From Sphingobium cloacae (lineage in GTDB: Bacteria; Pseudomonadota; Alphaproteobacteria; Sphingomonadales; Sphingomonadaceae), in contig NZ_AP017655.1 of the NCBI RefSeq assembly GCF_002355855.1, positions 2,385,501 to 2,449,500 of the forward strand: DNA of 64,000 nt. The letters are read 5' to 3'. The first letter of the stretch is position 1. Every line of letters begins with the position of its first letter. The notes beneath the pieces were generated by a model. That model ran no database searches, had not been told where the DNA came from, and saw only the letters and a program-made list of their open reading frames with translations. Shown here piece by piece: positions 1 through 64,000 of this stretch. The translations under genes and the position numbers were made by a program.

Positions 1-1075
1 CTTGAAGGCATCGGGCCATGTCTACCCGGCCTATGAGACGCAGCAGGAGCTGGAGCTTCGCCGCAAGGTGCTGCTGGGACGCGGCCTGCCCCCCGTCTAT
101 GACCGCGCGGCGCTCAGCCTCACGCCTGAACAGATCGCCGCCTGTGAGGCGGAAGGCCGCAAGCCGCATTGGCGCTTCAAGCTGGACCATGACCGGCCGA
201 TCCTCTGGAACGACCTGATCCGGGGCGAGCAACGTTTCGATCCGAAGCTGCTCTCCGATCCGGTGATCCGCCGCGCCGACGGGTCATGGCTCTACATGCT
301 GCCGTCGGTGATCGACGATATCGCGATGGGCGTCACCCATGTGCTGCGCGGCGAGGATCATGTGTCCAACACCGCGACGCAGATCCAGATGTTCGCCGCG
401 CTGGGCGCGCGGCTCCCCGCCTTCGCGCATGAGGCCCTGCTGACCGGCAGCGAAGGCAAGCTGTCCAAGCGCCTCGGCTCGCTCGGCGTCGCGCATTTCC
501 GCGAGGGAGGGCTGGAGCCGATGGCGGTCCTCTCCCTGCTCGCCCGCCTCGGCAGCAGCATGGCGATAGAGCCCTTCACCGATGTGCGGCCGCTGATCGA
601 CAGCTTCGATTTCGCCCATTTCGGCCGCGCCCCGGCCCGCTTCGATGAGGGGGAACTGGCGACCCTCAACCAGAAGATCGTCCATATGCTCCCCTATGCG
701 GCGGTGGCCGGCCGCCTGCCCACCGGCATGGACGAAGCCGCATGGGACGCGATCCGCCCCAATCTGGAAATCGTCGCGCAGGCGGCGGACTGGTGGCGCA
801 TCGTCACCGGCCCGTTCGACGCGCCCGCACCGGAGGCGGAGGACCGCGACTTCCTTTCCGCCGCCCATCGCCTGCTGATGGAGATTCCCTTCGACGGCGG
901 CGAATGGCGCGCCCTTACCGATGCGCTCAAGGGCGAAACCGGGCGCAAGGGCAAGCCGCTGTTCCTGCCCCTGCGCCGCGCGCTCACCGGCATGGATCAT
1001 GGGCCCGATATGGGCCGGCTTCTCTCGCTGATCGGGAAGGAAGAGGCGCTGGCGCGGCTCAGTTCGCGCGCATAG
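1..1075 (+). CDS. gltX: Glutamate--tRNA ligase (C-terminal part, 5' end outside window)
   Basis: Cytoplasmic class I aminoacyl-tRNA synthetase that charges tRNA-Glu with glutamate using ATP. The reading frame is open at the left edge, so the N-terminal HIGH motif is outside. About 357 residues are visible: the core stretch LRGEDH (visible residues 115-120), the class I ATP-binding loop as KLSKR (153-157), then the helical anticodon-binding region. The length after KLSKR fits the short alphaproteobacterial form. Many alphaproteobacteria carry two gltX paralogues with slightly different tRNA preference, and which one this is cannot be told here. Its last 17 bases overlap the convergent hydrolase gene. 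Confidence 0.95.
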   Translation, partial: LKASGHVYPAYETQQELELRRKVLLGRGLPPVYDRAALSLTPEQIAACEAEGRKPHWRFKLDHDRPILWNDLIRGEQRFDPKLLSDPVIRRADGSWLYMLPSVIDDIAMGVTHVLRGEDHVSNTATQIQMFAALGARLPAFAHEALLTGSEGKLSKRLGSLGVAHFREGGLEPMAVLSLLARLGSSMAIEPFTDVRPLIDSFDFAHFGRAPARFDEGELATLNQKIVHMLPYAAVAGRLPTGMDEAAWDAIRPNLEIVAQAADWWRIVTGPFDAPAPEAEDRDFLSAAHRLLMEIPFDGGEWRALTDALKGETGRKGKPLFLPLRRALTGMDHGPDMGRLLSLIGKEEALARLSSRA

Positions 1076-1889
1076 CTTCCAGCGCGCGGCCCACCGCCAA
1101 TATGCCTTCGGGCGCGGCGGCAAAGCCCATATGGGTGCAGTCGACCTCGATCGCGCGGTCGCGTTCGCCTTTCCGCCCGCGCGCGCATTCGGGCAGGATC
1201 ACCCCGTCCCGCGCCGACCATAAAGCCACGGTCGGCACCGGCGGCTTTTCCTCGCGGCGGCAGGCGAAGGGCGGGCAATCGACCGGATGCCCCGCCACGA
1301 ACTGATAGAGCCGCCAGGCATGATTGGCCCGCGGATCGCCGGAAAAGGGCGTGCCCATCGTCACCACGCCGCCGACCTTGTGCGTCGCGAACTTGGCATA
1401 TTCGCGCGCGAACAGCCCGCCCAGGCTCCATCCCACCAGCGTCACCGGCGCGCCGCTCGACCGGCGGATCGCGTCGACGCGCCGGTCGATCTGCTCCAGG
1501 CTGTCGATCTTCGGCCCCAGATTGCGGCCCAGCCCCCAGCCATGCGCGTCGAACCCGGCGGCGTTCAGCACCTCGCGCAGCGGCTCCATCCGCCGCTCTC
1601 CCGCCATCAGGCCGGGGATCAGCAGCAGATGCCGCCCGTCCCCGCGAATGGCCTGCGCCAGTTCGGGCAGGCTCTTGCGCGTCCGCGCCAGATCGAAGGG
1701 CAGCGCCGCATTGCCCAGCAGGTGCGGGATCGGCGGACGCGCCACGGCCTTCGGGCCGGCGGGGAAACGGCCCTTCCAGAAATTCGCGATGGCATCCGCA
1801 TAGGGAGGCACGGCAAGGCAATCCTTCTCAAGCCCAGGGGCAAAGATGACATTGTCGTGACAAATGCGGCGACCGTCCATCGGTTTCAT
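1059..1889 (-). CDS. Alpha/beta hydrolase, lipase/esterase-like
   Basis: Alpha/beta-hydrolase fold protein of about 276 residues, probably a cytoplasmic esterase or lipase; the substrate cannot be told. The nucleophile elbow GWSLGG lies near residue 155. A candidate acid is the Asp in WSARDGVI, and a candidate catalytic His lies in CTHMGF near the C-terminus, in the expected order. The stretch LLLIPGLMAG supplies the oxyanion-hole region. The start is uncertain: an in-frame GTG lies 12 bases further upstream (1901) and ATGs are at 1889 and 1880. The 3' end overlaps gltX tail to tail. It is not obviously in an operon. Confidence 0.85.
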   Translation of the reverse strand: MKPMDGRRICHDNVIFAPGLEKDCLAVPPYADAIANFWKGRFPAGPKAVARPPIPHLLGNAALPFDLARTRKSLPELAQAIRGDGRHLLLIPGLMAGERRMEPLREVLNAAGFDAHGWGLGRNLGPKIDSLEQIDRRVDAIRRSSGAPVTLVGWSLGGLFAREYAKFATHKVGGVVTMGTPFSGDPRANHAWRLYQFVAGHPVDCPPFACRREEKPPVPTVALWSARDGVILPECARGRKGERDRAIEVDCTHMGFAAAPEGILAVGRALEAMRAN

Positions 1890-1925
1890 CGCCGATGACA
1901 CTCGATTCGTCGTTTGTGACAGTCT

Positions 1926-2816
1926 TCAGGGAGCCGGGGGCGAGGGCAGGCCGTCCGCCACGCGCGTCTGGCGCGGCTCCAATATGGCGGCGGTTTCGAT
2001 CAGGTCGAGCGCCCGCCGCGCTTCCAGATAGCGCCGCGCCAACTGCATCCAGCGGTCCGCCGCCGCCCGGTCGGGCATGCGCTGCACTTCCTGCAACGCC
2101 GCGTCGACCCGCCCCGCATCCATGTCGCGAAGCGCGCGCTCCATCGCCGCCTGCGGGCGCGGGGAGGGGGTGGATGCCTTGCGGATGGTGATAAGCTCAC
2201 GCGCCTCATGCTCCAGCGCCTGCCACCAGCTTGCGTCGCGGGGGGGCGATGTGATCTCGGCGGCGATCTGCGTCAGGCCGCCGCGCAGGTCGCCCAGCGT
2301 CACCGGCTCGCGCGCGGCGTTGATGATGGTGGCGACGGCGCGCGGCTGCGCCTGTCCGAAGCGCAGCCGCAACTGCCCCTCGACATAGCCGAGCGGCGCC
2401 CCGTTATCGAGCGCCCGCCGTGCCGCGAAGGCGACCAGCATCCCTTCCGCGCGGGTCGCATTGCCCGACGCCGCCTGCGCCTCCACGGTGATGCGGCTCA
2501 GCCTTTCCTCCAGCTGCACCACGCGGCTGTCGAGCAGCTCGGCGGCATCGGCGGTGAGCGGGCGCATGGCGGTGGCGGATGCGACAGGCCCGCCGGGCAG
2601 CGAAGCGGCCGCCTGGATGGCCGGCGCCGGCGTCATCCATCGTTTCTGGATCAGCGGCATCGCCCAGATGGTCAGCGCCACGCCGATGACGAAGGCCAGC
2701 AGCAGCAGGATCAGCATCGTCCACGGAACCCGGCCGCGCACGTCCGCCGCCGAGGGCGGGAGAGGCGGGGGCGGGGGAGGCGGAGGGGCGATCGCGGCGC
2801 TTTCCTGTTCGCTCAT
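1926..2816 (-). CDS. Mitofilin (Mic60)-like inner-membrane protein of the heme operon
   Basis: Protein of about 296 residues with a short N-terminal cytoplasmic part containing a run of nine prolines (residues 11-19), one transmembrane helix (about 31-55) and a large periplasmic part. The periplasmic part opens with a predicted coiled coil (around the stretch LLDSRVVQLEERLSRI) and ends in helical repeats. This layout, and the place directly after hemD, match the COG4223/mitofilin family, the bacterial relatives of mitochondrial Mic60, which shapes inner-membrane folds. The family call rests on architecture and synteny, since overall sequence similarity is weak. I chose the ATG of MSEQES because a GGAAG lies upstream; another ATG 18 bases earlier (2834) is possible. 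The gene follows the hemD stop by about 30 bases and is probably co-transcribed. Confidence 0.75.
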   Translation of the reverse strand: MSEQESAAIAPPPPPPPPLPPSAADVRGRVPWTMLILLLLAFVIGVALTIWAMPLIQKRWMTPAPAIQAAASLPGGPVASATAMRPLTADAAELLDSRVVQLEERLSRITVEAQAASGNATRAEGMLVAFAARRALDNGAPLGYVEGQLRLRFGQAQPRAVATIINAAREPVTLGDLRGGLTQIAAEITSPPRDASWWQALEHEARELITIRKASTPSPRPQAAMERALRDMDAGRVDAALQEVQRMPDRAAADRWMQLARRYLEARRALDLIETAAILEPRQTRVADGLPSPPAP

Positions 2817-2844
2817 CGGCGGCTTTTCTTCCATTGGGAGCCGT

Positions 2845-3513
2845 TCATTCGCATAATCGGCGGGCAAGAGCCAGCATCCTCTCGTCATCGGGCCTTTCGG
2901 CAGCCTGAACGCTGGCCCAGCCCTCGCCGCAGGCCGCCTGCGCCGCCGCGCTGATGGCGACGACATGCAGCCTGCCGCGCCGTTCCCGCGCCACCAGCCC
3001 CGCCAGCCGCCGCCCGGCGCGCGGGGAATGGATCATCAGCACCGCCGCCTGCCCGATCAGGCCGTCCAGCGCGCCCGCATCCGTCTCGACCATCTCATAG
3101 ACCGCGACCCGATGCAGGCTCAGCGGGCCCGGATCGACAGGCGCGGTATCGACGCCCCCCGGCAGAAAGACGGTTCGATGCCCGTCCGCCGCGATCCGGG
3201 CGGCGATGGCGCTGCCGTCCGTCTCGCCCGCGATCACCGCGTCGAATCCCGCCGCCGCCATCGCCGCCGCCGTCGCCCGGCCCACGGCATAAGCGGGCAG
3301 CGCGCGATAAAGCGCCAGTCGCGGCCCGGCCAGCCGCACGGTCTGCGCGCTCGTGATGAGCAGGGCGTCGAAGCCACCGGGCGAAGGCGCGTCCCAATCC
3401 AGCGCCCGCCCCTCGAAAAGCGGGCAGCAAGCGGCGGTCAGCCCCATCTCCGCCGCCCGCGCCGCCGTCCGGCCAGCGCCCGGTTCGGGCCGCAGGATGA
3501 CGAGCGGCCTCAC
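2845..3513 (-). CDS. hemD: Uroporphyrinogen-III synthase
   Basis: Converts hydroxymethylbilane to uroporphyrinogen III, inverting ring D, in cytoplasmic tetrapyrrole synthesis. The protein has about 222 residues, slightly short for the family (about 240-260). Typical features are the opening VRPLVILRPEPGAGRTA, the stretch LITSAQTVRLAG and the family signature region VLMIHSPRAGRRLAGLV near residues 155-170. The start is a GTG (3511-3513) that overlaps the hemC stop codon, which implies translational coupling. Sequence conservation in HemD is generally poor, so the neighbouring hemC strongly supports the call. Confidence 0.92.
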   Translation of the reverse strand: MRPLVILRPEPGAGRTAARAAEMGLTAACCPLFEGRALDWDAPSPGGFDALLITSAQTVRLAGPRLALYRALPAYAVGRATAAAMAAAGFDAVIAGETDGSAIAARIAADGHRTVFLPGGVDTAPVDPGPLSLHRVAVYEMVETDAGALDGLIGQAAVLMIHSPRAGRRLAGLVARERRGRLHVVAISAAAQAACGEGWASVQAAERPDDERMLALARRLCE

Positions 3514-4436
3514 GCCTCGAACAGGGCGCGCAGGGCAGGGCTGGCGCGTTCCAGCAGTCCCCGGCCCAAAGCCTCCGCCGCTTCGGCATCGCCACGCGCG
3601 ATCCGCGCTTCGTCGGCGACCGTCTCCTGCCCGTCCGCGCTCAATATCTCGGCGCGCAGGCGGATCGCGCCGTCCTCCAGCACGGCCAGCGCCGCGATGG
3701 GCGAATGGCAGGTGCCGCCCAGCCCCTTGAGCACCGCCCGCTCCGCCATCACGCAGTCGAACGTGCCGGCATCGCTGATCTCGCCCAGCAGTTCCAGCAT
3801 CCGCGCATGGCCGCCCAGCGTCTCGATCCCCACCGCGCCCTGCGACGGCGCGGGCAGCATCACGTCCAGCGGAACCAGCGCGCCCACCTCGCTCTGGCCC
3901 AGCCGGTCCAGCCCGGCGGCGGCGAGCAGCGTGGCATGGGCTTCCCCGGCCTCCAGCTTGCCCAAACGCGTCGCGACATTGCCCCGGAACAGGATGATCC
4001 GCGCATCGGGCCGCAGCCGCCGGACCTGCGCGGCACGGCGCGGGGAACTGGTCCCCACCACCGGATCGGCGGGCAGCGCCTCGAAACGCTCCGCGCCGAT
4101 CAGCTTGTCGCGGACATCCGCGCGCGGCAGCATCGCGGCGATGCGGATGGCGTCGGGGCGGATCGTCTCCACATCCTTCATCGAATGGACGGCGAAGTCG
4201 ATCTCCCCTTCCGCCAGCGCGCGGTCCAGCTCCTTGGTCCACAGCGCCTTGCCGCCGATCTCGGCCAGCGCGCGGTCCTGAATCCGGTCGCCGCTGGTCT
4301 GGACGACGACCGTCTCGATCGCCTCCATCGGCCAGCCGAAGCGGGCGCGCAGGGCCTGCGCGGTCATCTGCGCCTGGGCCAGCGCCAGCGGGGAGCCTCT
4401 GGTGCCGAGGCGCAACGGTCGATCTCTTCCTGTCAT
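3510..4436 (-). CDS. hemC: Hydroxymethylbilane synthase (porphobilinogen deaminase)
   Basis: Polymerises four porphobilinogen units into hydroxymethylbilane. The protein has 308 residues, the usual length. Visible features are the N-terminal RLGTRGSPLALAQ, the catalytic Asp in AVHSMKD, the arginine-rich substrate sites (TSSPRRAAQVRRLRPD) and the dipyrromethane-cofactor cysteine in GGTCHSP near residue 240. It is the first gene of the minus-strand operon hemC-hemD-mitofilin. It is divergent from tsaD with only 44 bases between the start codons, a pairing common in alphaproteobacteria. Confidence 0.98.
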   Translation of the reverse strand: MTGRDRPLRLGTRGSPLALAQAQMTAQALRARFGWPMEAIETVVVQTSGDRIQDRALAEIGGKALWTKELDRALAEGEIDFAVHSMKDVETIRPDAIRIAAMLPRADVRDKLIGAERFEALPADPVVGTSSPRRAAQVRRLRPDARIILFRGNVATRLGKLEAGEAHATLLAAAGLDRLGQSEVGALVPLDVMLPAPSQGAVGIETLGGHARMLELLGEISDAGTFDCVMAERAVLKGLGGTCHSPIAALAVLEDGAIRLRAEILSADGQETVADEARIARGDAEAAEALGRGLLERASPALRALFEA

Positions 4437-4480
4437 ATGCGGCTTGCTCTAATGGCCGGGCGCATTAGATGGAAGCGGCA

Positions 4481-5515
4481 ATGACGATCATCCTCGGTCT
4501 GGAATCAAGCTGCGACGAAACGGCGGCGGCGCTGGTGACGGCGGAGGGGAAGGTCCTCGCCCACCGCCTCGCCACGCAGGAGGAGGCGCACCGTCCCTAT
4601 GGCGGCGTCGTGCCGGAAATCGCCGCGCGCGCCCATGTGGAGGCGCTGGCCCCGCTGATAGAGGCTGCTCTGACCGACGCGGCGATGACGCTGGACGATG
4701 TGGACGTGATCGCCGCGACGGCGGGTCCGGGCCTGATCGGCGGCGTCATGGTCGGCCTCGTCACCGGCAAGGCGCTCGCCCATGCGACGGGCAAGCCGCT
4801 GGTGGCGGTCAACCATCTGGAGGGCCATGCGCTCTCGCCGCGCCTCGCCGATCCCTCATTGCAATTCCCCTATCTGCTGCTGCTGGTGTCGGGCGGCCAT
4901 TGCCAGCTTCTCCATGTGCGCGGCCCCGGCGATTATGCGCGGCTCGCCACCACCATCGACGATGCGGCGGGCGAAGCCTTCGACAAGACGGCGAAGCTGC
5001 TCGGCCTCGGCTTCCCCGGCGGCCCGGCGGTGGAGAAGGCTGCGGCAAAGGGCGACCCCCGCGCCGTGCCGCTGCCGCGCCCGCTCCTTGGCACGGACGA
5101 TCCGCATTTCTCCTTCGCGGGCCTCAAGAGCGCCGTCATGCGCGCCGCCCAATCGGGCAAGCACAGCGCGCAGGACATCGCCGCCAGCTTCCAGCAGGCC
5201 GTGGTCGACTGCCTGATCGACCGCACCCGCCGCGCGCTCGCCGCCAGCCCCGGCGTCACGGCGCTGGTCGTCGCGGGCGGGGTCGCCGCCAATCAGGCGG
5301 TGCGCGGCGCGCTCATGGCGCTGGCGGAGGAAGCCGGACTGCCCTTCGTCGCGCCGCCGCTCTGGCTTTGCACCGACAATGCGGCGATGATCGCATGGGC
5401 CGGGGCGGAGCGCTATGCGGCCGGTCTGGTGGACGATCTCACCATCCCGGCCCGGCCGCGATGGCCGCTTGATCCGGATGCGGAAAAGGCGCGTGGAGCC
5501 GGAGTCAAAGCATGA
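4481..5515 (+). CDS. tsaD: tRNA N6-adenosine threonylcarbamoyltransferase
   Basis: Catalytic subunit of the bacterial t6A machinery (with TsaB, TsaE and TsaC). It transfers the threonylcarbamoyl group to A37 of ANN-reading tRNAs in the cytoplasm. The protein is 344 residues with the ASKHA-fold opening [16 protein letters not shown], the metal-binding HLEGH motif near residue 110 and the glycine-rich [12 protein letters not shown] loop. I chose the ATG at 4481 because GGAAG sits just upstream; the ATG at 4469 lies in front of that Shine-Dalgarno sequence. It is followed by gpsA after 13 bases, probably one transcript. Confidence 0.97.
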
Positions 5516-5528
5516 AGAGCGTGAAAGC

Positions 5529-6500
5529 ATGAAGGCAGGGGTCATCGGCGCGGGCGCATGGGGCACGGCGCTGGCGCAATTGCTGGCCGCCGCCGGCGAG
5601 CAGGTCCGCCTCTGGGCGCTGGAACCCGAAGTCGTGGAGGCGGTGAACCGCGACCATGCCAATCCGCTCTACCTGCCCGATATTCCTCTCAGCCCCGGCA
5701 TAGAGGCGACGGGCGCCATGGCCGACATGGCCGACCGCGACCTGTTGCTGGTCGTCTGCCCCGCCCAGCATCTGCGCAGCGTCGTGGCGCAGGCCCCCGT
5801 GGGCGTGCCGCTGATCCTCTGTTCCAAGGGGATAGAGGCAGGCTCCCACCTGCTGATGTCGCAAGTCGCGCAGCAGGCCCAGCCCCGATCGCCCATCGCC
5901 GTCCTGTCCGGCCCGACCTTCGCCAGCGAAGTGGCGAAGGGCCTGCCCACCGCCATCACCCTCGCCTGCGCCGATGCCGACCTTGCCGCCCGCATCGCCG
6001 CCCGCATCGCGCGCCCGGCCTTCCGCCCCTATCTGTCGGACGACGTGATCGGCGCGGAGATCGGCGGCGCGGTCAAGAACGTCCTCGCCATCGCCTGCGG
6101 CGTCGCGGAAGGGGCGGGGTTGGGCCTCAACGCCCGCGCCGCGCTCATCAGCCGGGGTTTCGCCGAAATGACCCGCTTCGGCCTCGCGCGCGGGGCGCGG
6201 GCGGAGACGCTGGGCGGGTTGTCGGGCCTCGGCGATCTGGTGCTCACCTGTTCCTCCACCCACTCGCGCAACTTCTCGCTGGGCAAGGGCCTGGGCGAAG
6301 GGCATCCCGCCGCCGCCCTGCTCGCCAACCGGCGCACCGTGGCGGAAGGGGCGTTCACCGCCCCCGTGCTGCGCGAAGCCGCGCGCGCGTCGGGCGTCGA
6401 AATGCCGGTGGTGGAAGCGGTCTGCGCCCTGCTGGAGGATGCCGCGCCCCTGCCGCAAGTCATCGACGCGCTGCTCGCCCGCCCGATCCGCGCCGAATAA
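5529..6500 (+). CDS. gpsA: Glycerol-3-phosphate dehydrogenase [NAD(P)+]
   Basis: Reduces dihydroxyacetone phosphate to sn-glycerol 3-phosphate, the backbone for phospholipids, in the cytoplasm. The 323-residue protein opens with the Rossmann motif GAGAWGTALA. Other signatures are SGPTFASEVAKGLPTA, GGAVKNVLAIACG with the catalytic Lys, and GLGDLVLTCSS. The ATG at 5529 is preceded by AGCGTGAAAGC and leaves 13 bases after tsaD. The tsaD-gpsA arrangement is a standard alphaproteobacterial pair. Confidence 0.97.
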   Translation: MKAGVIGAGAWGTALAQLLAAAGEQVRLWALEPEVVEAVNRDHANPLYLPDIPLSPGIEATGAMADMADRDLLLVVCPAQHLRSVVAQAPVGVPLILCSKGIEAGSHLLMSQVAQQAQPRSPIAVLSGPTFASEVAKGLPTAITLACADADLAARIAARIARPAFRPYLSDDVIGAEIGGAVKNVLAIACGVAEGAGLGLNARAALISRGFAEMTRFGLARGARAETLGGLSGLGDLVLTCSSTHSRNFSLGKGLGEGHPAAALLANRRTVAEGAFTAPVLREAARASGVEMPVVEAVCALLEDAAPLPQVIDALLARPIRAE

Positions 6501-6542
6501 ATTCGCCGCGCGGCATTTTATCTTTTATATCCGGCAGCAATC

Positions 6543-8060
6543 ATGACGCGACAGGGGAATGACAGCAGCTTGGCCGCCGACGCAGCCCCTTCCGGATCGC
6601 AGGACGACATCGCGGCGCTCGCCAAGGGCGGGCGCATCAACATCTTCGGCTTTCTGCTCCGCCTGGCCGCGCGCCTGCCCTTCCTGTTCATCGCGGGCCG
6701 CTGGTATGGCGCGGACGCGCTGGGCCGCTTCGCCTATGCCGTGCTGGTGGTGGAGTTCATCGCGCAGTTGGCGACGCTCGGCCTGAAGCGCGGCCTCGCG
6801 GGCGCGCTGGCCCAGACCCAGCGGCCCCATTCCCATGTCGTGACCGACGCGATGATGGTGACGCTGGCCGCCTCCGTGCTGGGGGCGGGCCTGCTGATCG
6901 CCTTTCCGCAGGCCATGTTCCCCAACAGCACCATCAACGGCATGGACCGGCTGCTCGCCCTGATCGTGATCGCGGTCGCCGGGTCGGACGTGGCGCTGGC
7001 CGCCTGCGCCTATCGCTTCGACATCGGCGCGACGGTGCGCGCGCGTTCGATCATAGAGCCATGGGCGATCAGCATCGGCGCCTTCGCCTTCGCCTTCTAT
7101 TCGACCCGCGACGGCCTCATCCTCTCCTATGTGGTGTCGATGATCGCCGCGCTGGTCGCTTCGATCATCCCCATGACGCGCCATTACGGCATCCCCTATG
7201 GCTGGCGGCCCGATGTCGGGCGCCTGTGGCGGCTGGCGCGGCGCAACCTGCCGCTGGCGGCGGCGGACGGCGTGGAATGGGGATCGCGCAGGCTCGACAT
7301 GGCGATCCTCGGCCTCTTCGTCAGCCCGGCGGTGATCGGCATCTATTATGTCGCGCAGCAGGTCGCGTCCCTGCCGCAGAAGCTCAAGACCAGCTTCGAC
7401 CCGATCCTCGGCCCCGTCATCACCCGCAACCTGGCGGAGGGCAATCTTTCCGCCATCGCCAGGCAGGTCAGCCAGGTCGGCTTCTGGATCATCGCCGCGC
7501 AGGCGGGGATCGCGCTGGCGCTCGGCATACCGGGCGAAGCGGTCATGGGTCTGGTCGGCCCGCATTTCGTCGGCGGCACCGGCGCGCTCGCCTTCCTGCT
7601 GCTCGCCGAAGTCGTCGCCGCCACCGCCGTGGTAAGCGAATCCGCGCTGGTCTACATCGCCCGGCACCGCAACCTGATGATCTCCCTCTTCATGATCGGG
7701 CTTCAGGCCGGGTTGAGCTTCATCCTGATCCTGTTCGCCCGGCAGATGGGCTGGGCGGACATGGTGGTCGCCGCCGCGCCCGCTCTGGCGCTCACCATCG
7801 CGCTGGGCGTCGGCGCGCTGGTCAAGGCGCGGCTGCTCTCGCACCTGCTGAGCGCGCCCGTCAACGCATGGCGCTGGCCGCTGCTGGGCGCGTCCGCCAT
7901 CGCCTGTATCGTGGGCGGCGCCTTCGTCGCGCTGCCCCGCCAGCTCGAATGGGTCGAACTGGTCTTCGGCATCCCGGCGATATTGGGCGTCTACGGCCTC
8001 GTCATCTGGCGCTGGGGCTTCGGCCCGGACGACCGGGCGCTATTCCGCAAGGCGGCGTAG
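6543..8060 (+). CDS. Oligosaccharide flippase / Wzx-type polysaccharide exporter
   Basis: Integral membrane protein of 505 residues with a soluble N-terminus of about 30 residues and roughly twelve to fourteen hydrophobic segments, as in the MOP superfamily (Wzx/MurJ/MATE) of lipid-linked saccharide flippases. Typical are the conserved start of the membrane part GGRINIFGFLLRLAARLPF, the segment RFAYAVLVVEFIAQLATLGLKR and the central stretch YYVAQQVASLPQKLKTSFDPI. It probably moves a lipid-linked sugar precursor across the inner membrane. No glycosyltransferases are adjacent, so the substrate is unknown. It stands alone between gpsA and the convergent adenosine kinase. Confidence 0.85.
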   Translation: MTRQGNDSSLAADAAPSGSQDDIAALAKGGRINIFGFLLRLAARLPFLFIAGRWYGADALGRFAYAVLVVEFIAQLATLGLKRGLAGALAQTQRPHSHVVTDAMMVTLAASVLGAGLLIAFPQAMFPNSTINGMDRLLALIVIAVAGSDVALAACAYRFDIGATVRARSIIEPWAISIGAFAFAFYSTRDGLILSYVVSMIAALVASIIPMTRHYGIPYGWRPDVGRLWRLARRNLPLAAADGVEWGSRRLDMAILGLFVSPAVIGIYYVAQQVASLPQKLKTSFDPILGPVITRNLAEGNLSAIARQVSQVGFWIIAAQAGIALALGIPGEAVMGLVGPHFVGGTGALAFLLLAEVVAATAVVSESALVYIARHRNLMISLFMIGLQAGLSFILILFARQMGWADMVVAAAPALALTIALGVGALVKARLLSHLLSAPVNAWRWPLLGASAIACIVGGAFVALPRQLEWVELVFGIPAILGVYGLVIWRWGFGPDDRALFRKAA

Positions 8061-8110
8061 GGAGATGAAAGTTACCGGGCTCCCGCCTTCGCAGGAGCAC
8101 GAATCCCGAT

Positions 8111-9112
8111 TCAACCGAACAGCTTCGCGCGGATCAGCTTCAAATCCTCTTCCGGCCGCGCGCCCCAGTGGGCGATCACCTCCGCCGCCGCCGCCGCGCC
8201 CAGGCGCAGGCAATGCTCCACATCCATGCCGTCGATATGCGCGGCAAGGAAGCCGGCGGCGAACAGGTCGCCCGCGCCGGTCGTGTCCACGATTTGCGCC
8301 ACCGGCTCGGCGGTGACTTCGTAACGGATGCCGTCGACCACCGCGATCGCGCCCTTTTCGCTGCGCGTCGACACCAGCACCGGCACCTTGGGCGCGATGG
8401 CGGCGACCGCTTTCTCGAAATCATGAATCTGCGCGAGCGACTGGATCTCGCCCTCGTTGGAGAAGAGGATGTCGATCTGCCCCGCGTCGATCAGGTCGAT
8501 GAAATCCGCCCGGTGCCGCTCGATCACGAAGGTGTCGGACAGGGTGAAGGCGACCTTGCGCCCCGCGCCCCGCGCCGCGTCGATGGCCGCCCGCATCGCC
8601 TTGCGTGGCTGTTCCGGGTCCCACAGATAACCCTCCAGATAGAGGATGCCCGCCGACCCGATGAGGTCGAGGTCCAGTGCCTCCTGCGGCAGGAACTGCG
8701 ACGCGCCGAGGAAGGTGTTCATCGTCCGCTGTCCGTCGGGCGTCACCAGGATCAGGCAGCGGGCCGTCGGCACGTCGCCCTTCGCCGGCGGCGTGTCGTA
8801 CCGGATGCCGAGCGCGCGCACGTCATGGGCGAACACCGTGCCCAGCTGATCGTCGCACACCTGCCCGATGAAGGCGCAGCTCTTGCCCAGCGCCGCGATT
8901 CCCGCCAGCGTGTTGGCGGCAGACCCGCCGCTGATCTCCCTGCCCGCCTCCATGTCGGCATAGAGCCGCTCGGCCATCTCCGCGTCGATGAGCTGCATCG
9001 CGCCCTTGCTGAGGCTGCGTTCGGCGAGGAAGCCGTCGTCGCTGCGGGCAAGCACATCGACGATGGCGTTGCCGATGGCGACGATATCAAGCGCGGGGGC
9101 GGAAGCGGTCAC
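8111..9112 (-). CDS. Adenosine kinase / PfkB-family sugar kinase
   Basis: PfkB-family kinase of 333 residues that most resembles alphaproteobacterial adenosine kinase (adenosine + ATP to AMP). Visible are the N-terminal substrate region GNAIVDVLA, the GGSAANTLAGIAALG motif near residue 62 and the C-terminal anion-hole and catalytic-base motif DTTGAGD near residue 275, followed by FAAGFLAAH. Substrate preference within PfkB cannot be proved from motifs alone. The start is a GTG with AAGGA about six bases upstream. It is convergent with the flippase gene; the 50-base gap holds a dispersed inverted repeat. Confidence 0.88.
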   Translation of the reverse strand: MTASAPALDIVAIGNAIVDVLARSDDGFLAERSLSKGAMQLIDAEMAERLYADMEAGREISGGSAANTLAGIAALGKSCAFIGQVCDDQLGTVFAHDVRALGIRYDTPPAKGDVPTARCLILVTPDGQRTMNTFLGASQFLPQEALDLDLIGSAGILYLEGYLWDPEQPRKAMRAAIDAARGAGRKVAFTLSDTFVIERHRADFIDLIDAGQIDILFSNEGEIQSLAQIHDFEKAVAAIAPKVPVLVSTRSEKGAIAVVDGIRYEVTAEPVAQIVDTTGAGDLFAAGFLAAHIDGMDVEHCLRLGAAAAAEVIAHWGARPEEDLKLIRAKLFG

Positions 9113-9235
9113 GCGTTATCCTTATGCTGAAAGGGGAGGAGGAAGGGATGATGGTGCGTCCGTCTCTACCCATGCCGCCGCCCGCGCGCAACGGCCCTGA
9201 TTGACGGCGCGGGCGGAGCGGAGGATAGCTGCTCC

Positions 9236-9904
9236 ATGGTCATCGCCGCCGCCCTGCGCGCCTTCCCGATCCTGTTCCATGCCGCGACCCGGCGGCTGCT
9301 CCTCAAGTCGCTGGCATGGACGCTGCTGATCTTCCTGGCGCTGGGCGGGGCGCTATGGGGCGTCTTCCACCTCGTCCGGCTCCATTTCGACTGGGGCGGC
9401 GGGGGACTGGCCGAAGCCGCCGCGACCGCCCTCGCCATGGTCCCGCTCGGCTGGCTGCTGTTCCGCGCCGTCGCCATGGCGGTCATGGGCTTCTACGCCG
9501 ACGAAATCGTCATGGCGGTGGAACGGGACAGCTATCCGCAGGCCGCGCGCGAAGCCCGTCCCATGGGCCCGGCCCGCAGCCTGCGCTTCGCGCTCGCCTC
9601 GCTTGGCCGGACGCTGGGCTGGAACATCGCCGCCCTGCCAGCCTATCTGGTCCTCATAATCACGGGCGTGGGCAGCATCGGCCTGTTCCTGGCCCTCAAC
9701 GCCTATCTGCTCGGCCGCGATCTCGCCGACATGGTGCAACCGCGCCACCCTTCGCTGCCGCCGATCCCGCGCGGCAGCCGGTGGCTGATGGGCCTCGTTT
9801 CGGCGCTTCTTCTGATCCCGCCCTTCGTCAACCTGCTTGCGCCGGTGTGGAGCGCGGCTATGGCGGTGCACATGCTGCACGGCGTCAGAAGGAAAAGCGC
9901 ATGA
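9236..9904 (+). CDS. EI24 domain (CysZ-like) membrane protein
   Basis: Membrane protein of 222 residues with several hydrophobic segments (about 22-45, 62-85, 125-150 and 180-210). The pattern and the central stretch FYADEIVMAVERDSYP match the EI24/CysZ domain family. CysZ imports sulfate in enterobacteria, but no cys genes are near and the role here is unknown. It overlaps the following lipoprotein gene by ATGA, so the two are translationally coupled. Confidence 0.75.
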   Translation: MVIAAALRAFPILFHAATRRLLLKSLAWTLLIFLALGGALWGVFHLVRLHFDWGGGGLAEAAATALAMVPLGWLLFRAVAMAVMGFYADEIVMAVERDSYPQAAREARPMGPARSLRFALASLGRTLGWNIAALPAYLVLIITGVGSIGLFLALNAYLLGRDLADMVQPRHPSLPPIPRGSRWLMGLVSALLLIPPFVNLLAPVWSAAMAVHMLHGVRRKSA

Positions 9905-10275
9905 AACCCTCCCGTCTGCTCCCCGTCGCCCTGCTGTCGCTGCCGCTCGCCGCCTGCGGAGCGGGGGGCGTGGTGCCCCAGACGCGCCAGCCCGCGCCGC
10001 CCGCCGGTCCACCCGCCAGCGCCTTCATGAAGACCGGCCCGCTCATGGGCATGGACGCGCGGCACCTGACGCAGATGCTGGGCACGCCGCGCCTCGACAT
10101 CCGCGAAAGCACCATGCGCAAACTGCAATTCGCCAATGGCCGCTGCGTGCTCGACGCCTATCTCTATCCGCCGGGGCAGGGGAAGGAGCCGGTCGTGACC
10201 CATGTCGACGCCCGCGCGCCTTCGGGCGCCGATGTCGACCCGGCCGGTTGCGCCACCTCCTTGCAGGGGCGCTAG
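9901..10275 (+). CDS. Small lipoprotein of unknown function
   Basis: Predicted lipoprotein of 124 residues. The signal peptide [19 protein letters not shown] ends in a lipobox (LAAC, modified Cys at 19). A proline-rich linker follows, then a small domain with two cysteines (in [10 protein letters not shown] and PAGCATS) that could form a disulfide. The stretch [20 protein letters not shown] recalls the SmpA/OmlA-like lipoproteins that accompany outer-membrane assembly, but the resemblance is only partial. The start ATG overlaps the stop of the EI24 gene. Its last four bases overlap the convergent queG. Confidence 0.8.
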
Positions 10276-11318
10276 ATCGAAAGCCGCCCCATCGCCCATC
10301 TCGCCGCCTCGGCCACGACCGGATCGGGATCGACCGCCAGGGGCCGCAGCTTCTCCATGAGGCGCGGGTCGCCGCTATTCCCCGCCGCGATCGCCGCATT
10401 GCGGACCATCCGGTCGCGGCCGATCCGCTTGATCGGCGAGCCGGAGAAGATCTCCCGGAAAGCCGCATCGTCCAGCGCCAGCAGATCCTCTATCGCCGGA
10501 GCCGCCAGCTCCGCCCGCCCCACAAAGGCGCGGTTGGCCGCCGCCCGGTCGGCGAACTTGTTCCACGGGCACACCGCCAGGCAATCGTCGCAGCCATAGA
10601 CGCGGTTGCCGATGGCGGCGCGGAACTCCTCCGGGATCGGCCCCTTATGCTCGATGGTGAGGTAGGAGATGCATCGCCGCGCATCCACCACATAGGGCGC
10701 GGGAAAGGCATCGGTCGGGCAGGCGCTCTGGCAGGCGGTGCAACTGCCGCAATGATCCACCTCGCCTTCATCGGGCGTCAGCGCGATCTCGCTATAGATC
10801 GCGCCCAGGAACAGCCAGCTTCCATGGGTCCGGCTGACAAGGTTGCTGTGCTTCCCCTGCCAGCCCAGCCCCGCCGCCATCGCCAGCGGCTTTTCCATCA
10901 CCGGCGCGGTGTCGACGAAGACCTTGAGCGCGCCGTCCTGCTGCGCCACCAGCCATCGGGCCAGCGCCTTCAGCCCCTTCTTGACGGTATCGTGATAATC
11001 CTTGCCCTGCGCATAGACCGAGATTCGCGCCCGGTCTCCCGCATCGGCCAGCGCCAGCGGATCGCGTCCCGGCGCATAGCTCATCCCCAGCATGATGACG
11101 CTGCGGACATCGGGCCACAGCCCCTGCGGCGACCCGCGCTGTTCCGCGCGTTCCTCCATCCAAAGCATCTCGCCATGATGCCCCGCGCCCAGCCATGCGC
11201 GCAGCCTTTGCCCGGCCTGCGGCGCGGCGTCGGCGCGCGCGATGGCGCAGGCGGCAAAGCCCAGCCGCGCCGCTTCCGCTTTCAGGCGCTGTTCCAAGGT
11301 TTCGATTTGCACTGGCAT
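10272..11318 (-). CDS. queG: Epoxyqueuosine reductase
   Basis: Cobalamin- and iron-sulfur-dependent enzyme that reduces epoxyqueuosine to queuosine in the wobble base of GUN tRNAs. The 348-residue protein contains the two 4Fe-4S ligand clusters [12 protein letters not shown] (around residue 190) and [13 protein letters not shown] (around 245). It also has the cobalamin-binding region [12 protein letters not shown] with its family-typical Asp, and a C-terminal HEAT-like repeat. The start faces the ABC-transporter gene (divergent, 22 bases). No other queuosine genes are in the window. Confidence 0.96.
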
Positions 11319-11340
11319 CGGCTGTCATTATCTGGGGCAT

Positions 11341-12306
11341 ATGAACGGCGATAAATCGACCCCGCACCCCGCCTATGCCGTCGAAGCCAAGGGGCTTGTC
11401 AAGTCATTCGGCGACTTCCGCGCGGTGAACGGCGTCGACATCGCCGTGCCCGCCGGGTCCATCTATGGTGTGCTCGGCCCCAATGGCGCGGGCAAGACCA
11501 CGCTGCTGCGCACCCTGCTGGGCATCATCGACCCGGACGAAGGATGGCGCACCCTGCTGGGCGATCCGCAACCCCTGCGCCAGTCGCACCATATCGGCTA
11601 TCTCCCGGAAGAGCGCGGCCTTTACCCCTCGATGAAGGCGTTCGACGCCATCGCCTTCATGGGCGCGCTGCGCGGGTTGCCGCTCAAGACGGGCCGCGAA
11701 CGCGCCCGCGCCATGCTGGAGGCGCACGGCATGGGCGCATCCGCCGACAAGCCCATCCGCCAGCTTTCCAAGGGCATGGCCCAGACCGTCCAGCTTTTCG
11801 GCACCATCGTCCACCAGCCGCGCCTGATCGTGCTGGACGAGCCCTTCTCCGGCCTCGACGCCATCAACCAGGGCAAGCTGGAGGTGCTGATTCGCGAACA
11901 GGCCCGCACGGGCGTGACGGTGCTCTTCTCCACCCATGTCATCGCCCATGCCGAACGATTGTGCGAGCGGATCGCCATCGTCGCGGGCGGACGCATCCGC
12001 TTCGAAGGATCGGTCGCCACCGCCCGCGACCGGCTCCGTCCGCAGGTGACGCTGCGGACGCGGGCGAGCGAGGGACCATGGCGCGCCGCCCTGCCCGCCG
12101 ATACGCTGGCGCAGGACGGGGCGTGGCATTTCGCGCTGCCCGACGGCGGGATCGAGCCGCTGCTGCGCGCGCTGCTGGACGGCGATGCGGGGATCGAGAG
12201 CCTGTCGATCGAACGCCCCGGCCTGCACGACGCCTTCGTCGCCATCGCCGGGGAAGCGGTCGCCCGCCAGATGGAGCAGGACCGGGCGCGGGAGGATGCG
12301 GCATGA
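11341..12306 (+). CDS. ABC transporter ATP-binding protein (NatA-type exporter)
   Basis: Cytoplasmic ATPase subunit of an ABC-2 type exporter, 321 residues. Walker A is GPNGAGKTT (near residue 48), the signature is QLSKGMAQ, Walker B is LIVLDEPF with SGLD following, and the switch His is in STHVIAHAE. The C-terminal 80 residues form the DUF4162-like extension found in sodium/antibiotic exporters. I chose the ATG at 11341; an upstream in-frame ATG would overlap queG. Its stop overlaps the start of the permease gene (ATGA), so the two form one exporter. The substrate is unknown. Confidence 0.92.
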   Translation: MNGDKSTPHPAYAVEAKGLVKSFGDFRAVNGVDIAVPAGSIYGVLGPNGAGKTTLLRTLLGIIDPDEGWRTLLGDPQPLRQSHHIGYLPEERGLYPSMKAFDAIAFMGALRGLPLKTGRERARAMLEAHGMGASADKPIRQLSKGMAQTVQLFGTIVHQPRLIVLDEPFSGLDAINQGKLEVLIREQARTGVTVLFSTHVIAHAERLCERIAIVAGGRIRFEGSVATARDRLRPQVTLRTRASEGPWRAALPADTLAQDGAWHFALPDGGIEPLLRALLDGDAGIESLSIERPGLHDAFVAIAGEAVARQMEQDRAREDAA

Positions 12307-13496
12307 AGGATATGATGCGCGCCGCGATGGTCATCGCGCGGCGGGATTTTTCGGCGGTCATCCTGACCCGGACGTTCCTGTTCTTCCTGCTGGGGCCGCT
12401 TCTGCCGATCCTGATCGGCATGGCGTTCGGCGGCCTTGGCGAGAAGATCAGCAGCGACAGCCTGCGCCCGGCGGTGGGCCTGTCGATGCCGCCCGCGGAA
12501 GCCGCCCGGATGCTCGACGCGCGGGAAGCCATCGCCCGCCGCATCGGCGCGGATCATATCTCCGCCCTCAAACAGGCGCCATGGCCCGCCGACCCTTCCC
12601 GCCTGCTGGCCGACAGCGAAGCGGGTTATGTCGCGGTCGTCTCCGGGACGGTCGACCAGCCGGTATTGACGGGCCAGCCGTCCGGCATCGCCCGGCTGGA
12701 AGGCGACGTCCGCCTGATCGCCAGCGCCGCCAAGACCCGCGCCATCCTGCCCGAAGTGCATGTCGAGCGGCATCCCGTGGCACGAAGCGCCAGCGGCCAG
12801 ACGCAGGCGCGGCTGGCCACCGGGCGCGGCGCGCAGATCGTGATCTTCCTCCTCACCATGCTGCTGGCGGGCATGGTCCTGTCCAACATGGTGGAGGAAA
12901 AGAACAACAAGGTGATCGAGATTCTCGCCGCCGCCGTGCCCATCGACGCGGTGTTCCTGGGCAAGCTGATGGCGATGCTCTCGATGAGCTTCATCGGCAT
13001 CCTCTTCTGGGGCGGCTGCGCCATGGCGGCGCTGACGCTGCTGGCCGGGCCCGGCTTCGCCCCGCCCGCGCCCGCCGTCGGGTGGCCGGTCTTCCTGCTG
13101 CTCGGCGTGCTCTATTTCGCCATGGCCTATTGCCTGCTCGGCTCGCTGTTCCTCGGCATCGGGGCGCAGGCCGCGACCGTGCGGGAAGTGCAGACGCTCA
13201 ACATGCCCGTCACCATGGGGCAGATGGTGGTGTTCTTCTTCGCCACCTATGCCGTCGACCATATGGGCTCCGCGCCGGAGATCGCAGCGGCGGTCTTCCC
13301 CTTGTCGTCCCCCTTCGCGATGATCGCGCGGGCGGCGCAGGACGCCGCGATCTGGCCGCATGTGCTGGCGCTCGCATGGCAGGCGCTATGGGTCGGCCTC
13401 ATCATCCGCATGGGCGTATGGCTGTTCCGCCGCCATGTGCTCAATGCGGGCGCGAAGCGTCCCCTGTTCCGGCGGCGGGCGACGCCGCCGGTCTGA
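12303..13496 (+). CDS. ABC-2 type transporter permease (NatB-like)
   Basis: Membrane subunit of 397 residues partnering the preceding ATPase. It has one N-terminal transmembrane helix (about 20-42), a large extracytoplasmic domain of about 130 residues, then five further helices (about 180-380). The stretch [17 protein letters not shown] after the second helix is characteristic of the NatB/YhaP family. The NatAB family exports sodium or small toxic compounds, but specificity cannot be read here. The ATGA overlap at 12303-12306 indicates translational coupling. Confidence 0.9.
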
Positions 13497-13508
13497 TACG
13501 GCCCATCC

Positions 13509-15098
13509 TCAATGCCGGAAATGGCGCATCCCGGTGAAGACCATCGCCAGCCCCGCTTCGTCCGCCGCCGCGATCACTTCCTCGTCGCGGATGGACCCGC
13601 CCGGCTGGATCACCGCGCTCGCGCCCGCCTCGACCGCCGCCAGCAACCCGTCGGCAAAGGGGAAGAAGGCGTCCGAAGCGACCGCCGACCCGATGGTGCG
13701 CGCTTCGCTCCAGCCGGCCTTCTCCGCCGCGTCCTTCGCCTTCCACGCGGCGATGCGCGCGGATTCGAGGCGGTTCATCTGCCCCGCGCCGATGCCCGCC
13801 GTGCTGCCGCCCTTCGCATAGACGATGGCGTTCGACTTCACATGCTTGGCCACGGTCCAGGCGAACAGGCAGTCGGTCAGTTCCTGCTCCGTCGGCGCGC
13901 GTTTCGTCACGACCTTCAGCATGTCCCGCGTCACCCGCCCATTGTCGCGGCCCTGCACCAGCAGCCCGCCCGCGATGCTCTTCATCATCAGCCCTTCGCG
14001 CGCCGGATCGGGCAGCTCGCCCGTCAGCAGCAGGCGCAGATTCTTCTTCTTGGCGAAGATCGCTTTCGCTTCCTCGTTCGCGTCCGGCGCGGCGACGACT
14101 TCGGTGAAGATGCCGCTGATCGCCTCCGCCGTGGGGCCGTCCAGCGGCCGGTTGACCGCGATGATCCCGCCGAAAGCCGACACGCTGTCGCAGGCCAGCG
14201 CCGCCTCATAGGCTTCGATCAGCGTTGCGCCCGTCGCCACGCCACACGGATTGGCGTGCTTCACGATCACCACGGTCGGCGGTCCGTCGCGGAACTCGCT
14301 CACCAGCTCCAGCGCCGCGTCGGCGTCGTTATAATTATTGTAGCTCAGCTCCTTGCCCTGCACCTGCTTCGCCTGCGCGATGCCGTTCGCGGCAGGCCCG
14401 ACCGGCAGGTAAAGCGCCGCCGACTGGTGCGGATTCTCGCCATAGCGCAGCGTCGCGCCCAGCCTGCTCGCCACCGCCAGCGTGTCGGGGAAAGACTGCC
14501 CCTGATCGGCGAAGGCGAACCAGCTCGCGATCATGGAATCATAAGCCGCCGTCGCCGCATAGGCTTTCGCGGCCAGCATCCGCCGGAAATCATAGCTGGT
14601 CGCGCCGCCCTTCTCCGCCATCTCCGCGATCAGCCGGGCATAGTCGGCCGGATCGGTGACGATGGCGACGCTCTCATGATTCTTGGCGGCGGAGCGCACC
14701 ATGGACGGCCCGCCAATGTCGATATTCTCGATGATCTCGTCCCGGTCCGCGCCCCGCGCCACCGTCGCGGCGAAGGGATAGAGGTTCACCACCACCAGGT
14801 CGATCGCGCCGATGTCATGCTCCTGCATCGACGCCACATGCTCGGCATTGCCGCGCACCGCCAGCAGCCCGCCATGCACCTTGGGATGCAGCGTCTTGAC
14901 GCGGCCGTCCATCATTTCGGGAAAGCCGGTGAGGTCGGAAATATCCTTCACCTCCAGCCCCGCCTCGCGCAGCGCCTTGGCCGTGCCGCCGGTCGACACC
15001 AGCTCCACGCCATGCTGCCCCAGCGCCCGCCCCAGTTCGATAAGGCCCGCCTTGTCGGACACGGACAGAAGGGCGCGCTTGATGGTGACGTCAGTCAT
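13509..15098 (-). CDS. purH: Bifunctional AICAR transformylase / IMP cyclohydrolase
   Basis: Catalyses the last two steps of IMP synthesis in the cytoplasm. The protein has 529 residues, the standard length. The N-terminal MGS-like cyclohydrolase domain (about 1-200) begins [18 protein letters not shown] and contains [13 protein letters not shown]. The C-terminal transformylase domain contains KHANPCGVA with the catalytic Lys-His pair. The frame is open upstream for 84 more codons, but the ATG at 15098 is the family start. It is convergent with the ABC permease gene, 12 bases apart. Confidence 0.97.
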
Positions 15099-15282
15099 GG
15101 ATTTCCCTGCTTTTCGGATTCGCCAGAAGGATTCCGCCCAGCCCTTAGTGCCCCATGCGGCAAAAATACAGCCTTGCGATGGGTATGGGTGGAGGAGGGG
15201 CGGTTTCGGCCGATGATGGTCGCTAAGCCGCCTTTTAAGATTATCTATGGCGGATATTCTTGCGACACCATAAGGTAACCCG

Positions 15283-15639
15283 GTGCGGATCGTCCTCATA
15301 TCCTCGGCCATATTAATACTCGTCGCGTGTGGCGAACCCGATGCGACCATTCCAGTGGATCAAGGCACTGGTTTCCGAGATGGCTATCTCGTGCAAGTCA
15401 CCCGTTCCGGAAACATTGAATGGAACGGCGCTAAGATCGATGAAACGGAGTTCAAGCGTTACGTCGGGCTATATGCTGCAATGCCTAAAGAAGCCGGCCG
15501 TTTGTGGGTCGAATTTGAACCTGACGCGCCATCAAGCCGGATTGCGTTTGTTCGGCGGCATGTCGTGGGCAGCGGGCTTTGCAAACAGCAAAGATGCGTA
15601 GAGGGTTTATGGAATGTGCCACGACCAGTCGTTAATTGA
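15283..15639 (+). CDS. Small lipoprotein, unknown function
   Basis: Predicted lipoprotein of 118 residues starting at GTG 15283, five bases after AAGGTAAC. The signal peptide [16 protein letters not shown] ends in a lipobox (LVAC). The mature part has a Cys pair in GLCKQQRC and no family I recognise. The base composition is clearly lower in G+C and richer in AT third positions than its neighbours, which suggests recent acquisition. It interrupts the otherwise conserved minus-strand block heparinase-purH and is convergent with the heparinase gene. Confidence 0.7.
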
Positions 15640-15647
15640 ACCAGCAC

Positions 15648-17426
15648 TCACCCCACCCGCTTGAACAACCACCCGATGCTTGACCCGCCGGGCAGCGCCT
15701 CGCCCGTCACGACGAGCTGCTGCGTGGGGTAAGGGCGGCCGTCGGCGTCCACCCACAGGCTTTCCTCGACCGAGAGCTTCCCCGCGCTCGCCCGGAACTG
15801 CCACAGCGCCCCCATGTCGATCCGCAGCAGCGCGCCCATGCCGTCCGCCGTGCTGGTCGGCTCGACGCCGGGAGCCAGATGGAAACGCAGTTGCAGCGGC
15901 ATCCGGGCGGGTTTCTTGCGCCGCTCCGCCGGGGTCAGCATGTCCTCGCCCCGGATTTCCTTGCCGTCCCCGCTCATCAGCAGCAGGCGGCGGTGGATAT
16001 AGCCCATGCGCCGGACATAGCCGTCATGGCTCAGGTCGACGCGGCTGCCATTTTCCAGCTCCTGCCGGTTCAGCTCCACCTCCGTCACGCCCTTGCCCAG
16101 CGTGCCGTCGGGCAGCAGCGCAGTCGAATTGCAGTCGTCCAGGATCAGCGTGCTGTGCGCCGCCGTGGTGCGCAGCCCCTGCGCCAGGTCGCGGGTGATC
16201 CACTGCCCCTCCAGCGCCGCGCCGCCGCAATTGACGATCAGGCGGTGGGGACCGTCGCTGATCTCGATCGCGCCGGTCGATCCGCAGCCCGCCGCCGCCA
16301 GTTGCGCGACAGGCGGCGGCGCGGCGTCGATCTGCGCCACGGTCGCGCCCGCCGCCAGCCGCTGATACCCCCATTCGCGCGCCTGCCGCAGCGGGCGGGT
16401 CCGCACCCGGCTGGCCTGCACCACCGCCTGCACCCGGTCGGGCGCGATCGCGCCCGCGCCCTGCCAGTTGCCAAGGCCCCCGTCGCCATGGGTCAGCCCC
16501 AGCAGCGCCGGAACGGCCCGCGCCATGCCTTCATGCAGGAAAGCGGGCGCCTGCTCGCGCCGCGCCTCATAGACCGCCGCCACCATGGACAGCAGCATGA
16601 TGCCGTCCAGCTGGTCGATGGGGGATCGGGACACGATGCCCCCATCGCCGTGGAAGGCGCTGTCGATGGCGCGCTTCAGCCCAGCCTCGCCGAACATCTT
16701 GCGCGCCGCGCCGCCGGGGATCAGCATGGAGGCCGCGACGATCGCGCCCCACGCCACCAGCCGCGGCAGGCCCACCGGCGTCTTGTCCGCGATCTGGTCC
16801 AGATGGCGCGCCGTCCGCGCGATGCAGTTCAGCACCAGCGAGCGATAGACCAGATCGCTCGACGACAGGATCAGCGGCGCATGGGCCGTCCAGAACAGCA
16901 GCCGCCAGCCCGCATTGTCCGCCCGCCATGCCGGTTCGCTCGGCACGTCGGCATGGGCGGAAAGCCATTGGCGCATCACCCCTTCGGCGACCGGCGCGCC
17001 CTGCTCGCGCGTGGCGACGCTCGACAGGTCGCGCAGCCAGCGGAAACCGTGGACATGATCGGTGAAGCCCGGCGTCAGGTCCAGCCTGGCGAAATCCAGC
17101 GTATCGATGGGCTGCCTCATGCCCCGGAACAGGAAATAGCCCGCCCGGATCGCCTGGCCCGCCGCCAGATCGCCCGGAATCTCGTCCTCCGGCACGGCCA
17201 GCAATTTCAGCGGATATTTGCCCTTGAGGCGGCGGCCGTGCAGCGGCGTCTTCCAACTGAGCAGGTAGAAGCGGTTGGCGATCCTCTGGGCCAGCGAAAG
17301 CCCCTTGTCATCCGTCAGGCGGATGAGCCGCTTGCCCTGCTCGATTCCGTCGTCCTGCTTTTCTGCCTCGAAATCCTCGGCTCCGGCCGGATCGGAATGG
17401 GGGAATGGGCGCTTGTGGTCCTTCAC
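15648..17426 (-). CDS. Heparinase II/III family protein
   Basis: Protein of 592 residues of the heparinase II/III-like family: an N-terminal alpha/alpha toroid (about 30-370) and a C-terminal beta-sandwich (about 390-590). Characteristic are [16 protein letters not shown], the toroid stretch [20 protein letters not shown] and the sandwich motif [15 protein letters not shown]. Many alphaproteobacteria keep such a gene between rpe and purH. The physiological polysaccharide is unknown and a periplasmic site would need a signal peptide, which I do not see at this start. Its start codon overlaps the rpe stop by 4 bases. Confidence 0.88.
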
Positions 17427-18085
17427 CCGCCCCTGAGCTTTCGGATATTGCCGGCATAGGCGGACGGCCCGCCCCGGAAGGTCGCCGTGCCCGCCACCAG
17501 CACGTCCGCGCCCGCCGCGATGGCGCGCGGCGCGGTGGTGAAGTCGATGCCGCCATCGACCTGCAGGCGGATGTCGCGCCCGCTCTTGTCGATCATCTTG
17601 CGAATGGCCTCGATCTTGCGAAGCTGGTTCTCGATGAAGCTCTGCCCGCCGAAACCCGGATTGACGCTCATCACCAGGATCAGGTCCACGTCATCCATCA
17701 GGTAATCCAGCATCTTGGCCGGGGTGCCGGGGTTCAGCACGACGCCCGCCTTCACGCCCAGCGACTTGATATGCTGGACGGAGCGGTGGATATGCGGCCC
17801 CGCTTCGGGATGCACGGTGATGATGTCCGCGCCCGCCTGCGCGAAGGCGTCCAGATACAGGTCCACCGGAGAGATCATCAGATGCACGTCGAACGGCTTT
17901 TGCGAATGCGGGCGCAGCGCCTTCACCACGGCGGGGCCGATGGTGATGTTGGGCACGAAATGACCGTCCATCACGTCGATATGAACCCAGTCGCATCCCG
18001 CTTCGTCGATGGCGCGGACTTCCTCGCCCAGACGGGCGAAGTCGGCGGAGAGGATGGAGGGCGAAATGAGGATCGGGCTGGTCAT
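17423..18085 (-). CDS. rpe: Ribulose-phosphate 3-epimerase
   Basis: Interconverts ribulose 5-phosphate and xylulose 5-phosphate in the pentose phosphate pathway, cytoplasmic. The TIM-barrel protein has 220 residues. Features are [14 protein letters not shown], the metal and catalytic site [17 protein letters not shown] (His and Asp), [12 protein letters not shown] and the second catalytic Asp in LQVDGGI. It is coupled to the heparinase gene by the overlap 17423-17426. The broken PAS gene lies upstream. Confidence 0.97.
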
Positions 18086-18158
18086 GGACCCCTCGCCTTA
18101 GCGGCGGAAAAAGGCCGGGGCAACGCATCATTTCGTCCCGCTGCGGCGGCGGCGCGCT

Positions 18159-18650
18159 TTACCGTGGCGATGCCCGGGAAGCGGGTTGAAAATCATGGGA
18201 AATCCCCGCCGCGCCCCTGGCCAGCCTCTGCTTCGCGCCGTGCAGGCCGGTCACCGCGCCCTGCACGACCAGCGGCGCGGCGATCAGGCGGACCGCGCAA
18301 CGCCCGCCCGTCGCGCGGTCGATGTCGACATCCAGCGTGAAGCCCCGCCGGTAACGGATCGCATAGCGCGCAGCCTTGCCATCGCCTCCCGCGAGTCCGG
18401 CGCATAGAGCGACACGGCATGGGCGCGCGTGACCTCGCTTCGCCGATCCAGCCCGAAAATGTCGAACACCCCCGCGGTCCAGCGCAGCTTTTCGGTGGCG
18501 AGGTCGCAATGCCACAGGCCCATGCCGCGCGCCGCCAGCATCGCATCGTTGCGCAGGATGCCCTGGTCCAGCGTCAGCGGCGCCAGATGCTCCCGCAGGT
18601 CATGGAGCGGCCAGCTATGGTGCAGCGGCAGGGGGCTCGATCGGGCGCAT
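18159..18650 (-). pseudogene. PAS-domain protein, broken by two compensating frameshifts
   Basis: Three frames together spell one PAS-like domain. It begins at ATG 18650 (MRPIEP). It needs a one-base shift at the C5 run (plus-strand GGGGG, 18631-18635) to continue as LPLHHSWPLHDLREHLAPL, then GMGLWHCDLATEKLRW and VFDIFGLDRRSEV. A second shift of opposite sign near 18350-18370 leads into RYRRGFTLDVDI and the end near VTGLHGAKQ. The total, 492 bases, is exactly 164 codons, so the two indels cancel. Either it is a young pseudogene or there are two sequence errors. Between rsmB and rpe it would have been a small sensory protein without an output domain. Confidence 0.7.
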
Positions 18651-18673
18651 GGGCGAAGTCTAGCGGCGGAGGG

Positions 18674-19966
18674 TTAAGCTCCTGTTGCCGTCCGCGCCAG
18701 CCGGGCGACGAAAAAGCCGTCCGCGCCGCCCTGCGCGTCCAGAGCGCCGGGCAGGGTGCGGACCCATCCCTCCCGCGTCGGCGCGATCCCGGCGGGCAGT
18801 TCGTCCGCCAGCGCGGGGCAGGGCGCGAAATCCGGCCGTCCGGCAAGGAAAGCCGCGACCTGTTCCTCCCCCTCCGCCCGCTCCAGCGAGCAGGTGGCGT
18901 AGATCATCGTCCCGCCCGGCTTCACCCAGTGGGCGGCGCGATCCAGCAATTCGGCCTGCAACGCCGCCAGTTCCGCGATCTGGCGCGGGCCGATGCGGTG
19001 CAGCACGTCGGGATGGCGGCGATAGATGCCGGTCGCGCTGCACGGCGCGTCCAGCAGCACCGCGTCCGCCGGCTCGTCGGGCGCCCATGTCCGCAGGTCG
19101 CCCTGCACGATGGCGGCGGACAGCCCGGTCCGCTGAAGATTCTCGCTGAGCCGCTCCAGCCGCTTCTTCGACTGGTCCACCGCGCTCACGCGCCACCCGG
19201 CGGCGGCCAGCTGCATCGTCTTGCCCCCCGGCGCGGCGCACAGGTCCAGCACCGCGCGCCCTTCGCCCGGCCCCAGCAGCCGCGCGGGGCAGGAAGCGGC
19301 AATGTCCTGCACCCACCAGCCGCCCTCGCCAAAGCCGGGCAGTTCCGGGATCGCGACGCCCTCGGCCAGCCGCACATGACCGGGCGCGAGGCTGGTCCCG
19401 CCCAGCCGCTCCGCCCAGCCGTCCGTATCCCCCGCATCGCGCAGGCTGACATCGACCGCAGGCCGCGCCCCATAGGCCCGCGCCGCCGCCTTCGGCATCT
19501 CTTCGCCCCATTGCGCCGCCCAGCGCGCCGCGACTTCGCCCGGCAGGATCGGCGGATCGGGCAGCACCGGCTCCGCCCGCGTCACCGTGCCGAACACGCC
19601 ATGGACCAGCTTGCGCGGCCCGCCATCGACCAGCGGCAGCGCCGTCGCGATGGCGGCATGAGGAGCGGTGCCGAGCGCCAGCACCTGCGCCAGCGCGATC
19701 CGCAGCACCATCCGCGCCTTGGCGTCGTCCGGCAGCGGCTGGCGCGTCGCGCCGTCGATCAGCGCGTCGAGATCGGGCAGATGGCGCAGCGTCTCCGCCG
19801 CGATGGCGTGGACCAGCGCCTTGTCGGGCGCGGGCAGTCCCTGCGCCGCGCCGTGCAGCGCCCGTTCCAGCGGCTCGCCCCGCCGCAGCACGGCGTCGAG
19901 CAGCCGCAGCGCCCCGCGCCGCGCGGGCAGGCCGGTTATGTCGTCAGGTCGGGAGGGTCGCGCCAT
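18674..19966 (-). CDS. rsmB: RsmB/NOP family 16S rRNA m5C methyltransferase
   Basis: SAM-dependent RNA cytosine-C5 methyltransferase, 430 residues. The N-terminal NusB-like RNA-binding domain (about 15-140) is followed by the Rossmann methyltransferase domain. The SAM-binding motif is LDLCAAPGGKTMQLA (about 240). The two catalytic cysteines are in DAPCSATG and YATCSLERAEGEE. The rRNA target C967 is the known RsmB site and is inferred here from the NusB domain. It lies downstream of htpX on the same strand, with a perfect inverted repeat in the 44-base gap. Confidence 0.93.
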   Translation of the reverse strand: MARPSRPDDITGLPARRGALRLLDAVLRRGEPLERALHGAAQGLPAPDKALVHAIAAETLRHLPDLDALIDGATRQPLPDDAKARMVLRIALAQVLALGTAPHAAIATALPLVDGGPRKLVHGVFGTVTRAEPVLPDPPILPGEVAARWAAQWGEEMPKAAARAYGARPAVDVSLRDAGDTDGWAERLGGTSLAPGHVRLAEGVAIPELPGFGEGGWWVQDIAASCPARLLGPGEGRAVLDLCAAPGGKTMQLAAAGWRVSAVDQSKKRLERLSENLQRTGLSAAIVQGDLRTWAPDEPADAVLLDAPCSATGIYRRHPDVLHRIGPRQIAELAALQAELLDRAAHWVKPGGTMIYATCSLERAEGEEQVAAFLAGRPDFAPCPALADELPAGIAPTREGWVRTLPGALDAQGGADGFFVARLARTATGA

Positions 19967-19984
19967 TCCCCGCGCCTAGGCTAT

Positions 19985-20002
19985 TTTGCGCCCTGGCGCA
20001 AA
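19985..20002 (-). terminator. Perfect 8-bp inverted repeat between htpX and rsmB
   Basis: TTTGCGCC and GGCGCAAA with two bases between; as RNA the loop would be four bases. The minus-strand continuation is ATAGCC and not a U-run, so intrinsic termination would be weak. It may instead be an RNA processing site or partial attenuator within an htpX-rsmB transcript. Confidence 0.35.
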
Positions 20003-20010
20003 GCCGCCCT

Positions 20011-20958
20011 TCAATCCCGCCGCAACGGATCGAGCGCGCTCGACCGGCGGCGCGTGGGCGTGGGCGTGGGCGCGCCCACCGGCGACAGCGCCGAAGCGCG
20101 GGCAGGCGCGGCGCGCACCGCAGGCGGTCCCATCCGCGCCGCCATGTCATGCAGCGCCGCGATCCGCTTTTCCGTCGCGGGGTGGGTGGAGAAGAGTTCG
20201 CTCACATGCGTCGGCACGATATAAAGCTGCGCCGCCGCCGGATTGCGTTCCGCCACCGGATTGGGGATCCGTTCCGCCTGTCCGGAAATCTTCGCCAGCG
20301 CGGAAGCCAGCGCGCGCGGATCGCCGCTGATCTCCGCTCCCGCCTTGTCCGCGCCATATTCGCGCGTCCGGCTGATCGCCATCTGCACGATCATCGCGGC
20401 GAAGGGCGCGACGATCACCGCCAATATCCCGGCGAGCATATTGCCCTGCCCGTTGCCGCCATGGCCGCGGAAGAACAGCCCGAAATTCGCCAGCATCGAA
20501 ATCGCGCCCGCGATGGTCGCCACCATCGTCATGATAAGGGTATCGCGATTCTTCACATGGCCCAGTTCATGCGCCATCACACCCGCCACTTCCTCGCGCG
20601 TCAGCATGGACAGCAGGCCCGTGGTCGCCGCCACCGCCGCATTCTCGGGGTTCCGCCCGGTCGCAAAGGCATTGGGATGCGGTTCGTCGATCAGGTAGAC
20701 GCGCGGCATCGGCAGCCCGGCCCGCTGCGCCAGTTCCCGCACCAGCCGATAGAAGTCCGGCGCGCTCGCCTCATCCACTTCCCGCGCATGATGCATGGAC
20801 AGGACGATCCTGTCCGCATTCCAGAAGGTGAACAGGTTCATGCCCGCCGCCGCCAGCAGCGCGATCACCGCGCCGCCGCTGCCGCCCAGCGTGTAACCCA
20901 ATGCCATGAACAGCGCCGTCAGCGCCGACATCAGCATCACCGTCTTGAAACCGCTCAC
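20011..20958 (-). CDS. htpX: Membrane zinc metalloprotease HtpX
   Basis: M48-family membrane protease that degrades damaged inner-membrane proteins. The protein has about 315 residues, with two N-terminal transmembrane helices (about 8-50), the zinc motif [10 protein letters not shown] (HELGH) near residue 132, two further hydrophobic stretches (about 145-200) and the downstream Glu ligand region [12 protein letters not shown] chose the GTG at 20958 ([10 protein letters not shown]), nine bases after an AAGGAGG. The longer open frame upstream has no comparable ribosome site. It is divergent from the DUF1674 gene. Confidence 0.93.
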
Positions 20959-21044
20959 TTGCACGATCCTCCTTTGCCGCCCAGAATATGGCGATGACAT
21001 GAATATGGGGTGACGCCCGCGCCCCCGCAATCGAAAGGCCCACC

Positions 21045-21218
21045 ATGGGACAGTATGAAGGCAAGCGCCCCGCGCATGTGAAGCCGCCCGCGCATCTCTC
21101 CAAAAGCCCGCCCGTGCCGCAACCGGACCCCATCGATAAAGTCCCGGAACAGACCGAGGAACTCAGCCCCACCCGCTATGGCGATTGGGAGAAAAAGGGC
21201 ATCGCCATCGACTTCTGA
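21045..21218 (+). CDS. DUF1674 protein, SdhAF4-like succinate dehydrogenase assembly factor
   Basis: Short gene of 57 residues starting at the ATG after CACC at 21041. The C-terminus carries the family signature [16 protein letters not shown]; the N-terminal half is disordered and proline-rich. DUF1674 is the bacterial counterpart of the eukaryotic SDHAF4/Sdh8 factor, which binds flavinylated succinate dehydrogenase subunit A. That role is known for the family in eukaryotes and inferred here. In alphaproteobacteria it often sits beside rsmB or htpX, as here. No sdh genes are in the window. Confidence 0.88.
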
Positions 21219-21381
21219 CGGCGCCGCCCCGCACGGCCCGCCGACGATTCGGCACGGCTGACGCCGGTCCGTGCCCGTGGCGCGGGGGAGCGCCCGCCCG
21301 CACCCTAGCCATGCCCGCTCCCTTCCGTGCAGGGTTTCCCTTGTAAATCGAGGTGTAGATCGAGGGTTGCGGGGTCTTGCG

Positions 21382-21843
21382 TTGAATCTGGTTGCGGATG
21401 TTCAGGTGAAGGCGGTTTCGGAATATGCGCCGGAGGACGCGGCGCTGCTGTGCGGGGTCGGGCGGCTGGTCTGCGCCTGGACCATGATGGAACAGAGCCT
21501 TGAAACCAAGATCGCCATGATGCGGCAGGCGATGGGCGACGTGCGCACCGTGGGCACCCGCAACCGGCCCAGCATGGCCAAGCTGATGACCGAACTGCGC
21601 ACCATGGTCACCATGCGCGACCGCCGCAACGCGACCGCGCTCAACGAAATCTCGGCGATCGAGCGCGACATGCAGCGCGTCGACCGTTTCCGCGCGCTCA
21701 TCATCGGCGGCTTTCAGGAACCCGCCGCCGGCGGCTTCACCTGCCGCGATCCCCGCAACCAGCAGGTGCATGTGACGCTGGAACAGCTCGACGCGGAAAT
21801 CGTCGCGCTCGAACAGATGGGACAGCGGCTGCTGGAAGTCTGA
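21382..21843 (+). CDS. Conserved hypothetical protein
   Basis: Protein of about 153 residues, all alpha-helical by eye, with no signal peptide or membrane segment. It has a central basic region (TELRTMVTMRDRRNATALNEI) and a C-terminal heptad-like stretch (VTLEQLDAEIVALEQMGQRL) that could form a coiled coil. I do not recognise the family. The start is uncertain: TTG 21382 is the most likely, and the open frame extends back to 21271. It lies upstream of galU on the same strand, 116 bases away. Confidence 0.65.
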   Translation: MNLVADVQVKAVSEYAPEDAALLCGVGRLVCAWTMMEQSLETKIAMMRQAMGDVRTVGTRNRPSMAKLMTELRTMVTMRDRRNATALNEISAIERDMQRVDRFRALIIGGFQEPAAGGFTCRDPRNQQVHVTLEQLDAEIVALEQMGQRLLEV

Positions 21844-21959
21844 CAAGCCCCAGATACAGGCCATGGTTCAGGGCCGATAGTTCAGGAGAGCGATGCTTGA
21901 CCTTTTCCCCCCGCGCGGCGATGCAAAGCCGTGCGCGCCGCCAGTGAGATTGGAGAGTC

Positions 21960-22859
21960 ATGTCGAACAAGCCTATTCGCAAAGCCGTCTTTCCCGTCGC
22001 GGGCCTGGGCACGCGCTTCCTCCCCGCCACCAAGGCGGTGCCCAAGGAATTGCTGCCGGTCGTCGACCGTCCCCTGATCCAATATGCGGTGGACGAAGCG
22101 CGGGAAGCGGGGATCGAGCAGATGATCTTCGTCACCGGCCGCGGCAAGGGCGCGATCGAGGATTATTTCGACATCGCCTTTGAATGCGAAGCCACGCAGC
22201 GCGAACGGGGCAAGGACCTCTCCGCGCTGGAAGGCACCCGGCTCGACCCCGGCAACGCCGTGTTCCTGCGCCAGCAGGAACCGCTGGGCCTGGGCCACGC
22301 CATCTGGTGCGCCCGCGACATCGTGGGCGACGAGCCGTTCGCCATCCTCCTGCCCGACGAATTCATGAAGGGCGCGCCCGGCCAGGGCTGCATGAAGCAG
22401 ATGGTCGACGCCTATGGAAAGGTCGGCGGCAACCTCGTCTGCGCGCTCGAAGTGCCGATGGAGCAGACCCCCAGCTATGGCGTGATCGACCCGGGCGCCC
22501 GCGACGGCGCGCTGACGCAAGTGAAGGGCCTCGTCGAAAAGCCCGCGCCGGGCACCGCGCCCTCCAACCTCATCCTGCCGGGCCGCTACATCCTCCAGCC
22601 CGACGTGATGAAGATCCTGGAAACCCAGGAAAAGGGCGCGGGCGGCGAAATCCAGCTGACCGACGCCATGGCGTCGCTGATCGGGCGGCAGCCCTTCCAC
22701 GGCGTGACCTTCGACGGCCGCCGTTTCGATTGCGGGTCGAAGGCGGGCTATATCGAAGCCAATCTGGCGCTGGCGCTGGAACGCGAGGACCTGCGCGACC
22801 ACATCCGCGCCTTCGCCACCGCCGAACTGGGGCTGGGCAAGGTCGCGGCAGCGGCCTGA
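21960..22859 (+). CDS. galU: UTP--glucose-1-phosphate uridylyltransferase
   Basis: Forms UDP-glucose from UTP and glucose 1-phosphate for polysaccharide and glycolipid synthesis, cytoplasmic. The 299-residue protein has the nucleotidyltransferase opening AVFPVAGLGTRFLPATKAVPK, the substrate motif KELLPVVDRP, the product loop EKPAPGTAPSNL and FDCGSKAGYIEANLALAL near the C-terminus. GGAGA lies just before the ATG. It is convergent with ssb. Confidence 0.96.
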   Translation: MSNKPIRKAVFPVAGLGTRFLPATKAVPKELLPVVDRPLIQYAVDEAREAGIEQMIFVTGRGKGAIEDYFDIAFECEATQRERGKDLSALEGTRLDPGNAVFLRQQEPLGLGHAIWCARDIVGDEPFAILLPDEFMKGAPGQGCMKQMVDAYGKVGGNLVCALEVPMEQTPSYGVIDPGARDGALTQVKGLVEKPAPGTAPSNLILPGRYILQPDVMKILETQEKGAGGEIQLTDAMASLIGRQPFHGVTFDGRRFDCGSKAGYIEANLALALEREDLRDHIRAFATAELGLGKVAAAA

Positions 22860-22895
22860 TCCGGCGGCTGGTTTGAGTGGATTGTGGCCATTAAG

Positions 22896-22918
22896 CCCCT
22901 CCCCTTCAGGGGGAGGGG
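22896..22918. repeat. Nine-bp C-run/G-run hairpin after galU
   Basis: CCCCTCCCC and GGGGAGGGG separated by five bases form a very stable hairpin 37 bases after galU. There is no T-run, so it is either a rho-assisted end or one of the dispersed C/G-rich intergenic repeats common in sphingomonads. Confidence 0.5.
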
Positions 22919-22969
22919 AAGACAGAAGGTCCCCTTCCGGCCAAATCCAGTCCTCCTGAAACCGCCAAC

Positions 22970-23006
22970 AAAAAAGGCGGCGCAACCTCTCGCGCCGCCC
23001 CAAAAA
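22970..23006 (-). terminator. Intrinsic terminator of ssb (probably bidirectional)
   Basis: Eight-bp stem GGCGGCGC / GCGCCGCC (22976-22983 and 22992-22999) with an eight-base loop. It is flanked by A6 on the left, which reads as U6 on the minus strand after ssb, and by C4A5 on the right. It ends the minus-strand ssb transcript 17 bases after the stop codon; the plus-strand reading from galU lacks a clean U-run. Confidence 0.8.
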
Positions 23007-23023
23007 TCGTTCCTGAATAACCT

Positions 23024-23599
23024 TCAGAACGGCACTTCATCATCCAGGTCATTGTCGAAATTCGGCCCGCCCGCGCCGCCGCGTCCGCTGCCCTGGGAGC
23101 GGCCGCCGCCCTGACCGCCGCCGAAATTGCCGCCGCCGCCGCCGCCGAAATCGTCATAATCGCCGCCGCCAAAGCCGCTCGACCCGCCCGACCAGTCGCC
23201 GCCGCCCGACGAACGGCCCCCGCCGCCGCCCTGACCACCGCCGCCCGGCGCGCCGTCCAGCATGGTCAGCACCGCGCCCGGCCCTTGCAGCACCACTTCG
23301 GTGGTGTAGCGGTCGTTGCCCGACTGATCCTGCCATTTGCGGGTGCGAAGCTGCCCCTCGACATAGACCTTGCTGCCCTTGCGCAGATAGCGTTCCGCCA
23401 CCCCGGCCAGCCCTTCGCCGAAGATCGCCACATTATGCCATTCGGTGCGCTCCTTGCGCTCGCCGGTCATGCGGTCCTTCCAGTTTTCGGACGTGGCGAT
23501 GCGGATGTTGCACACCTTGCCGCCGCTCTGGAAGCTGCGGACTTCCGGGTCCGCGCCCAGATTGCCGACCAGAATGACCTTGTTCACCGAGCCCGCCAT
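23024..23599 (-). CDS. ssb: Single-stranded DNA-binding protein
   Basis: Essential ssDNA-binding protein that forms tetramers and recruits repair and replication proteins. The 191 residues divide into an OB fold (about 1-115, beginning [21 protein letters not shown]), a long glycine-rich linker and the acidic interaction tip DDEVPF. GGAGGG lies four bases before the ATG. The gene is monocistronic, with its own terminator. The glycine linker is unusually repetitive but within family variation. Confidence 0.97.
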
Positions 23600-23662
23600 G
23601 ATCCCTCCAAAGCGTCCAAAGCCGCCCTTATAGAGCGCGGCGCGTCCGGGTAAAGAAGCGAT

Positions 23663-25525
23663 CTAGCCCAGGCCGAGGGCGGTCGCCGTCCAATAGGTCG
23701 CGCCGGCCGCCAGATAGGCCAGCACGAACAGATAGCCGACCATGAAGGCGGGCCATTTCCACCCGTTGGTTTCCCGCCGCGTCACCGCGATGGTGGAGAT
23801 GCATTGCGGCGCGAAGATGAACCAGGCGAGAAAGGCCAGCGCCGTCGGCAAGGGCCAGTTGTCCTTCAACCGCTCGCCCAGGCTCCGTTCCAGCTTCTCC
23901 TCATCGTCGCCCGCGTCGATGGAATAGACCGTCGCCAGCGCCGACACCGCCACTTCCCGCGCCGCCATGGCCGGGATCAGCGCCAGCGATATGTCGCGGT
24001 TGAAGCCCACCGGCTCCAGCACGACGTTGAGCCCGCCCGCGATCCGTCCGGCGATGCTGTGGTCGACCTGGCTGGCGGGATTGTCGTCCGGCACCCGCGG
24101 AAAGCTCAGCAGCACCCACAGGATGACCGTGGACGCGAAGATGATCGTCCCCGCGCGCTTGAGGAAAATGAACGCCCGCTGCCACAGGCCCAGCACGATG
24201 TCCTGCCATCGCGGCCATTGATATTTGGGCATTTCCATCAGGAATCCGCCGCTCTTCCCCTTGGTGACGGTCATCCGCAGCGCCAGCGCCACCAGCATCG
24301 CCCCCACGATCCCCGCCAGATAGAGGATGAACAGCACCAGCCCTTGCAGGCCGATGCCCCATCCCACGTCACGCGCCGGGATGAAGGCGCCGATGATGAC
24401 CGCATAGACCGGCAGCCGCGCCGAACAGGTCATCAGCGGCGCGATGAGGATGGTCGTCAGCCGGTCCCTGGGATCGGATATGGTGCGCGTCGCCATGATC
24501 CCCGGCACCGCGCAGGCGAAGGAGGAAAGGAGCGGGATGAAGGCCCGCCCCGACAGCCCCACCTTCTCCATCAGCCCGTCCATCAGGAAGGCGGCGCGGA
24601 CCATATAGCCGGTCGCCTCCAGCATCAGGATGAAGAAGAACAGGATCAGGATCTGCGGCAGGAACACCACCACCGACCCGACGCCGTTGATGACCCCGTC
24701 GACCAGGAAGGACCGGAATATGCTGTCCGGCAGGGCGTCGCTAACGGCCCTGCTCGCCGTTTCCGCCAGCCCCTCGATCATCGCGATGGGCGCTTCGGAC
24801 CAGGCGTAGACCGCCTGGAACATCACGAACAGCAGCCCCAGCAGCAGCAGCAGGCCGAACACCGGATGCAGCGCCACCCGGTCCACCGCCGCCGTCCACC
24901 GCCGCGACGCCGTTTCCCTGACGATGGCCGCCCGCGCGATCCGCCGCGCCTCGGCCCGCAGCGTGTCGAAATCCCGCTCGGCGGAGACGGGGCGCGGTGT
25001 CGCCGCCTCCCCGTCGATCAGTCTTTCCAGATCCTGGCGCAGATGGTCGAGGCCCCGCTTGCGCACCGCGACGGTCGGGATGACCGGCACGCCCAGTTCC
25101 CGCGACAGCACCGCCGCGTCCAGTTCCAGCCCGTCCCGCGTCGCCAGATCGACCATGTTGAGCGCCACGATCGTCGGCAGCCCCAGCGCGATCAGTTCCA
25201 GCGCGAAACGCAGATGATTGTCGAGATTGGACGCATCCACGACGATCACCAGCGCGTCGGGCCGCTTCTCGCCATCCTGCTTGCCCAGCACCACGTCGCG
25301 CGTCACCTGCTCGTCGGGGCTGGCGGGCGACAGGCTGTAGGTGCCGGGCAGGTCGACCAGCTCCACCGGCCGCCCGTCGGACAGCGACAGCCGCCCCGCC
25401 TTGCGCTCCACGGTGACGCCCGGATAATTGCCCAGCTTCTGCCGCGCGCCGGTCAGCGCATTGAACAGCGCGCTTTTCCCGGCATTGGGATTGCCGACCA
25501 GCGCGACCAGCGGCAACGTGCTCAT
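23663..25525 (-). CDS. feoB: Ferrous iron transporter FeoB
   Basis: GTPase-coupled inner-membrane Fe2+ importer. The 620 residues hold an N-terminal cytoplasmic G domain with G1 GNPNAGKSALFN, G3 VDLPGTYSLSP and G4 NMVD (about residue 120). A helical domain follows, then the membrane part with Gate and FeoB_C segments. The length is at the short end for FeoB (620-770), consistent with a compact alphaproteobacterial form. Its start overlaps feoA by 4 bases. No feoC and no obvious Fur box were recognised. Confidence 0.97.
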   Translation of the reverse strand: MSTLPLVALVGNPNAGKSALFNALTGARQKLGNYPGVTVERKAGRLSLSDGRPVELVDLPGTYSLSPASPDEQVTRDVVLGKQDGEKRPDALVIVVDASNLDNHLRFALELIALGLPTIVALNMVDLATRDGLELDAAVLSRELGVPVIPTVAVRKRGLDHLRQDLERLIDGEAATPRPVSAERDFDTLRAEARRIARAAIVRETASRRWTAAVDRVALHPVFGLLLLLGLLFVMFQAVYAWSEAPIAMIEGLAETASRAVSDALPDSIFRSFLVDGVINGVGSVVVFLPQILILFFFILMLEATGYMVRAAFLMDGLMEKVGLSGRAFIPLLSSFACAVPGIMATRTISDPRDRLTTILIAPLMTCSARLPVYAVIIGAFIPARDVGWGIGLQGLVLFILYLAGIVGAMLVALALRMTVTKGKSGGFLMEMPKYQWPRWQDIVLGLWQRAFIFLKRAGTIIFASTVILWVLLSFPRVPDDNPASQVDHSIAGRIAGGLNVVLEPVGFNRDISLALIPAMAAREVAVSALATVYSIDAGDDEEKLERSLGERLKDNWPLPTALAFLAWFIFAPQCISTIAVTRRETNGWKWPAFMVGYLFVLAYLAAGATYWTATALGLG

Positions 25526-25836
25526 ACCGCTTCTCCCTCAGCCGCGATTCTCTCAGGCCCCGTGCGCACGGTGATCGCCGCGGCATGGCTGCGGCGCATG
25601 GCGATGGTCATGCGCCCGACCTTGCAGGCAAGGGGACCGTGGCCGAAAATCCCGCCATGGTTCAACGCCTCGACGCTTGCTCCTTCGCACAGGCCGAACT
25701 CGCGCAGGCGCTGCCCCTCCGTCTCCGACAGAGCGTTCCAGTCGATGGCGTCCACATAGGCAGGCTGTCGCAGCGGCAATTCGGTCAGGCGCAAGGAAGG
25801 GCACTCGTTCAACGGCATTTTGCGAGTCACTATCAA
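25522..25836 (-). CDS. feoA: Ferrous iron transport protein FeoA
   Basis: Small cytoplasmic SH3-like protein needed for FeoB activity, 104 residues from the ATG at 25836; a second ATG seven codons later (MPLNECPSL) is an alternative start. Features are the LREFGLCEGASVEALNHGG core and the GPLACKVGRMTIAMRR strand. It lies directly before feoB with an ATGA overlap, so the two subunits are co-translated. Confidence 0.92.
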   Translation of the reverse strand: MIVTRKMPLNECPSLRLTELPLRQPAYVDAIDWNALSETEGQRLREFGLCEGASVEALNHGGIFGHGPLACKVGRMTIAMRRSHAAAITVRTGPERIAAEGEAV

Positions 25837-25947
25837 TTACCGTCCGGCAAGGCCAGCCCGAATCGGCGGGCTTCAGGTTGGGCGGGGATGGTAATGGCGG
25901 TTTTGGGTGGAAGGCGAACGATCTGCTTTGCCCGTCGCCGTTCGCTT

Positions 25948-26607
25948 TCAGATCGCGGGATAGCGCAACCGCCCGATGAACCGCGAGAGGCTGAGCCGCT
26001 CGCCGCCGCCCGCGCCCCTGAACCGCGCCTTGGTCCGCTCGAAACGCATCACATCCTCGATCCGCCGGGCCAGGAAGGCGCGGCTTTCCGCATGATCGTC
26101 ACTCTCATCGTCCAGGAACACCAGGAGGGTCGCCGCATAGACGCCCGCCAGCGTCGTGCGCTTGCTGTAATGGCTGAAATCCGTCGCCTCGTCGCCGGCC
26201 GCGCGCCACATCGCATCGGCGGCGCGCCAGCCCAGCTTCGCCGCGCGGGCGGCGTTACGCGGCATGGCCATGACCGCGACCGCCCGGCGCAACGCCTCCC
26301 GGTCGGGCGCGAGCAGGGTCAGGCGCGCTTCGACCAGAGCGGTGATTCGCGCGCGGATCGACAGGCTGGCCAGCGTTGGCGCGGGCAGCGCATCCGTCAT
26401 CCGCGCGTCGATGCTGGCGAACCATGCGTCGATCATGTCCATCGCCCCGCCGGGAAAGGCCAGCGCCGCGATGTCCGCGTCGATGCCTTTCCCGGCCGCG
26501 GCCATGGCAATGGCTTCCGGTTTCCAGCCGTCGAAAGCGGCATGGCGCGCCAGCAGGGGGGCCAGCGCGTCGCGCATTTCGTCCAGGGTCGGCTCTTCCA
26601 TGGTCAT
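25948..26607 (-). CDS. COQ9 family protein
   Basis: Protein of 219 residues of the COQ9/COG5590 family. In eukaryotes COQ9 is a lipid-binding partner of the Coq7 hydroxylase in ubiquinone synthesis; in alphaproteobacteria the family is widespread and its role is assumed similar. Visible signatures are the N-terminal helical part (DALAPLLARHAAFDGWK), the region RNAARAAKLGWRAADAMWRAAGD and the C-terminal FFLDDES-like stretch LLVFLDDESDDHAE. No ubiquinone genes are adjacent. It stands alone between feoA and the DMT transporter. Confidence 0.9.
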   Translation of the reverse strand: MTMEEPTLDEMRDALAPLLARHAAFDGWKPEAIAMAAAGKGIDADIAALAFPGGAMDMIDAWFASIDARMTDALPAPTLASLSIRARITALVEARLTLLAPDREALRRAVAVMAMPRNAARAAKLGWRAADAMWRAAGDEATDFSHYSKRTTLAGVYAATLLVFLDDESDDHAESRAFLARRIEDVMRFERTKARFRGAGGGERLSLSRFIGRLRYPAI

Positions 26608-26653
26608 CCTTTCCTTCTAGAGCATGGCCCGGCGGGGGGAAACGCGTTTTTCG

Positions 26654-27553
26654 CTATTCCGCCGCTCCGGCCCTCGCTCCCCAGGGGAGCCGCACCAGGA
26701 TCAGCGCGACCGCGATCGCCACCATCCCGAAAAGGTCGATCGCCCGCATGCCTTCGTCGAACAGCATCCATCCCAGCAGCGCCGACACGGCGGGCTGGAT
26801 CATCAGGCTCAGCCCCAGCACGAGCGGAGAGAACCAGCCGATGGCGTAGGTCAGCATCCCTTGGCCGATCAACTGGCTCGACAGCGCGAGCGCGACCAGC
26901 GGCGTCCAGTCGGTCGGCATGACCTTCTCCCCCATGCCGAGCGAGACCAGCAGCAGCGGCACCGCGCCGGACAGGCTGGAGACGGCCAGCACCGACCAGT
27001 TGTCGAGCCGCTGGCGCACGTCCTGCACGCTCACCAGATAGCCGGTATAGAGCAGCCCCGCGAGCAGGCAGAGCAGGTCGCCGCGCAGATAGCGGGGCGA
27101 CAGTTCATAGCTTCCCCCCATCAATATCCCGCCGCCTGCCAGCGCCAGCAGCAGCGCCAGAAGCTGCGGCCGGTGCATCGGCAGGCGCAGGACCAGCAAT
27201 CCCCATAGCGGCAGGGCGAGCGCGCTCACATTGCCGAAGATGGTGGAATTGGCGACCTTGGTATGGTGGATGCCCGCATGCCATGTCGCCAGATCGGCGG
27301 CGAAGAACAGGCCCGCCACGATCATCAGGCCCCATTGCCGCCGGTCCAGCGCCGCCGCCCGCAATTTCGGCAGCGCCAGCAGGAACAGGAAGGGAATGGC
27401 CAGCGCCAGCCGCCAGAAGGCCGCCGCGATCGGCCCCACATCGCTCAGCCGGACCAGAACCGGACCGACCGCCAGGAAAATATTCGCCAGGACGAGCGCG
27501 GGAAAGGCGATGACGGGTACAGGCTTTTGCGGGATGGGGATTGAACTCGCCAT
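26654..27553 (-). CDS. DMT-family (EamA) transporter
   Basis: Inner-membrane transporter of 299 residues with two EamA repeats and about ten transmembrane helices. The first repeat opens VIAFPALVLANIFLAVGPVLVRL and the second includes CLLAGLLYTGYLVSVQDVR. The drug/metabolite transporter superfamily usually exports amino acids, nucleotides or small metabolites; the substrate here is unknown. It is divergent from the old yellow enzyme gene by about 70 bases. Confidence 0.88.
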   Translation of the reverse strand: MASSIPIPQKPVPVIAFPALVLANIFLAVGPVLVRLSDVGPIAAAFWRLALAIPFLFLLALPKLRAAALDRRQWGLMIVAGLFFAADLATWHAGIHHTKVANSTIFGNVSALALPLWGLLVLRLPMHRPQLLALLLALAGGGILMGGSYELSPRYLRGDLLCLLAGLLYTGYLVSVQDVRQRLDNWSVLAVSSLSGAVPLLLVSLGMGEKVMPTDWTPLVALALSSQLIGQGMLTYAIGWFSPLVLGLSLMIQPAVSALLGWMLFDEGMRAIDLFGMVAIAVALILVRLPWGARAGAAE

Positions 27554-27622
27554 GGCGGCTCCCTAGCTGGCTCCGGGCGACATGTCTCGTTTCGAATTGA
27601 AACTTTCATGAAGGGAATATCT

Positions 27623-28705
27623 ATGCCGACCCTGTTCGACCCGATCCAGCTGGGCGCCATCGCCGCGTCCAACCGCATCCTGATGGCGCCGCTCACCCGC
27701 GCGCGGGCCACGCGCGATCATGTGCCCACGCCGATCATGGCGGACTATTACGCCCAGCGGGCCGGAGCGGGGCTGATCATCAGCGAGGCGACGGGCATTT
27801 CGCGGCAGGGGCTGGGCTGGCCCCATGCGCCGGGCCTCTGGACCGCCGCGCAGGTCGAGGCATGGAAGCCCGTGACGCAGGCCGTCCATGAGGCGGGCGG
27901 GCGGATCGTCGCCCAGCTCTGGCATATGGGTCGTCTCGTCCATTCCAGCATGGCGGGCGCGCAGCCCGTCTCCTCCAGTCCCGCCGCCGCGCCCGGCGAG
28001 GCCCACACCTATGAAGGCAAGCAGCCCTATGAAACGCCGCGCGCGTTGCGGATCGATGAAATCCCCGCCCTGCTGGACAGCTATGCGGCCGCTGCCCGCA
28101 ACGCCATCGCGGCCGGTTTCGACGGGGTGCAGATCCATGCTGCCAACGGCTATCTGATCGACCAGTTCCTCCGCGACGGCGTCAACCGGCGGGACGACGA
28201 TTATGGCGGCAGCGCGGAGAATCGCGTCCGCCTGCTGCGCGAGGTGACGGAAAGCGTCGCGGGCGCGATCGGCGCGGACCGCACCGCCGTCCGCCTCTCC
28301 CCCAATGGCGCGACGCAGGGCACGGACGACAGCGATCCGTCCAGCCTGTTCTCCGTCGCGGCGCAGGCGCTCGACCGGATCGGCATCGCCTTCCTCGAAC
28401 TGCGCGAACTCGGCGCGGGCGGCACTTTTGGCCGCAGCGACGTGCCGTGCCAGTCGCCGCTCATCCGCCGGCATTTCTCCGGTCCGCTGGTGCTCAACAG
28501 CGATTATGACGCCACGCGGGCGCAGGCCGATCTCGACAGCGGGCTGGCCGACGCGATCAGCTTCGGCCGTCCCTTCATCGCCAATCCCGACCTGCCGCTG
28601 CGCCTGCGCCGGGATGCCCCGCTCAACGACTGGGACGTGGCGACCTTCTACAGCGGCGGCGCGGAAGGCTATGTCGACTACCCCGCGCTGGAAGAGGCCG
28701 CTTAG
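27623..28705 (+). CDS. Alkene reductase, old yellow enzyme family
   Basis: FMN-dependent ene-reductase of about 360 residues that reduces activated C=C bonds (N-ethylmaleimide or xenobiotic reductase type) with NAD(P)H. The TIM barrel shows RILMAPLTRARAT at the N-terminus, QLWHMGRLVHS, the His/Asn substrate pair in IHAANGYLIDQFLRD and the FMN-binding GRPFIANPDLP near the C-terminus. I chose the ATG at 27623 with AAGGGA seven bases upstream, over the ATG at 27608. The physiological substrate is unknown. Confidence 0.93.
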   Translation: MPTLFDPIQLGAIAASNRILMAPLTRARATRDHVPTPIMADYYAQRAGAGLIISEATGISRQGLGWPHAPGLWTAAQVEAWKPVTQAVHEAGGRIVAQLWHMGRLVHSSMAGAQPVSSSPAAAPGEAHTYEGKQPYETPRALRIDEIPALLDSYAAAARNAIAAGFDGVQIHAANGYLIDQFLRDGVNRRDDDYGGSAENRVRLLREVTESVAGAIGADRTAVRLSPNGATQGTDDSDPSSLFSVAAQALDRIGIAFLELRELGAGGTFGRSDVPCQSPLIRRHFSGPLVLNSDYDATRAQADLDSGLADAISFGRPFIANPDLPLRLRRDAPLNDWDVATFYSGGAEGYVDYPALEEAA

Positions 28706-28843
28706 GGCCTGTCCTGATCGGAGGGACAGGAGCGCGCCATGCTCTCGCGCGGGCGGGAGCGCGGTTCCGCCCTCCGATCCGGGCCGAGGGCACGCCCCTC
28801 GGCTCGCCTCCATATTGTCGCGGGCGTGAGAATCCGGATTCGG

Positions 28844-29266
28844 TCAGCCTCCGAACTGCTCGCGCAGCCGGAGCATGGCGATGGCGGCCTTTGCCGCCTC
28901 GCCGCCCTTGTCCTTTTCGGTGCGGCGGGCGCGGGTCAGGGCCTGCGCCTCGTTCTCGACCGTCAGGATGCCGTTGCCGATGGCGATGCCGTCCATGCCG
29001 AGCGCCATCAGGCCGCGCGCGCTTTCGTTCGACACCACCTCGAAATGATAGGTTTCGCCGCGGATCACCACGCCGATCGCGACGAAGCCGTCATAGCGCC
29101 CGCTTTCCGCCGCCAGCGCGATCGCGCCGGGGATCTCCAGCGCGCCCGGCACGGTGACCACGTCATATTTATGCCCCGCTTCCTCCAGCGCGGCGCCCGC
29201 GCCTTCGATCAGCAGGTCGTTGAGATGGTCGTAGAAACGCGCTTCGACGATCAGGAACTTGGCCAT
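28844..29266 (-). CDS. ribH: 6,7-Dimethyl-8-ribityllumazine synthase
   Basis: Condenses the ribityl-pyrimidine with 3,4-dihydroxy-2-butanone 4-phosphate in riboflavin synthesis. The protein has 140 residues. Features are [30 protein letters not shown] with the phosphate site, and [16 protein letters not shown] containing the catalytic His. It is the last gene of the ribE-ribB-ribH cluster, 14 bases after ribB. Confidence 0.95.
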
Positions 29267-29280
29267 TCGCGATTTCCTTG

Positions 29281-30570
29281 TCAGAGGTCGATGGGCCGCT
29301 GGCCGACGACCGCCAGGTCATAGCCGTCCAGCGCGACGAGACTGTGGTTGCTGTTGGTGAGCAGGATCATGTCGTGCACGCCCAGCTCCGCCAGGATTTG
29401 CGCGCCCACGCCGTAATCGCGCAGTTCGTCGTCCATGTCGGGACGCGCCTTGCCCGCGTGGCGCTCCAGGAAGCGGGTGACGAATTCCGATGCGTTGCCC
29501 TGCATCGTCAGGACGACGATGATGCCCGCGCCCGCTTCGCCGACGATCTCCATCGATCGTGTCAGCAGATTGCCGCGCGGCCCGGTCGCGCCGTACACAT
29601 CGTCCAGGATCGACATCTGGTGCATCCGCACCAGCGTCGGCTGCTCGGGATCGACATGCCCCTTCTGCAACACCATCTGGTCGGTCTGGGTCGCCTTGTT
29701 ATAGAAGCTGATCGCCTTCCATTCGCCGCCCCATTGGCTGGCGAAGGTCGTTTCCGCGCGCCGTTCGACCATATGGTCGTGACGGCGGCGATAGGCGATC
29801 AGGTCGCGGATGGTGCCGATCTTCATCCCGTGCTTCCGCGCGAAGGGGATGAGGTCGTCGAGCCGCGCCATGGTGCCGTCGTCCTTCATCACCTCGCAGA
29901 TGACGCCGGAAGGATTGAGGCCCGCCAGCCGCGCCACGTCGACCGCCGCCTCGGTATGGCCGGTGCGCACCAGCACGCCGCCGTCCTTGGCGACCAGCGG
30001 GAAGACATGCCCCGGCGACACGATGTCCTCGCGCCCCTTCGACCCGTCGATCGCGACGGAGACGGTGCGGGCGCGGTCGGCGGCGCTGATGCCGGTAGTG
30101 ACGCCCTCGCGCGCCTCGATCGACACGGTGAAGGCGGTTTCGTGCCGCGTCCCGTTGTTGCGGCTCATGAGGTCGAGGCCCAGTTCGTCCACCCGGCTCT
30201 TGGTCAGCGCTAGGCAGATGAGGCCGCGCCCGTGGGTCGCCATGAAGTTGATCGCGTCGGGCGTCGCCATCTGCGCGGGGATGACCAGGTCGCCCTCATT
30301 CTCGCGGTCCTCGTCGTCGACCAGGATGAACATGCGGCCGTTGCGCGCTTCGTTGATGATCTCTTCGGGGCTGGCGAGCGCCGTGCCGCCCTCCCGCCGC
30401 AGCAGGTAGGATTCCAGCTTGCCCAGCGTTTCCGCGGTGGGGTTCCAGTCGGTTTCGCCCAGGCGGCGCAGGCTGTTGGCGTGCAGGCCGGCGGCGCGGG
30501 CGAGCCCCGAACGGGACATGCCCCCTTCGGTGACGAGCGAACGAAGCGAATCGATAAGGGCGACGGACAT
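29281..30570 (-). CDS. ribB: 3,4-Dihydroxy-2-butanone-4-phosphate synthase with N-terminal HTH and degenerate RibA domain
   Basis: Makes 3,4-dihydroxy-2-butanone 4-phosphate from ribulose 5-phosphate for riboflavin. Three parts are visible in 429 residues. Residues about 1-60 form a helix-turn-helix of XRE type ([21 protein letters not shown]). Residues about 70-265 are a complete DHBP synthase with the metal and substrate motif [12 protein letters not shown]. Residues about 270-429 align with GTP cyclohydrolase II, but its three zinc cysteines are gone: the HSEC-type motif reads HQMS (317-320) and RCDCG reads GPRGN (330-334). That domain is therefore probably inactive in GTP hydrolysis, and ribA must be elsewhere. 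The ATG at 30570 has AAGGAG 11 bases upstream; a second in-frame ATG is at 30603. Confidence 0.93.
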
Positions 30571-30605
30571 TTGTGAGGCGACTCCTTGTCCCGAAACGGA
30601 CATGG

Positions 30606-30656
30606 CATCACATTCACACTACAATGTGATTCATTGCAAGAGGAAATCACATTGTG
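30606..30656 (-). promoter_or_regulatory. Three AATCACATT-type half-sites upstream of ribB (possible operator)
   Basis: Half-sites lie at 30606-30615 (plus), 30621-30631 (minus) and 30645-30655 (plus). The last two form a perfect 11-bp inverted repeat, ACAATGTGATT and AATCACATTGT, with 13 bases between. The first two share an 8-bp perfect inverted repeat, ATCACATT and AATGTGAT, with eight bases between. A TTGCAA that could act as a -35 element (30634-30639) lies inside the cluster. The cluster overlaps the ribE stop codon and sits about 36-85 bases before the ribB start. Binding by the ribB HTH domain is inference. Confidence 0.6.
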
Positions 30657-31261
30657 CGCTGGCGCAGGCTCTGCATCCGGTCGAGATAGCGGGCCAGCAC
30701 GTCGATCTCCAGATTGAAGGCGCGCCCTTCGGGCAGCTCTTCCAGCGTCGTCGCCGCTGCCGTGTGCGGGATGATGTTCAACCCGAAATGCACCGATCCG
30801 TCCGGCTGGTCCTCCACGCCGTTCACGGTCAGCGAGATGCCGTCCACGGTGATCGACCCCTTGGCTGCGAGCGCGGGCGCAAGATCGGCGGGCGCGCGGA
30901 TGACGAGGCGGGTGGAATCGCCCTCCGCCGTCGCCGACGCCAATGTCCCCACGCCATCCACATGGCCTGTCACGATATGCCCGCCCAGCTCGTCCCCGAC
31001 CTTGAGCGCCCGTTCCAGATTGAGCTTGCCGCCCTGCCGCCACAGCCCCGGCGCGGTGTGCGCCACCGTTTCGGCGGACAGGTCGACGGCGAACCAGTCC
31101 GTCCCCTTCTCCACCACCGTCAGACAGGCCCCCGAACAGGCGATCGACGCCCCGATGGCCACGCCCTCCATGTCGTAACCGCACCCGATCACAAGCCGCA
31201 GGTCGCCGCGCTGCTCGCTGGAGCGGATGGTGCCGATGTCGGTGATGATGCCGGTGAACAT
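30647..31261 (-). CDS. ribE: Riboflavin synthase (alpha subunit)
   Basis: Dismutates two lumazine molecules to riboflavin. The protein has 204 residues with two tandem lumazine-binding beta-barrel repeats: MFTGIITDIGTIRS with SIACSGACLTVVEKG first, then GHIVTGHVDGVGTLAS with SITVDGISLTVNGVED. The family-typical Cys of the first repeat is present. It is the first gene of the minus-strand rib cluster. I found no FMN riboswitch in the 246-base upstream gap. Confidence 0.96.
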   Translation of the reverse strand: MFTGIITDIGTIRSSEQRGDLRLVIGCGYDMEGVAIGASIACSGACLTVVEKGTDWFAVDLSAETVAHTAPGLWRQGGKLNLERALKVGDELGGHIVTGHVDGVGTLASATAEGDSTRLVIRAPADLAPALAAKGSITVDGISLTVNGVEDQPDGSVHFGLNIIPHTAAATTLEELPEGRAFNLEIDVLARYLDRMQSLRQRTM

Positions 31262-31374
31262 GGAATGCTGGTCCTGAACGTCGAAAGCCGAAGATGCCGG
31301 ATGCGGCTTAGAACATCATGCGCCAAAGCGGAACCACCTGCGTACATGGTCTACTTTCGGGCAGTTGCGGACAT

Positions 31375-31420
31375 CCTTCCTCCGTTCGGGCTGAGCTTGT
31401 CGAAGCCAGTGCTGAACGAA
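31375..31420. repeat. Dispersed sphingomonad intergenic repeat, copy 1
   Basis: The stretch GGGCTGAGCTTGTCGAAG with flanking CGTTC is the short repeat found many times between genes in Sphingomonadales. A second, inverted and diverged copy lies at 37494-37545. The rest of the gap 31262-31507 holds no gene I can support. Confidence 0.55.
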
Positions 31421-31507
31421 CGAAGGCACGAAAGCAGGCCGTCCGCTCATCATCCAAAGCCGTCGTCGGCACAGACCGCATGCTTCCCTGTGCCCATCGC
31501 GACGCCC

Positions 31508-32044
31508 TTATTTCGCGTCCTTTTCCTCCTTGGGCTCCTTGGGCGGCGGCGGGGGGACGGTGGCGGTGATCTTGCAGCCCTTGCCGACCGCCAGCCCGCG
31601 CAGATAGCCGCGCCGCGCTATGCCGGCCGCGACCGCCGCTTGCAGACGCCGCTCGGCGGGGGCCGCGCCGCTGACCTCGCGCACCAGGCCGCGAAAGGGG
31701 ATCAGCGCGTTGACGATCGTCTTGCCGACCGCCTCGGCGATCTTGCCCGCGCGATTCTCATTTTCCTGCCGGTTCGCGATGAAATCCGCCCCCAATACGC
31801 CGTTCAGTTCGGTCATGTCGGCGTTCAGCGCCTTGCAGGTGCGCGAGGGCGGGGGCGCATAGGGGTTTTCCACCGCCCGTTGCAGCACTTCGGGAATCTT
31901 GTCCTTGTCGAGGCCCACATCGCGGACGGGCTGGGTGGCGATGCGGCCCGCCTTGTCCAGTGTCTCGTCCTTCTTCTCCTGCTCCTGCGCGAGGGCGGGG
32001 GCCGAAAGGATCAGGAACAGCGCGGTCGCGGCAATCATCTTCAT
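31508..32044 (-). CDS. Secreted hypothetical protein
   Basis: Protein of 178 residues with a clear signal peptide (MKMIAATALFLILSAPALA, cleavage before QEQEKK), so it is periplasmic. The mature part is helical with two cysteines (SRTCKALNADM and GKGCKITA) that may form a disulfide. It ends in a proline- and lysine-rich tail (PPPPPKEPKEEKDAK). No family recognised. The ATG at 32044 follows GGGAG; the frame is open further upstream without a signal peptide. Monocistronic. Confidence 0.8.
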   Translation of the reverse strand: MKMIAATALFLILSAPALAQEQEKKDETLDKAGRIATQPVRDVGLDKDKIPEVLQRAVENPYAPPPSRTCKALNADMTELNGVLGADFIANRQENENRAGKIAEAVGKTIVNALIPFRGLVREVSGAAPAERRLQAAVAAGIARRGYLRGLAVGKGCKITATVPPPPPKEPKEEKDAK

Positions 32045-32167
32045 CTGCTTATTCTCCCTGCCTTTCACAACCAGAAAGAGCGGAACCGGTTCCCTATCGA
32101 AACGAATAGCGCGGGCAGACAGGGGCGAGCGCAAGCCTTATGAACGCGGGCAGCATGGGAGGACAGG

Positions 32168-33049
32168 ATGAAGGAACAGTTGATCGGCATCGGTTCGGGC
32201 GGACTGCGCGCCGCCATTCATCCGCTGGGCGCGGAATTATGGTCGCTGACGGACGCGGACGGGCGGGAGTGGATGACGGATGCCGATCCGCGCTGGTGGA
32301 CCGGCCATGCGCCGCTGCTCTTTCCCTTTGTCGGGCGGTCGCGGGGCGATGCCTATCGGTGGGAAGGGCGGGAATACCCGATGCCGCAGCATGGCTTCGC
32401 GCGGCGCAGAGAGTTCGCGCTGGTCGAGCGGGCGGAGGACAGCGCCATCTTCCGGCTGGAGGCGGATGGGAAGACGCGGGCGGTCTATCCGTTCGATTTC
32501 CGGCTGGACATGGCGTTCGCGGTGGAGGGCGAGACGCTGCGCATGACCGCGACGGTGACGAACCGGGGAGAGGCGGACATGCCCTTTTCCTTCGGCTATC
32601 ATCCCGCCTTCGCCTGGCCGCTGCCCCATGGCGGGGCGGTGGAGGAACATCGCATCGTCTTCGAGAAGGGGGAACCCGCGCCGATCCGCAAGGTGGGGGA
32701 CGAGCCGGGGCTGATCGCGCGGGAGAGCGCGGCGTCGCCGGTGGACGGCGACACGCTCGCGCCGACTTATGCGATGTTCGAGGGCGACGCATTGATCTGG
32801 GACCGGCTGGAAAGCCGCAGCCTGACCTGGGGCGTGCCGGGGCACAGGCGGTTGAAGATCGGCTTTCCCGATACGCCGTGGCTCGGCCTCTGGCAGAAGC
32901 CGGGGGCGCATTATCTCTGCGTCGAGCCTTGGGCGGGGATGGCCGATCTGGTCGGCTTCACCGGCGATGTGTGGGAGAAGCAGGGGATCATGCGGCTGGC
33001 TCCCGGCGCGGCGCGCGGGTTCCGCATGGACGTGGCGCTGGTGGAGTAA
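32168..33049 (+). CDS. Aldose 1-epimerase family protein
   Basis: Galactose-mutarotase-like beta-sandwich protein of 293 residues. The family equilibrates alpha and beta anomers of hexoses, and the YeaD-like subgroup acts on hexose 6-phosphates. Family features are a substrate His in MPQHGFARRREF and a conserved stretch FSFGYHPAFAWPLP, with a late Glu in LCVEPWAGMADL acting as probable base. Which sugar is acted on cannot be told. It is followed by prfC on the same strand after 45 bases. Confidence 0.88.
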   Translation: MKEQLIGIGSGGLRAAIHPLGAELWSLTDADGREWMTDADPRWWTGHAPLLFPFVGRSRGDAYRWEGREYPMPQHGFARRREFALVERAEDSAIFRLEADGKTRAVYPFDFRLDMAFAVEGETLRMTATVTNRGEADMPFSFGYHPAFAWPLPHGGAVEEHRIVFEKGEPAPIRKVGDEPGLIARESAASPVDGDTLAPTYAMFEGDALIWDRLESRSLTWGVPGHRRLKIGFPDTPWLGLWQKPGAHYLCVEPWAGMADLVGFTGDVWEKQGIMRLAPGAARGFRMDVALVE

Positions 33050-33094
33050 GGCGGCGGCTGGCGCGGGCGGCAATAATCGCTATAGGGGCTGGCC

Positions 33095-34660
33095 ATGACG
33101 ACACCTTCCCGCCGCACCTTCGCGATCATTTCCCACCCCGACGCGGGCAAGACCACGCTCACCGAAAAGCTGCTGCTGGAAGGCGGCGCGATCCATCTGG
33201 CGGGCGAGGTCAAGGCGCGCGGCGCGAACCGGCGCGCCCGGTCCGACTGGATGAAGATCGAGCAGCAGCGCGGCATTTCCGTCACCTCCTCCGTCATGAC
33301 GTTCGAGCGCGACGGCGTGACCTTCAACCTGCTCGACACGCCGGGGCACGAGGATTTCTCGGAGGATACCTATCGCACGCTGACGGCGGTGGATTCGGCG
33401 GTGATGGTGATCGACGCCGCCAAGGGCATCGAGCCGCAGACGCGCAAGCTGTTCGAGGTGTGCCGGCTGCGCAACGTGCCGATCATCACCTTCGTCAACA
33501 AGGTGGATCGGGAAGGCCGCGACCCCTTCGCCCTGCTGGACGAGGTGGCGGACGCGCTGGCGCTGGACGTGTGCCCGATGAGCTGGCCGGTCGGCATGGG
33601 CGGGACGTTCGAGGGCATATACGACTTTTCGAAGAACCGCCTGCGCCAGCCGAGCGGACCCAGCAAGGAGTTCGAGGGCAAGGAAGTCCATGTGCAGGGG
33701 CTGCGTGACGATGCGCTGGCGGACCATCTGTCGGCGCAGGGGCTGGAGACGCTGCGCGAGGAGGCGGAGCTGGCGGTGGGCGGCTATGCCGATTTCGATC
33801 TGGCGGCCTATCGGCATGGCGACCTGACGCCGGTCTATTTCGGGTCGGCGCTGAAGCTGTTCGGGGTGAACGAATTGATCGACGCCCTGAGCCGGCACGC
33901 GCCGCCGCCGCGCGCGCAACCGGCCGAGCCCGCGCCGGTGGAGCCGGAGGACAGCGAAGTCACCGGCTTCATCTTCAAGGTGCAAGCCAATATGGACCCG
34001 CAGCATCGCGACCGCATCGCCTTCATGCGGCTGTGTTCCGGCAGGTTCCGGCGGGGCATGAAGCTGACGCCCAGCGGGTCGGGCAAGCCGATCGCGGTGC
34101 ATTCGCCGATCCTCTTCTTCGCGCAGGACCGCGAGATCGCGGACGAGGCTTTTCCCGGCGACATCATCGGGATTCCCAACCATGGCACCTTGCGGGTGGG
34201 CGATACGCTGAGCGAGAAAGCGGGGGTGCGGTTCACGGGGCTGCCCAATTTCGCGCCGGAAATATTGCGGCGCGTGGCGCTGAAGGACCCGACCAAGACG
34301 AAGCAGCTTCGCAAGGCGCTGGACGATCTTTCGGAGGAAGGCGTGATCCAGGTCTTCTATCCGGAGATCGGCAGCGCATGGAGCGTGGGCGTTGTAGGGC
34401 AGTTGCAGCTCGACGTGCTGATTTCGCGGCTGGAGGCGGAATATAAGGTCGCCGCCGTGCTGGAACCCTCCCCCTTCGACACGGCGCGGTGGATTTCCGG
34501 GAGCGAGGCGGCGGTCAAGGAACTGGTGGCCTATAACGGCGCGAACATGGCGCGGGACCGCGACGGCAACCTCGTCTTCATGGCAAAAAGCGCCTGGGAC
34601 GTGGGCTATCAGCAGGAACGCCACCCCGACGTGAAGTTCAGCGCGACGCGGGAGCGGTAG
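33095..34660 (+). CDS. prfC: Peptide chain release factor 3
   Basis: Translational GTPase that removes RF1/RF2 from the ribosome after peptide release. The protein has 521 residues, the normal length. The G domain shows G1 SHPDAGKTTLTE, switch region RGISVTSSVM, G3 DTPGHEDFSED and G4 NKVD (about residue 130), followed by beta-barrel domains with GIPNHGTLRVGDTL. Cytoplasmic. It is convergent with metW, three bases apart. Confidence 0.97.
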   Translation: MTTPSRRTFAIISHPDAGKTTLTEKLLLEGGAIHLAGEVKARGANRRARSDWMKIEQQRGISVTSSVMTFERDGVTFNLLDTPGHEDFSEDTYRTLTAVDSAVMVIDAAKGIEPQTRKLFEVCRLRNVPIITFVNKVDREGRDPFALLDEVADALALDVCPMSWPVGMGGTFEGIYDFSKNRLRQPSGPSKEFEGKEVHVQGLRDDALADHLSAQGLETLREEAELAVGGYADFDLAAYRHGDLTPVYFGSALKLFGVNELIDALSRHAPPPRAQPAEPAPVEPEDSEVTGFIFKVQANMDPQHRDRIAFMRLCSGRFRRGMKLTPSGSGKPIAVHSPILFFAQDREIADEAFPGDIIGIPNHGTLRVGDTLSEKAGVRFTGLPNFAPEILRRVALKDPTKTKQLRKALDDLSEEGVIQVFYPEIGSAWSVGVVGQLQLDVLISRLEAEYKVAAVLEPSPFDTARWISGSEAAVKELVAYNGANMARDRDGNLVFMAKSAWDVGYQQERHPDVKFSATRER

Positions 34661-34663
34661 GGC

Positions 34664-35260
34664 CTAGCGCCGCAGCAGGAACACCGCATGTTCGGCGAAC
34701 AGGTTGGCGTTCGCGTGGGTGGTCTCGCGATCCCCTTTCAGGAACCATTGCCCGTCGATGGTCCAGCCGCGTTCCTTCACCAGCGCGCGGAAATCATCGA
34801 CGGTGACATGGTGGATGTTGAGCGTGTCATACCAGGTGTCGGGCAGCAGGCGCGTCACCGGCATCCGCCCGCCCCACATCAGCGACAGCCGCCCGCGCCA
34901 ATGCGCGAAATTGGGGAAGGAGACGAAGGCCTGCCTGCCGATCCGCAGCAGCTCCTCCACCACGCGGTCGGGCCGCCGGGTCGTCTGGAGCGTCTGGCTG
35001 AGGATCGCATAGTCGAAGCTCTGGTCGGGATAATAGGCAAGGTCGCTGTCCGCGTCGCCCTGCACCACCGAAAGCCCGCGTCCCACGGCGGCGGCGACAT
35101 TATCCCCGTCGATCTCCAGACCACGCGCGTCCACCTGCTTCGCGTCGCGCAGCGCCGCCATCAGCGCGCCGTCGCCGCAGCCCACGTCCAGCACCCGCGC
35201 GCCCGACGCCACGGTGCGGGCGATGAGGGCGAGGTCGGGGCGCAACGCCGCCCCGCTCAA
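34664..35260 (-). CDS. metW: Methionine biosynthesis protein MetW
   Basis: SAM-methyltransferase-fold protein of 198 residues with motif [15 protein letters not shown] near residue 25. MetW is required with MetX for homoserine acylation in several proteobacteria. Typical are [21 protein letters not shown] and [10 protein letters not shown]. The start is a TTG (35260) overlapping the metX stop (TTGA), so the two are coupled. It can be confused with generic class I methyltransferases, but the metX linkage decides. Confidence 0.93.
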
Positions 35261-36393
35261 GCGCGGCCTCCGCGCAGGAAGCCGTCGACCACCCGGTTGA
35301 GTTCGGGACATTCGAGCAGGAAGGCGTCATGGCCGAAGGGGCTGGAAAGCTCCACGAAGCTCGCCTGCGCGCCCGAAGCGTTGAGCGCATGGACGATCAC
35401 CCGCGATTCCGCCGTGGGATAGAGCCAGTCCGTATCGAAGCTGACGAGGCAGAAGCGCGCCTTGCTGGCGGCGAAGGCGCGGGCCAGCGATCCGCCATGA
35501 TCCTCGGCTATGTCATAATAGTCCATGGCGCGGGTGATGTAGAGATAGCTGTTGGCGTCGAACCGCTCGACGAAGCTCAACCCCTGATGGCGCAGATAGC
35601 TTTCCACCTGGAAATCGGCGTCGAAGCCGAAGGTCTTCGCCTCCCGCCCTTGCAGGCGCCGCCCGAATTTCTCGGTGAGGCCCGCTTCGGACAGATAGGT
35701 GATGTGCGCCGCCATGCGCGCGACGGCAAGGCCCGCTCCAGGCACGATGCCGTCCGCGTAATAATCGCCGCCGCGCCAGTGGGGGTCGGCCATGATCGCC
35801 TGCCGCCCGACTTCGTGGAAGGCGATATTCTGGGCGCTGTGCCGCGCCGTGGAGGCGATGACGATGCAGCTTTCGACGCGTTCGGGGAAAATGGTGGGCC
35901 AGGTGAGCGCCTGCATGCCGCCCATCGAACCACCGATGACAGTCGCAAGCCGGTCCACGCCCAGATGATCGAGCAGCATCGCCTGCGCCCGCACCATGTC
36001 CGCTATGGTGATGACGGGGAAACGCATGGCATAGGGTTCGTTCGTCGCCGGGTCGATGCTGGCAGGGCCGCTGGAGCCGAGGCAGGAGCCGATGACGTTG
36101 GCGCAGACGATGAAATGACGCGCGGGATCGATGGGCTTGCCCGCGCCTACCAGTCTCCACCACCAGCCGGGCTTGCCCGTCACCGGATGTTCGGACGCGA
36201 CATATTGATCCATCGTCAGCGCATGGCAGATCAGGATGACGTTGGAACGGTCCGCGTTCATCGCGCCATAGGTTTCATAGGCGATGTCGACCGGACCCAG
36301 CATCGCGCCGCTGTCCAGCCGCAGGGGGCCATCAAGACGCACCTGACGGCGAAGGCCGAAGCGGCTGTCTTCATGCGTGGGGATGCTGGCCAT
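35257..36393 (-). CDS. metX: Homoserine O-acetyltransferase
   Basis: First committed step of methionine synthesis: acylates homoserine with acetyl-CoA (some MetX use succinyl-CoA). Alpha/beta-hydrolase fold of 378 residues. The nucleophile Ser is in [10 protein letters not shown], the Asp in FDTDWLYP and the His in [23 protein letters not shown] is the family signature. I chose the ATG at 36393 ([10 protein letters not shown]); the open frame upstream lacks similarity. It is coupled to metW downstream and divergent from the dehydrogenase gene. Confidence 0.96.
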
Positions 36394-36485
36394 GGTCCTG
36401 GCCGGGCTAGGACGGCGGCCCGCCCCTGTCAAATGCAAAGCGGCGGGTCTGGATGCCGCCGCCGGGGCGCGCTAAGAGAAGCGGC

Positions 36486-37436
36486 ATGACCGACATGCAG
36501 AGCATCCCCCTCATCGCCTATGGCCCGCTGTCCGACTATCTGATGGCGGGCCTCAAGAGCCGCTTCGATGTGCTGGAGGTCGCCGCCGACGCCGATCCGG
36601 GGTCGCTCGATCCCGCCGCGAAGGAAGCGCGCGCGCTGGTGAGCTTCGGCGCGGTGGGCGCGGGCGCGGCGATCATGGACGCGCTGCCGAAGCTGGAGAT
36701 GATCGGGCTGTTTTCCGTGGGCTATGACAAGGTGGACGTGGACCATGCCCGCGCCAGGGGCATCCGCGTCAGCAACACGCCCGACGTGCTGACCGACGAC
36801 GTGGCGGACCTGGCGGTGGGGCTGCTGTTCGCGACGATGCGCAACATCGCGGCCTATGACCGGATGGTGCGGTCGGGCGCATGGGCGCGCGGCGAAGGCG
36901 TGCCGCTTTCCACGCGGATCACCGGGCGGAAGATCGGCATATTGGGCCTCGGCCGCATCGGCCGCGCCATCGCCGCGCGGCTGGAGCCGGTAGCGGGCGA
37001 GATCCTCTATCACAACCGCCACCCGCAAGCGGATGCGCCCTATCGCTATGTCGCCGACCGGATCGACTTCGCGCGGCAGAGCGACGTCATCATGGTCGCG
37101 ACCTCCGGCGGGGCGGAAGCGGCGAAGCTGGTGGACGGGGATATGCTGGAGGCGCTGGGGCCGGGCGGCGTGATCGTCAATATCAGCCGGGGCAGCGTGA
37201 TCGACGAGGATGCGCTGGTCGCGGCGCTGGCGGACCGGCGCATCGCGGGCGCGGGACTGGACGTGTTCGCCCATGAACCGCATGTGCCGCAAGCGCTGTT
37301 CGCGATGGACCATGTGGTGCTCAATCCCCATCAGGGGAGCGCGACGGTCGAAACGCGGCAGGCGATGGCCGATCTGGTGCTCGCCAATCTGGATGCCTGG
37401 TTTGCGGGAGAGGATTTGGTGACGCCCGTGGCGTGA
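36486..37436 (+). CDS. D-isomer 2-hydroxyacid dehydrogenase
   Basis: NAD(P)-dependent dehydrogenase of 316 residues, probably a glyoxylate or hydroxypyruvate reductase. Rossmann motif GLGRIGRAIA is near residue 150, the Arg region is NISRGSVIDEDAL, the Glu is in VFAHEPHVP and the catalytic His is in VLNPHQGSATVETR. The nucleotide-loop residues following GRIGRAIAARLEPVAG resemble NADPH-type enzymes. The exact substrate is unclear. It starts 92 bases from metX, divergent. Confidence 0.9.
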   Translation: MTDMQSIPLIAYGPLSDYLMAGLKSRFDVLEVAADADPGSLDPAAKEARALVSFGAVGAGAAIMDALPKLEMIGLFSVGYDKVDVDHARARGIRVSNTPDVLTDDVADLAVGLLFATMRNIAAYDRMVRSGAWARGEGVPLSTRITGRKIGILGLGRIGRAIAARLEPVAGEILYHNRHPQADAPYRYVADRIDFARQSDVIMVATSGGAEAAKLVDGDMLEALGPGGVIVNISRGSVIDEDALVAALADRRIAGAGLDVFAHEPHVPQALFAMDHVVLNPHQGSATVETRQAMADLVLANLDAWFAGEDLVTPVA

Positions 37437-37489
37437 GGACGCGATCGGGTAGCGGGAGTCCGGGGTGGAGACGGACTTGGGGTGGAGGG

Positions 37490-37548
37490 CCCTTCGACTT
37501 CGCCCAGGACAGCTTCGCCAAGCTCAGCCCTAACGGCCCGAATATCCG
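37490..37548. repeat. Dispersed sphingomonad intergenic repeat, copy 2 (inverted)
   Basis: CCCTTCGACTTCGCCCAGGA followed by AAGCTCAGCCCT, the reverse of the motif at 31375-31420 with several changes. The gap between the dehydrogenase and hisC (37437-37650) otherwise shows no gene. Confidence 0.5.
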
Positions 37549-37650
37549 TAATCCGCCCGGAACCGGCCCATCGAAGCCTGCCGATCCATCGCGTCATTTC
37601 CCGCCGCCAGATGCTTCCATCCGGCTCCGATTCCCTCTAAAGCCGCCGCC

Positions 37651-38748
37651 ATGACGAAACCTGCTCCCAAGGAATGGATAGTCGGCATCTCCGCTTATGT
37701 GCCGGGCAAGGCCGCGTCCGACGATGGCCGCCCGCTCATCAAGCTGTCCGCCAATGAAAATCCGCTCGGCACCTGCGCGGCGGCGAAACAGGCCATGGCG
37801 GCCACCGCCGCCGACCTCGCCATCTATCCCGATCCCGCCGCGACGAAGCTGCGCGAGGCGATCGCCGCGGCGCATGGGCTGGACCCGGCGCGGGTCGTCT
37901 ATGGCACCGGGTCGGACGAGCTGCTCCATCTGGCCGCGAGCGGCTATGCCGGGCCGGGCGACGAAGTGCTGTTTCCGCGCCATTCCTTCGCGGTCTACGA
38001 GATCGCGGCGCGGCGCGTGGGAGCAACGCCGGTGGTGGCGCCCGACCGGGACTATACGACCGATGTGGACGCGCTGCTCGCCGCCGTGACGGCGCGGACG
38101 AAAATCGTCTATGTCGCCAATCCCAACAATCCGACCGGCACCATGGCCCCGCGTTCGGAGATCGCGCGGCTGCATGCGGGGCTGCGGCCCGACATATTGC
38201 TGGTGCTGGATCAGGCCTATGCCGAATATCTGGAAGCCGATGAGGATGACGACGGGCTGGAGCTGGCGAAGGGCGCGGCCAATGTGCTGGTTACGCGCAC
38301 CTTTTCGAAGATTCACGGGCTGGCCGCGGAGCGCATCGGCTGGGGCTATGCCAGCGCCGAGGTGGTGGACATCCTCCACCGGATCCGGGGTCCGTTCAAC
38401 GTGACCAGCGGCGGACAGGCGGCGGCGGCGGCGGCCATCGGCGATGCGGACTGGATCGCGGCCAGCCGCGCGCATAACCGGCGGTGGCGCGCATGGCTGA
38501 CGGATGAAGTCGCGGCGCTTTCCAATCATGGCCTGCGCGCGGTGCCGAGCAAGGCGAATTTCCTGCTGATCCTCTTCGACGGCAGGCTGACGGCGGAGGC
38601 GGCGATGAAGGGACTGATGGAGGAAGGCTTCGCGACGCGCTGGCTGGGCGGACAGGGCATGGCGAACGCCCTGCGCATCACGATCGGCACGGAAGACCAG
38701 CTCCGTATCGTCGCGGCCAGGCTGCGCGCCATGGCGGAAGCGGCCTGA
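37651..38748 (+). CDS. hisC: Histidinol-phosphate aminotransferase
   Basis: PLP-dependent class I/II aminotransferase of 365 residues that makes histidinol phosphate and in many bacteria also acts on aromatic amino acid precursors. Visible are [28 protein letters not shown] and the PLP Lys in [18 protein letters not shown]. It is paired with the following tyrA two bases after its stop, suggesting use in tyrosine or phenylalanine synthesis, a common alphaproteobacterial arrangement. Confidence 0.95.
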
Positions 38749-38750
38749 CC

Positions 38751-39656
38751 GTGCTGCCCTTCGCGCGCGTCACCATCATCGGGCTGGGCCTGATCGGATC
38801 GTCGCTGGCGCGCGCGATCCGGCAATATATGCCGACGGTGCGCGTCACGGGCCATGACGCCGACCCGCAGGTGCGGGACGTGGCGCGGGCCATCGACCTG
38901 TGCGACGACATCGCCGACACGGCGGGCGCGGCGGTGACGGATGCCGATCTGGTCGTGCTGTGCGTGCCGGTGCGGGCGATGGGCGCGGCGGCGGCGGATT
39001 TCGCCGACGACCTGCCCGGCGACGCCATCGTCAGCGACGTGGGATCGTGCAAGGCCGATGTGCTGGCGCAACTCAGCGCGGCGCTGCCGGGGCACGCGAT
39101 CATTCCCGCGCATCCGGTCGCGGGGACGGAGAATAGCGGGCCGGAAGCGGGCTTCGCCACGCTGTTCCAGGGCCGCTGGTGCATCGTCACCCCGCCCGCC
39201 GGGGCCGATCCCACGGCGGTCGAGCGCGTGGCGGAGTTCTGGCGGCGCGTGGGCGCGGAGGTGGAGACGATGGAGCCGGCGCATCATGACCTGGTGCTGG
39301 CGGTGACGAGCCATCTGCCGCACCTGATCGCCTATACCATCGTCGGCACGGCCAGCGACCTGGAGGATGTCACCCAGTCGGAGGTCATCAAATATTCGGC
39401 GGGCGGCTTCCGCGATTTCACCCGGATCGCGGCGTCCGATCCGACCATGTGGCGCGACGTGTTCCTCGCCAACAAGGATGCCGTGCTGGAGATGCTGCAA
39501 CGCTTCTCCGAGGATCTGTCCGCGCTGCAACGGGCGATCCGCTGGGACGACGGGGATGCGCTGTTCAACCTCTTCACCCGCACCCGCGCCATCCGCCGCT
39601 CGATCATCGAGCAGGGGCAGGACGATCCCAAGCCCGATTTCGGGCGCAAGCATTAG
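38751..39656 (+). CDS. tyrA: Prephenate/arogenate dehydrogenase
   Basis: NAD(P)-dependent oxidative decarboxylation toward tyrosine. The protein has 301 residues. The Rossmann motif GLGLIGSSLARAI opens the protein, VSDVGSCKAD and HPVAGTENSGPEAG carry the catalytic His, and SHLPHLIAYTIV has the second conserved His. Cyclohexadienyl specificity (prephenate versus arogenate) is not decidable by eye. It starts at a GTG two bases after hisC. Confidence 0.94.
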   Translation: MLPFARVTIIGLGLIGSSLARAIRQYMPTVRVTGHDADPQVRDVARAIDLCDDIADTAGAAVTDADLVVLCVPVRAMGAAAADFADDLPGDAIVSDVGSCKADVLAQLSAALPGHAIIPAHPVAGTENSGPEAGFATLFQGRWCIVTPPAGADPTAVERVAEFWRRVGAEVETMEPAHHDLVLAVTSHLPHLIAYTIVGTASDLEDVTQSEVIKYSAGGFRDFTRIAASDPTMWRDVFLANKDAVLEMLQRFSEDLSALQRAIRWDDGDALFNLFTRTRAIRRSIIEQGQDDPKPDFGRKH

Positions 39657-39663
39657 GATCGGG

Positions 39664-40359
39664 TCAGGCGTTCAGCGCATTGATCGCGGCATGGACCCGC
39701 GCCTCGGCTTCCTTGCGGGGAAGGCCGGGGGGGACTGTTTCCCCCACCTTGTACGTGATGATGCCGGAGCGCTTGAGGAAACGGCCGCGCGGGGACAGGC
39801 GTCCGCTGTCCACCGCGATGGGAACGACCGGCAGGCCCAGTATCGCATAGAGCCCCGCGAAACCGGCGCGGAGCGGCGGCGCTTCCCCATGGGGGACGCG
39901 GGTGCCTTCGGGGAAGAGGCAGATAGGGCGGCCTGCCGCATTCGCCTGCCGCGCGGCGGCGCGCAGGGCGCGCAGGGCGCTGGCCCCGGCGCTGCGCTCC
40001 ACCGGCAGCAGGCCATAATCGCGCGCCAGCCCGCCCCAGAGCGGTATGTCGAGCAGCTCGCGCTTGGCCGCGATGGCGGGGCGATCGAACAGGCAGAGCA
40101 GGTCGATCGTCTCGAACATGGATTCATGCTTGAGGATGTAGAGATAGGCCCCCTGCGGCAGATCGCCCTCCACCCGCACCCTCTGCCCCAGCAACCAGCG
40201 CACGCAGCGGCGATGGAAGCGGCTCCACGCCGCCGCGACGGACAGGACGGCGCGGGGCGCGATCCAGTGCGCGATGATCGCCGTCAGCACGAACAGCAGC
40301 GATCCGCCGTAAAAGACGAGGAGGAAGGCGAGGGAACGCAGGGCGGTGATGACGATCAT
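39664..40359 (-). CDS. plsC: 1-Acyl-sn-glycerol-3-phosphate acyltransferase
   Basis: Membrane-bound acyltransferase of 231 residues that makes phosphatidic acid. The first transmembrane segment is at about 5-30. The catalytic motif, normally His-x4-Asp, reads KHESMFE, a His-x4-Glu form often seen in alphaproteobacterial PlsC. The glycerol-phosphate motif is FPEGTRVPHG and the third motif is GLPVVPIAVDSG. It is followed on the minus strand by nothing, and preceded by ydcF 5 bases upstream, so it is part of the ftsE-ftsX-ydcF-plsC operon. Confidence 0.93.
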   Translation of the reverse strand: MIVITALRSLAFLLVFYGGSLLFVLTAIIAHWIAPRAVLSVAAAWSRFHRRCVRWLLGQRVRVEGDLPQGAYLYILKHESMFETIDLLCLFDRPAIAAKRELLDIPLWGGLARDYGLLPVERSAGASALRALRAAARQANAAGRPICLFPEGTRVPHGEAPPLRAGFAGLYAILGLPVVPIAVDSGRLSPRGRFLKRSGIITYKVGETVPPGLPRKEAEARVHAAINALNA

Positions 40360-40364
40360 GGCCG

Positions 40365-40895
40365 TCAGATGCCGATCAGCGCGGCGGCGCGCCGCAGCAG
40401 ATATTTATTATATTCCCGCGCCAGCACGGTGAGGCTGGGGCGGCTGGGCACCGCGTCGTAGACGATGGTGACGCGCCCCGGCAGCGCCTGCCGCAATTCC
40501 AGCGCGGAACGGCGCATGTGCCAGTCGGTCGTGATGAGCCGCACGGTGCGATAGTCGCGCCGCTCCAGCCAGCGGGCGGTTTCGATGGCGTTGGAGCGCG
40601 TGTCGATGGCTTCGCGGCCGAGCGTGATGCAGCAGGTGAAGAGTTCTTCCGGCGTCTTGTACTCCGCCGCCAGTTCGGCCGGGCGGACGGAACGGTCGAC
40701 GCCGGAGATCAGCATCCGCTTGGCCGCGCCCTCCTGCAACAGCGCGAGGCCCCGGTCGATGCGCCCCGCCCCGCCGGTCAGCACGACGATGGCGTCGGTC
40801 GGCCTGCCGTCCATCGGGCGCGGCAGGAAGATCGCGAACCAGGCGAAACCCAGCATCCACGCCAGGATCGACACGGCGAGGAGCCGGACGATCAC
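40365..40895 (-). CDS. YdcF family protein (DUF218)
   Basis: Inner-membrane-anchored protein of 176 residues with one N-terminal helix (about 2-24) and a periplasmic or cytoplasmic DUF218 Rossmann-like domain. Features are DAIVVLTGGAGRIDRGLALL, LISGVD, NAIETARWL and LITTDWHMRRS. The family includes SanA and ElyC, linked to envelope integrity, but the enzyme activity is unknown. The GTG start overlaps the ftsX stop, so the two are coupled. Confidence 0.9.
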   Translation of the reverse strand: MIVRLLAVSILAWMLGFAWFAIFLPRPMDGRPTDAIVVLTGGAGRIDRGLALLQEGAAKRMLISGVDRSVRPAELAAEYKTPEELFTCCITLGREAIDTRSNAIETARWLERRDYRTVRLITTDWHMRRSALELRQALPGRVTIVYDAVPSRPSLTVLAREYNKYLLRRAAALIGI

Positions 40896-41797
40896 AGCAG
40901 CCGTCCCAGCGACCGCAGCACGGTCCAGCGCGCCGCCAGCATGGCGAGCAGCACGCCGCCCACCGGCAGCGCGGCCAGCACCGCCCAACTGCTCCACGGC
41001 AGATGCACCGCGCCCAGCAGTTCCGATCCGGTCGCGATCAGCCGCGCGCCCAGCAGCAGGATGACGCCGGCGGCGATGACAAAGCCCAGCAGGCTGCCCA
41101 GCATGGCGTCGAGCGCGATGCGCCGCTGGAACAGGCGGGCGATCTGCACATCGGTCGCGCCCATGAGGTGCAGCACCTCGATGGTGCCGCGATGGCTGTC
41201 ATGCGCCCCGCGCGCCGCCAGCACCACCACCGCGCCGGTCGCCAGCGCCATCAGCAGCACGATCCCGACCGCCAGCCATCCGAGCGCGGACAAAAGCCCC
41301 GCGAGCGGCAGCAGGAAGGCGGCATGGGGTTCGACCCGGATCTTGGGCGACAGGCCGGAAAGCAGGCGGCGCAGGCGGTTCACCTTCGCATCCGCCTCCC
41401 CTGCGGTCAGGGTAACGTCGATCAGGGCGGGGATAGGCAGGTCGCCGCTCGACGCATCCTCGCCCAGCCAGGGGCGGAGCTGGTCCGACAGCGCGGCGGG
41501 ATCGACGGGCTTGACGCCCGCCACGCCGTCCGCGCCGCGCAAGGCCTGCGCGACGCGTGCGCTCAGGCGTTCGCGCGCTGGCCCATCGGCTTCCACGATC
41601 TGCACCGTCGCCCGCCCAGCAAGGTCCGCGCTCATCGAGCGGACCGCCGCGCCCAGCCCCAGGCCGGCGGCGGCGGCGAGCACGGTCAGGAACATCATGA
41701 TCGCGATGATCCACGGCATCGGCCCCGCGACCCGGCCTTCGGGCAGCAGGCGGTGGCGTGCTGCTGCGGCGGCGCGGCGATCCATGCGCCCGCTCAT
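40892..41797 (-). CDS. ftsX: Cell division protein FtsX
   Basis: Membrane half of the FtsEX complex that activates peptidoglycan hydrolases at the division site. It has 301 residues: N-terminal helix (about 28-50), an extracytoplasmic loop (about 50-165), then three helices (about 165-195, 215-245, 265-290). The C-terminal cytoplasmic stretch EVLHLMGATDVQIARLFQRR is the family signature. Coupled to ftsE by a 4-base overlap. Confidence 0.93.
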   Translation of the reverse strand: MSGRMDRRAAAAARHRLLPEGRVAGPMPWIIAIMMFLTVLAAAAGLGLGAAVRSMSADLAGRATVQIVEADGPARERLSARVAQALRGADGVAGVKPVDPAALSDQLRPWLGEDASSGDLPIPALIDVTLTAGEADAKVNRLRRLLSGLSPKIRVEPHAAFLLPLAGLLSALGWLAVGIVLLMALATGAVVVLAARGAHDSHRGTIEVLHLMGATDVQIARLFQRRIALDAMLGSLLGFVIAAGVILLLGARLIATGSELLGAVHLPWSSWAVLAALPVGGVLLAMLAARWTVLRSLGRLL

Positions 41798-42507
41798 CCG
41801 CCATGGCCCTGCGGACGGGGCGGATAGCGCAGCGCGCCGGTCGGGTCCGCCAGCCGTCCCCTGTCCAGCCGCATCATCTGCGCGCCCGCCACCTGCCCCA
41901 TCAGCGGCAGGTCGTGGGTCGCGACGACGATGGTGGTGCCCAGGCGATTGAGCGCCTCGAACAGGGTGAGGAGGCGGCTCGCCATGTCGGGATCGACGTT
42001 ACCGGTGGGCTCGTCCGCCACCAGTATCTCCGGCCGGGCGATGACGGCGCGGGCGATGGCGACGCGCTGCTGCTCCCCGCCCGAAAGGGTCGCGGGCCGC
42101 GCCTGTCCCCGGTCGCCCAGCCCCACCCAGTTCAGCATTTCGGTCACGGGGGCGTCGACCTCGCCCTCCTCCATGCCCGCGACGCGCAGGGGCAGGGCGA
42201 TATTGTCATAGGCCGACAAATGGGGGACGAGGCGGAAATCCTGGAAGACGACGCCGATGCGGCGGCGGAAGCCGGGCAGGCGCTTGCGGGGCAGCGTCAC
42301 CACATCCTCCCCGAACAGGCGGATGACGCCGCGATTGGGCCGCTGGGCCAGATAGAGCAGCTTCAGCAGCGACGTCTTGCCCGCGCCCGACGCGCCGGTC
42401 AGGAAATAGAAGCCGCCGCCGTGCAGCGTGAAGCTGATGTCGGACAGCGTTTCGCTATCCAGCCCGTAGCGCAGGCCGACATTTTCGAACTGGACGATGG
42501 CCGACAT
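41794..42507 (-). CDS. ftsE: Cell division ATP-binding protein FtsE
   Basis: ABC ATPase of 237 residues partnering FtsX at the septum. Walker A is GASGAGKTS (near 38), the signature is LSGGEQQR, Walker B is ILVADEPTG and the switch His is in VVATHDLP. QRPNRGVIRLFGEDV is typical of FtsE. Start at ATG 42507 (MSAIVQFENVGLRYG); the longer open frame upstream has no similarity. First gene of the minus-strand operon with ftsX, ydcF and plsC. Divergent from the zinc-ribbon gene, 170 bases. Confidence 0.95.
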   Translation of the reverse strand: MSAIVQFENVGLRYGLDSETLSDISFTLHGGGFYFLTGASGAGKTSLLKLLYLAQRPNRGVIRLFGEDVVTLPRKRLPGFRRRIGVVFQDFRLVPHLSAYDNIALPLRVAGMEEGEVDAPVTEMLNWVGLGDRGQARPATLSGGEQQRVAIARAVIARPEILVADEPTGNVDPDMASRLLTLFEALNRLGTTIVVATHDLPLMGQVAGAQMMRLDRGRLADPTGALRYPPRPQGHGG

Positions 42508-42677
42508 GATCTGAAAAACCGGCGCTCGCGCGCTCCCTTGTGCCCCTGACATGCAGCCATGGCACAGCGGGCGGCCCGCCGTAAAGCCCGCGCCGCGCCA
42601 CCGCGCGAGTCGCGATCGATGCCGCCCGCCGGTTTTGACCGCTTGCGCGCGAGTCGAAGCCATGGCTATGAAGCGGA

Positions 42678-43553
42678 ATGATCCTGCTGTGTCCCCAATG
42701 CGCGACGCGCTATATCGTGCCGGACAGCGCCGTCGGCCCGAACGGCCGCCAGGTCCGCTGCGCCGCCTGCAAGCATAGCTGGTTTCAGGACGGTCCCGCC
42801 CTTCCGCCGCGCGAGGAAGCGCCCGCCCCGCCCGCACCCGCCCTGCGCGAAGAGCCGCCGGCCGCCGCAGCGCCGCCGCCGCCTCCCCCGCCGGTCGCTC
42901 CGCCCGAACCGGACCCCGCGTCCGCCGAGGCGCAGGCGGAGCAGCAGCAGTCCGTTACACCTCCCGTGACCGAAGACGCCGCCGAGGCCGGACCGGCGGA
43001 CGAACAGGCCGCGCCGCCGCCTGCCCCGGCCTATGCCGCGCCGGACAATCGTTTCGACCCCGTCCATGGGCGCGCGCCGGCCGAAGCCGCCGGGCAGAGC
43101 CAGTTCGATGCCGCCCCGCCGTTCAAGCCGCGCCGCAATCCGCTCAAGCTGGCGACTTACGCCGCTATCGCCTTCTGCCTGGCCGTCGCGGCGGCAGGCG
43201 GCGCCCTATATTATTTCGGCGCGCCCAGCTGGGCCGTGAGCCTGGGCCTTGCCCCGGACGAGAGCGATCCCGACCTGCTCTTTTATCTTTCCAAGCCCGC
43301 CGAACGGCGCAAGCTGCCCACCGGCGAGGAATATTTCGCCTTCGGCGCGCGGATCGTGAACAGCGGCAAGCAGGCGCTGCCCGTGCCGCCGGTGCTGGTG
43401 CAACTGCGCGACCGCCAGAACCGCCTCGTCTTCAGCTGGACGACCAAGGCGGACAAGGCTCGGCTCAAGCCCGGCGAGGAAGCGTCGATCAATGAAAGCC
43501 GGATCGACATTCCCAAGAACGCCGAAAACCTGTCGCTGACCTTCGTGCAGTAA
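42678..43553 (+). CDS. Zinc-ribbon membrane protein (MJ0042-type)
   Basis: Protein of 291 residues with an N-terminal zinc ribbon (CPQC near residue 5 and CAAC near residue 28), a long proline- and alanine-rich linker (about 45-150), one transmembrane helix (about 155-178) and a C-terminal domain of beta type ([20 protein letters not shown] onward). The MJ0042 zinc ribbon with a membrane anchor is common in alphaproteobacteria next to ftsEX; the role is unknown. Downstream is the convergent MFS gene. Confidence 0.88.
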
Positions 43554-43558
43554 AAGGG

Positions 43559-44821
43559 TCAGATCTCGATCTGGCGCAGGGCATGATGACCGGGGCGGGT
43601 GAACAGCTGGCCCCGCTCCGCCCAGAAGACGATGGCCAGCGCCGCGCAGCCGAAACAGGCCATGCCCAGCGCCAGCGGAAGCACGGTTCCATCATAGGCA
43701 AGGCCGATGAGGCTGCCCAATGTCGCCGAGATTGCCGTCGTCAGGAAGGACTGGAAGGAAGAGGCGATGCCCGCGCCTTTCGAAAATGGCTCCATCGAAA
43801 TGGCGCTGAAATTGGACGCGGTGAAGGCGATGCTCAGCATCGTCAGCGATTGCAGCACCAGAAAGACAGGCAGGCTTTCCCACCCCGCCTTGATGACCCC
43901 GACATGCAGGGCGCAGATCAGGATGAAGGCGATCAATGCGCCCTGGCTCAATCGCCGCGCGCCAAAGCGCGACACCAGACGGCTGTTGATGAGGCTGCCC
44001 AGCCCCATGCTGCCCGCCATGACGGCGAAGGCGACGGGGAAGATCGCCTGCGCATCGAACGTGTCGAACATGATCTGCTGCACCGACAGGATGAAGCCGA
44101 TGAGGCCGCTCATGGCCACGCCGCTCGCCAGCATATAGCCGATCACGCTGCGATGGGTGATGATCCCGCCCACACCGCGCAGCACATTGCGGGCGCTGAT
44201 GGCGATCCGGTTTTCTGGCCTGAGCGTTTCGGGCAGGCGCGCCAGCATCCATAGCAGGACCATGGCCGCCAGCAGCGCCAGCGTCCAGAATATCCACCGC
44301 CATGGCGCGATCCAGAGGATCGCCTGCCCCATGCCGGGGGCCATGACCGGGATCAGGATGAACACCGCGAAGATCAGCGACATGACCCGCGCCATCGCAT
44401 CCCCGCGGAAACGGTCGCGGATGATGCTCACGGTGATGACCCGGCTGGCCCCGGCGAAGAAGCCCGCGCAGGTCCGTCCGATCAGCAGCATGGCAAAGCT
44501 GTGCGCCCCCGCGCAGGCCACGGAGGACAGGATGAACAGCGCCATCGCGCTTCCCAGCACCCGCTTGCGTCCATAACGGTCGGACAGGATGCCGAACAGC
44601 AGCGACCCGACGCCCAGGCCCAGGAAATACATGCTGATGATGAGCTGACGGTCATTGGGATGGGGGATGCGGAGATCCCGCCCGATGTCCGGCAAGGCAG
44701 GCAGCATCGGATCGATCGACAGCGCGTTCATCGCCATCAGGCAGGCGCACAGGAGCACGAATTCGCGGAAATGCATGTCTTTGGAAGGCGCCGCCATGTT
44801 TTCCGGAGGAGTCTGGGTCAT
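43559..44821 (-). CDS. MFS multidrug transporter, Bcr/CflA type
   Basis: Twelve-helix major facilitator of 420 residues. The signature GILSDRYGRKRVLG sits between helices 2 and 3, and LLIGRTCAGFFAGASRVITVSIIRDRF in helices 4-5 is typical of the Bcr/CflA drug resistance subfamily (bicyclomycin, chloramphenicol). Actual substrates cannot be told. The start ATG is at 44821; the gene is convergent with the zinc-ribbon gene, five bases apart. Confidence 0.9.
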   Translation of the reverse strand: MTQTPPENMAAPSKDMHFREFVLLCACLMAMNALSIDPMLPALPDIGRDLRIPHPNDRQLIISMYFLGLGVGSLLFGILSDRYGRKRVLGSAMALFILSSVACAGAHSFAMLLIGRTCAGFFAGASRVITVSIIRDRFRGDAMARVMSLIFAVFILIPVMAPGMGQAILWIAPWRWIFWTLALLAAMVLLWMLARLPETLRPENRIAISARNVLRGVGGIITHRSVIGYMLASGVAMSGLIGFILSVQQIMFDTFDAQAIFPVAFAVMAGSMGLGSLINSRLVSRFGARRLSQGALIAFILICALHVGVIKAGWESLPVFLVLQSLTMLSIAFTASNFSAISMEPFSKGAGIASSFQSFLTTAISATLGSLIGLAYDGTVLPLALGMACFGCAALAIVFWAERGQLFTRPGHHALRQIEI

Positions 44822-44940
44822 GGACGGCCTATGGGGACAATCGGCGGGCCGCGCCACCTTTATCTGCCCCCGGCGAAGGGGGCGTTAACCGTGAAAGCGC
44901 CGATCGCATCGGACGGAAAAAGCGATGCGCGACAATGGCG

Positions 44941-44955
44941 TTAACCATTTTTTAT
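44941..44955 (+). promoter_or_regulatory. CtrA-like box TTAA-N7-TTAT
   Basis: TTAA followed by seven bases and TTAT, one mismatch from the alphaproteobacterial CtrA consensus TTAA-N7-TTAA, 71 bases before the Sel1 gene. A second TTAACC lies at 44885. Single short motifs occur by chance, so support is weak. Confidence 0.3.
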
Positions 44956-45025
44956 CCCCTGCCGGTCCAGTTTCCCTCCTGTTGCAAACCGTTTGGGTCC
45001 AATCCTTCGAGGGGGGAGGTCGATT

Positions 45026-45322
45026 ATGGCGAATGGTATCAAGAGCGCGCGGTTCCTGATGGAAAGCCGTCTGGCGGACGCCGCGCGCGGGTCAGCGGAA
45101 GATTGTTTCGAACTGGGCGTGGCCTATAGCTGCGGCACGGGCGGCATGCCCATCGATCTGGTCGAGGCGCATAAATGGTTCAACCTCGCCGCGCTCAACG
45201 GCAGCGAGGAAGGACAGACCATGCGCGCCGAAATCGCCGAGGAAATGACCGCGCGCGAGATCGCCGAGGCGCAGCGCCAGGCCCGCGCCTGGATCGCCGC
45301 GACGCAGCTTCGCGCCGCCTGA
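45026..45322 (+). CDS. Sel1-like repeat protein
   Basis: Small protein of 98 residues with one recognisable Sel1-like tetratricopeptide helix pair (FELGVAYSCGTGGMPIDLVEAHKWFNLAALNGSEEGQ). Sel1 repeats mediate protein-protein contacts; the partner is unknown. A very strong ribosome site, GGGGGGAGGT, lies six bases before the ATG. No signal peptide, so probably cytoplasmic. Monocistronic, convergent with the acyltransferase gene. Confidence 0.85.
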   Translation: MANGIKSARFLMESRLADAARGSAEDCFELGVAYSCGTGGMPIDLVEAHKWFNLAALNGSEEGQTMRAEIAEEMTAREIAEAQRQARAWIAATQLRAA

Positions 45323-45328
45323 TCCTTT

Positions 45329-46462
45329 TCAGCCTTCCTTCTTGAACGGCATATGTTCGTTCAGCCAGAGCCGGTCGCGCTGCACTTCGCGGCGCTCGGC
45401 GGCGAGGAAGTCCGCCACGGCGCGGCGGAAACCGGCGTTCGGAATGAAATGCGCGGAAAAGGTCGGTTGCGGCGCATAGCCCCGCGCCAGCTTGTGCCCG
45501 CCCTGCGCGCCCGCCTCCACGCGGGAAAGACCCCGGGCGATGGCCACGTCTATGGCCTGATAATAGCATAGTTCGAAATGGAGGTTCGGCACCTCCTGCG
45601 TGCAGCCCCAATAGCGGCCGTAGAGCGTGTCCGCGCCAATGAGGTTGAGCGCGCCCGCGATCGGCGTCCCGTCCCGCAGCGCCAGCATCAGCAGCACGCG
45701 ATCCGCCATCCTCTCCCCCAGCAGGGAGAAGAAGGCGCGGGTGAGGTAAGGACGGCCCCATTTGCGCGCGCCGGTGTCCTGGTAGAAGTCCCAGAACATG
45801 TCCCAATGGGCCTCGCGGATGTCCTCGCCGGTCAGGTGGACGATCTTCAGCCCCTTGACGGCGCGCTCGCGTTCCTTGCGGATATTCTTCCGTTTGGCGC
45901 TGGACAGGCTGACGAGGAAGTCGTCGAAATCGCGATAGCCATGGTTGGTCCAGTGGAACTGGCTGTCCTCGCGGATCAGCCATCCCGCCGCCTCGAACAG
46001 CGGCACCTGCTCCCGTTCGACGAAGGTCGCATGGGCCGACGACAGGCCGTTGCGCTCCACCAGCGTTTCGATCCCCGCGATCAGCGCGGGGGCGAGCGCC
46101 GCGTCGCGCAGCAGCAGGCGCGGTCCGGGGACGGGGGAGAAGGGCGAGGCGATCTGGAGCTTGGGATAATAATCGCCGCCCGCCCGCTGCCAGGCGTCGG
46201 CCCAGCTATGATCGAACACATATTCGCCCTGGCTGTGCGATTTGGCGTAGACTGGCGCGGCGGCGGCGATGCGCCCGTCCGCTCCGTCGATCAGCAGCGG
46301 CAGCGATTGCCAGCCGGTGTCCAGCCCGACGCTGCCGGACTCTTCCAGCGCCGACAGGAAATCCCAGCTGACGAAGGGATTGGCGGCTCCGGCGCAGGCA
46401 TCCCATTCATCGCGAGGCAGGGTCGCCACGCCTTCCACCACGCGCGCGACCATCTCAGCCAT
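45329..46462 (-). CDS. GNAT/FemAB-like acyltransferase (COG3146 type)
   Basis: Protein of 377 residues of the peptidogalycan biosynthesis/FemAB-like group (DUF482, COG3146), a double GNAT fold without a proven substrate. Signatures are NPFVSWDFLSALEESGSVG near residue 28, VFDHSWADAWQRAGGDYYPKLQ and YWGCTQEVPNLHFELCYYQ. Start at ATG 46462, which overlaps the end of the phosphodiesterase gene by 8 bases, so it is co-translated. It is the last gene of the chain DUF3572-HAD-RidA-GDPD-acyltransferase. Confidence 0.88.
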   Translation of the reverse strand: MAEMVARVVEGVATLPRDEWDACAGAANPFVSWDFLSALEESGSVGLDTGWQSLPLLIDGADGRIAAAAPVYAKSHSQGEYVFDHSWADAWQRAGGDYYPKLQIASPFSPVPGPRLLLRDAALAPALIAGIETLVERNGLSSAHATFVEREQVPLFEAAGWLIREDSQFHWTNHGYRDFDDFLVSLSSAKRKNIRKERERAVKGLKIVHLTGEDIREAHWDMFWDFYQDTGARKWGRPYLTRAFFSLLGERMADRVLLMLALRDGTPIAGALNLIGADTLYGRYWGCTQEVPNLHFELCYYQAIDVAIARGLSRVEAGAQGGHKLARGYAPQPTFSAHFIPNAGFRRAVADFLAAERREVQRDRLWLNEHMPFKKEG

Positions 46463-47198
46463 CGACGCGCTCGAAGATGATCTGGTCGGCATGGGCGGCG
46501 GCGCGGGCGCGGTCGGCGGCGCTGCGGACGGTCCATGTCAGCACGGGCAGGCCCCTTTGGCGGAAGGCGGCGGCGAAGGGCGATGGCAGGTCGCGAATGT
46601 CACAGGCGATGAAATCGGGTCGCGCAAGCGCCAGCGCAAGGGCCCGCTCGATCCAGCCGCGCCATTTCGGCTTGTCCTGCTGCGTCACCACCAGCCCGCG
46701 CACGGCATCGGGCGCGTGACGCGCGAACCAGCGCATCGCCAGCGGGTGGAAGGACATGACCGCCACCGAGGGCGCGGAGGAACGGGCCAGCGCATCGGCC
46801 ACCGCCGCGCAGAGCGGGGCGATGTCCCGGCCATGGTCGATCTTGATCTCGACCAGCAGCGGCGTGCCGTCCGCGCATCGATCCAGCAGGGTGGAGAGGC
46901 GCGGCACGCCGCCGCCGTCGCGCAGGGCGATGCTCTCCAGCTCCGCCGCGCCGCGTTCCGCGACCGGGCCGGACGCCGCCGTCATCCAATCGAGCTTCGC
47001 GTCGTGGAAAACCATCGCCACGCCGTCGCGGCTGAGGCGGACGTCGCATTCGATGCCGTAACCGCCCGCGATGGCGGCGTCGAAGGCCGTCATGCCGTTT
47101 TCGCTGACCCCCGCCCCGTGCAGCCCGCGATGGGCGAAGGGACGGGCGGTCAGGAAGGCGCGGCGGTCAGGCTTCGGGCCGGACAAGGACGACCGCAT
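46455..47198 (-). CDS. Glycerophosphodiester phosphodiesterase
   Basis: GDPD-family TIM-barrel enzyme of about 247 residues that hydrolyses glycerophosphodiesters to glycerol 3-phosphate and an alcohol. The catalytic signature is FAHRGLHGAGVSENGM with His-Arg, followed by IECDVRLSRDGVAMVFHD with metal-binding Glu and Asp and the second His. No signal peptide, so probably cytoplasmic. The start is uncertain: ATG 47198 overlaps RidA by 32 bases; a later TTG is possible. Confidence 0.9.
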   Translation of the reverse strand: MRSSLSGPKPDRRAFLTARPFAHRGLHGAGVSENGMTAFDAAIAGGYGIECDVRLSRDGVAMVFHDAKLDWMTAASGPVAERGAAELESIALRDGGGVPRLSTLLDRCADGTPLLVEIKIDHGRDIAPLCAAVADALARSSAPSVAVMSFHPLAMRWFARHAPDAVRGLVVTQQDKPKWRGWIERALALALARPDFIACDIRDLPSPFAAAFRQRGLPVLTWTVRSAADRARAAAHADQIIFERVDG

Positions 47199-47634
47199 CG
47201 ATTTCGACCGCCGAATTGAGCGGCAGCACCGGCACGCCCACGGCGCTGCGCGCATGGCGGCCCGCATCGCCGAAGACTTCGACCATCAGTTCGGACGCGC
47301 CGTTCGCGACCTTGGGCTGGTCGCTGAAATCCGACGCGCTGCTGATGAAGACGCCCAGCTTCACGATCCGTTCGACCCGATCGAGGCTGCCCAGCGCCGC
47401 CTTCATCTGCGCGATGAGGTTGAGGCCGCAGGCCCGCGCGGCGCGCACGCCGTAATCGAGATTGACGGTATCGCCCAGACGCCCGGTCATGAGCTGCCCG
47501 TCGGATAGCGCGATCTGCCCGGAGATGTGCAGCAGGCCATGGGCTTCGACCGCCGCGACATAGGCGGCGACCGGCGCGGCGGCGGGAGGCAGGACAATGC
47601 CCAGTTCGGCAAGGCGGGCTTCAATGCTCATCAT
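47167..47634 (-). CDS. RidA family protein
   Basis: YjgF/YER057c/UK114 family member of 155 residues. RidA deaminates reactive enamine/imine intermediates from PLP enzymes. Family features: HISGQIALSDGQLMTGRLGD near the N-terminus and NSAVEIDAVVLVRPEA at the C-terminus. The catalytic Arg, expected near RSAVGVPVLP, is present as an Arg in that stretch. The ATG overlaps the HAD stop codon (ATGA). Confidence 0.92.
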   Translation of the reverse strand: MMSIEARLAELGIVLPPAAAPVAAYVAAVEAHGLLHISGQIALSDGQLMTGRLGDTVNLDYGVRAARACGLNLIAQMKAALGSLDRVERIVKLGVFISSASDFSDQPKVANGASELMVEVFGDAGRHARSAVGVPVLPLNSAVEIDAVVLVRPEA

Positions 47635-48284
47635 TCGGCTCCATGGCTGAGGGAATTATCGTGCGGCGCGGGGCCTTCCGCAAGGCGGGCGGCGATCCAC
47701 GCCTCAGCCTGCGCCCAACTGTCGATCCGGGCATGGGCCATGCCGGCGGGCGGTATCCGGTCGCGCAGTTCCGGTTCGCCCACCATGTGCAGGCGCCAGA
47801 CGCCCGGCGCCTGTTCGGCGACGGAGGCGTGATGTTCGGCGATGTCGTCGATGAACAGCGCCACCGTCGGGCTGCGATCCGCGACGATCCGCGCCAGCGG
47901 CGGCCCCTTGGGCCCATGGTTGCAGAAGACCGGGACGTGGAGGCCGTGCCCCGCCAGCTGGTCCACCCGTCCCTGCCGGTGCCGCTCGTCGATATTGGTG
48001 AGGACGACGATATCGGCCATGGCCGACAGGCGGGCCATGGCCGCCATGGAACCGTCGATCGGCTGCTGCCGGTGCATTTCATGGTCGAAAAAGTCGGTCA
48101 GCATCGTCCAGACGATTTCCTGCGTCACCGGCTCGTCGCTTTCCTTGTGCCGCAGCGCGTCGGCGAATTTCAGCCGTTTGAAATCGAAATGCAGGTCGTG
48201 CGCCTCGTCCGCCCACTGCCGGAACGGCACGAGCATATGCAGCAGCACCTCATCGCAGTCGGTGATGATCAGGGGACGGGTCAT
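47631..48284 (-). CDS. HAD-superfamily hydrolase-like protein
   Basis: Protein of 217 residues with HAD motif I as IITDCDEVLL (Asp-x-Asp), motif II as VVLTNID and motif III/IV around PTVALFIDDIAEH. Probably a phosphatase of the cytoplasm; the cap type and substrate are not visible. It overlaps DUF3572 upstream and RidA downstream by 4 bases each, a tightly coupled operon. Confidence 0.85.
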   Translation of the reverse strand: MTRPLIITDCDEVLLHMLVPFRQWADEAHDLHFDFKRLKFADALRHKESDEPVTQEIVWTMLTDFFDHEMHRQQPIDGSMAAMARLSAMADIVVLTNIDERHRQGRVDQLAGHGLHVPVFCNHGPKGPPLARIVADRSPTVALFIDDIAEHHASVAEQAPGVWRLHMVGEPELRDRIPPAGMAHARIDSWAQAEAWIAARLAEGPAPHDNSLSHGAE

Positions 48285-48565
48285 CGGCCGAGTTCCTCCT
48301 TCGCGGCGATCAGGATATCCGGCGTGGTTTCAAGGGCCTGCGCGCAGGCGATCAGGTCCGGCTCATGATCGGCCAGAAAGGCGAGCACCGCGCCCAGCAC
48401 GCCCGGATCGCCGACCCCAGCCCGCAGCGCGTCCGCGTCCAGCCCCGTCAGCGCGAGCAGCCGGTCCGCCCGCCGCTCGTCCGCCACCGTCCAGGCAAGC
48501 GCCATCAGCGCCAGCGTGGGTGCATCGGCATTGTCCTGCCTGCCATGATGGATATCGGGTCGCAT
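48281..48565 (-). CDS. DUF3572 family protein
   Basis: Short protein of 94 residues, helical. The family DUF3572 is restricted to alphaproteobacteria and its role is unknown. Typical features are ALMALAWTVADERRADRLLALTGLDADALR and GVLGAVLAFLADHEPDLIACAQ. It is divergent from divK with 69 bases between, a conserved arrangement that hints at shared regulation. Confidence 0.88.
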   Translation of the reverse strand: MRPDIHHGRQDNADAPTLALMALAWTVADERRADRLLALTGLDADALRAGVGDPGVLGAVLAFLADHEPDLIACAQALETTPDILIAAKEELGR

Positions 48566-48634
48566 GACGGTTTCTCTGCGCGGCTTTCGGGGCTATGACG
48601 TTTCCACGGAATTTTTCGGAAACGCGGGTGACTG

Positions 48635-48997
48635 GTGGCAAAGCGCGTGCTCGTTGTCGAGGACAACGAACTCAATCTCAAACTTTTTTGCGACCTGCTT
48701 CGCGCCCATGGGCATGAGGTGATGCCCCTGCGCGACGGGCGCGACGTGTTGCGGCAGGCGCGGGACTTCCGCCCCGACCTGGTCATCATGGACATCCACC
48801 TGCCCCATGTGAGCGGCGTCGACCTCATCATCTCGATGAAGGCGGACGGGGAATTGTCGCCGGTGCCGATCATGGCCGTCACCGCCTATGCCGGGAAGGG
48901 GGACGAGGACCGCATCCGCTCGGCAGGCGCCGACGCCTATGTGTCCAAGCCCATTTCCGTGCTGCGCTTCGTGGAGCAGGTGAACGCGCTGCTGTAA
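48635..48997 (+). CDS. divK: Response regulator DivK
   Basis: Single-domain receiver protein of 120 residues that in Caulobacter controls cell-cycle kinases. The phospho-acceptor Asp is at 53 (LVIMDIHLP), the acidic pair is at ED(9-10), Thr in MAVTAYAGKG and Lys in YVSKPISV complete the active site. No output domain. The start is a GTG after GCGGGTGACTG. No PleC or DivJ partner is in the window. Confidence 0.94.
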   Translation: MAKRVLVVEDNELNLKLFCDLLRAHGHEVMPLRDGRDVLRQARDFRPDLVIMDIHLPHVSGVDLIISMKADGELSPVPIMAVTAYAGKGDEDRIRSAGADAYVSKPISVLRFVEQVNALL

Positions 48998-49011
48998 GCG
49001 CCGCGCCCCAC

Positions 49012-49040
49012 CCGTCGCATAACCGTCACGGGACGGTCAT
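49012..49040 (+). promoter_or_regulatory. Probable PHO box upstream of phoX
   Basis: Three seven-base units with the GTC core (GTCG at 49014, GTCA at 49025, GTCA at 49036) are spaced exactly 11 bases apart, as in the PhoB-binding consensus CTGTCAT-N4-CTGTCAT. A further CTGTCAT at 49067 is 33 bases on, still in phase. It sits about 107 bases before phoX, which a PhoB site would be expected to control. Confidence 0.6.
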
Positions 49041-49147
49041 GCCGCTGCCTTCGTCCCGAAGCGTGCCTGTCATCCCCGTCTGCCACCCCGCCCATCAAGG
49101 GACGCGGCAAAGGGCCGACGGCCCGGAAACAGCACAGGGGTATATCC

Positions 49148-51019
49148 ATGTCTCATCTGACGGACGAGGCGCGCGCGCCTTATCGCGACGCGCAGCCGCG
49201 CATCACCGGCGGCGAAAACAGCCTGGAACATATCGTGGCGGCCAATCCGGCGCGCCGCTCCATCCTCAAGAACGGCCTGCTGGGCCTCGTCGCGCTGCCG
49301 ATGCTGGGCGGGCTTGCCGCCTGCGACGACGATGACGACGCCAGCCCCACGCCGACGCCCACGCCGACGCCGACCCCGACGCCAACCCCCACGCCCAGCT
49401 ATGGCATCGCCTTCGAGCCTGTCGCGGCGAGCATGGAGGACACGGTGACGGTGCCCAACGGCTATACCGTCGAGGTGCTGTTGAAGGCCGGCGATTCGAT
49501 CGAGCCGGGCACGCCCTATTCGGGCAGCTACCCGACGCCCGCCGATGCCGAGAAATGGGCCGGCGGCAATCATGACGGCATGGAATATTTCGAACTGTCC
49601 GGCGTCGATCCCAACAAGGGCGGCCTGCTGGCGATCAATTTCGAACTGCCCGACTTCAATATCCTGATGTCCGGCGATTATGACCCGGCAACGGCGAGCG
49701 CGGACCAGAAGAAGCTGGCGCTGTCCGCCGTGGGCATCGGCGTGGTCGAAATCGCCAAGGGTTCGGACGGCAAATGGGCGGTGAAGGCCGACTCCAAATA
49801 TAACAAGCGCTATACCGGCAACAGCAGCTATCGCGCGGGCGGTCCCGCCGCGGGCCTGCTGTCGAGCACGATCAAGGGGATGCTCAACAACTGCTCGTCG
49901 GGCCGTACCCCCTGGGGCACCTATCTCACCTGCGAGGAGACGACGGACAATTATCTCGATCCCACGCAGCCGGAGGAAAATTACGGCTGGGTGGTGGAGA
50001 TCGACCCGTTGCAGGAACTCGCCCCGCCGACCAAGCGCACCGCGCTCGGCCGGTTCAGCCATGAAAATGTCGCGCATATGACGAACGCCGACCGCCGCGT
50101 CGCCTTCTATATGGGCGACGATTCGACGCCGGGCTGTATCTACAAATTCGTCTGCAACGATGCCTACAGCGCCAATAATCGCGGGCAGAATATGGGGATG
50201 CTGGACTATGGCACGCTCTATGTCGCGCGCTTCAACGCGGACGGCACGGGCGAATGGCGGGCGCTGGCGAAGGGACAGAACGGCCTGGACCTTGGCGCGT
50301 CCGATCCGGGCAAGGTCAGCCAGAGCCCGACGCCGCCGGAGCCCACGACGGTCGATTTCCGCAACCAGGCCGACATTCTGGTGAACTGCCAGTCCGCCGC
50401 GCGCGTCGCGGGCGGCACGCTCATGGACCGGCCGGAATGGATCACGGTCGCGCCCGACAACAGCGCCATCTTCGTGACGCTGACCAACAATAGCGGCCGC
50501 CAGTCGACCATCCCGGCCGACCCGCGCGTCCGCAACCTGCACGGTCATATCATCAAGTTCAAGGAAGAGGGCGATTCGCCGCTCGCCATGAAGTTCAGCT
50601 GGGAAATCTTCCTGCTGGCGGGCGATCCCTCGCTGGCTTCGGGGGGCGACAATCTGGTGGGCGACATCAAGGGCGACACCTTCTCCAGCCCCGACGGCAT
50701 CCGCATCGACCCGCAGGGCCGCCTGTGGGTGCAGACCGACCACTCCATCCCCGGCAAATCGGGCGTGGACGGCAAGAGCATCGAGGATGTGTTCGGCCAC
50801 AATGCGATGTTCTACGTCGACCGGACCAGCAAGGAATCGAAGCGGTTCCTGGTCGGTCCGGAAGGCTGCGAGATCACCGGCATCGCCTATACGCCCGACC
50901 TCAAGACCTTCTTCATCAATATCCAGCATCCGACCGGCGACTGGCCGGTTGCCGGCCAGGAACCGCGTTCCTCGACCATCGTCGTACGCCGCAGCGACGA
51001 CAAGCCGGTCGGCGCGTGA
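49148..51019 (+). CDS. phoX: PhoX-type alkaline phosphatase (DUF839), Tat lipoprotein
   Basis: Secreted phosphatase of 623 residues. The N-terminus has a Tat-like twin-arginine stretch ARRSILK (residues 36-42), a hydrophobic core and a lipobox LAAC (about 58), so it is probably a Tat-exported lipoprotein. A low-complexity linker of alternating Thr-Pro follows. The rest is PhoX (DUF839): WGGNHDGMEYFEL-like region, LTCEETTDNYLDP, FSHENVAH, GDDSTPGCIYKFV and FSSPDGIRIDPQGRLWVQTD. PhoX uses Ca2+ and Fe3+ and releases phosphate from esters when phosphate is scarce. The PHO box upstream fits. Confidence 0.9.
   Translation: MSHLTDEARAPYRDAQPRITGGENSLEHIVAANPARRSILKNGLLGLVALPMLGGLAACDDDDDASPTPTPTPTPTPTPTPTPSYGIAFEPVAASMEDTVTVPNGYTVEVLLKAGDSIEPGTPYSGSYPTPADAEKWAGGNHDGMEYFELSGVDPNKGGLLAINFELPDFNILMSGDYDPATASADQKKLALSAVGIGVVEIAKGSDGKWAVKADSKYNKRYTGNSSYRAGGPAAGLLSSTIKGMLNNCSSGRTPWGTYLTCEETTDNYLDPTQPEENYGWVVEIDPLQELAPPTKRTALGRFSHENVAHMTNADRRVAFYMGDDSTPGCIYKFVCNDAYSANNRGQNMGMLDYGTLYVARFNADGTGEWRALAKGQNGLDLGASDPGKVSQSPTPPEPTTVDFRNQADILVNCQSAARVAGGTLMDRPEWITVAPDNSAIFVTLTNNSGRQSTIPADPRVRNLHGHIIKFKEEGDSPLAMKFSWEIFLLAGDPSLASGGDNLVGDIKGDTFSSPDGIRIDPQGRLWVQTDHSIPGKSGVDGKSIEDVFGHNAMFYVDRTSKESKRFLVGPEGCEITGIAYTPDLKTFFINIQHPTGDWPVAGQEPRSSTIVVRRSDDKPVGA
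49343..49399 (+). repeat. Thr-Pro codon repeat in phoX
   Basis: About nine tandem Thr-Pro codon pairs (ACGCCN/ACCCCN) encoding the linker between the lipidated N-terminus and the catalytic domain. The underlying DNA is a six-base repeat and may vary in number between strains. Confidence 0.8.
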
Positions 51020-51088
51020 CGGAGCCGGAGGGGGGACGGCCTTGCCCGTTCCCTCCTCTCTCCTTCCATCCATCCGGCAGCAACAAGG

Positions 51089-51124
51089 AAAGGCCCGTTC
51101 CCTGGTGGGACGGGCCTCTTCTTC
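51089..51124 (+). terminator. Intrinsic terminator of phoX
   Basis: AGGCCCGT and ACGGGCCT form an eight-bp stem with internal pairing of the loop, followed by CTTCTTCC, 70 bases after the phoX stop codon. Confidence 0.7.
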
Positions 51125-51187
51125 CTCCGGACGTCCGCCGCGAAGCGGATCGTCATGACCGGGGCGGCGCGGGAGCCGCCCGCGCGA

Positions 51188-51355
51188 TCACTTGATCTTG
51201 GCTTCCTTGAACTCGACATGCTTGCGCACGACCGGGTCATATTTGCGGAAGCTCATCTTCTCGGTCTGGGTGCGCGGATTCTTCTTGGTGACGTAGAAGA
51301 AACCGGTGTCAGCCGAGCTGACGAGGCGGATCTTGACAGTTGCTGGCTTGGCCAT
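51188..51355 (-). CDS. rpmG: 50S ribosomal protein L33
   Basis: Ribosomal protein of 55 residues. It opens [16 protein letters not shown], with the family-typical [18 protein letters not shown] and the end [18 protein letters not shown]. The zinc-binding Cys pairs of some L33 forms are absent, so it is the zinc-independent form. It is on the minus strand, convergent with phoX. A transcription terminator 25 bases before the start codon (51381-51409) leaves no room for an ordinary promoter in between. Confidence 0.95.
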
Positions 51356-51380
51356 GGCCCTAAAGTCCTGTGAATCTCGT

Positions 51381-51409
51381 GAAAAAGAAAAGCGGCCCCA
51401 TGGGACCGC
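51381..51409 (-). terminator. Terminator-like hairpin in front of rpmG, possible attenuator
   Basis: On the minus strand GCGGTCCC and GGGGCCGC form a hairpin (plus 51392-51409) followed by TTTTCTTTTTC. The run ends only 25 bases before the rpmG start codon. No minus-strand gene lies upstream, so the hairpin belongs either to the rpmG leader (attenuation) or to a short RNA. Activity is inferred from sequence alone. Confidence 0.55.
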
Positions 51410-51631
51410 CCCGTTTCAGTGGCCGCCCATGCGGCAGATTCGGCCGCATGTCAAGGGAGGGCGCGCCAGGACAGCGGCCTTTTCCCGCCTGCCGGCCCCT
51501 CGCAAATCCGCCCTCCGCTCCCCATCTTCCTCCCATGCCGATCCGCATGGCGGGCGCCCCTGCTTTACGCGGCGTTAACCGGAACAGGCGCAGCATGGCC
51601 TTCGGAGCGACAGGACAGGGGAGTCTTCTCC

Positions 51632-51952
51632 ATGCGACATGATCCGATGCAAGCCATTCTTTCCGACCTGCTGCGGCGGGTCGACGGCGTGGCCGGGCAG
51701 CGCGGGCATCTTTCCGCGCCGCGCTTTCACGACGAGGTGGACCAGATCCGGCACATCGCGCGCGCCTTCCACATCGACACGGTGGAAGGATTGGCCGGGA
51801 CGCTCGAATCGGCGCTGTCGCTGCATGGGCTGGGGCCGGTGGTGCTGTCCTATCTGGACTTCCTGCGCGACGCCATCCTTGCGGAGATGCCGCCCGTCGG
51901 CATGGCCGCGATGCGGCCCGCGCCGGCATCCGTGACGCCGCTGCGCGCCTGA
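51632..51952 (+). CDS. Small hypothetical protein
   Basis: Protein of 106 residues, no signal peptide, no membrane helix. Possible start ATG 51632 (MRHDPMQAILSDLLRRVD), nine bases after GGGGAG; the frame is open back to 51419. Central part FHIDTVEGLAGTLESALSLHGLGPVVLSYLDFLRD looks helical. I do not recognise a family. It lies before the GDT1 gene, 19 bases away, probably in one transcript. Confidence 0.7.
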   Translation: MRHDPMQAILSDLLRRVDGVAGQRGHLSAPRFHDEVDQIRHIARAFHIDTVEGLAGTLESALSLHGLGPVVLSYLDFLRDAILAEMPPVGMAAMRPAPASVTPLRA

Positions 51953-51971
51953 ACCGGAGTCGACGCGGGCG

Positions 51972-52538
51972 ATGGATGCGCTGCTGATCGCCCTGCTCGG
52001 CTGCCTGATCGGCGAGGTGGGCGACAAGAGCCAGCTTCTCGCGCTCGCGCTCGCGACGCGATTCAACCGCGATGGCGCGGTGATCGCCGGGATCGTCGTC
52101 GCGGCCTGCGCCAATGCCGCCATCTCCGCGGCGGCGGGCGCCTATATCGGGCCGATGCTGGGGTCCGACGCGCGGCTGCTCTTCCTGTCGCTGTCCCTGC
52201 TGTTCCTGGGCTTCGGCCTGCTCTGGCGGGCGAAAGCGCCCGATCCGCTGGACGGGTGGAAAATCGGCGCGTTCCTGACCACGGCGCTGGGGCTCTTCAT
52301 CCTGGGCTTGGGCGACGGGCCGCAATTCCTGATCCTGGGCCTTGCCACCCGCACCGCCGATCCGGCGCTCGCCGCCATCGGGGGGGCGATCGGCATCATC
52401 GCCGCTTCGGTCCCGGTCGTGCTACTGCGCGGCCGGCTGCTCGCCGCCCTGCCGGTTCGCGCCATCCGCCTGTGCGGCGGCGGAGTGCTGCTGCTGGCGG
52501 GCGCGATCATGGCGCTGTCGGCGCTGGCCCTGCTCTGA
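51972..52538 (+). CDS. GDT1/TMEM165 family (UPF0016) transporter
   Basis: Membrane protein of 188 residues with about six helices in two repeats. The first repeat carries the family signature GEVGDKSQLLALAL near residue 14. The second, where E-x-G-D-K/R-S/T is expected, reads LGLGDGPQFL (about 112), having lost the Glu and the Lys-Ser. Family members transport Mn2+ or Ca2+ against H+. Loss of one site is notable. The upstream small gene may be co-transcribed. Confidence 0.85.
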   Translation: MDALLIALLGCLIGEVGDKSQLLALALATRFNRDGAVIAGIVVAACANAAISAAAGAYIGPMLGSDARLLFLSLSLLFLGFGLLWRAKAPDPLDGWKIGAFLTTALGLFILGLGDGPQFLILGLATRTADPALAAIGGAIGIIAASVPVVLLRGRLLAALPVRAIRLCGGGVLLLAGAIMALSALALL

Positions 52539-52556
52539 TCGCGCTTTTCCATCAGT

Positions 52557-52575
52557 GTGAGCGATAATTTCTCAC
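52557..52575. promoter_or_regulatory. GTGAG-N9-CTCAC inverted repeat upstream of dps
   Basis: A five-base inverted repeat with a nine-base AT-rich centre, 83 bases before the dps start and 18 bases after the GDT1 stop codon. It could be an operator for a stress regulator or a chance pair. Nothing identifies the binder. Confidence 0.35.
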
Positions 52576-52657
52576 CCGTTCCGGTCGCTTTTTATGGCAC
52601 CTTCGCCGCCGTGAGTCATTATATGTGCGAAATCATCCGCCAACAGGAGGAACAAGC

Positions 52658-53149
52658 ATGACTGCTGCCGATCTCAAGACTCCGACCGACCTCAAGAGCA
52701 ACGCGACCAAATCGGTGGCGGAAGCGCTGAACGGCGTGCTCGCGGACAGCTATGCGCTGTATTTCAAGACCAAGAATTTCCACTGGCATGTGTCCGGCCC
52801 GCATTTCCGCGACTATCACCTGATGTTCGACGATCAGGCCGCGCAGATTCTGGGTACCACCGACGCGATCGCCGAGCGGGTGCGCAAGACGGGCAACACC
52901 ACGCTGCGGTCCATCGGCGACATTGCGCGCCATCAGACGCTGAAGGACAATGACGCCGATTTCGTCGATCCCGTCGCCATGCTGAAGGAACTGCGCGAGG
53001 ATAATCTGAAGCTGGTCGAAGCCTTCCGCGCCGCCAAGGAGGCCGCCGCCGCCGCAGGCGACAACGCCACCGAAGGCATTGTCGACGACTGGACCGACCA
53101 GGCCGAGGAACGCGCCTGGTTCCTGTTCGAGGCCAGCCGCAACGCCTGA
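52658..53149 (+). CDS. dps: DNA starvation/stationary-phase protection protein Dps
   Basis: Ferritin-like protein of 163 residues that forms a dodecamer, oxidises Fe2+ with peroxide and binds DNA. Dps features are LADSYALYFKTKNFHWHVSGPHF (with ferroxidase His), HLMFDDQAAQILGTTDAIAERVRK with Asp/Glu ligands, and an N-terminal Lys-containing tail (KTPTDLKSNATK). Start at ATG 52658 after a strong AGGAGGAACAAGC; the next upstream ATG (52625) lacks this. Terminator after the gene. Confidence 0.95.
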   Translation: MTAADLKTPTDLKSNATKSVAEALNGVLADSYALYFKTKNFHWHVSGPHFRDYHLMFDDQAAQILGTTDAIAERVRKTGNTTLRSIGDIARHQTLKDNDADFVDPVAMLKELREDNLKLVEAFRAAKEAAAAAGDNATEGIVDDWTDQAEERAWFLFEASRNA

Positions 53150-53168
53150 GCCCGAACCGCCAAAACGG

Positions 53169-53208
53169 AAGAAACGCCCTCCTGCCCGCGCCGGAGGGCG
53201 TTTCTTTT
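53169..53208 (+). terminator. Intrinsic terminator of dps
   Basis: GAAACGCCCTCC and GGAGGGCGTTTC form a 12-bp perfect stem (53171-53182, 53193-53204), followed by TTTT. It begins 19 bases after the dps stop codon. Confidence 0.9.
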
Positions 53209-53524
53209 CATGGAGAGGCGTTGCCCTGCGGACAGCCGACGTCATCCACGCCATGCCGGCACGCTTGCCTGCGCCCGTGCGGAACTATGGGGCCGATTCG
53301 TCCGCCTTAGTCTTCCGATACCATCATTTTAAGGGGTAGATTGTGGGAGGATCGCACAAGCCATCCCCGTAAACGACCGTTTTTGAAGGGAATTTTGGCG
53401 GGCCGTGCGGGATAGCGATGAGAACTATATCTACTCCATAGCCCTCCATGACTCTGTAAAATAGACATGAGCATGAAATTCTACGGTCTTTAAGGTGCGG
53501 TCTCCTTTCTTCCGACCCAGAACT
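53209..53524. other. Gene-free stretch at the core/accessory border
   Basis: No supportable gene. The base composition falls below the core and several short AT-rich stretches appear (around 53330-53460). It probably marks the left edge of the accessory region, but I could not find an attachment site or direct repeat. Confidence 0.5.
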
Positions 53525-53756
53525 ATGGAAATCGACAAGGACGAAATCGACGATGCAATCCTTGCACTGCTTTTCCTTTCACTCGACCGGGATGGCCGAT
53601 CATGGAAGAGCTTCGATTGGGACGCGATGAAACCGGCTGCATGAGAAGGGTTTCATCAGCAATCCGATCGGCAATGCGAAATCCGTGATGTTGACCGACG
53701 CGGGCATCAAGCGGTCGGAGCATCTTTTCCGAGCGCTGTTCCACAAGTCCGAGTAG
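53525..53756 (+). pseudogene. DUF6429 family protein, frameshifted
   Basis: The frame starts MEIDKDEIDDAILALLFLSL and reads SWKSFDWDAMK. An extra C near 53633 then gives an early stop. In the +1 frame it resumes as LHEKGFISNPIGNAKSVMLT and ends LFRALFHKSE, the C-terminus expected for DUF6429. The length is 77 codons plus one base. DUF6429 proteins are small, of unknown role, and are often found near mobile elements in alphaproteobacteria. A ribosome site is not clear. Confidence 0.7.
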
Positions 53757-53993
53757 ATGGCCGCCCATAACAACACAGAGGTTGGCGACCTGGTGGAACT
53801 TCGCCCCTGCCGTCGTTCATAACAGACGGCGTGCGCGACAGGATCGGGCAATAATTAGACAAAATCGGGCTAAAAAGCCCCTGCGTTGCTTGCCAGATTA
53901 ATTCCTGACAATCTGTTGCAGGAGAAAGGCCCGATGGTTGGGTGTTCTTGCAACCGGTTCAACGATCATGAACGCTTGCCAGGAGGAACCATC

Positions 53994-55085
53994 GTGAAAG
54001 CATCAATCTGCAAGGGGCCGGGCCAGGGCTTCACCGTCGTGGAGATCGAGATCGATCAACCGCAGGGGCGGGAGGTTCTGGTCGAGGTCAAGGCGTCGGG
54101 GCTTTGCCACACCGACCTCACCGTTGCGGAATCGGATTTCGGTTTTCCGTTCCCGGCCGTTCTCGGTCACGAGGTGGCCGGCGTCGTGCTTCAGGTGGGG
54201 CCGCAGGTGACGGACATCGCCGTCGGCGATCATGTCGTGGCCTGTCTGATCCAGTTCTGCGGCCGGTGCGTCGCCTGTCTTGGCGGCCGGACGTTCGAAT
54301 GCACCAATCCAAACGCCACATTGCGCGCGCCTGACGCAGCGCCGCGGCTTTCCGGCCCGGATGGACCTGTCTACCAGTTCGTCGGCGTCGGCGGTTTCGC
54401 GGAACAGGTCCTGGTGCATGAAAACCAGCTCGCCGTGGTCAACAAGACCATTCCATTTCCACAAGCTGCGGTCCTTGGATGTGGGACGGTCACGGGCGCG
54501 GGCGCCGTCATCAACAGCGCCCAGGTCAGGCCGCGCGACACCGTGGCGGTGTTCGGAACGGGCGGCGTCGGTCTGAACGCCATCAACGCCGCCCGGCTGT
54601 CGGGGGCGTCGATCATCGTCGCCGTCGATCTTGTCGACGCCAAGCTGGAGCGCGCCAGGCGCTTCGGCGCGACCCACGTCGTCAACCCGGGCAAAACCGA
54701 TCCTGTCGAGGCGATCCGCGCGATTACCGGGGCGGGTGTCGATTATGCGTTCGAGGTGATCGGCCTTCCCGCAACGCAACAGCAGGCCGTCGAAGCCGCG
54801 TGCCCCGGAGGCACGGCCATGCTGGTCGGCATGGGAAAGCCTGGCTCCGCGATCACCTTGCCGACCTCGATGGAGATGCTGCTCGGGCGCAAAACGGTCA
54901 AGCCGGTATTGATGGGCTCGACCCACCTCAAGCGCGACATTCCCTATTACGCGGACATGTATGTCGACGGGCGGCTTCTGCTCGATGAAATCGTCACCCA
55001 GGAAATCGCGCTTGATGAGATCGACGCCGCCTACGAGCAGCTCAAGCATGGCGAGGGCATTCGCTCCGTCATCACCCGCTTCTGA
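53994..55085 (+). CDS. Zinc-dependent alcohol dehydrogenase (MDR superfamily)
   Basis: Medium-chain dehydrogenase of 363 residues that likely oxidises primary or aryl alcohols with NAD(P)+. Catalytic zinc ligands are Cys in GLCHTDL (about 37), His in LGHEVAG (about 60) and a Cys later (VLGCGTVTGAG). The structural zinc site is the Cys quartet CGRC-x2-C-x7-C. The cofactor motif is GTGGVGLNAI. I chose the GTG at 53994 with AGGAGG upstream; an ATG at 53934 with AGGAGAAAGG would add 20 residues without similarity. It pairs with the following aldehyde dehydrogenase. Confidence 0.88.
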   Translation: MKASICKGPGQGFTVVEIEIDQPQGREVLVEVKASGLCHTDLTVAESDFGFPFPAVLGHEVAGVVLQVGPQVTDIAVGDHVVACLIQFCGRCVACLGGRTFECTNPNATLRAPDAAPRLSGPDGPVYQFVGVGGFAEQVLVHENQLAVVNKTIPFPQAAVLGCGTVTGAGAVINSAQVRPRDTVAVFGTGGVGLNAINAARLSGASIIVAVDLVDAKLERARRFGATHVVNPGKTDPVEAIRAITGAGVDYAFEVIGLPATQQQAVEAACPGGTAMLVGMGKPGSAITLPTSMEMLLGRKTVKPVLMGSTHLKRDIPYYADMYVDGRLLLDEIVTQEIALDEIDAAYEQLKHGEGIRSVITRF

Positions 55086-55213
55086 GACCAGGCGACGATC
55101 GAAAATCGGAGCGGATCGCGCGCTTCAACATAGAGGGCGGCTCAGACCGCCGCCCCGCCCAATCAACCCGTTACGCCACGCCAACCAGGGCAATACCAGG
55201 GAAGACATCAGAT

Positions 55214-56635
55214 ATGGACGATCATCAATCAAAACAGGCGACCCCATCGACGTCCGAGACGTCGAGCGACGCCTACCGCACGTTCAACCCCGCCACCGGT
55301 GAACTGGTGAAGGTCTTCCCAACGCTCGCGGACGCCGAGGCGGATGCCTTGCTTTCGCGCGCCGACGAGGCGTTTTCATCCTGGCGCTCACAGCCGGTGG
55401 CGCGTCGCGTCGAGCTCTTCCTCACCCTTGCCGACCTTCTGGACGCCAATCTCGACCGGATCGCCCGCCAAGTGACGATCGACATGGGCAAGCCGCTGGC
55501 GCAGTCGAAGATGGAAGCTCAACTCGGCCCGGCGATCCTGCGATACTACGCCGAACACGCCGAGAAGCTGCTGGCGGGCACGGATGTCGCCCTGGCCGGT
55601 TTTTCAAAGGTCTATACACGTCGCGAGCCGATCGGTGTCGTCGTCGCCATCGAGCCCTGGAACGGCCCGGTCTATCAGGCGGTTCGCGCCATCGCGCCAA
55701 ACCTGATGGTGGGCAATACTGTAATCCTGAAACCGGCCGAGATCGTTGCGGGAACCACGCTGATCCTCGACGAACTGTTCGCAGAAGCCGGCTTCCCCCC
55801 GTTCGTCTATCAGACGGCGCTCGCCTCTCGCGAGCAGATATCAAGCTTCATCGCCGATCCGCGCGTCCGGGCCGTGACGCTCACAGGATCTGATCGCGCC
55901 GGCGCGTCGATTGGCGAACAGGCCGGTCGCAACATCAAGCCGGCGGTGCTTGAACTCGGCGGGTCGGACGCCTTCATCGTGCTTGATTCCGCCGATATCG
56001 CGGCGGCAGCGGGGATGGGAGCGGTCTGCCGCCTTGCCCTGGGAGGCCAGGTCTGCGTTTCGCCGAAGCGCGTGATCGTCACCGAGAAGGTCGCCGACGA
56101 CTTCATCCGCCAATACACTGAGGTCTTCGCCAGTCAGAAGGTCGGCGATCCGTTCGATGCCGAGACGACACTTGGTCCGTTGTCGAGCCTTGCCGCCGCC
56201 GACGGTCTTCAGGCGCAATACCAGGACGCGATCGACAAGGGCGCAACAGTGCTCCTGCCGGGCGGCCGGATGGCGGGCGAAGGCGCCTTCTTCAAGCCCG
56301 CCGTGCTGACCGGCATCACGCCCGACATGCGCCTCTACTACGAGGAAGCCTTTGGCCCCCTGGGCCTCATATTCCGGGTGCCGGACGCGGACGCCGCCAT
56401 CGCCCTCGCCAACGATACCAAATATGGCCTCGGTGGCACCGTCTATGGGCAGGATCTCGATGAGGCTCGCCGTGTTGCGCAAGCGCTCGACACCGGCATG
56501 GTCGGCATCAACCAATATCTCGGCGCGCCGATCGAGATTCCGTTCGGAGGAACCAAGTCATCCGGCGTCGGTCGGGAACTCGGGTTGAGCGGCATGGACG
56601 CCTTCTCCAACATCAAGACATATGCGGTTGCCTGA
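55214..56635 (+). CDS. Aldehyde dehydrogenase family protein
   Basis: NAD(P)-dependent aldehyde dehydrogenase of 473 residues, closest by eye to succinate-semialdehyde type enzymes. Conserved elements are IEPWNGPVYQAVRAIAPNL with the oxyanion Asn, LKPAEIVAGTT, LTGSDRAG, the catalytic Glu in LELGGSD (247) and the catalytic Cys in GGQVC (281), then EEAFGPLGLIFRV. Start at 55214, 128 bases after the alcohol dehydrogenase. Together the two would turn an alcohol into an acid; the substrate is unknown. Confidence 0.9.
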   Translation: MDDHQSKQATPSTSETSSDAYRTFNPATGELVKVFPTLADAEADALLSRADEAFSSWRSQPVARRVELFLTLADLLDANLDRIARQVTIDMGKPLAQSKMEAQLGPAILRYYAEHAEKLLAGTDVALAGFSKVYTRREPIGVVVAIEPWNGPVYQAVRAIAPNLMVGNTVILKPAEIVAGTTLILDELFAEAGFPPFVYQTALASREQISSFIADPRVRAVTLTGSDRAGASIGEQAGRNIKPAVLELGGSDAFIVLDSADIAAAAGMGAVCRLALGGQVCVSPKRVIVTEKVADDFIRQYTEVFASQKVGDPFDAETTLGPLSSLAAADGLQAQYQDAIDKGATVLLPGGRMAGEGAFFKPAVLTGITPDMRLYYEEAFGPLGLIFRVPDADAAIALANDTKYGLGGTVYGQDLDEARRVAQALDTGMVGINQYLGAPIEIPFGGTKSSGVGRELGLSGMDAFSNIKTYAVA

Positions 56636-56872
56636 AATTGCCGCGCCCGGGCCGAGACAATCTCTCGACCCGGGTACCTTCCGCCGGTATGCAGGTAGAT
56701 CACACGAGGTCTGTAAGTGCCGCGGCGGCCGCCGGGCTCACCGCCACTCGCAACAGGATCGGGCAATTTGCATGCTCATCTACAATCGACCGGCCGAGCT
56801 CACTATCTCAGAGGATGAAAGCGGAGGTTCCAACGATATGGGCGTTGCGCTCATAGAGGCTTGAGCGAGAAA

Positions 56873-57868
56873 ATGTCTAACCAAACATGGAACAAGGATG
56901 TCAACGGGGCTTTGCTGGAGGCCATTCGTGAACGGATGGCCCAGGTCATAACCCGTCATCTGGGACAAAGGCCGTCAAGCGACACTTGCATATCCGGGCT
57001 ATCCGTACATCGGCAAACATCCCCGTTCGGACCCAAGTCGTATTTCTTCGAGCCTTCGTTCACGTTCACGGTCCGGGGGATGAAGCGCGTTGTCCTGGGC
57101 GATGAGACTTACGCCTACGATCAGTCCCATTTTCTGCTGACGGCCGTCAACCTGCCTACGGTGATGCAGGTTTTACAGGCATCGGACGAACATCCCTACA
57201 TGTGCATCATGCAGAAGATCGATCTGGAACTCGCCCGCTCGCTGATGACGGAGATGGACACGCATCGGGGGGAAGGTTCAGCGGAAGATGCCGGCCTGGT
57301 GCTCGGTCCAGTGACCATGCCGCTCGCTGCGGCGACGATGAATCTGGTCGATCTGATCGAGACGCCGCAGGACGCACCTTTTCTGGCGCAGTCCATCCAG
57401 CGGGAAATCCTGTTCCGCCTGCTGACGAGCCCTGTGGGCGGCCGCCTGCGTCAGGCGGTGCAGGTCGGAACGCGAACCAATGGCATCTCGAAGGCGATCC
57501 GCTGGATTCGCGATCATTTCGTCGAGCCGTTGCGCGTTCAGGATCTGGCGGAAATCGCCCGCATGGGCGAGTCGACATTTCATCATCATTTCCGTGCGCT
57601 CACCACGATGAGTCCGCTTCAATATCAGAAGCAGTTGCGCTTGCACGAGGCGCGCCGACTTATGATCAATGACAGGATGGACGCGAGTCTGGCCGCCCAT
57701 CGGGTCGGTTACGAGAGCGCGACGCAGTTCAATCGCGAATATCGTCGCCTGTTCGGCGCTCCACCCAAACGCGACATCCGATCCATTACCTTCTCCGATC
57801 GAGAGTTTTTCGACGAAGGGTTTCCGGTGATCGGGGGGCCGCAATCGGGATCAGCAACGTTGCAATGA
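56873..57868 (+). CDS. AraC-family transcriptional regulator
   Basis: Regulator of 331 residues. The N-terminal part (AraC_N type, about 30-190) probably binds an effector. The C-terminal double helix-turn-helix shows ISKAIRWIRDHFVEPLRVQDLAEIARMGESTFHHHFRALTTMSPLQYQK and the second helix in RVGYESATQFNREYRRLFGAPPKRD (motif break: read from several short stretches). Start at ATG 56873 (a TTG at 56861 is also in frame). It sits after the dehydrogenase pair and may control it. Confidence 0.88.
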   Translation: MSNQTWNKDVNGALLEAIRERMAQVITRHLGQRPSSDTCISGLSVHRQTSPFGPKSYFFEPSFTFTVRGMKRVVLGDETYAYDQSHFLLTAVNLPTVMQVLQASDEHPYMCIMQKIDLELARSLMTEMDTHRGEGSAEDAGLVLGPVTMPLAAATMNLVDLIETPQDAPFLAQSIQREILFRLLTSPVGGRLRQAVQVGTRTNGISKAIRWIRDHFVEPLRVQDLAEIARMGESTFHHHFRALTTMSPLQYQKQLRLHEARRLMINDRMDASLAAHRVGYESATQFNREYRRLFGAPPKRDIRSITFSDREFFDEGFPVIGGPQSGSATLQ

Positions 57869-57919
57869 GGTACGGCGGGATGGCAGCGGCCTGTTACGCG
57901 CATGCCCCCCTCATGCAAA

Positions 57920-58351
57920 TCACGCGCGGTCGCCTGGCCTTCCTCTCACGCCGTCGAGCGGCAGATCAGGGGCTCGGCGGGCGCGCTGCAATCGCCGATC
58001 CTTGTCGAGACTGCGCAGGGCTCCGGGAAGAAGGTCTGGCAACGGCGACAGACGGCGACCTGCATGTGCGGGCGCACCAGACCGCGCGCCTTCGCCCTCA
58101 CCAGCAACGGAGCGGCGATCGTGGCGAGGGAGCGGCGAAGCTCGCTCAGTTTTGCCGTGCCCGCAGAGTTCAGGCCGGTGGTTCAGGAAGAGAAGATATC
58201 CCTCGTCATCGCCCGCCCAGTCTTTCGGCAGCGCGTCGAGATTTGCAATGTTGTCCTTGAAGATCGCAATGCCGGGAAGCTTACGATCCGCGAAGTGACG
58301 GGAAAGCGTCATCCGGCTTACGCCAACGCGCGATGCGATTACCAATGACAT
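57920..58351 (-). pseudogene. TetR-family regulator remnant with frameshifts
   Basis: On the minus strand the stretch beginning MSLVIASRVGVSRMTLSRHF (58351 down) reads as a TetR helix-turn-helix. It continues as DRKLPGIAIFKDNIANLDAL and GDDEGYLLFLNHRPEL in the same frame. A different frame then gives LSELRRSLATIAAPLLVRAKARGLVRP (in pieces), typical of a TetR C-terminal helix. The N-terminus is also missing. So the gene is degraded with at least one indel and no intact start. The plus-strand frame 57902-58348 over the same DNA has no recognisable features. Confidence 0.55.
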
Positions 58352-58498
58352 CGCCGCCCCGGAGTTTCCCGAACAGGGAAAACATACCGGGCAGGACGAT
58401 GCCGTCGACGATGACCAACAGCATATGCATGAGCGCGTTCCCCTGTGTCGCGACATTGAACGGACGGACGGCCGCCGTAGCAGACCGTCCATCTGGCC

Positions 58499-59272
58499 TT
58501 ACTTCGTGGTGTAGCCGCCATTGACGAGGATGGTCTGGCCGGTCATCCACCAGCCGTCCGACACCATGAAGCGGATATAGGGGACGATATCCTCGATGTC
58601 GGTGAGGCCGGTCTTCGAGAAGCCGGACAGAGCCGCTGCGGTCTTGTGATAGGCGACGGCGTCGGCGCCTTCGGCCGGATAGAAGAAGGGTGTGTCCATC
58701 GGGCCAGGCCCGATCGCCGTCACGGAAATGCCGCGCTCGCCGAACTCCCTGGAAGCCGCCCGCGTGAAATGCTCGACGGGGGCCTTGGTGCCGGCATAGC
58801 TCGAATAGAAGGGCGTGAAGGCGCCGAGTAGCGAGGTAACGAGCGTCACCAGCTTGCCGTTGTCGTTGAGGTGCTTGCCCGCTTCCTTGATGAAAAAAAA
58901 GGCTGTCTTGGCGTTAACCGCGCTCATCTCGTCATATTCCGCTTCGGATATCTCGACGATCGGCTTCTTCAGCACCTTGCCGACCGTATTGATGGCGATG
59001 TCCGGACGACCGATGGCGGCGACCGTATCCGCGAACAACTTCTCAACGGCGCCTGCTGTGGCAAGGTCTGCCTGTATGGGGATCGCCTCGGCTCCCGCCG
59101 CTTTCACTGCGGCTACTGTCGCATCGGTTTCGGCCTTGGACGCCGCGCTGTTGTAATGGATGGCGATCGCTTTCGCGCCATGCGCCGCGAGATCGCGGGC
59201 GATCAGCCCGCCCAGATTCTTCCCGCCGCCGGCGATGATGACGGTTTTGCCTTTGATGCTGTGGTCGGTCAT
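58499..59272 (-). CDS. SDR-family oxidoreductase
   Basis: Short-chain dehydrogenase/reductase of 257 residues. The cofactor motif reads IAGGGKNLGG (Gly-rich, near 15), the structural region is AINTVGKVL, the catalytic Tyr-x3-Lys is in YSSYAGTKAPVEHF (near 157) and the conserved PGPMDTPF follows. The usual catalytic Ser is in VTSLLG. The substrate is unknown. It is divergent from the LysR gene (139 bases), which suggests control by that regulator. Confidence 0.88.
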   Translation of the reverse strand: MTDHSIKGKTVIIAGGGKNLGGLIARDLAAHGAKAIAIHYNSAASKAETDATVAAVKAAGAEAIPIQADLATAGAVEKLFADTVAAIGRPDIAINTVGKVLKKPIVEISEAEYDEMSAVNAKTAFFFIKEAGKHLNDNGKLVTLVTSLLGAFTPFYSSYAGTKAPVEHFTRAASREFGERGISVTAIGPGPMDTPFFYPAEGADAVAYHKTAAALSGFSKTGLTDIEDIVPYIRFMVSDGWWMTGQTILVNGGYTTK

Positions 59273-59411
59273 GGGGTGGCCTCCTTTGCCGCTTCACGGC
59301 CACACCGGCGACCGCTTTCGTTCGGCAAGCATATCGTCTAGTGGCAGGCGATAAAGCCGATCATTCTAACATCACTTGTCAGGAAAGCGGCACAATCAGG
59401 AAGGCTGCCTC

Positions 59412-60314
59412 TTGGATCGGATCGACCTTTTCCGCATCTTCATCCGAGTCGTCGACTGTTCAAGCTTCACTCGCGCCGCTGATACGCTCGCCGTACCAAG
59501 GTCCTCGGTTTCGGCGGCGGTCCAGGCGCTGGAGGGGCGGGTCGGCGCTCGGCTGCTCAACCGCACCACGCGCAGGGTTTCGCCGACGCAGGACGGCGTC
59601 GCCTTCTACGAGCGCTGCCAACGCGTGATCGCCGACGTCGAGGAGACCGAAAACCTGTTCCGGCAGACAGCTGCCCAACCTTCAGGCAAGCTGCGGATCG
59701 ATGTTCCCGGGCGGATCGGGCGCCTTGTCATTGCACCGGCGCTTCCGGGCTTTCTCGATATGTATCCCAAGATCGACATTGATCTCGGCGTGACCGATCG
59801 CGCCGTGGACCTGATAGAGGACGGCGTCGACTGTGTCGTCCGGGTGGGACCTTTAAGCGATTCCGGTCTGATTTCGCGGCCGATCGGCAAGCTGCCGCTG
59901 ATCAATGTCGCCAGTCCCGCCTATCTGGACCTTCATGGAACGCCGCACATACCAGACGATCTCACGCACCATTGGGCCGTCAATTACGCGTCTCCCTCCA
60001 ATGGACGGGTCGAAGACTGGGAGTGGATCGAAAACGACGCGCTTCGCACGAAGCTGCTGAGCGGGCGTGTCACCGTCAACAGCGCCGAGGCCTATATCGC
60101 CTGTTGTCTGGCCGGTCTCGGATTAATCCAGATCCCGGCTTACGACGTGCGCGCCCATCTCCAGGCAGGCGAACTGGTCGAAGTGATGCCGGATCATCGC
60201 GCCGAGCCACTGCAGATGACCTTGCTCTATCCGCACAGGCAGCATCTCTCGCACCGGCTTCAGGTCTTTGCCGATTGGCTCGAAGCGCTGCTCAAGCGGC
60301 AACTGTTGGAATAG
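59412..60314 (+). CDS. LysR-family transcriptional regulator
   Basis: Regulator of 300 residues with an N-terminal winged helix-turn-helix (about 1-60: DRIDLFRIFIRVVDCSSFTRAADTLAVP, then SSVSAAVQALEGRVGARLL; each read as short stretches) and a C-terminal substrate-binding domain. Start is a TTG at 59412 after AGGAAGG; an ATG frame runs back to 59376. Divergent from the SDR gene, which is the probable target. Effector unknown. Confidence 0.88.
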   Translation: MDRIDLFRIFIRVVDCSSFTRAADTLAVPRSSVSAAVQALEGRVGARLLNRTTRRVSPTQDGVAFYERCQRVIADVEETENLFRQTAAQPSGKLRIDVPGRIGRLVIAPALPGFLDMYPKIDIDLGVTDRAVDLIEDGVDCVVRVGPLSDSGLISRPIGKLPLINVASPAYLDLHGTPHIPDDLTHHWAVNYASPSNGRVEDWEWIENDALRTKLLSGRVTVNSAEAYIACCLAGLGLIQIPAYDVRAHLQAGELVEVMPDHRAEPLQMTLLYPHRQHLSHRLQVFADWLEALLKRQLLE

Positions 60315-60749
60315 GCGGCCACAGGGAAGACGGATCGACGATGACGACGTTTGTCCGGTACCAGAGGGAAATCGGCGGCTAAATGGGTCTTTTAATGACA
60401 GAATGGGGCAAGTTGGCAGGGCGTGCGGGAACCTCAGCCAGAAGCGCAACTACTCAGGAAGTTACTATCTAGCTGATAACAATAGATATAGCTGGATTAT
60501 TTGTGCGGCAATCAGCGATGTCTGGCGGAGATGGAGTCCGCCTAACTAGTATCCAATCGCATTCAGATACTACCAATATTTCTCAGTAAATTGTTGATTT
60601 TTGTGAAGGAGCATCCTTTCATCCGTCCGAATGAGTCTCATTGCGTTCCCATAAAACCGCGCTATTATCGGGGAACGGTTTTGGGAACGATCTGCCTGTG
60701 ATGCCTCTGGGTGATCTTTGGACAGATTTGGTTCCTACAGGGAGCCATT
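60315..60749. other. Gap before integrase with three GGGAACG repeats
   Basis: AT-rich, no gene supported. Three copies of GGGAACG occur just before the integrase: 60671-60677 and 60683-60689 in direct orientation and 60644-60650 inverted (CGTTCCC). Such arrays are typical arm-type integrase sites. No tRNA or tmRNA end was recognised, so the attachment site itself is not identified. Confidence 0.5.
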
Positions 60750-61829
60750 ATGCCGAAGAAGCTCAGCAACGTACTCACCCCCTTGGCGGTGAAGAATGCA
60801 AAGCCCGGTCGTCATGCCGATGGTGGTGGTCTGCATTTGCTGGTGAAGGAAAGCGGTGCCCGGTCATGGGTCTATCGTTTCATGCTCAACGGTAAGTCAC
60901 ACGACATTGGCCTTGGCCCGGCGGGACCGGATGGTATTTCTCTTGCCGACGCCCGCGATGCCCGCGACGCGCTGCGCCTCAAGGTGAAGAGGGGGATTGA
61001 TCCCCTTGAGGAACGCCAGCGGGAGGCCGCTGAGGCCCTTGCGGCTGCTCAGGCGGCACAGGTTGCGGGCATCACGTTCAGGGCCGTGGCGGAAACTTAC
61101 ATCGGCGCGAATGAGGGAAGCTGGCGCAATGACAAGCACCGGCAGCAATGGAAGAACACGCTGGCCACCTATGTCTATCCGGTGATCGGGGACCTTGCCG
61201 TTGCTGAAGTGGCTACCCCACATGTTCTGCAAATCCTTGAGCCGATCTGGAAAGCCAAGGCCGAGACCGCCAGCCGCGTGCGAGGGCGCATGGAAACGAT
61301 CCTTGATGCCGCCAAGGCGCGTGGATACCGCGAAGGCGAAAATCCGGCCCGATGGCGCGGTCATATCGCGCAAATTCTGCCCGCTCGTTCCCGGCTTACG
61401 CGCGGTCATCACAAGGCCATGCCCTATGAGATGATCCCCGCCTTTGTTGGCGCGCTGTGCAAGCGAAAGGCCGTCGCGGCACTAGCGCTGGAATTTACTA
61501 TCCTGACTGCCGCCCGCACTGGGGAAGTGATCGGGGCAACGTGGGATGAAGTCGATCTGGAAAAGGCAATCTGGACCGTCCCGGCCAGCCGGATGAAGGC
61601 GGGCAAGGAACATCGCGTGCCACTGCCCCCCCGCGCGGTAGAGATTTTGAAGTCTACGCAAGAGTTGCGCAAGGAATGGCTGTTCCCGGCGATCAAGGGC
61701 GGGAAAATGTCCGGTATGGCCATGACCATGCTGCTTCGTCGGATGAAAGTGTCAAACGGCGTTCAAAAGGGACCCCCGATCGGCGTCGAAGAGGGACCCC
61801 CTTTTTCGGATATGATGTTGGTTTGTTGA
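60750..61829 (+). pseudogene. P4-type tyrosine integrase, truncated by an IS element
   Basis: Site-specific recombinase fragment. About 333 native residues are intact from MPKKLSNVLTPLAVKNAKPG through the DUF4102 N-terminal domain (about 1-85), the core-binding domain (about 100-190) and the first catalytic Arg in LTAARTGEVIGATW. The rest, including HxxR and the active Tyr, is replaced from 61750 by IS sequence that adds about 27 foreign residues and a stop. So it cannot be catalytic. Start at ATG 60750 after AGGGAGCC. Family: P4/CP4-like integrases of genomic islands. Confidence 0.9.
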
Positions 61830-61925
61830 AGATGGCCTTGCGCTGCGTGCGGCGGAGGGCGGGCGTAGCCCGACCGGAGGCGCGCGCAGCGCAAGATAGA
61901 TTTTTGAAGGCGCCGAAGGTAGCGG

Positions 61926-62657
61926 TCAGCTGCGGTTTTTGAAGCGCCAGCTGTCGTTGCCCGTCTCGATGATATCGCAGTGGTGGGTGACGCGGTCGAG
62001 CAGCGCCGTAGTCATCTTGGGATCCCCGAAGACGGTAGGCCACTCGCCGAAGGCAAGGTTGGTGGTGATGATGACGCTGGTGCGCTCATAAAGCTTGCTG
62101 ATGAGGTGGAACAGCAACTGCCCTCCCGAGCGTGCGAACGGCAGATATCCAAGCTCGTCGAGCACGATCAGATCGAGCCGCGACAGCTGCGCCGCCAGGG
62201 TCCCGCCTTTGCCGATCCGGGTCTCCTCTTCGAGGCGTGTCACCAGATCGACGGTGTTGAAGTAGCGGGCGCGAGCGCCCCTTCGCACGACATTGGCGGT
62301 GATCGCGATGGCGAGGTGGGTCTTGCCTGTCCCCGTGCCGCCGACCAGCACGATATTGCGGCGAGGCGGGAGGAAGGAGCCATCGTGAAGGGAGCGGATC
62401 ATCTCCTCATTGATCGGTGTGCCCTCGAAGCTGAACCGCTCCAGGTCCTTCACCACGGGCAGCCTCGCAGCCGTCATCCGATAGCGGATGGAGGCTGCAT
62501 CCCGGTGGGTCGCCTCAGCACGGAGCAGGTCGGTCAGTATCTCCATGGTGGTGCGCTTGCGCTGGAGGCCGGTGGTGACCGCCTCGTCGAACGCCGCCGC
62601 CATGCCCTTGAGTCCGAGGCCGCGCATCGTGTCGATCATATCATGCCGCTGCATCAT
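61926..62657 (-). CDS. istB: IS21-family helper ATPase IstB
   Basis: AAA+ helper of transposition, 243 residues. Walker [10 protein letters not shown] near residue 98 and Walker [13 protein letters not shown]. The end [12 protein letters not shown] is typical. The ATG at 62657 overlaps the end of istA by 17 bases, so translation is coupled. Intact by eye. Confidence 0.92.
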
Positions 62658-63521
62658 AGCCTCGCAGCAGATCATAGCGGGCACAGTCGGCGAGCGGAGG
62701 ATGCTGCAGCATCCGGTCTTCCGAAGTGACGATGCTGTGGGGTGTCGCCGGCTCGCGGCGCCGGGAGAGGATGTTGAGGATCAGCTCGTCGCTGGCCGTT
62801 CCGTTCGCCAACGCTTCGCGCACGGCAGCCTCTACCGGCTCCAGGCCATCGGTGAGCACCGCCGAGAGGACCCGCACGAACCTGCGATCGGCCTCGTCCC
62901 CGGTGCCGAGCCTTCGCCGTAATCGGTGCAGGGCGGGCGGCAGATCCCAGTCCTGGAACGGTGCGCCGTTACGCAGCGCGCCGGGCTTGTGCGCGAGGAC
63001 CGGCAGATAATGCCAGGGATCGTATATCGTGCGGTTCCGACCGAAGTGGCGCTCATGCTCCCCGACGATCGCATCGCCGCAGCGTATGACGATGCGATCG
63101 GCATAGGAGCGCACCTGAACGGTCCGGCGTGCGGCCGTCGACATGACCGAGTAGCGGTTGCGATCGAAGCTGATGAGGCAGGTGCCGGTGACGGCATGCT
63201 CGCTCTCATGGAAGCCGTCGAACGGTGCCAGGATCGGCTGCAGGGCCGGTCGCTCCATATCCAGCGCCTCGGCGACGGTAATATCCCCGCGTTCGGGATG
63301 GGCATGATGCTCGGCCCAGCGCCGGCACTCGGCCTCCAGCCACCCGTTGAGCTCGGCCAGGCTGGCGAACCGGAGTCGCGGCTGGAAGAAGCGGCCTCGG
63401 ATCGTCTGGACCTGCTGCTCGACCTGGCCCTTCTCCCATCCCGCCGCCGGCGAGCAGGCGGTCGGCTCGACCATGTAATGATCGGTCATGATCAGGAAGC
63501 GGCGGTTGAACACACGCTCCT
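62641..63521 (-). pseudogene. istA: IS21-family transposase IstA, N-terminus missing
   Basis: C-terminal 293 residues or so of the DDE transposase: KERVFNRRFL, VEPTACSPAAGWEKGQVE with the last catalytic Glu, and the Mu-type C-terminal beta barrel (SFDRNRYSVMSTAARRTVQVRS in pieces). The HTH and the two catalytic Asp residues are missing because another IS21 element enters at 63522. The frame continues for 12 codons into that second element (to 63558) by chance. Confidence 0.85.
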
Positions 63522-64000
63522 TGTCAACGGGCACCGAAGATTCCGCAAAAGTGGGCATCTAAAATTCCCTAGTTTGGCGGGAGGGTTTGTGTCGGTGATC
63601 AGCCGTGATGGAGATCGGGCTTTTCCTTTGCTGGCGGGCGGCCGCGCCGTTTCGGCAAGGGCGGCGGGTTGATGGACGGTGCCATGCGCGCATGCTCGGG
63701 CAGGAGGTCGGCGTGCTGTCGCATGCGATAGCTGGAGCCCTCGATCTGGATGACCACAGCGTGGTGAAGAAGGCGGTCGAGCAGCGCGGTGGCCACCACC
63801 GGATCGCCAAAGACATCACCCCATTCGGCGAAGCCGCGGTTGGATGTCAGGATCATGGCACCCTTTTCGTATCGGGCGTTGACGAGCTGGAAGAAGAGAT
63901 TGCCGCCGCCGGGCGTGACGGGAAGATACCCGATCTCGTCGACGACGAGCAGGGAGGATCGGCATAGGAAGCGGATCTTCTCGCGCAACGTGCCCTCGCG
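63522..64000 (-). mobile_element. Second IS21-family element, cut by the window edge
   Basis: Begins TGTCAACGGG at 63522 inside the istA of the first element and carries istB on the minus strand, near this end as in the first. The repeat-like end is less obvious: TCCGCAAAAGTGGGCATC occurs at 63541. The rest of the element is beyond the window. Confidence 0.7.
63599..64000 (-). CDS. istB: IstB-type ATPase of second IS21 element (5' end outside window)
   Basis: About 134 residues of the C-terminal part of IstB: Walker B LLVVDEIGYLPV, FQLVNARYEKGAMILTSNRGF and the C-terminal FGDPVVATALLDRLLHHAVV. Differs from the first element's istB throughout, so it belongs to a different IS. The C-terminal tail is unusually rich in Pro and Lys. 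The frame runs off the right edge. Confidence 0.9.
   Translation of the reverse strand, partial: REGTLREKIRFLCRSSLLVVDEIGYLPVTPGGGNLFFQLVNARYEKGAMILTSNRGFAEWGDVFGDPVVATALLDRLLHHAVVIQIEGSSYRMRQHADLLPEHARMAPSINPPPLPKRRGRPPAKEKPDLHHG

Follow-up and report, generated by a model that had tools for sequence, protein, structure and literature searches.

A DHBP synthase of Sphingobium cloacae carries an XRE-type domain and is a predicted autorepressor at a conserved palindrome before its own gene

HTH-RibB of Sphingobium cloacae is probably bifunctional, a DHBP synthase and in addition a dedicated predicted autorepressor acting at its own palindrome ATCACATTNNAATGTGAT. As a DNA-binding domain is fused to the enzyme and a conserved palindrome precedes its own gene, the enzyme probably controls its own production. 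Sequence comparison established the three-domain anatomy, the XRE homology, the conserved palindrome, the pairing of the palindrome with the domain and its near-exclusive location at ribB. The comparisons also support a conserved, nearly ribB-specific candidate target for the predicted DNA binding of HTH-RibB. The window, that is, the whole stretch of DNA analysed, comprises 64,000 nt of contig NZ_AP017655.1 (positions 2,385,501-2,449,500, forward strand).

Anatomy of HTH-RibB and its gene neighbourhood

The window protein (429 aa) consists of an XRE (Cro/C1) helix-turn-helix (HTH), followed by a complete DHBP synthase and a GTP-cyclohydrolase-II-like domain. Its gene is the second of three consecutive genes, ribE, HTH-ribB and ribH, on the minus strand:

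30647..31261, minus strand: ribE, riboflavin synthase, the upstream neighbour (PF00677 Lum_binding)
29281..30570, minus strand: HTH-RibB coding sequence, 429 aa (440 aa from an in-frame ATG at 30603)
30394..30546, minus strand: XRE-type HTH, residues 9-59, including the recognition helix (profile-profile match, conservation, Pfam, PHROG)
29791..30366, minus strand: DHBP synthase domain, residues 69-260 (PF00926 and TIGR00506)
29293..29763, minus strand: GTP-cyclohydrolase-II-like domain, residues 270-426, without the Cys motifs (PF00925, alignment to 4i14)
28844..29266, minus strand: ribH, lumazine synthase, the downstream neighbour, 14 nt behind ribB (PF00885)

An open frame of 440 aa spans 29281-30603 on the minus strand. 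The sequence AAGGAG is located 11 nt ahead of the ATG at 30570, and the motif MS..LI is the common start of the relatives and the 429-aa window protein; therefore, the ATG at 30570 is a likelier start than that at 30603.

Profile-profile comparison of the N-terminal extension against 12 XRE domains of the same genome yielded 94.8% with a score of 38.8 over 51 columns, against a maximal score of 15.8 and 4.25% for 60 column-shuffled controls and 0.6% for the reversed control. The single window sequence, used as a 78-aa fragment, fell under the Pfam cut-off for every HTH family, with 16.0 bits for HTH_3 (cut-off 23), 15.6 for HTH_26 and 14.6 for HTH_31. Among 18 aligned members, HTH_3 and HTH_26 were each matched in 14 at E<=0.5 (best E 0.00055), and PHROG families named transcriptional regulator were matched with E values down to 2.1e-5. 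Searched against solved structures, the extension profile matched nothing above chance level, and no XRE protein reached E<0.01. In a set of 14 members, the others being 68-85% identical to the window protein, the residues A26, A27, G28, L29, H30, N32, L34 and R35, together with W42, N43, P44 and T45, are invariant. A chance HTH-like turn is ruled out by the profile comparison with its controls and by the conserved recognition helix; on these grounds the N-terminal extension of RibB is, by sequence, an XRE (Cro/C1) HTH.

The second domain scores 281.5 bits with PF00926 DHBP_synthase (cut-off 26.4) and 238.9 with TIGR00506 (cut-off 177.45). The residues RENEGD, H188 and E207, which we take to be the active-site set of DHBP synthase, are invariant or nearly so among 68 RibB sequences. 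By its full domain and these active-site residues, the window protein is identified as a DHBP synthase (RibB). An earlier note on this DNA had proposed an XRE-type HTH in front of a complete DHBP synthase, and both parts hold by the scores given here. The turn that it quoted is found in the window protein, and the recognition helix, on whose conservation it had staked its reading, lies within the invariant parts of the 14 members.

The third domain, which that description did not include, covers residues 270-426 with 109.1 bits for PF00925 GTP_cyclohydro2, while its TIGR00505 (ribA) score of 51.9 is far under the cut-off of 205.85. The Cys motifs of GTP cyclohydrolase II, presumably its metal site, were not found in residues 270-426 upon alignment to the RibBA chain 4i14, the SEC and CDC of which correspond to QMS and GPR in the window protein. 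As a RibA-like protein with the Cys motifs is encoded elsewhere in the window's genome, the degenerate domain is probably dispensable as an enzyme. In some genomes, a second RibB-like gene without HTH was observed besides the main one (L096 of G214, G039:C6 and G185:C9).

Distribution of the fusion and of the palindrome

The sample comprised 246 genomes of the window's order, 163 from the window's family (f1) and 83 from other families. HTH-RibB was found in 142 of the 163 f1 genomes; RibB without the HTH was found in 19, and no RibB match in two (G157 and G243). The protein searches cover the best 120 of 8000 scored candidates and hence are no census. Among the matches listed are 150 genomes, all f1; in 135 of them the alignment begins at query residue 20 or before, and in 15 only at residue 68-75. 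Beyond these 150, seven f1 genomes have the domain (G151, G191, G112, G137, G165, G206 and G212) and four have RibB without it (G053, G132, G201 and G241). Every RibB locus read from outside f1 was devoid of the HTH extension. A survey of the class gave RibB matches in 282 of 385 genomes, and outside f1 most alignments among the matches listed begin near residue 60. Among the 18 listed outside-f1 matches that start at residue 17-54, the 17 read lack the WNPT..TL motif of the extension, the 18th being G285. An extension common to alphaproteobacterial RibB is thus unsupported. Among 80 named loci, the domain is present in 12: those of Blastomonas, Novosphingobium (3), Sphingopyxis, Allopontixanthobacter, Porphyrobacter and Sphingomonas daechungensis, and four further Sphingomonadales or Sphingomonadaceae. 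It is absent from Sphingomonas lenta, S. jeddahensis, S. leidyi and a Rhizorhabdus MAG. The names of these loci and the Sphingobium names among the protein matches suggest that f1 corresponds to Sphingomonadaceae in the wide sense.

A palindrome, ATCACATT-NN-AATGTGAT, is located just upstream of nearly every HTH-ribB read. In the window, the region 30606-30656, which the earlier note had named as a fragment for gel shift, coincides with the candidate operator region:

30607..30614, minus strand: extra half-site AATGTGAT adjoining the core (window sequence alone)
30613..30630, no strand assigned: candidate operator core ATCACATTGTAGTGTGAA (minus-strand reading), two mismatches to ATCACATTNNAATGTGAT
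30645..30653, minus strand: upstream half-site AATGTGATT, overlapping the ribE stop codon (sequence, TGTGA of the relatives)

The site was scored as the best palindrome match in the 560 nt that precede the DHBP motif, in 103 loci with the domain and 147 without it, after seven duplicate loci were dropped. A site with at most four mismatches was found in 102 of the 103 loci with the domain versus one of the 147 without. The domain-bearing loci showed no mismatch in 17, one in 26, two in 34, three in 17, four in eight and five in one (L031), whereas the domain-less loci showed four in one and five to nine in 146. The 20 f1 loci without the domain have six to eight mismatches, which is the chance level. 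Shuffled upstream regions gave four mismatches in 17 of 1030 and more in all others. Over the 102 sites, each base of TCACA and TGTGA is 92-100% conserved. A further TGTGA is located within 32 nt upstream in 68 of the 102 loci (2.4 expected), and 55 of these 68 have it at 31 or 32 bp, that is, three helical turns. A riboflavin synthase motif was not found upstream in 21 of the 42 HTH-ribB loci examined, and 20 of these 21 kept the operator, L031 being the exception. A CRP-like site is ruled out, as the half-sites of TCACA-N6-TGTGA face the other way than those of the CRP consensus.

The start codon, chosen by rule, is located 11-12 nt past the core in 61 of the 102 loci, a hint that the leaders of the transcripts are short. 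The ribB mRNA may be close to leaderless in HTH-ribB loci such as L015 and L016. In the logo, the palindrome is flanked by a weak -35-like TTG (49, 66 and 40%) and a weak -10-like TA (74 and 78%), and would therefore fill the promoter spacer. When the window was scanned for consensus elements, no sigma-70-like site turned up near the operator on the strand of ribB; the single promoter-like match there was on the opposite strand.

The palindrome is a candidate for a specific operator at its target gene ribB, as judged by conservation. Near-exact sites, with at most one mismatch, occur in 78 of 242 genomes of the order, versus two of 242 for the reversed control pattern. By comparison of coordinates by hand, 75 of the 78 are located within about 100 bp upstream of an HTH-ribB match. 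The three exceptions away from ribB are G027, G063 and G025, of which G027 and G063 belong to another family than f1 and have the near-exact site without RibB beside it. With up to three mismatches allowed, the window's genome contains the ribB site (two mismatches) and one place inside a long open frame (three mismatches). Given this single intra-frame match and off-ribB sites in only three of the 78 genomes, a regulon of several genes is unsupported. The third exception, G025, has HTH-RibB with three mismatches at its own ribB site; its near-exact site (L302:1429-1446) is a second one, ahead of an 84-aa ORF and behind ribH and an aldo/keto-reductase-like frame.

The co-occurrence of domain and operator was followed on a quickly built tree of 69 RibB cores after removal of the extension, in which 24 of 66 inner branches are open and L292 was left out. 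Of the 39 tree rows that have the domain, 38 also have the operator, and all 30 domain-less rows lack it, an agreement of 68 of 69; the minimum number of state changes is nine for the domain and ten for the operator. Well-supported branches give only two independent pairs; both agree in most pairings, and they are too few for significance. In three of the four domain-less named f1 loci, the end of ribE is located 97-109 nt before the DHBP motif, at about the ribB start. As the operator and the HTH codons adjoin and ribE ends near the ribB start, a single deletion could remove domain and operator together. Co-loss carries less of the case than do the conservation of the site and its specificity.

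Proposed autorepression and alternative readings

We propose that the N-terminal XRE domain would bind ATCACATTNNAATGTGAT ahead of the gene that encodes it, and that the binding would repress ribB and probably ribH behind it. DHBP synthases are homodimers, and the enzyme dimer would present its two HTHs to the two half-sites of the palindrome. The site would lie over the promoter and the bound enzyme would block RNA polymerase, while the half-site three helical turns upstream may take part as well. In this way the enzyme would feed back negatively on a single target, in a family without a detected FMN riboswitch. Counted against autorepression are the lack of a sigma-70-like site on the ribB strand in the scan, the weakness of the promoter elements in the logo, the adjacency of domain and operator, the five mismatches of L031 and a 12-bp RNA hairpin described below.

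The repression might in addition be gated by a metabolite: if the DHBP synthase site held ribulose 5-phosphate, or the Cys-less domain a flavin, the dimer and its grip on the three-half-site operator would change. This extension is put forward tentatively, as the present data fit a ligand-gated switch and plain concentration-dependent autorepression alike. If the gated reading is true, the enzyme would sense its own pathway and replace the FMN riboswitch across the family, and the degenerate cyclohydrolase domain would gain a role as a sensor.

The best-surviving alternative, which we consider unlikely, is that another regulator uses the palindrome, while the HTH of RibB does something else, such as protein contact, or is a relic. 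Candidates are at hand, as the window's genome contains at least 29 other HTH_3 domains above the cut-off, and a joint loss of domain and operator is conceivable since they lie side by side. However, the site is found almost exclusively at HTH-ribB and is absent from loci without the domain, also inside f1, and the recognition helix belongs to the invariant parts of the protein.

It is also conceivable, with a lower probability still, that HTH-RibB binds the site and activates ribB with no repression, in which case the extra upstream half-site could seat a second dimer in an activating position. However, the most conserved part is located near the start codon, between the weak -35-like and -10-like elements, and an operator between -35 and -10 near the start codon is more usual for repressors. 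Least probable is an action of the repeats in the RNA between ribE and ribB, as an attenuator or as alternative hairpins. In its favour, a 12-bp hairpin (window 30571-30670, minus strand) can form from the upstream half-site and the left core arm, and 100 nt of the window strand fold with a z of -3.7. Against it, the upstream half-site occurs only in the 68 of 102 loci, the bases themselves and not pairing alone are fixed, 61 of the 102 loci have their start codon 11-12 nt past the core, the site persists where ribE was not found upstream, and the window gave no Rfam match in 27000-33000, around ribB, and no terminator-like site in a scan. Autorepression by HTH-RibB remains our preferred reading.

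Comparison with other enzymes that regulate genes

HTH-RibB combines an enzyme and a predicted DNA-binding domain in one chain, as in trigger enzymes. BirA, NadR and PutA are enzymes that also repress transcription, with known signals. Similar to HTH-RibB, they are biosynthetic or catabolic enzymes with a DNA-binding domain of their own, whereas the enzymes and the DNA-binding folds are other ones. RibBX, reported by Brutinel et al. in 2013, is said to be a RibB fused to a degenerate cyclohydrolase II; it resembles HTH-RibB in joining a DHBP synthase to a Cys-less cyclohydrolase-like part but is not known to carry an HTH. The FMN riboswitch (RF00050) likewise exerts feedback control on riboflavin genes, as an RNA regulator in contrast to the protein proposed here. 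Under strict filters, by which weak matches are lost, RF00050 was matched in 16 of the 246 genomes, and in none of the f1 genomes, the window's genome included.

The original paper on RbkR is reportedly that of Rodionova et al. in 2017. RbkR is an archaeal HTH-riboflavin kinase classed as a bifunctional gene regulator and enzyme (PMC8305020). RbkR is similar to HTH-RibB in carrying an N-terminal HTH on an enzyme of flavin metabolism, and differs in that its enzyme is an archaeal riboflavin kinase and not RibB, and in that HTH-RibB has almost one operator per genome. HTH-RibB is set apart from the known systems by its combination of this enzyme, the HTH and the single-operator layout. A search of open-licence PMC papers found no paper on an HTH-RibB fusion.

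The proposal gives a testable answer to the question of how riboflavin synthesis is controlled in a family without a detected FMN riboswitch. If it is true, DHBP synthase would join the few enzymes that carry a DNA-binding domain of their own. The candidate operator is a short, defined sequence with almost no second copies within a genome, and family members that naturally lack both domain and operator can serve as controls.

Two relatives of the HTH were observed outside RibB. In L104 (G013:C18:6526-6681), a short stand-alone ORF, a 94-aa frame, is 42% identical to residues 6-57 of the extension and adjoins replication- or plasmid-like frames. Its HTH had three relatives, with a Pfam domain in none, and the ORF is possibly a relative of the source of the HTH domain. 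In addition, a related HTH is fused ahead of a CoaBC-like protein (PF02441 and PF04127) in L105 / L294 (G034:C1) and L295 (G085:C294), two of 242 genomes among the matches listed. This HTH is 42% identical over residues 6-58, and the G085 protein aligns over residues 7-150 at 55%, while the G034 gene is located behind a ubiB-like frame. Upstream of these fusions no operator was recognised. The CoaBC-like fusion is possibly another cofactor enzyme with a DNA-binding domain.
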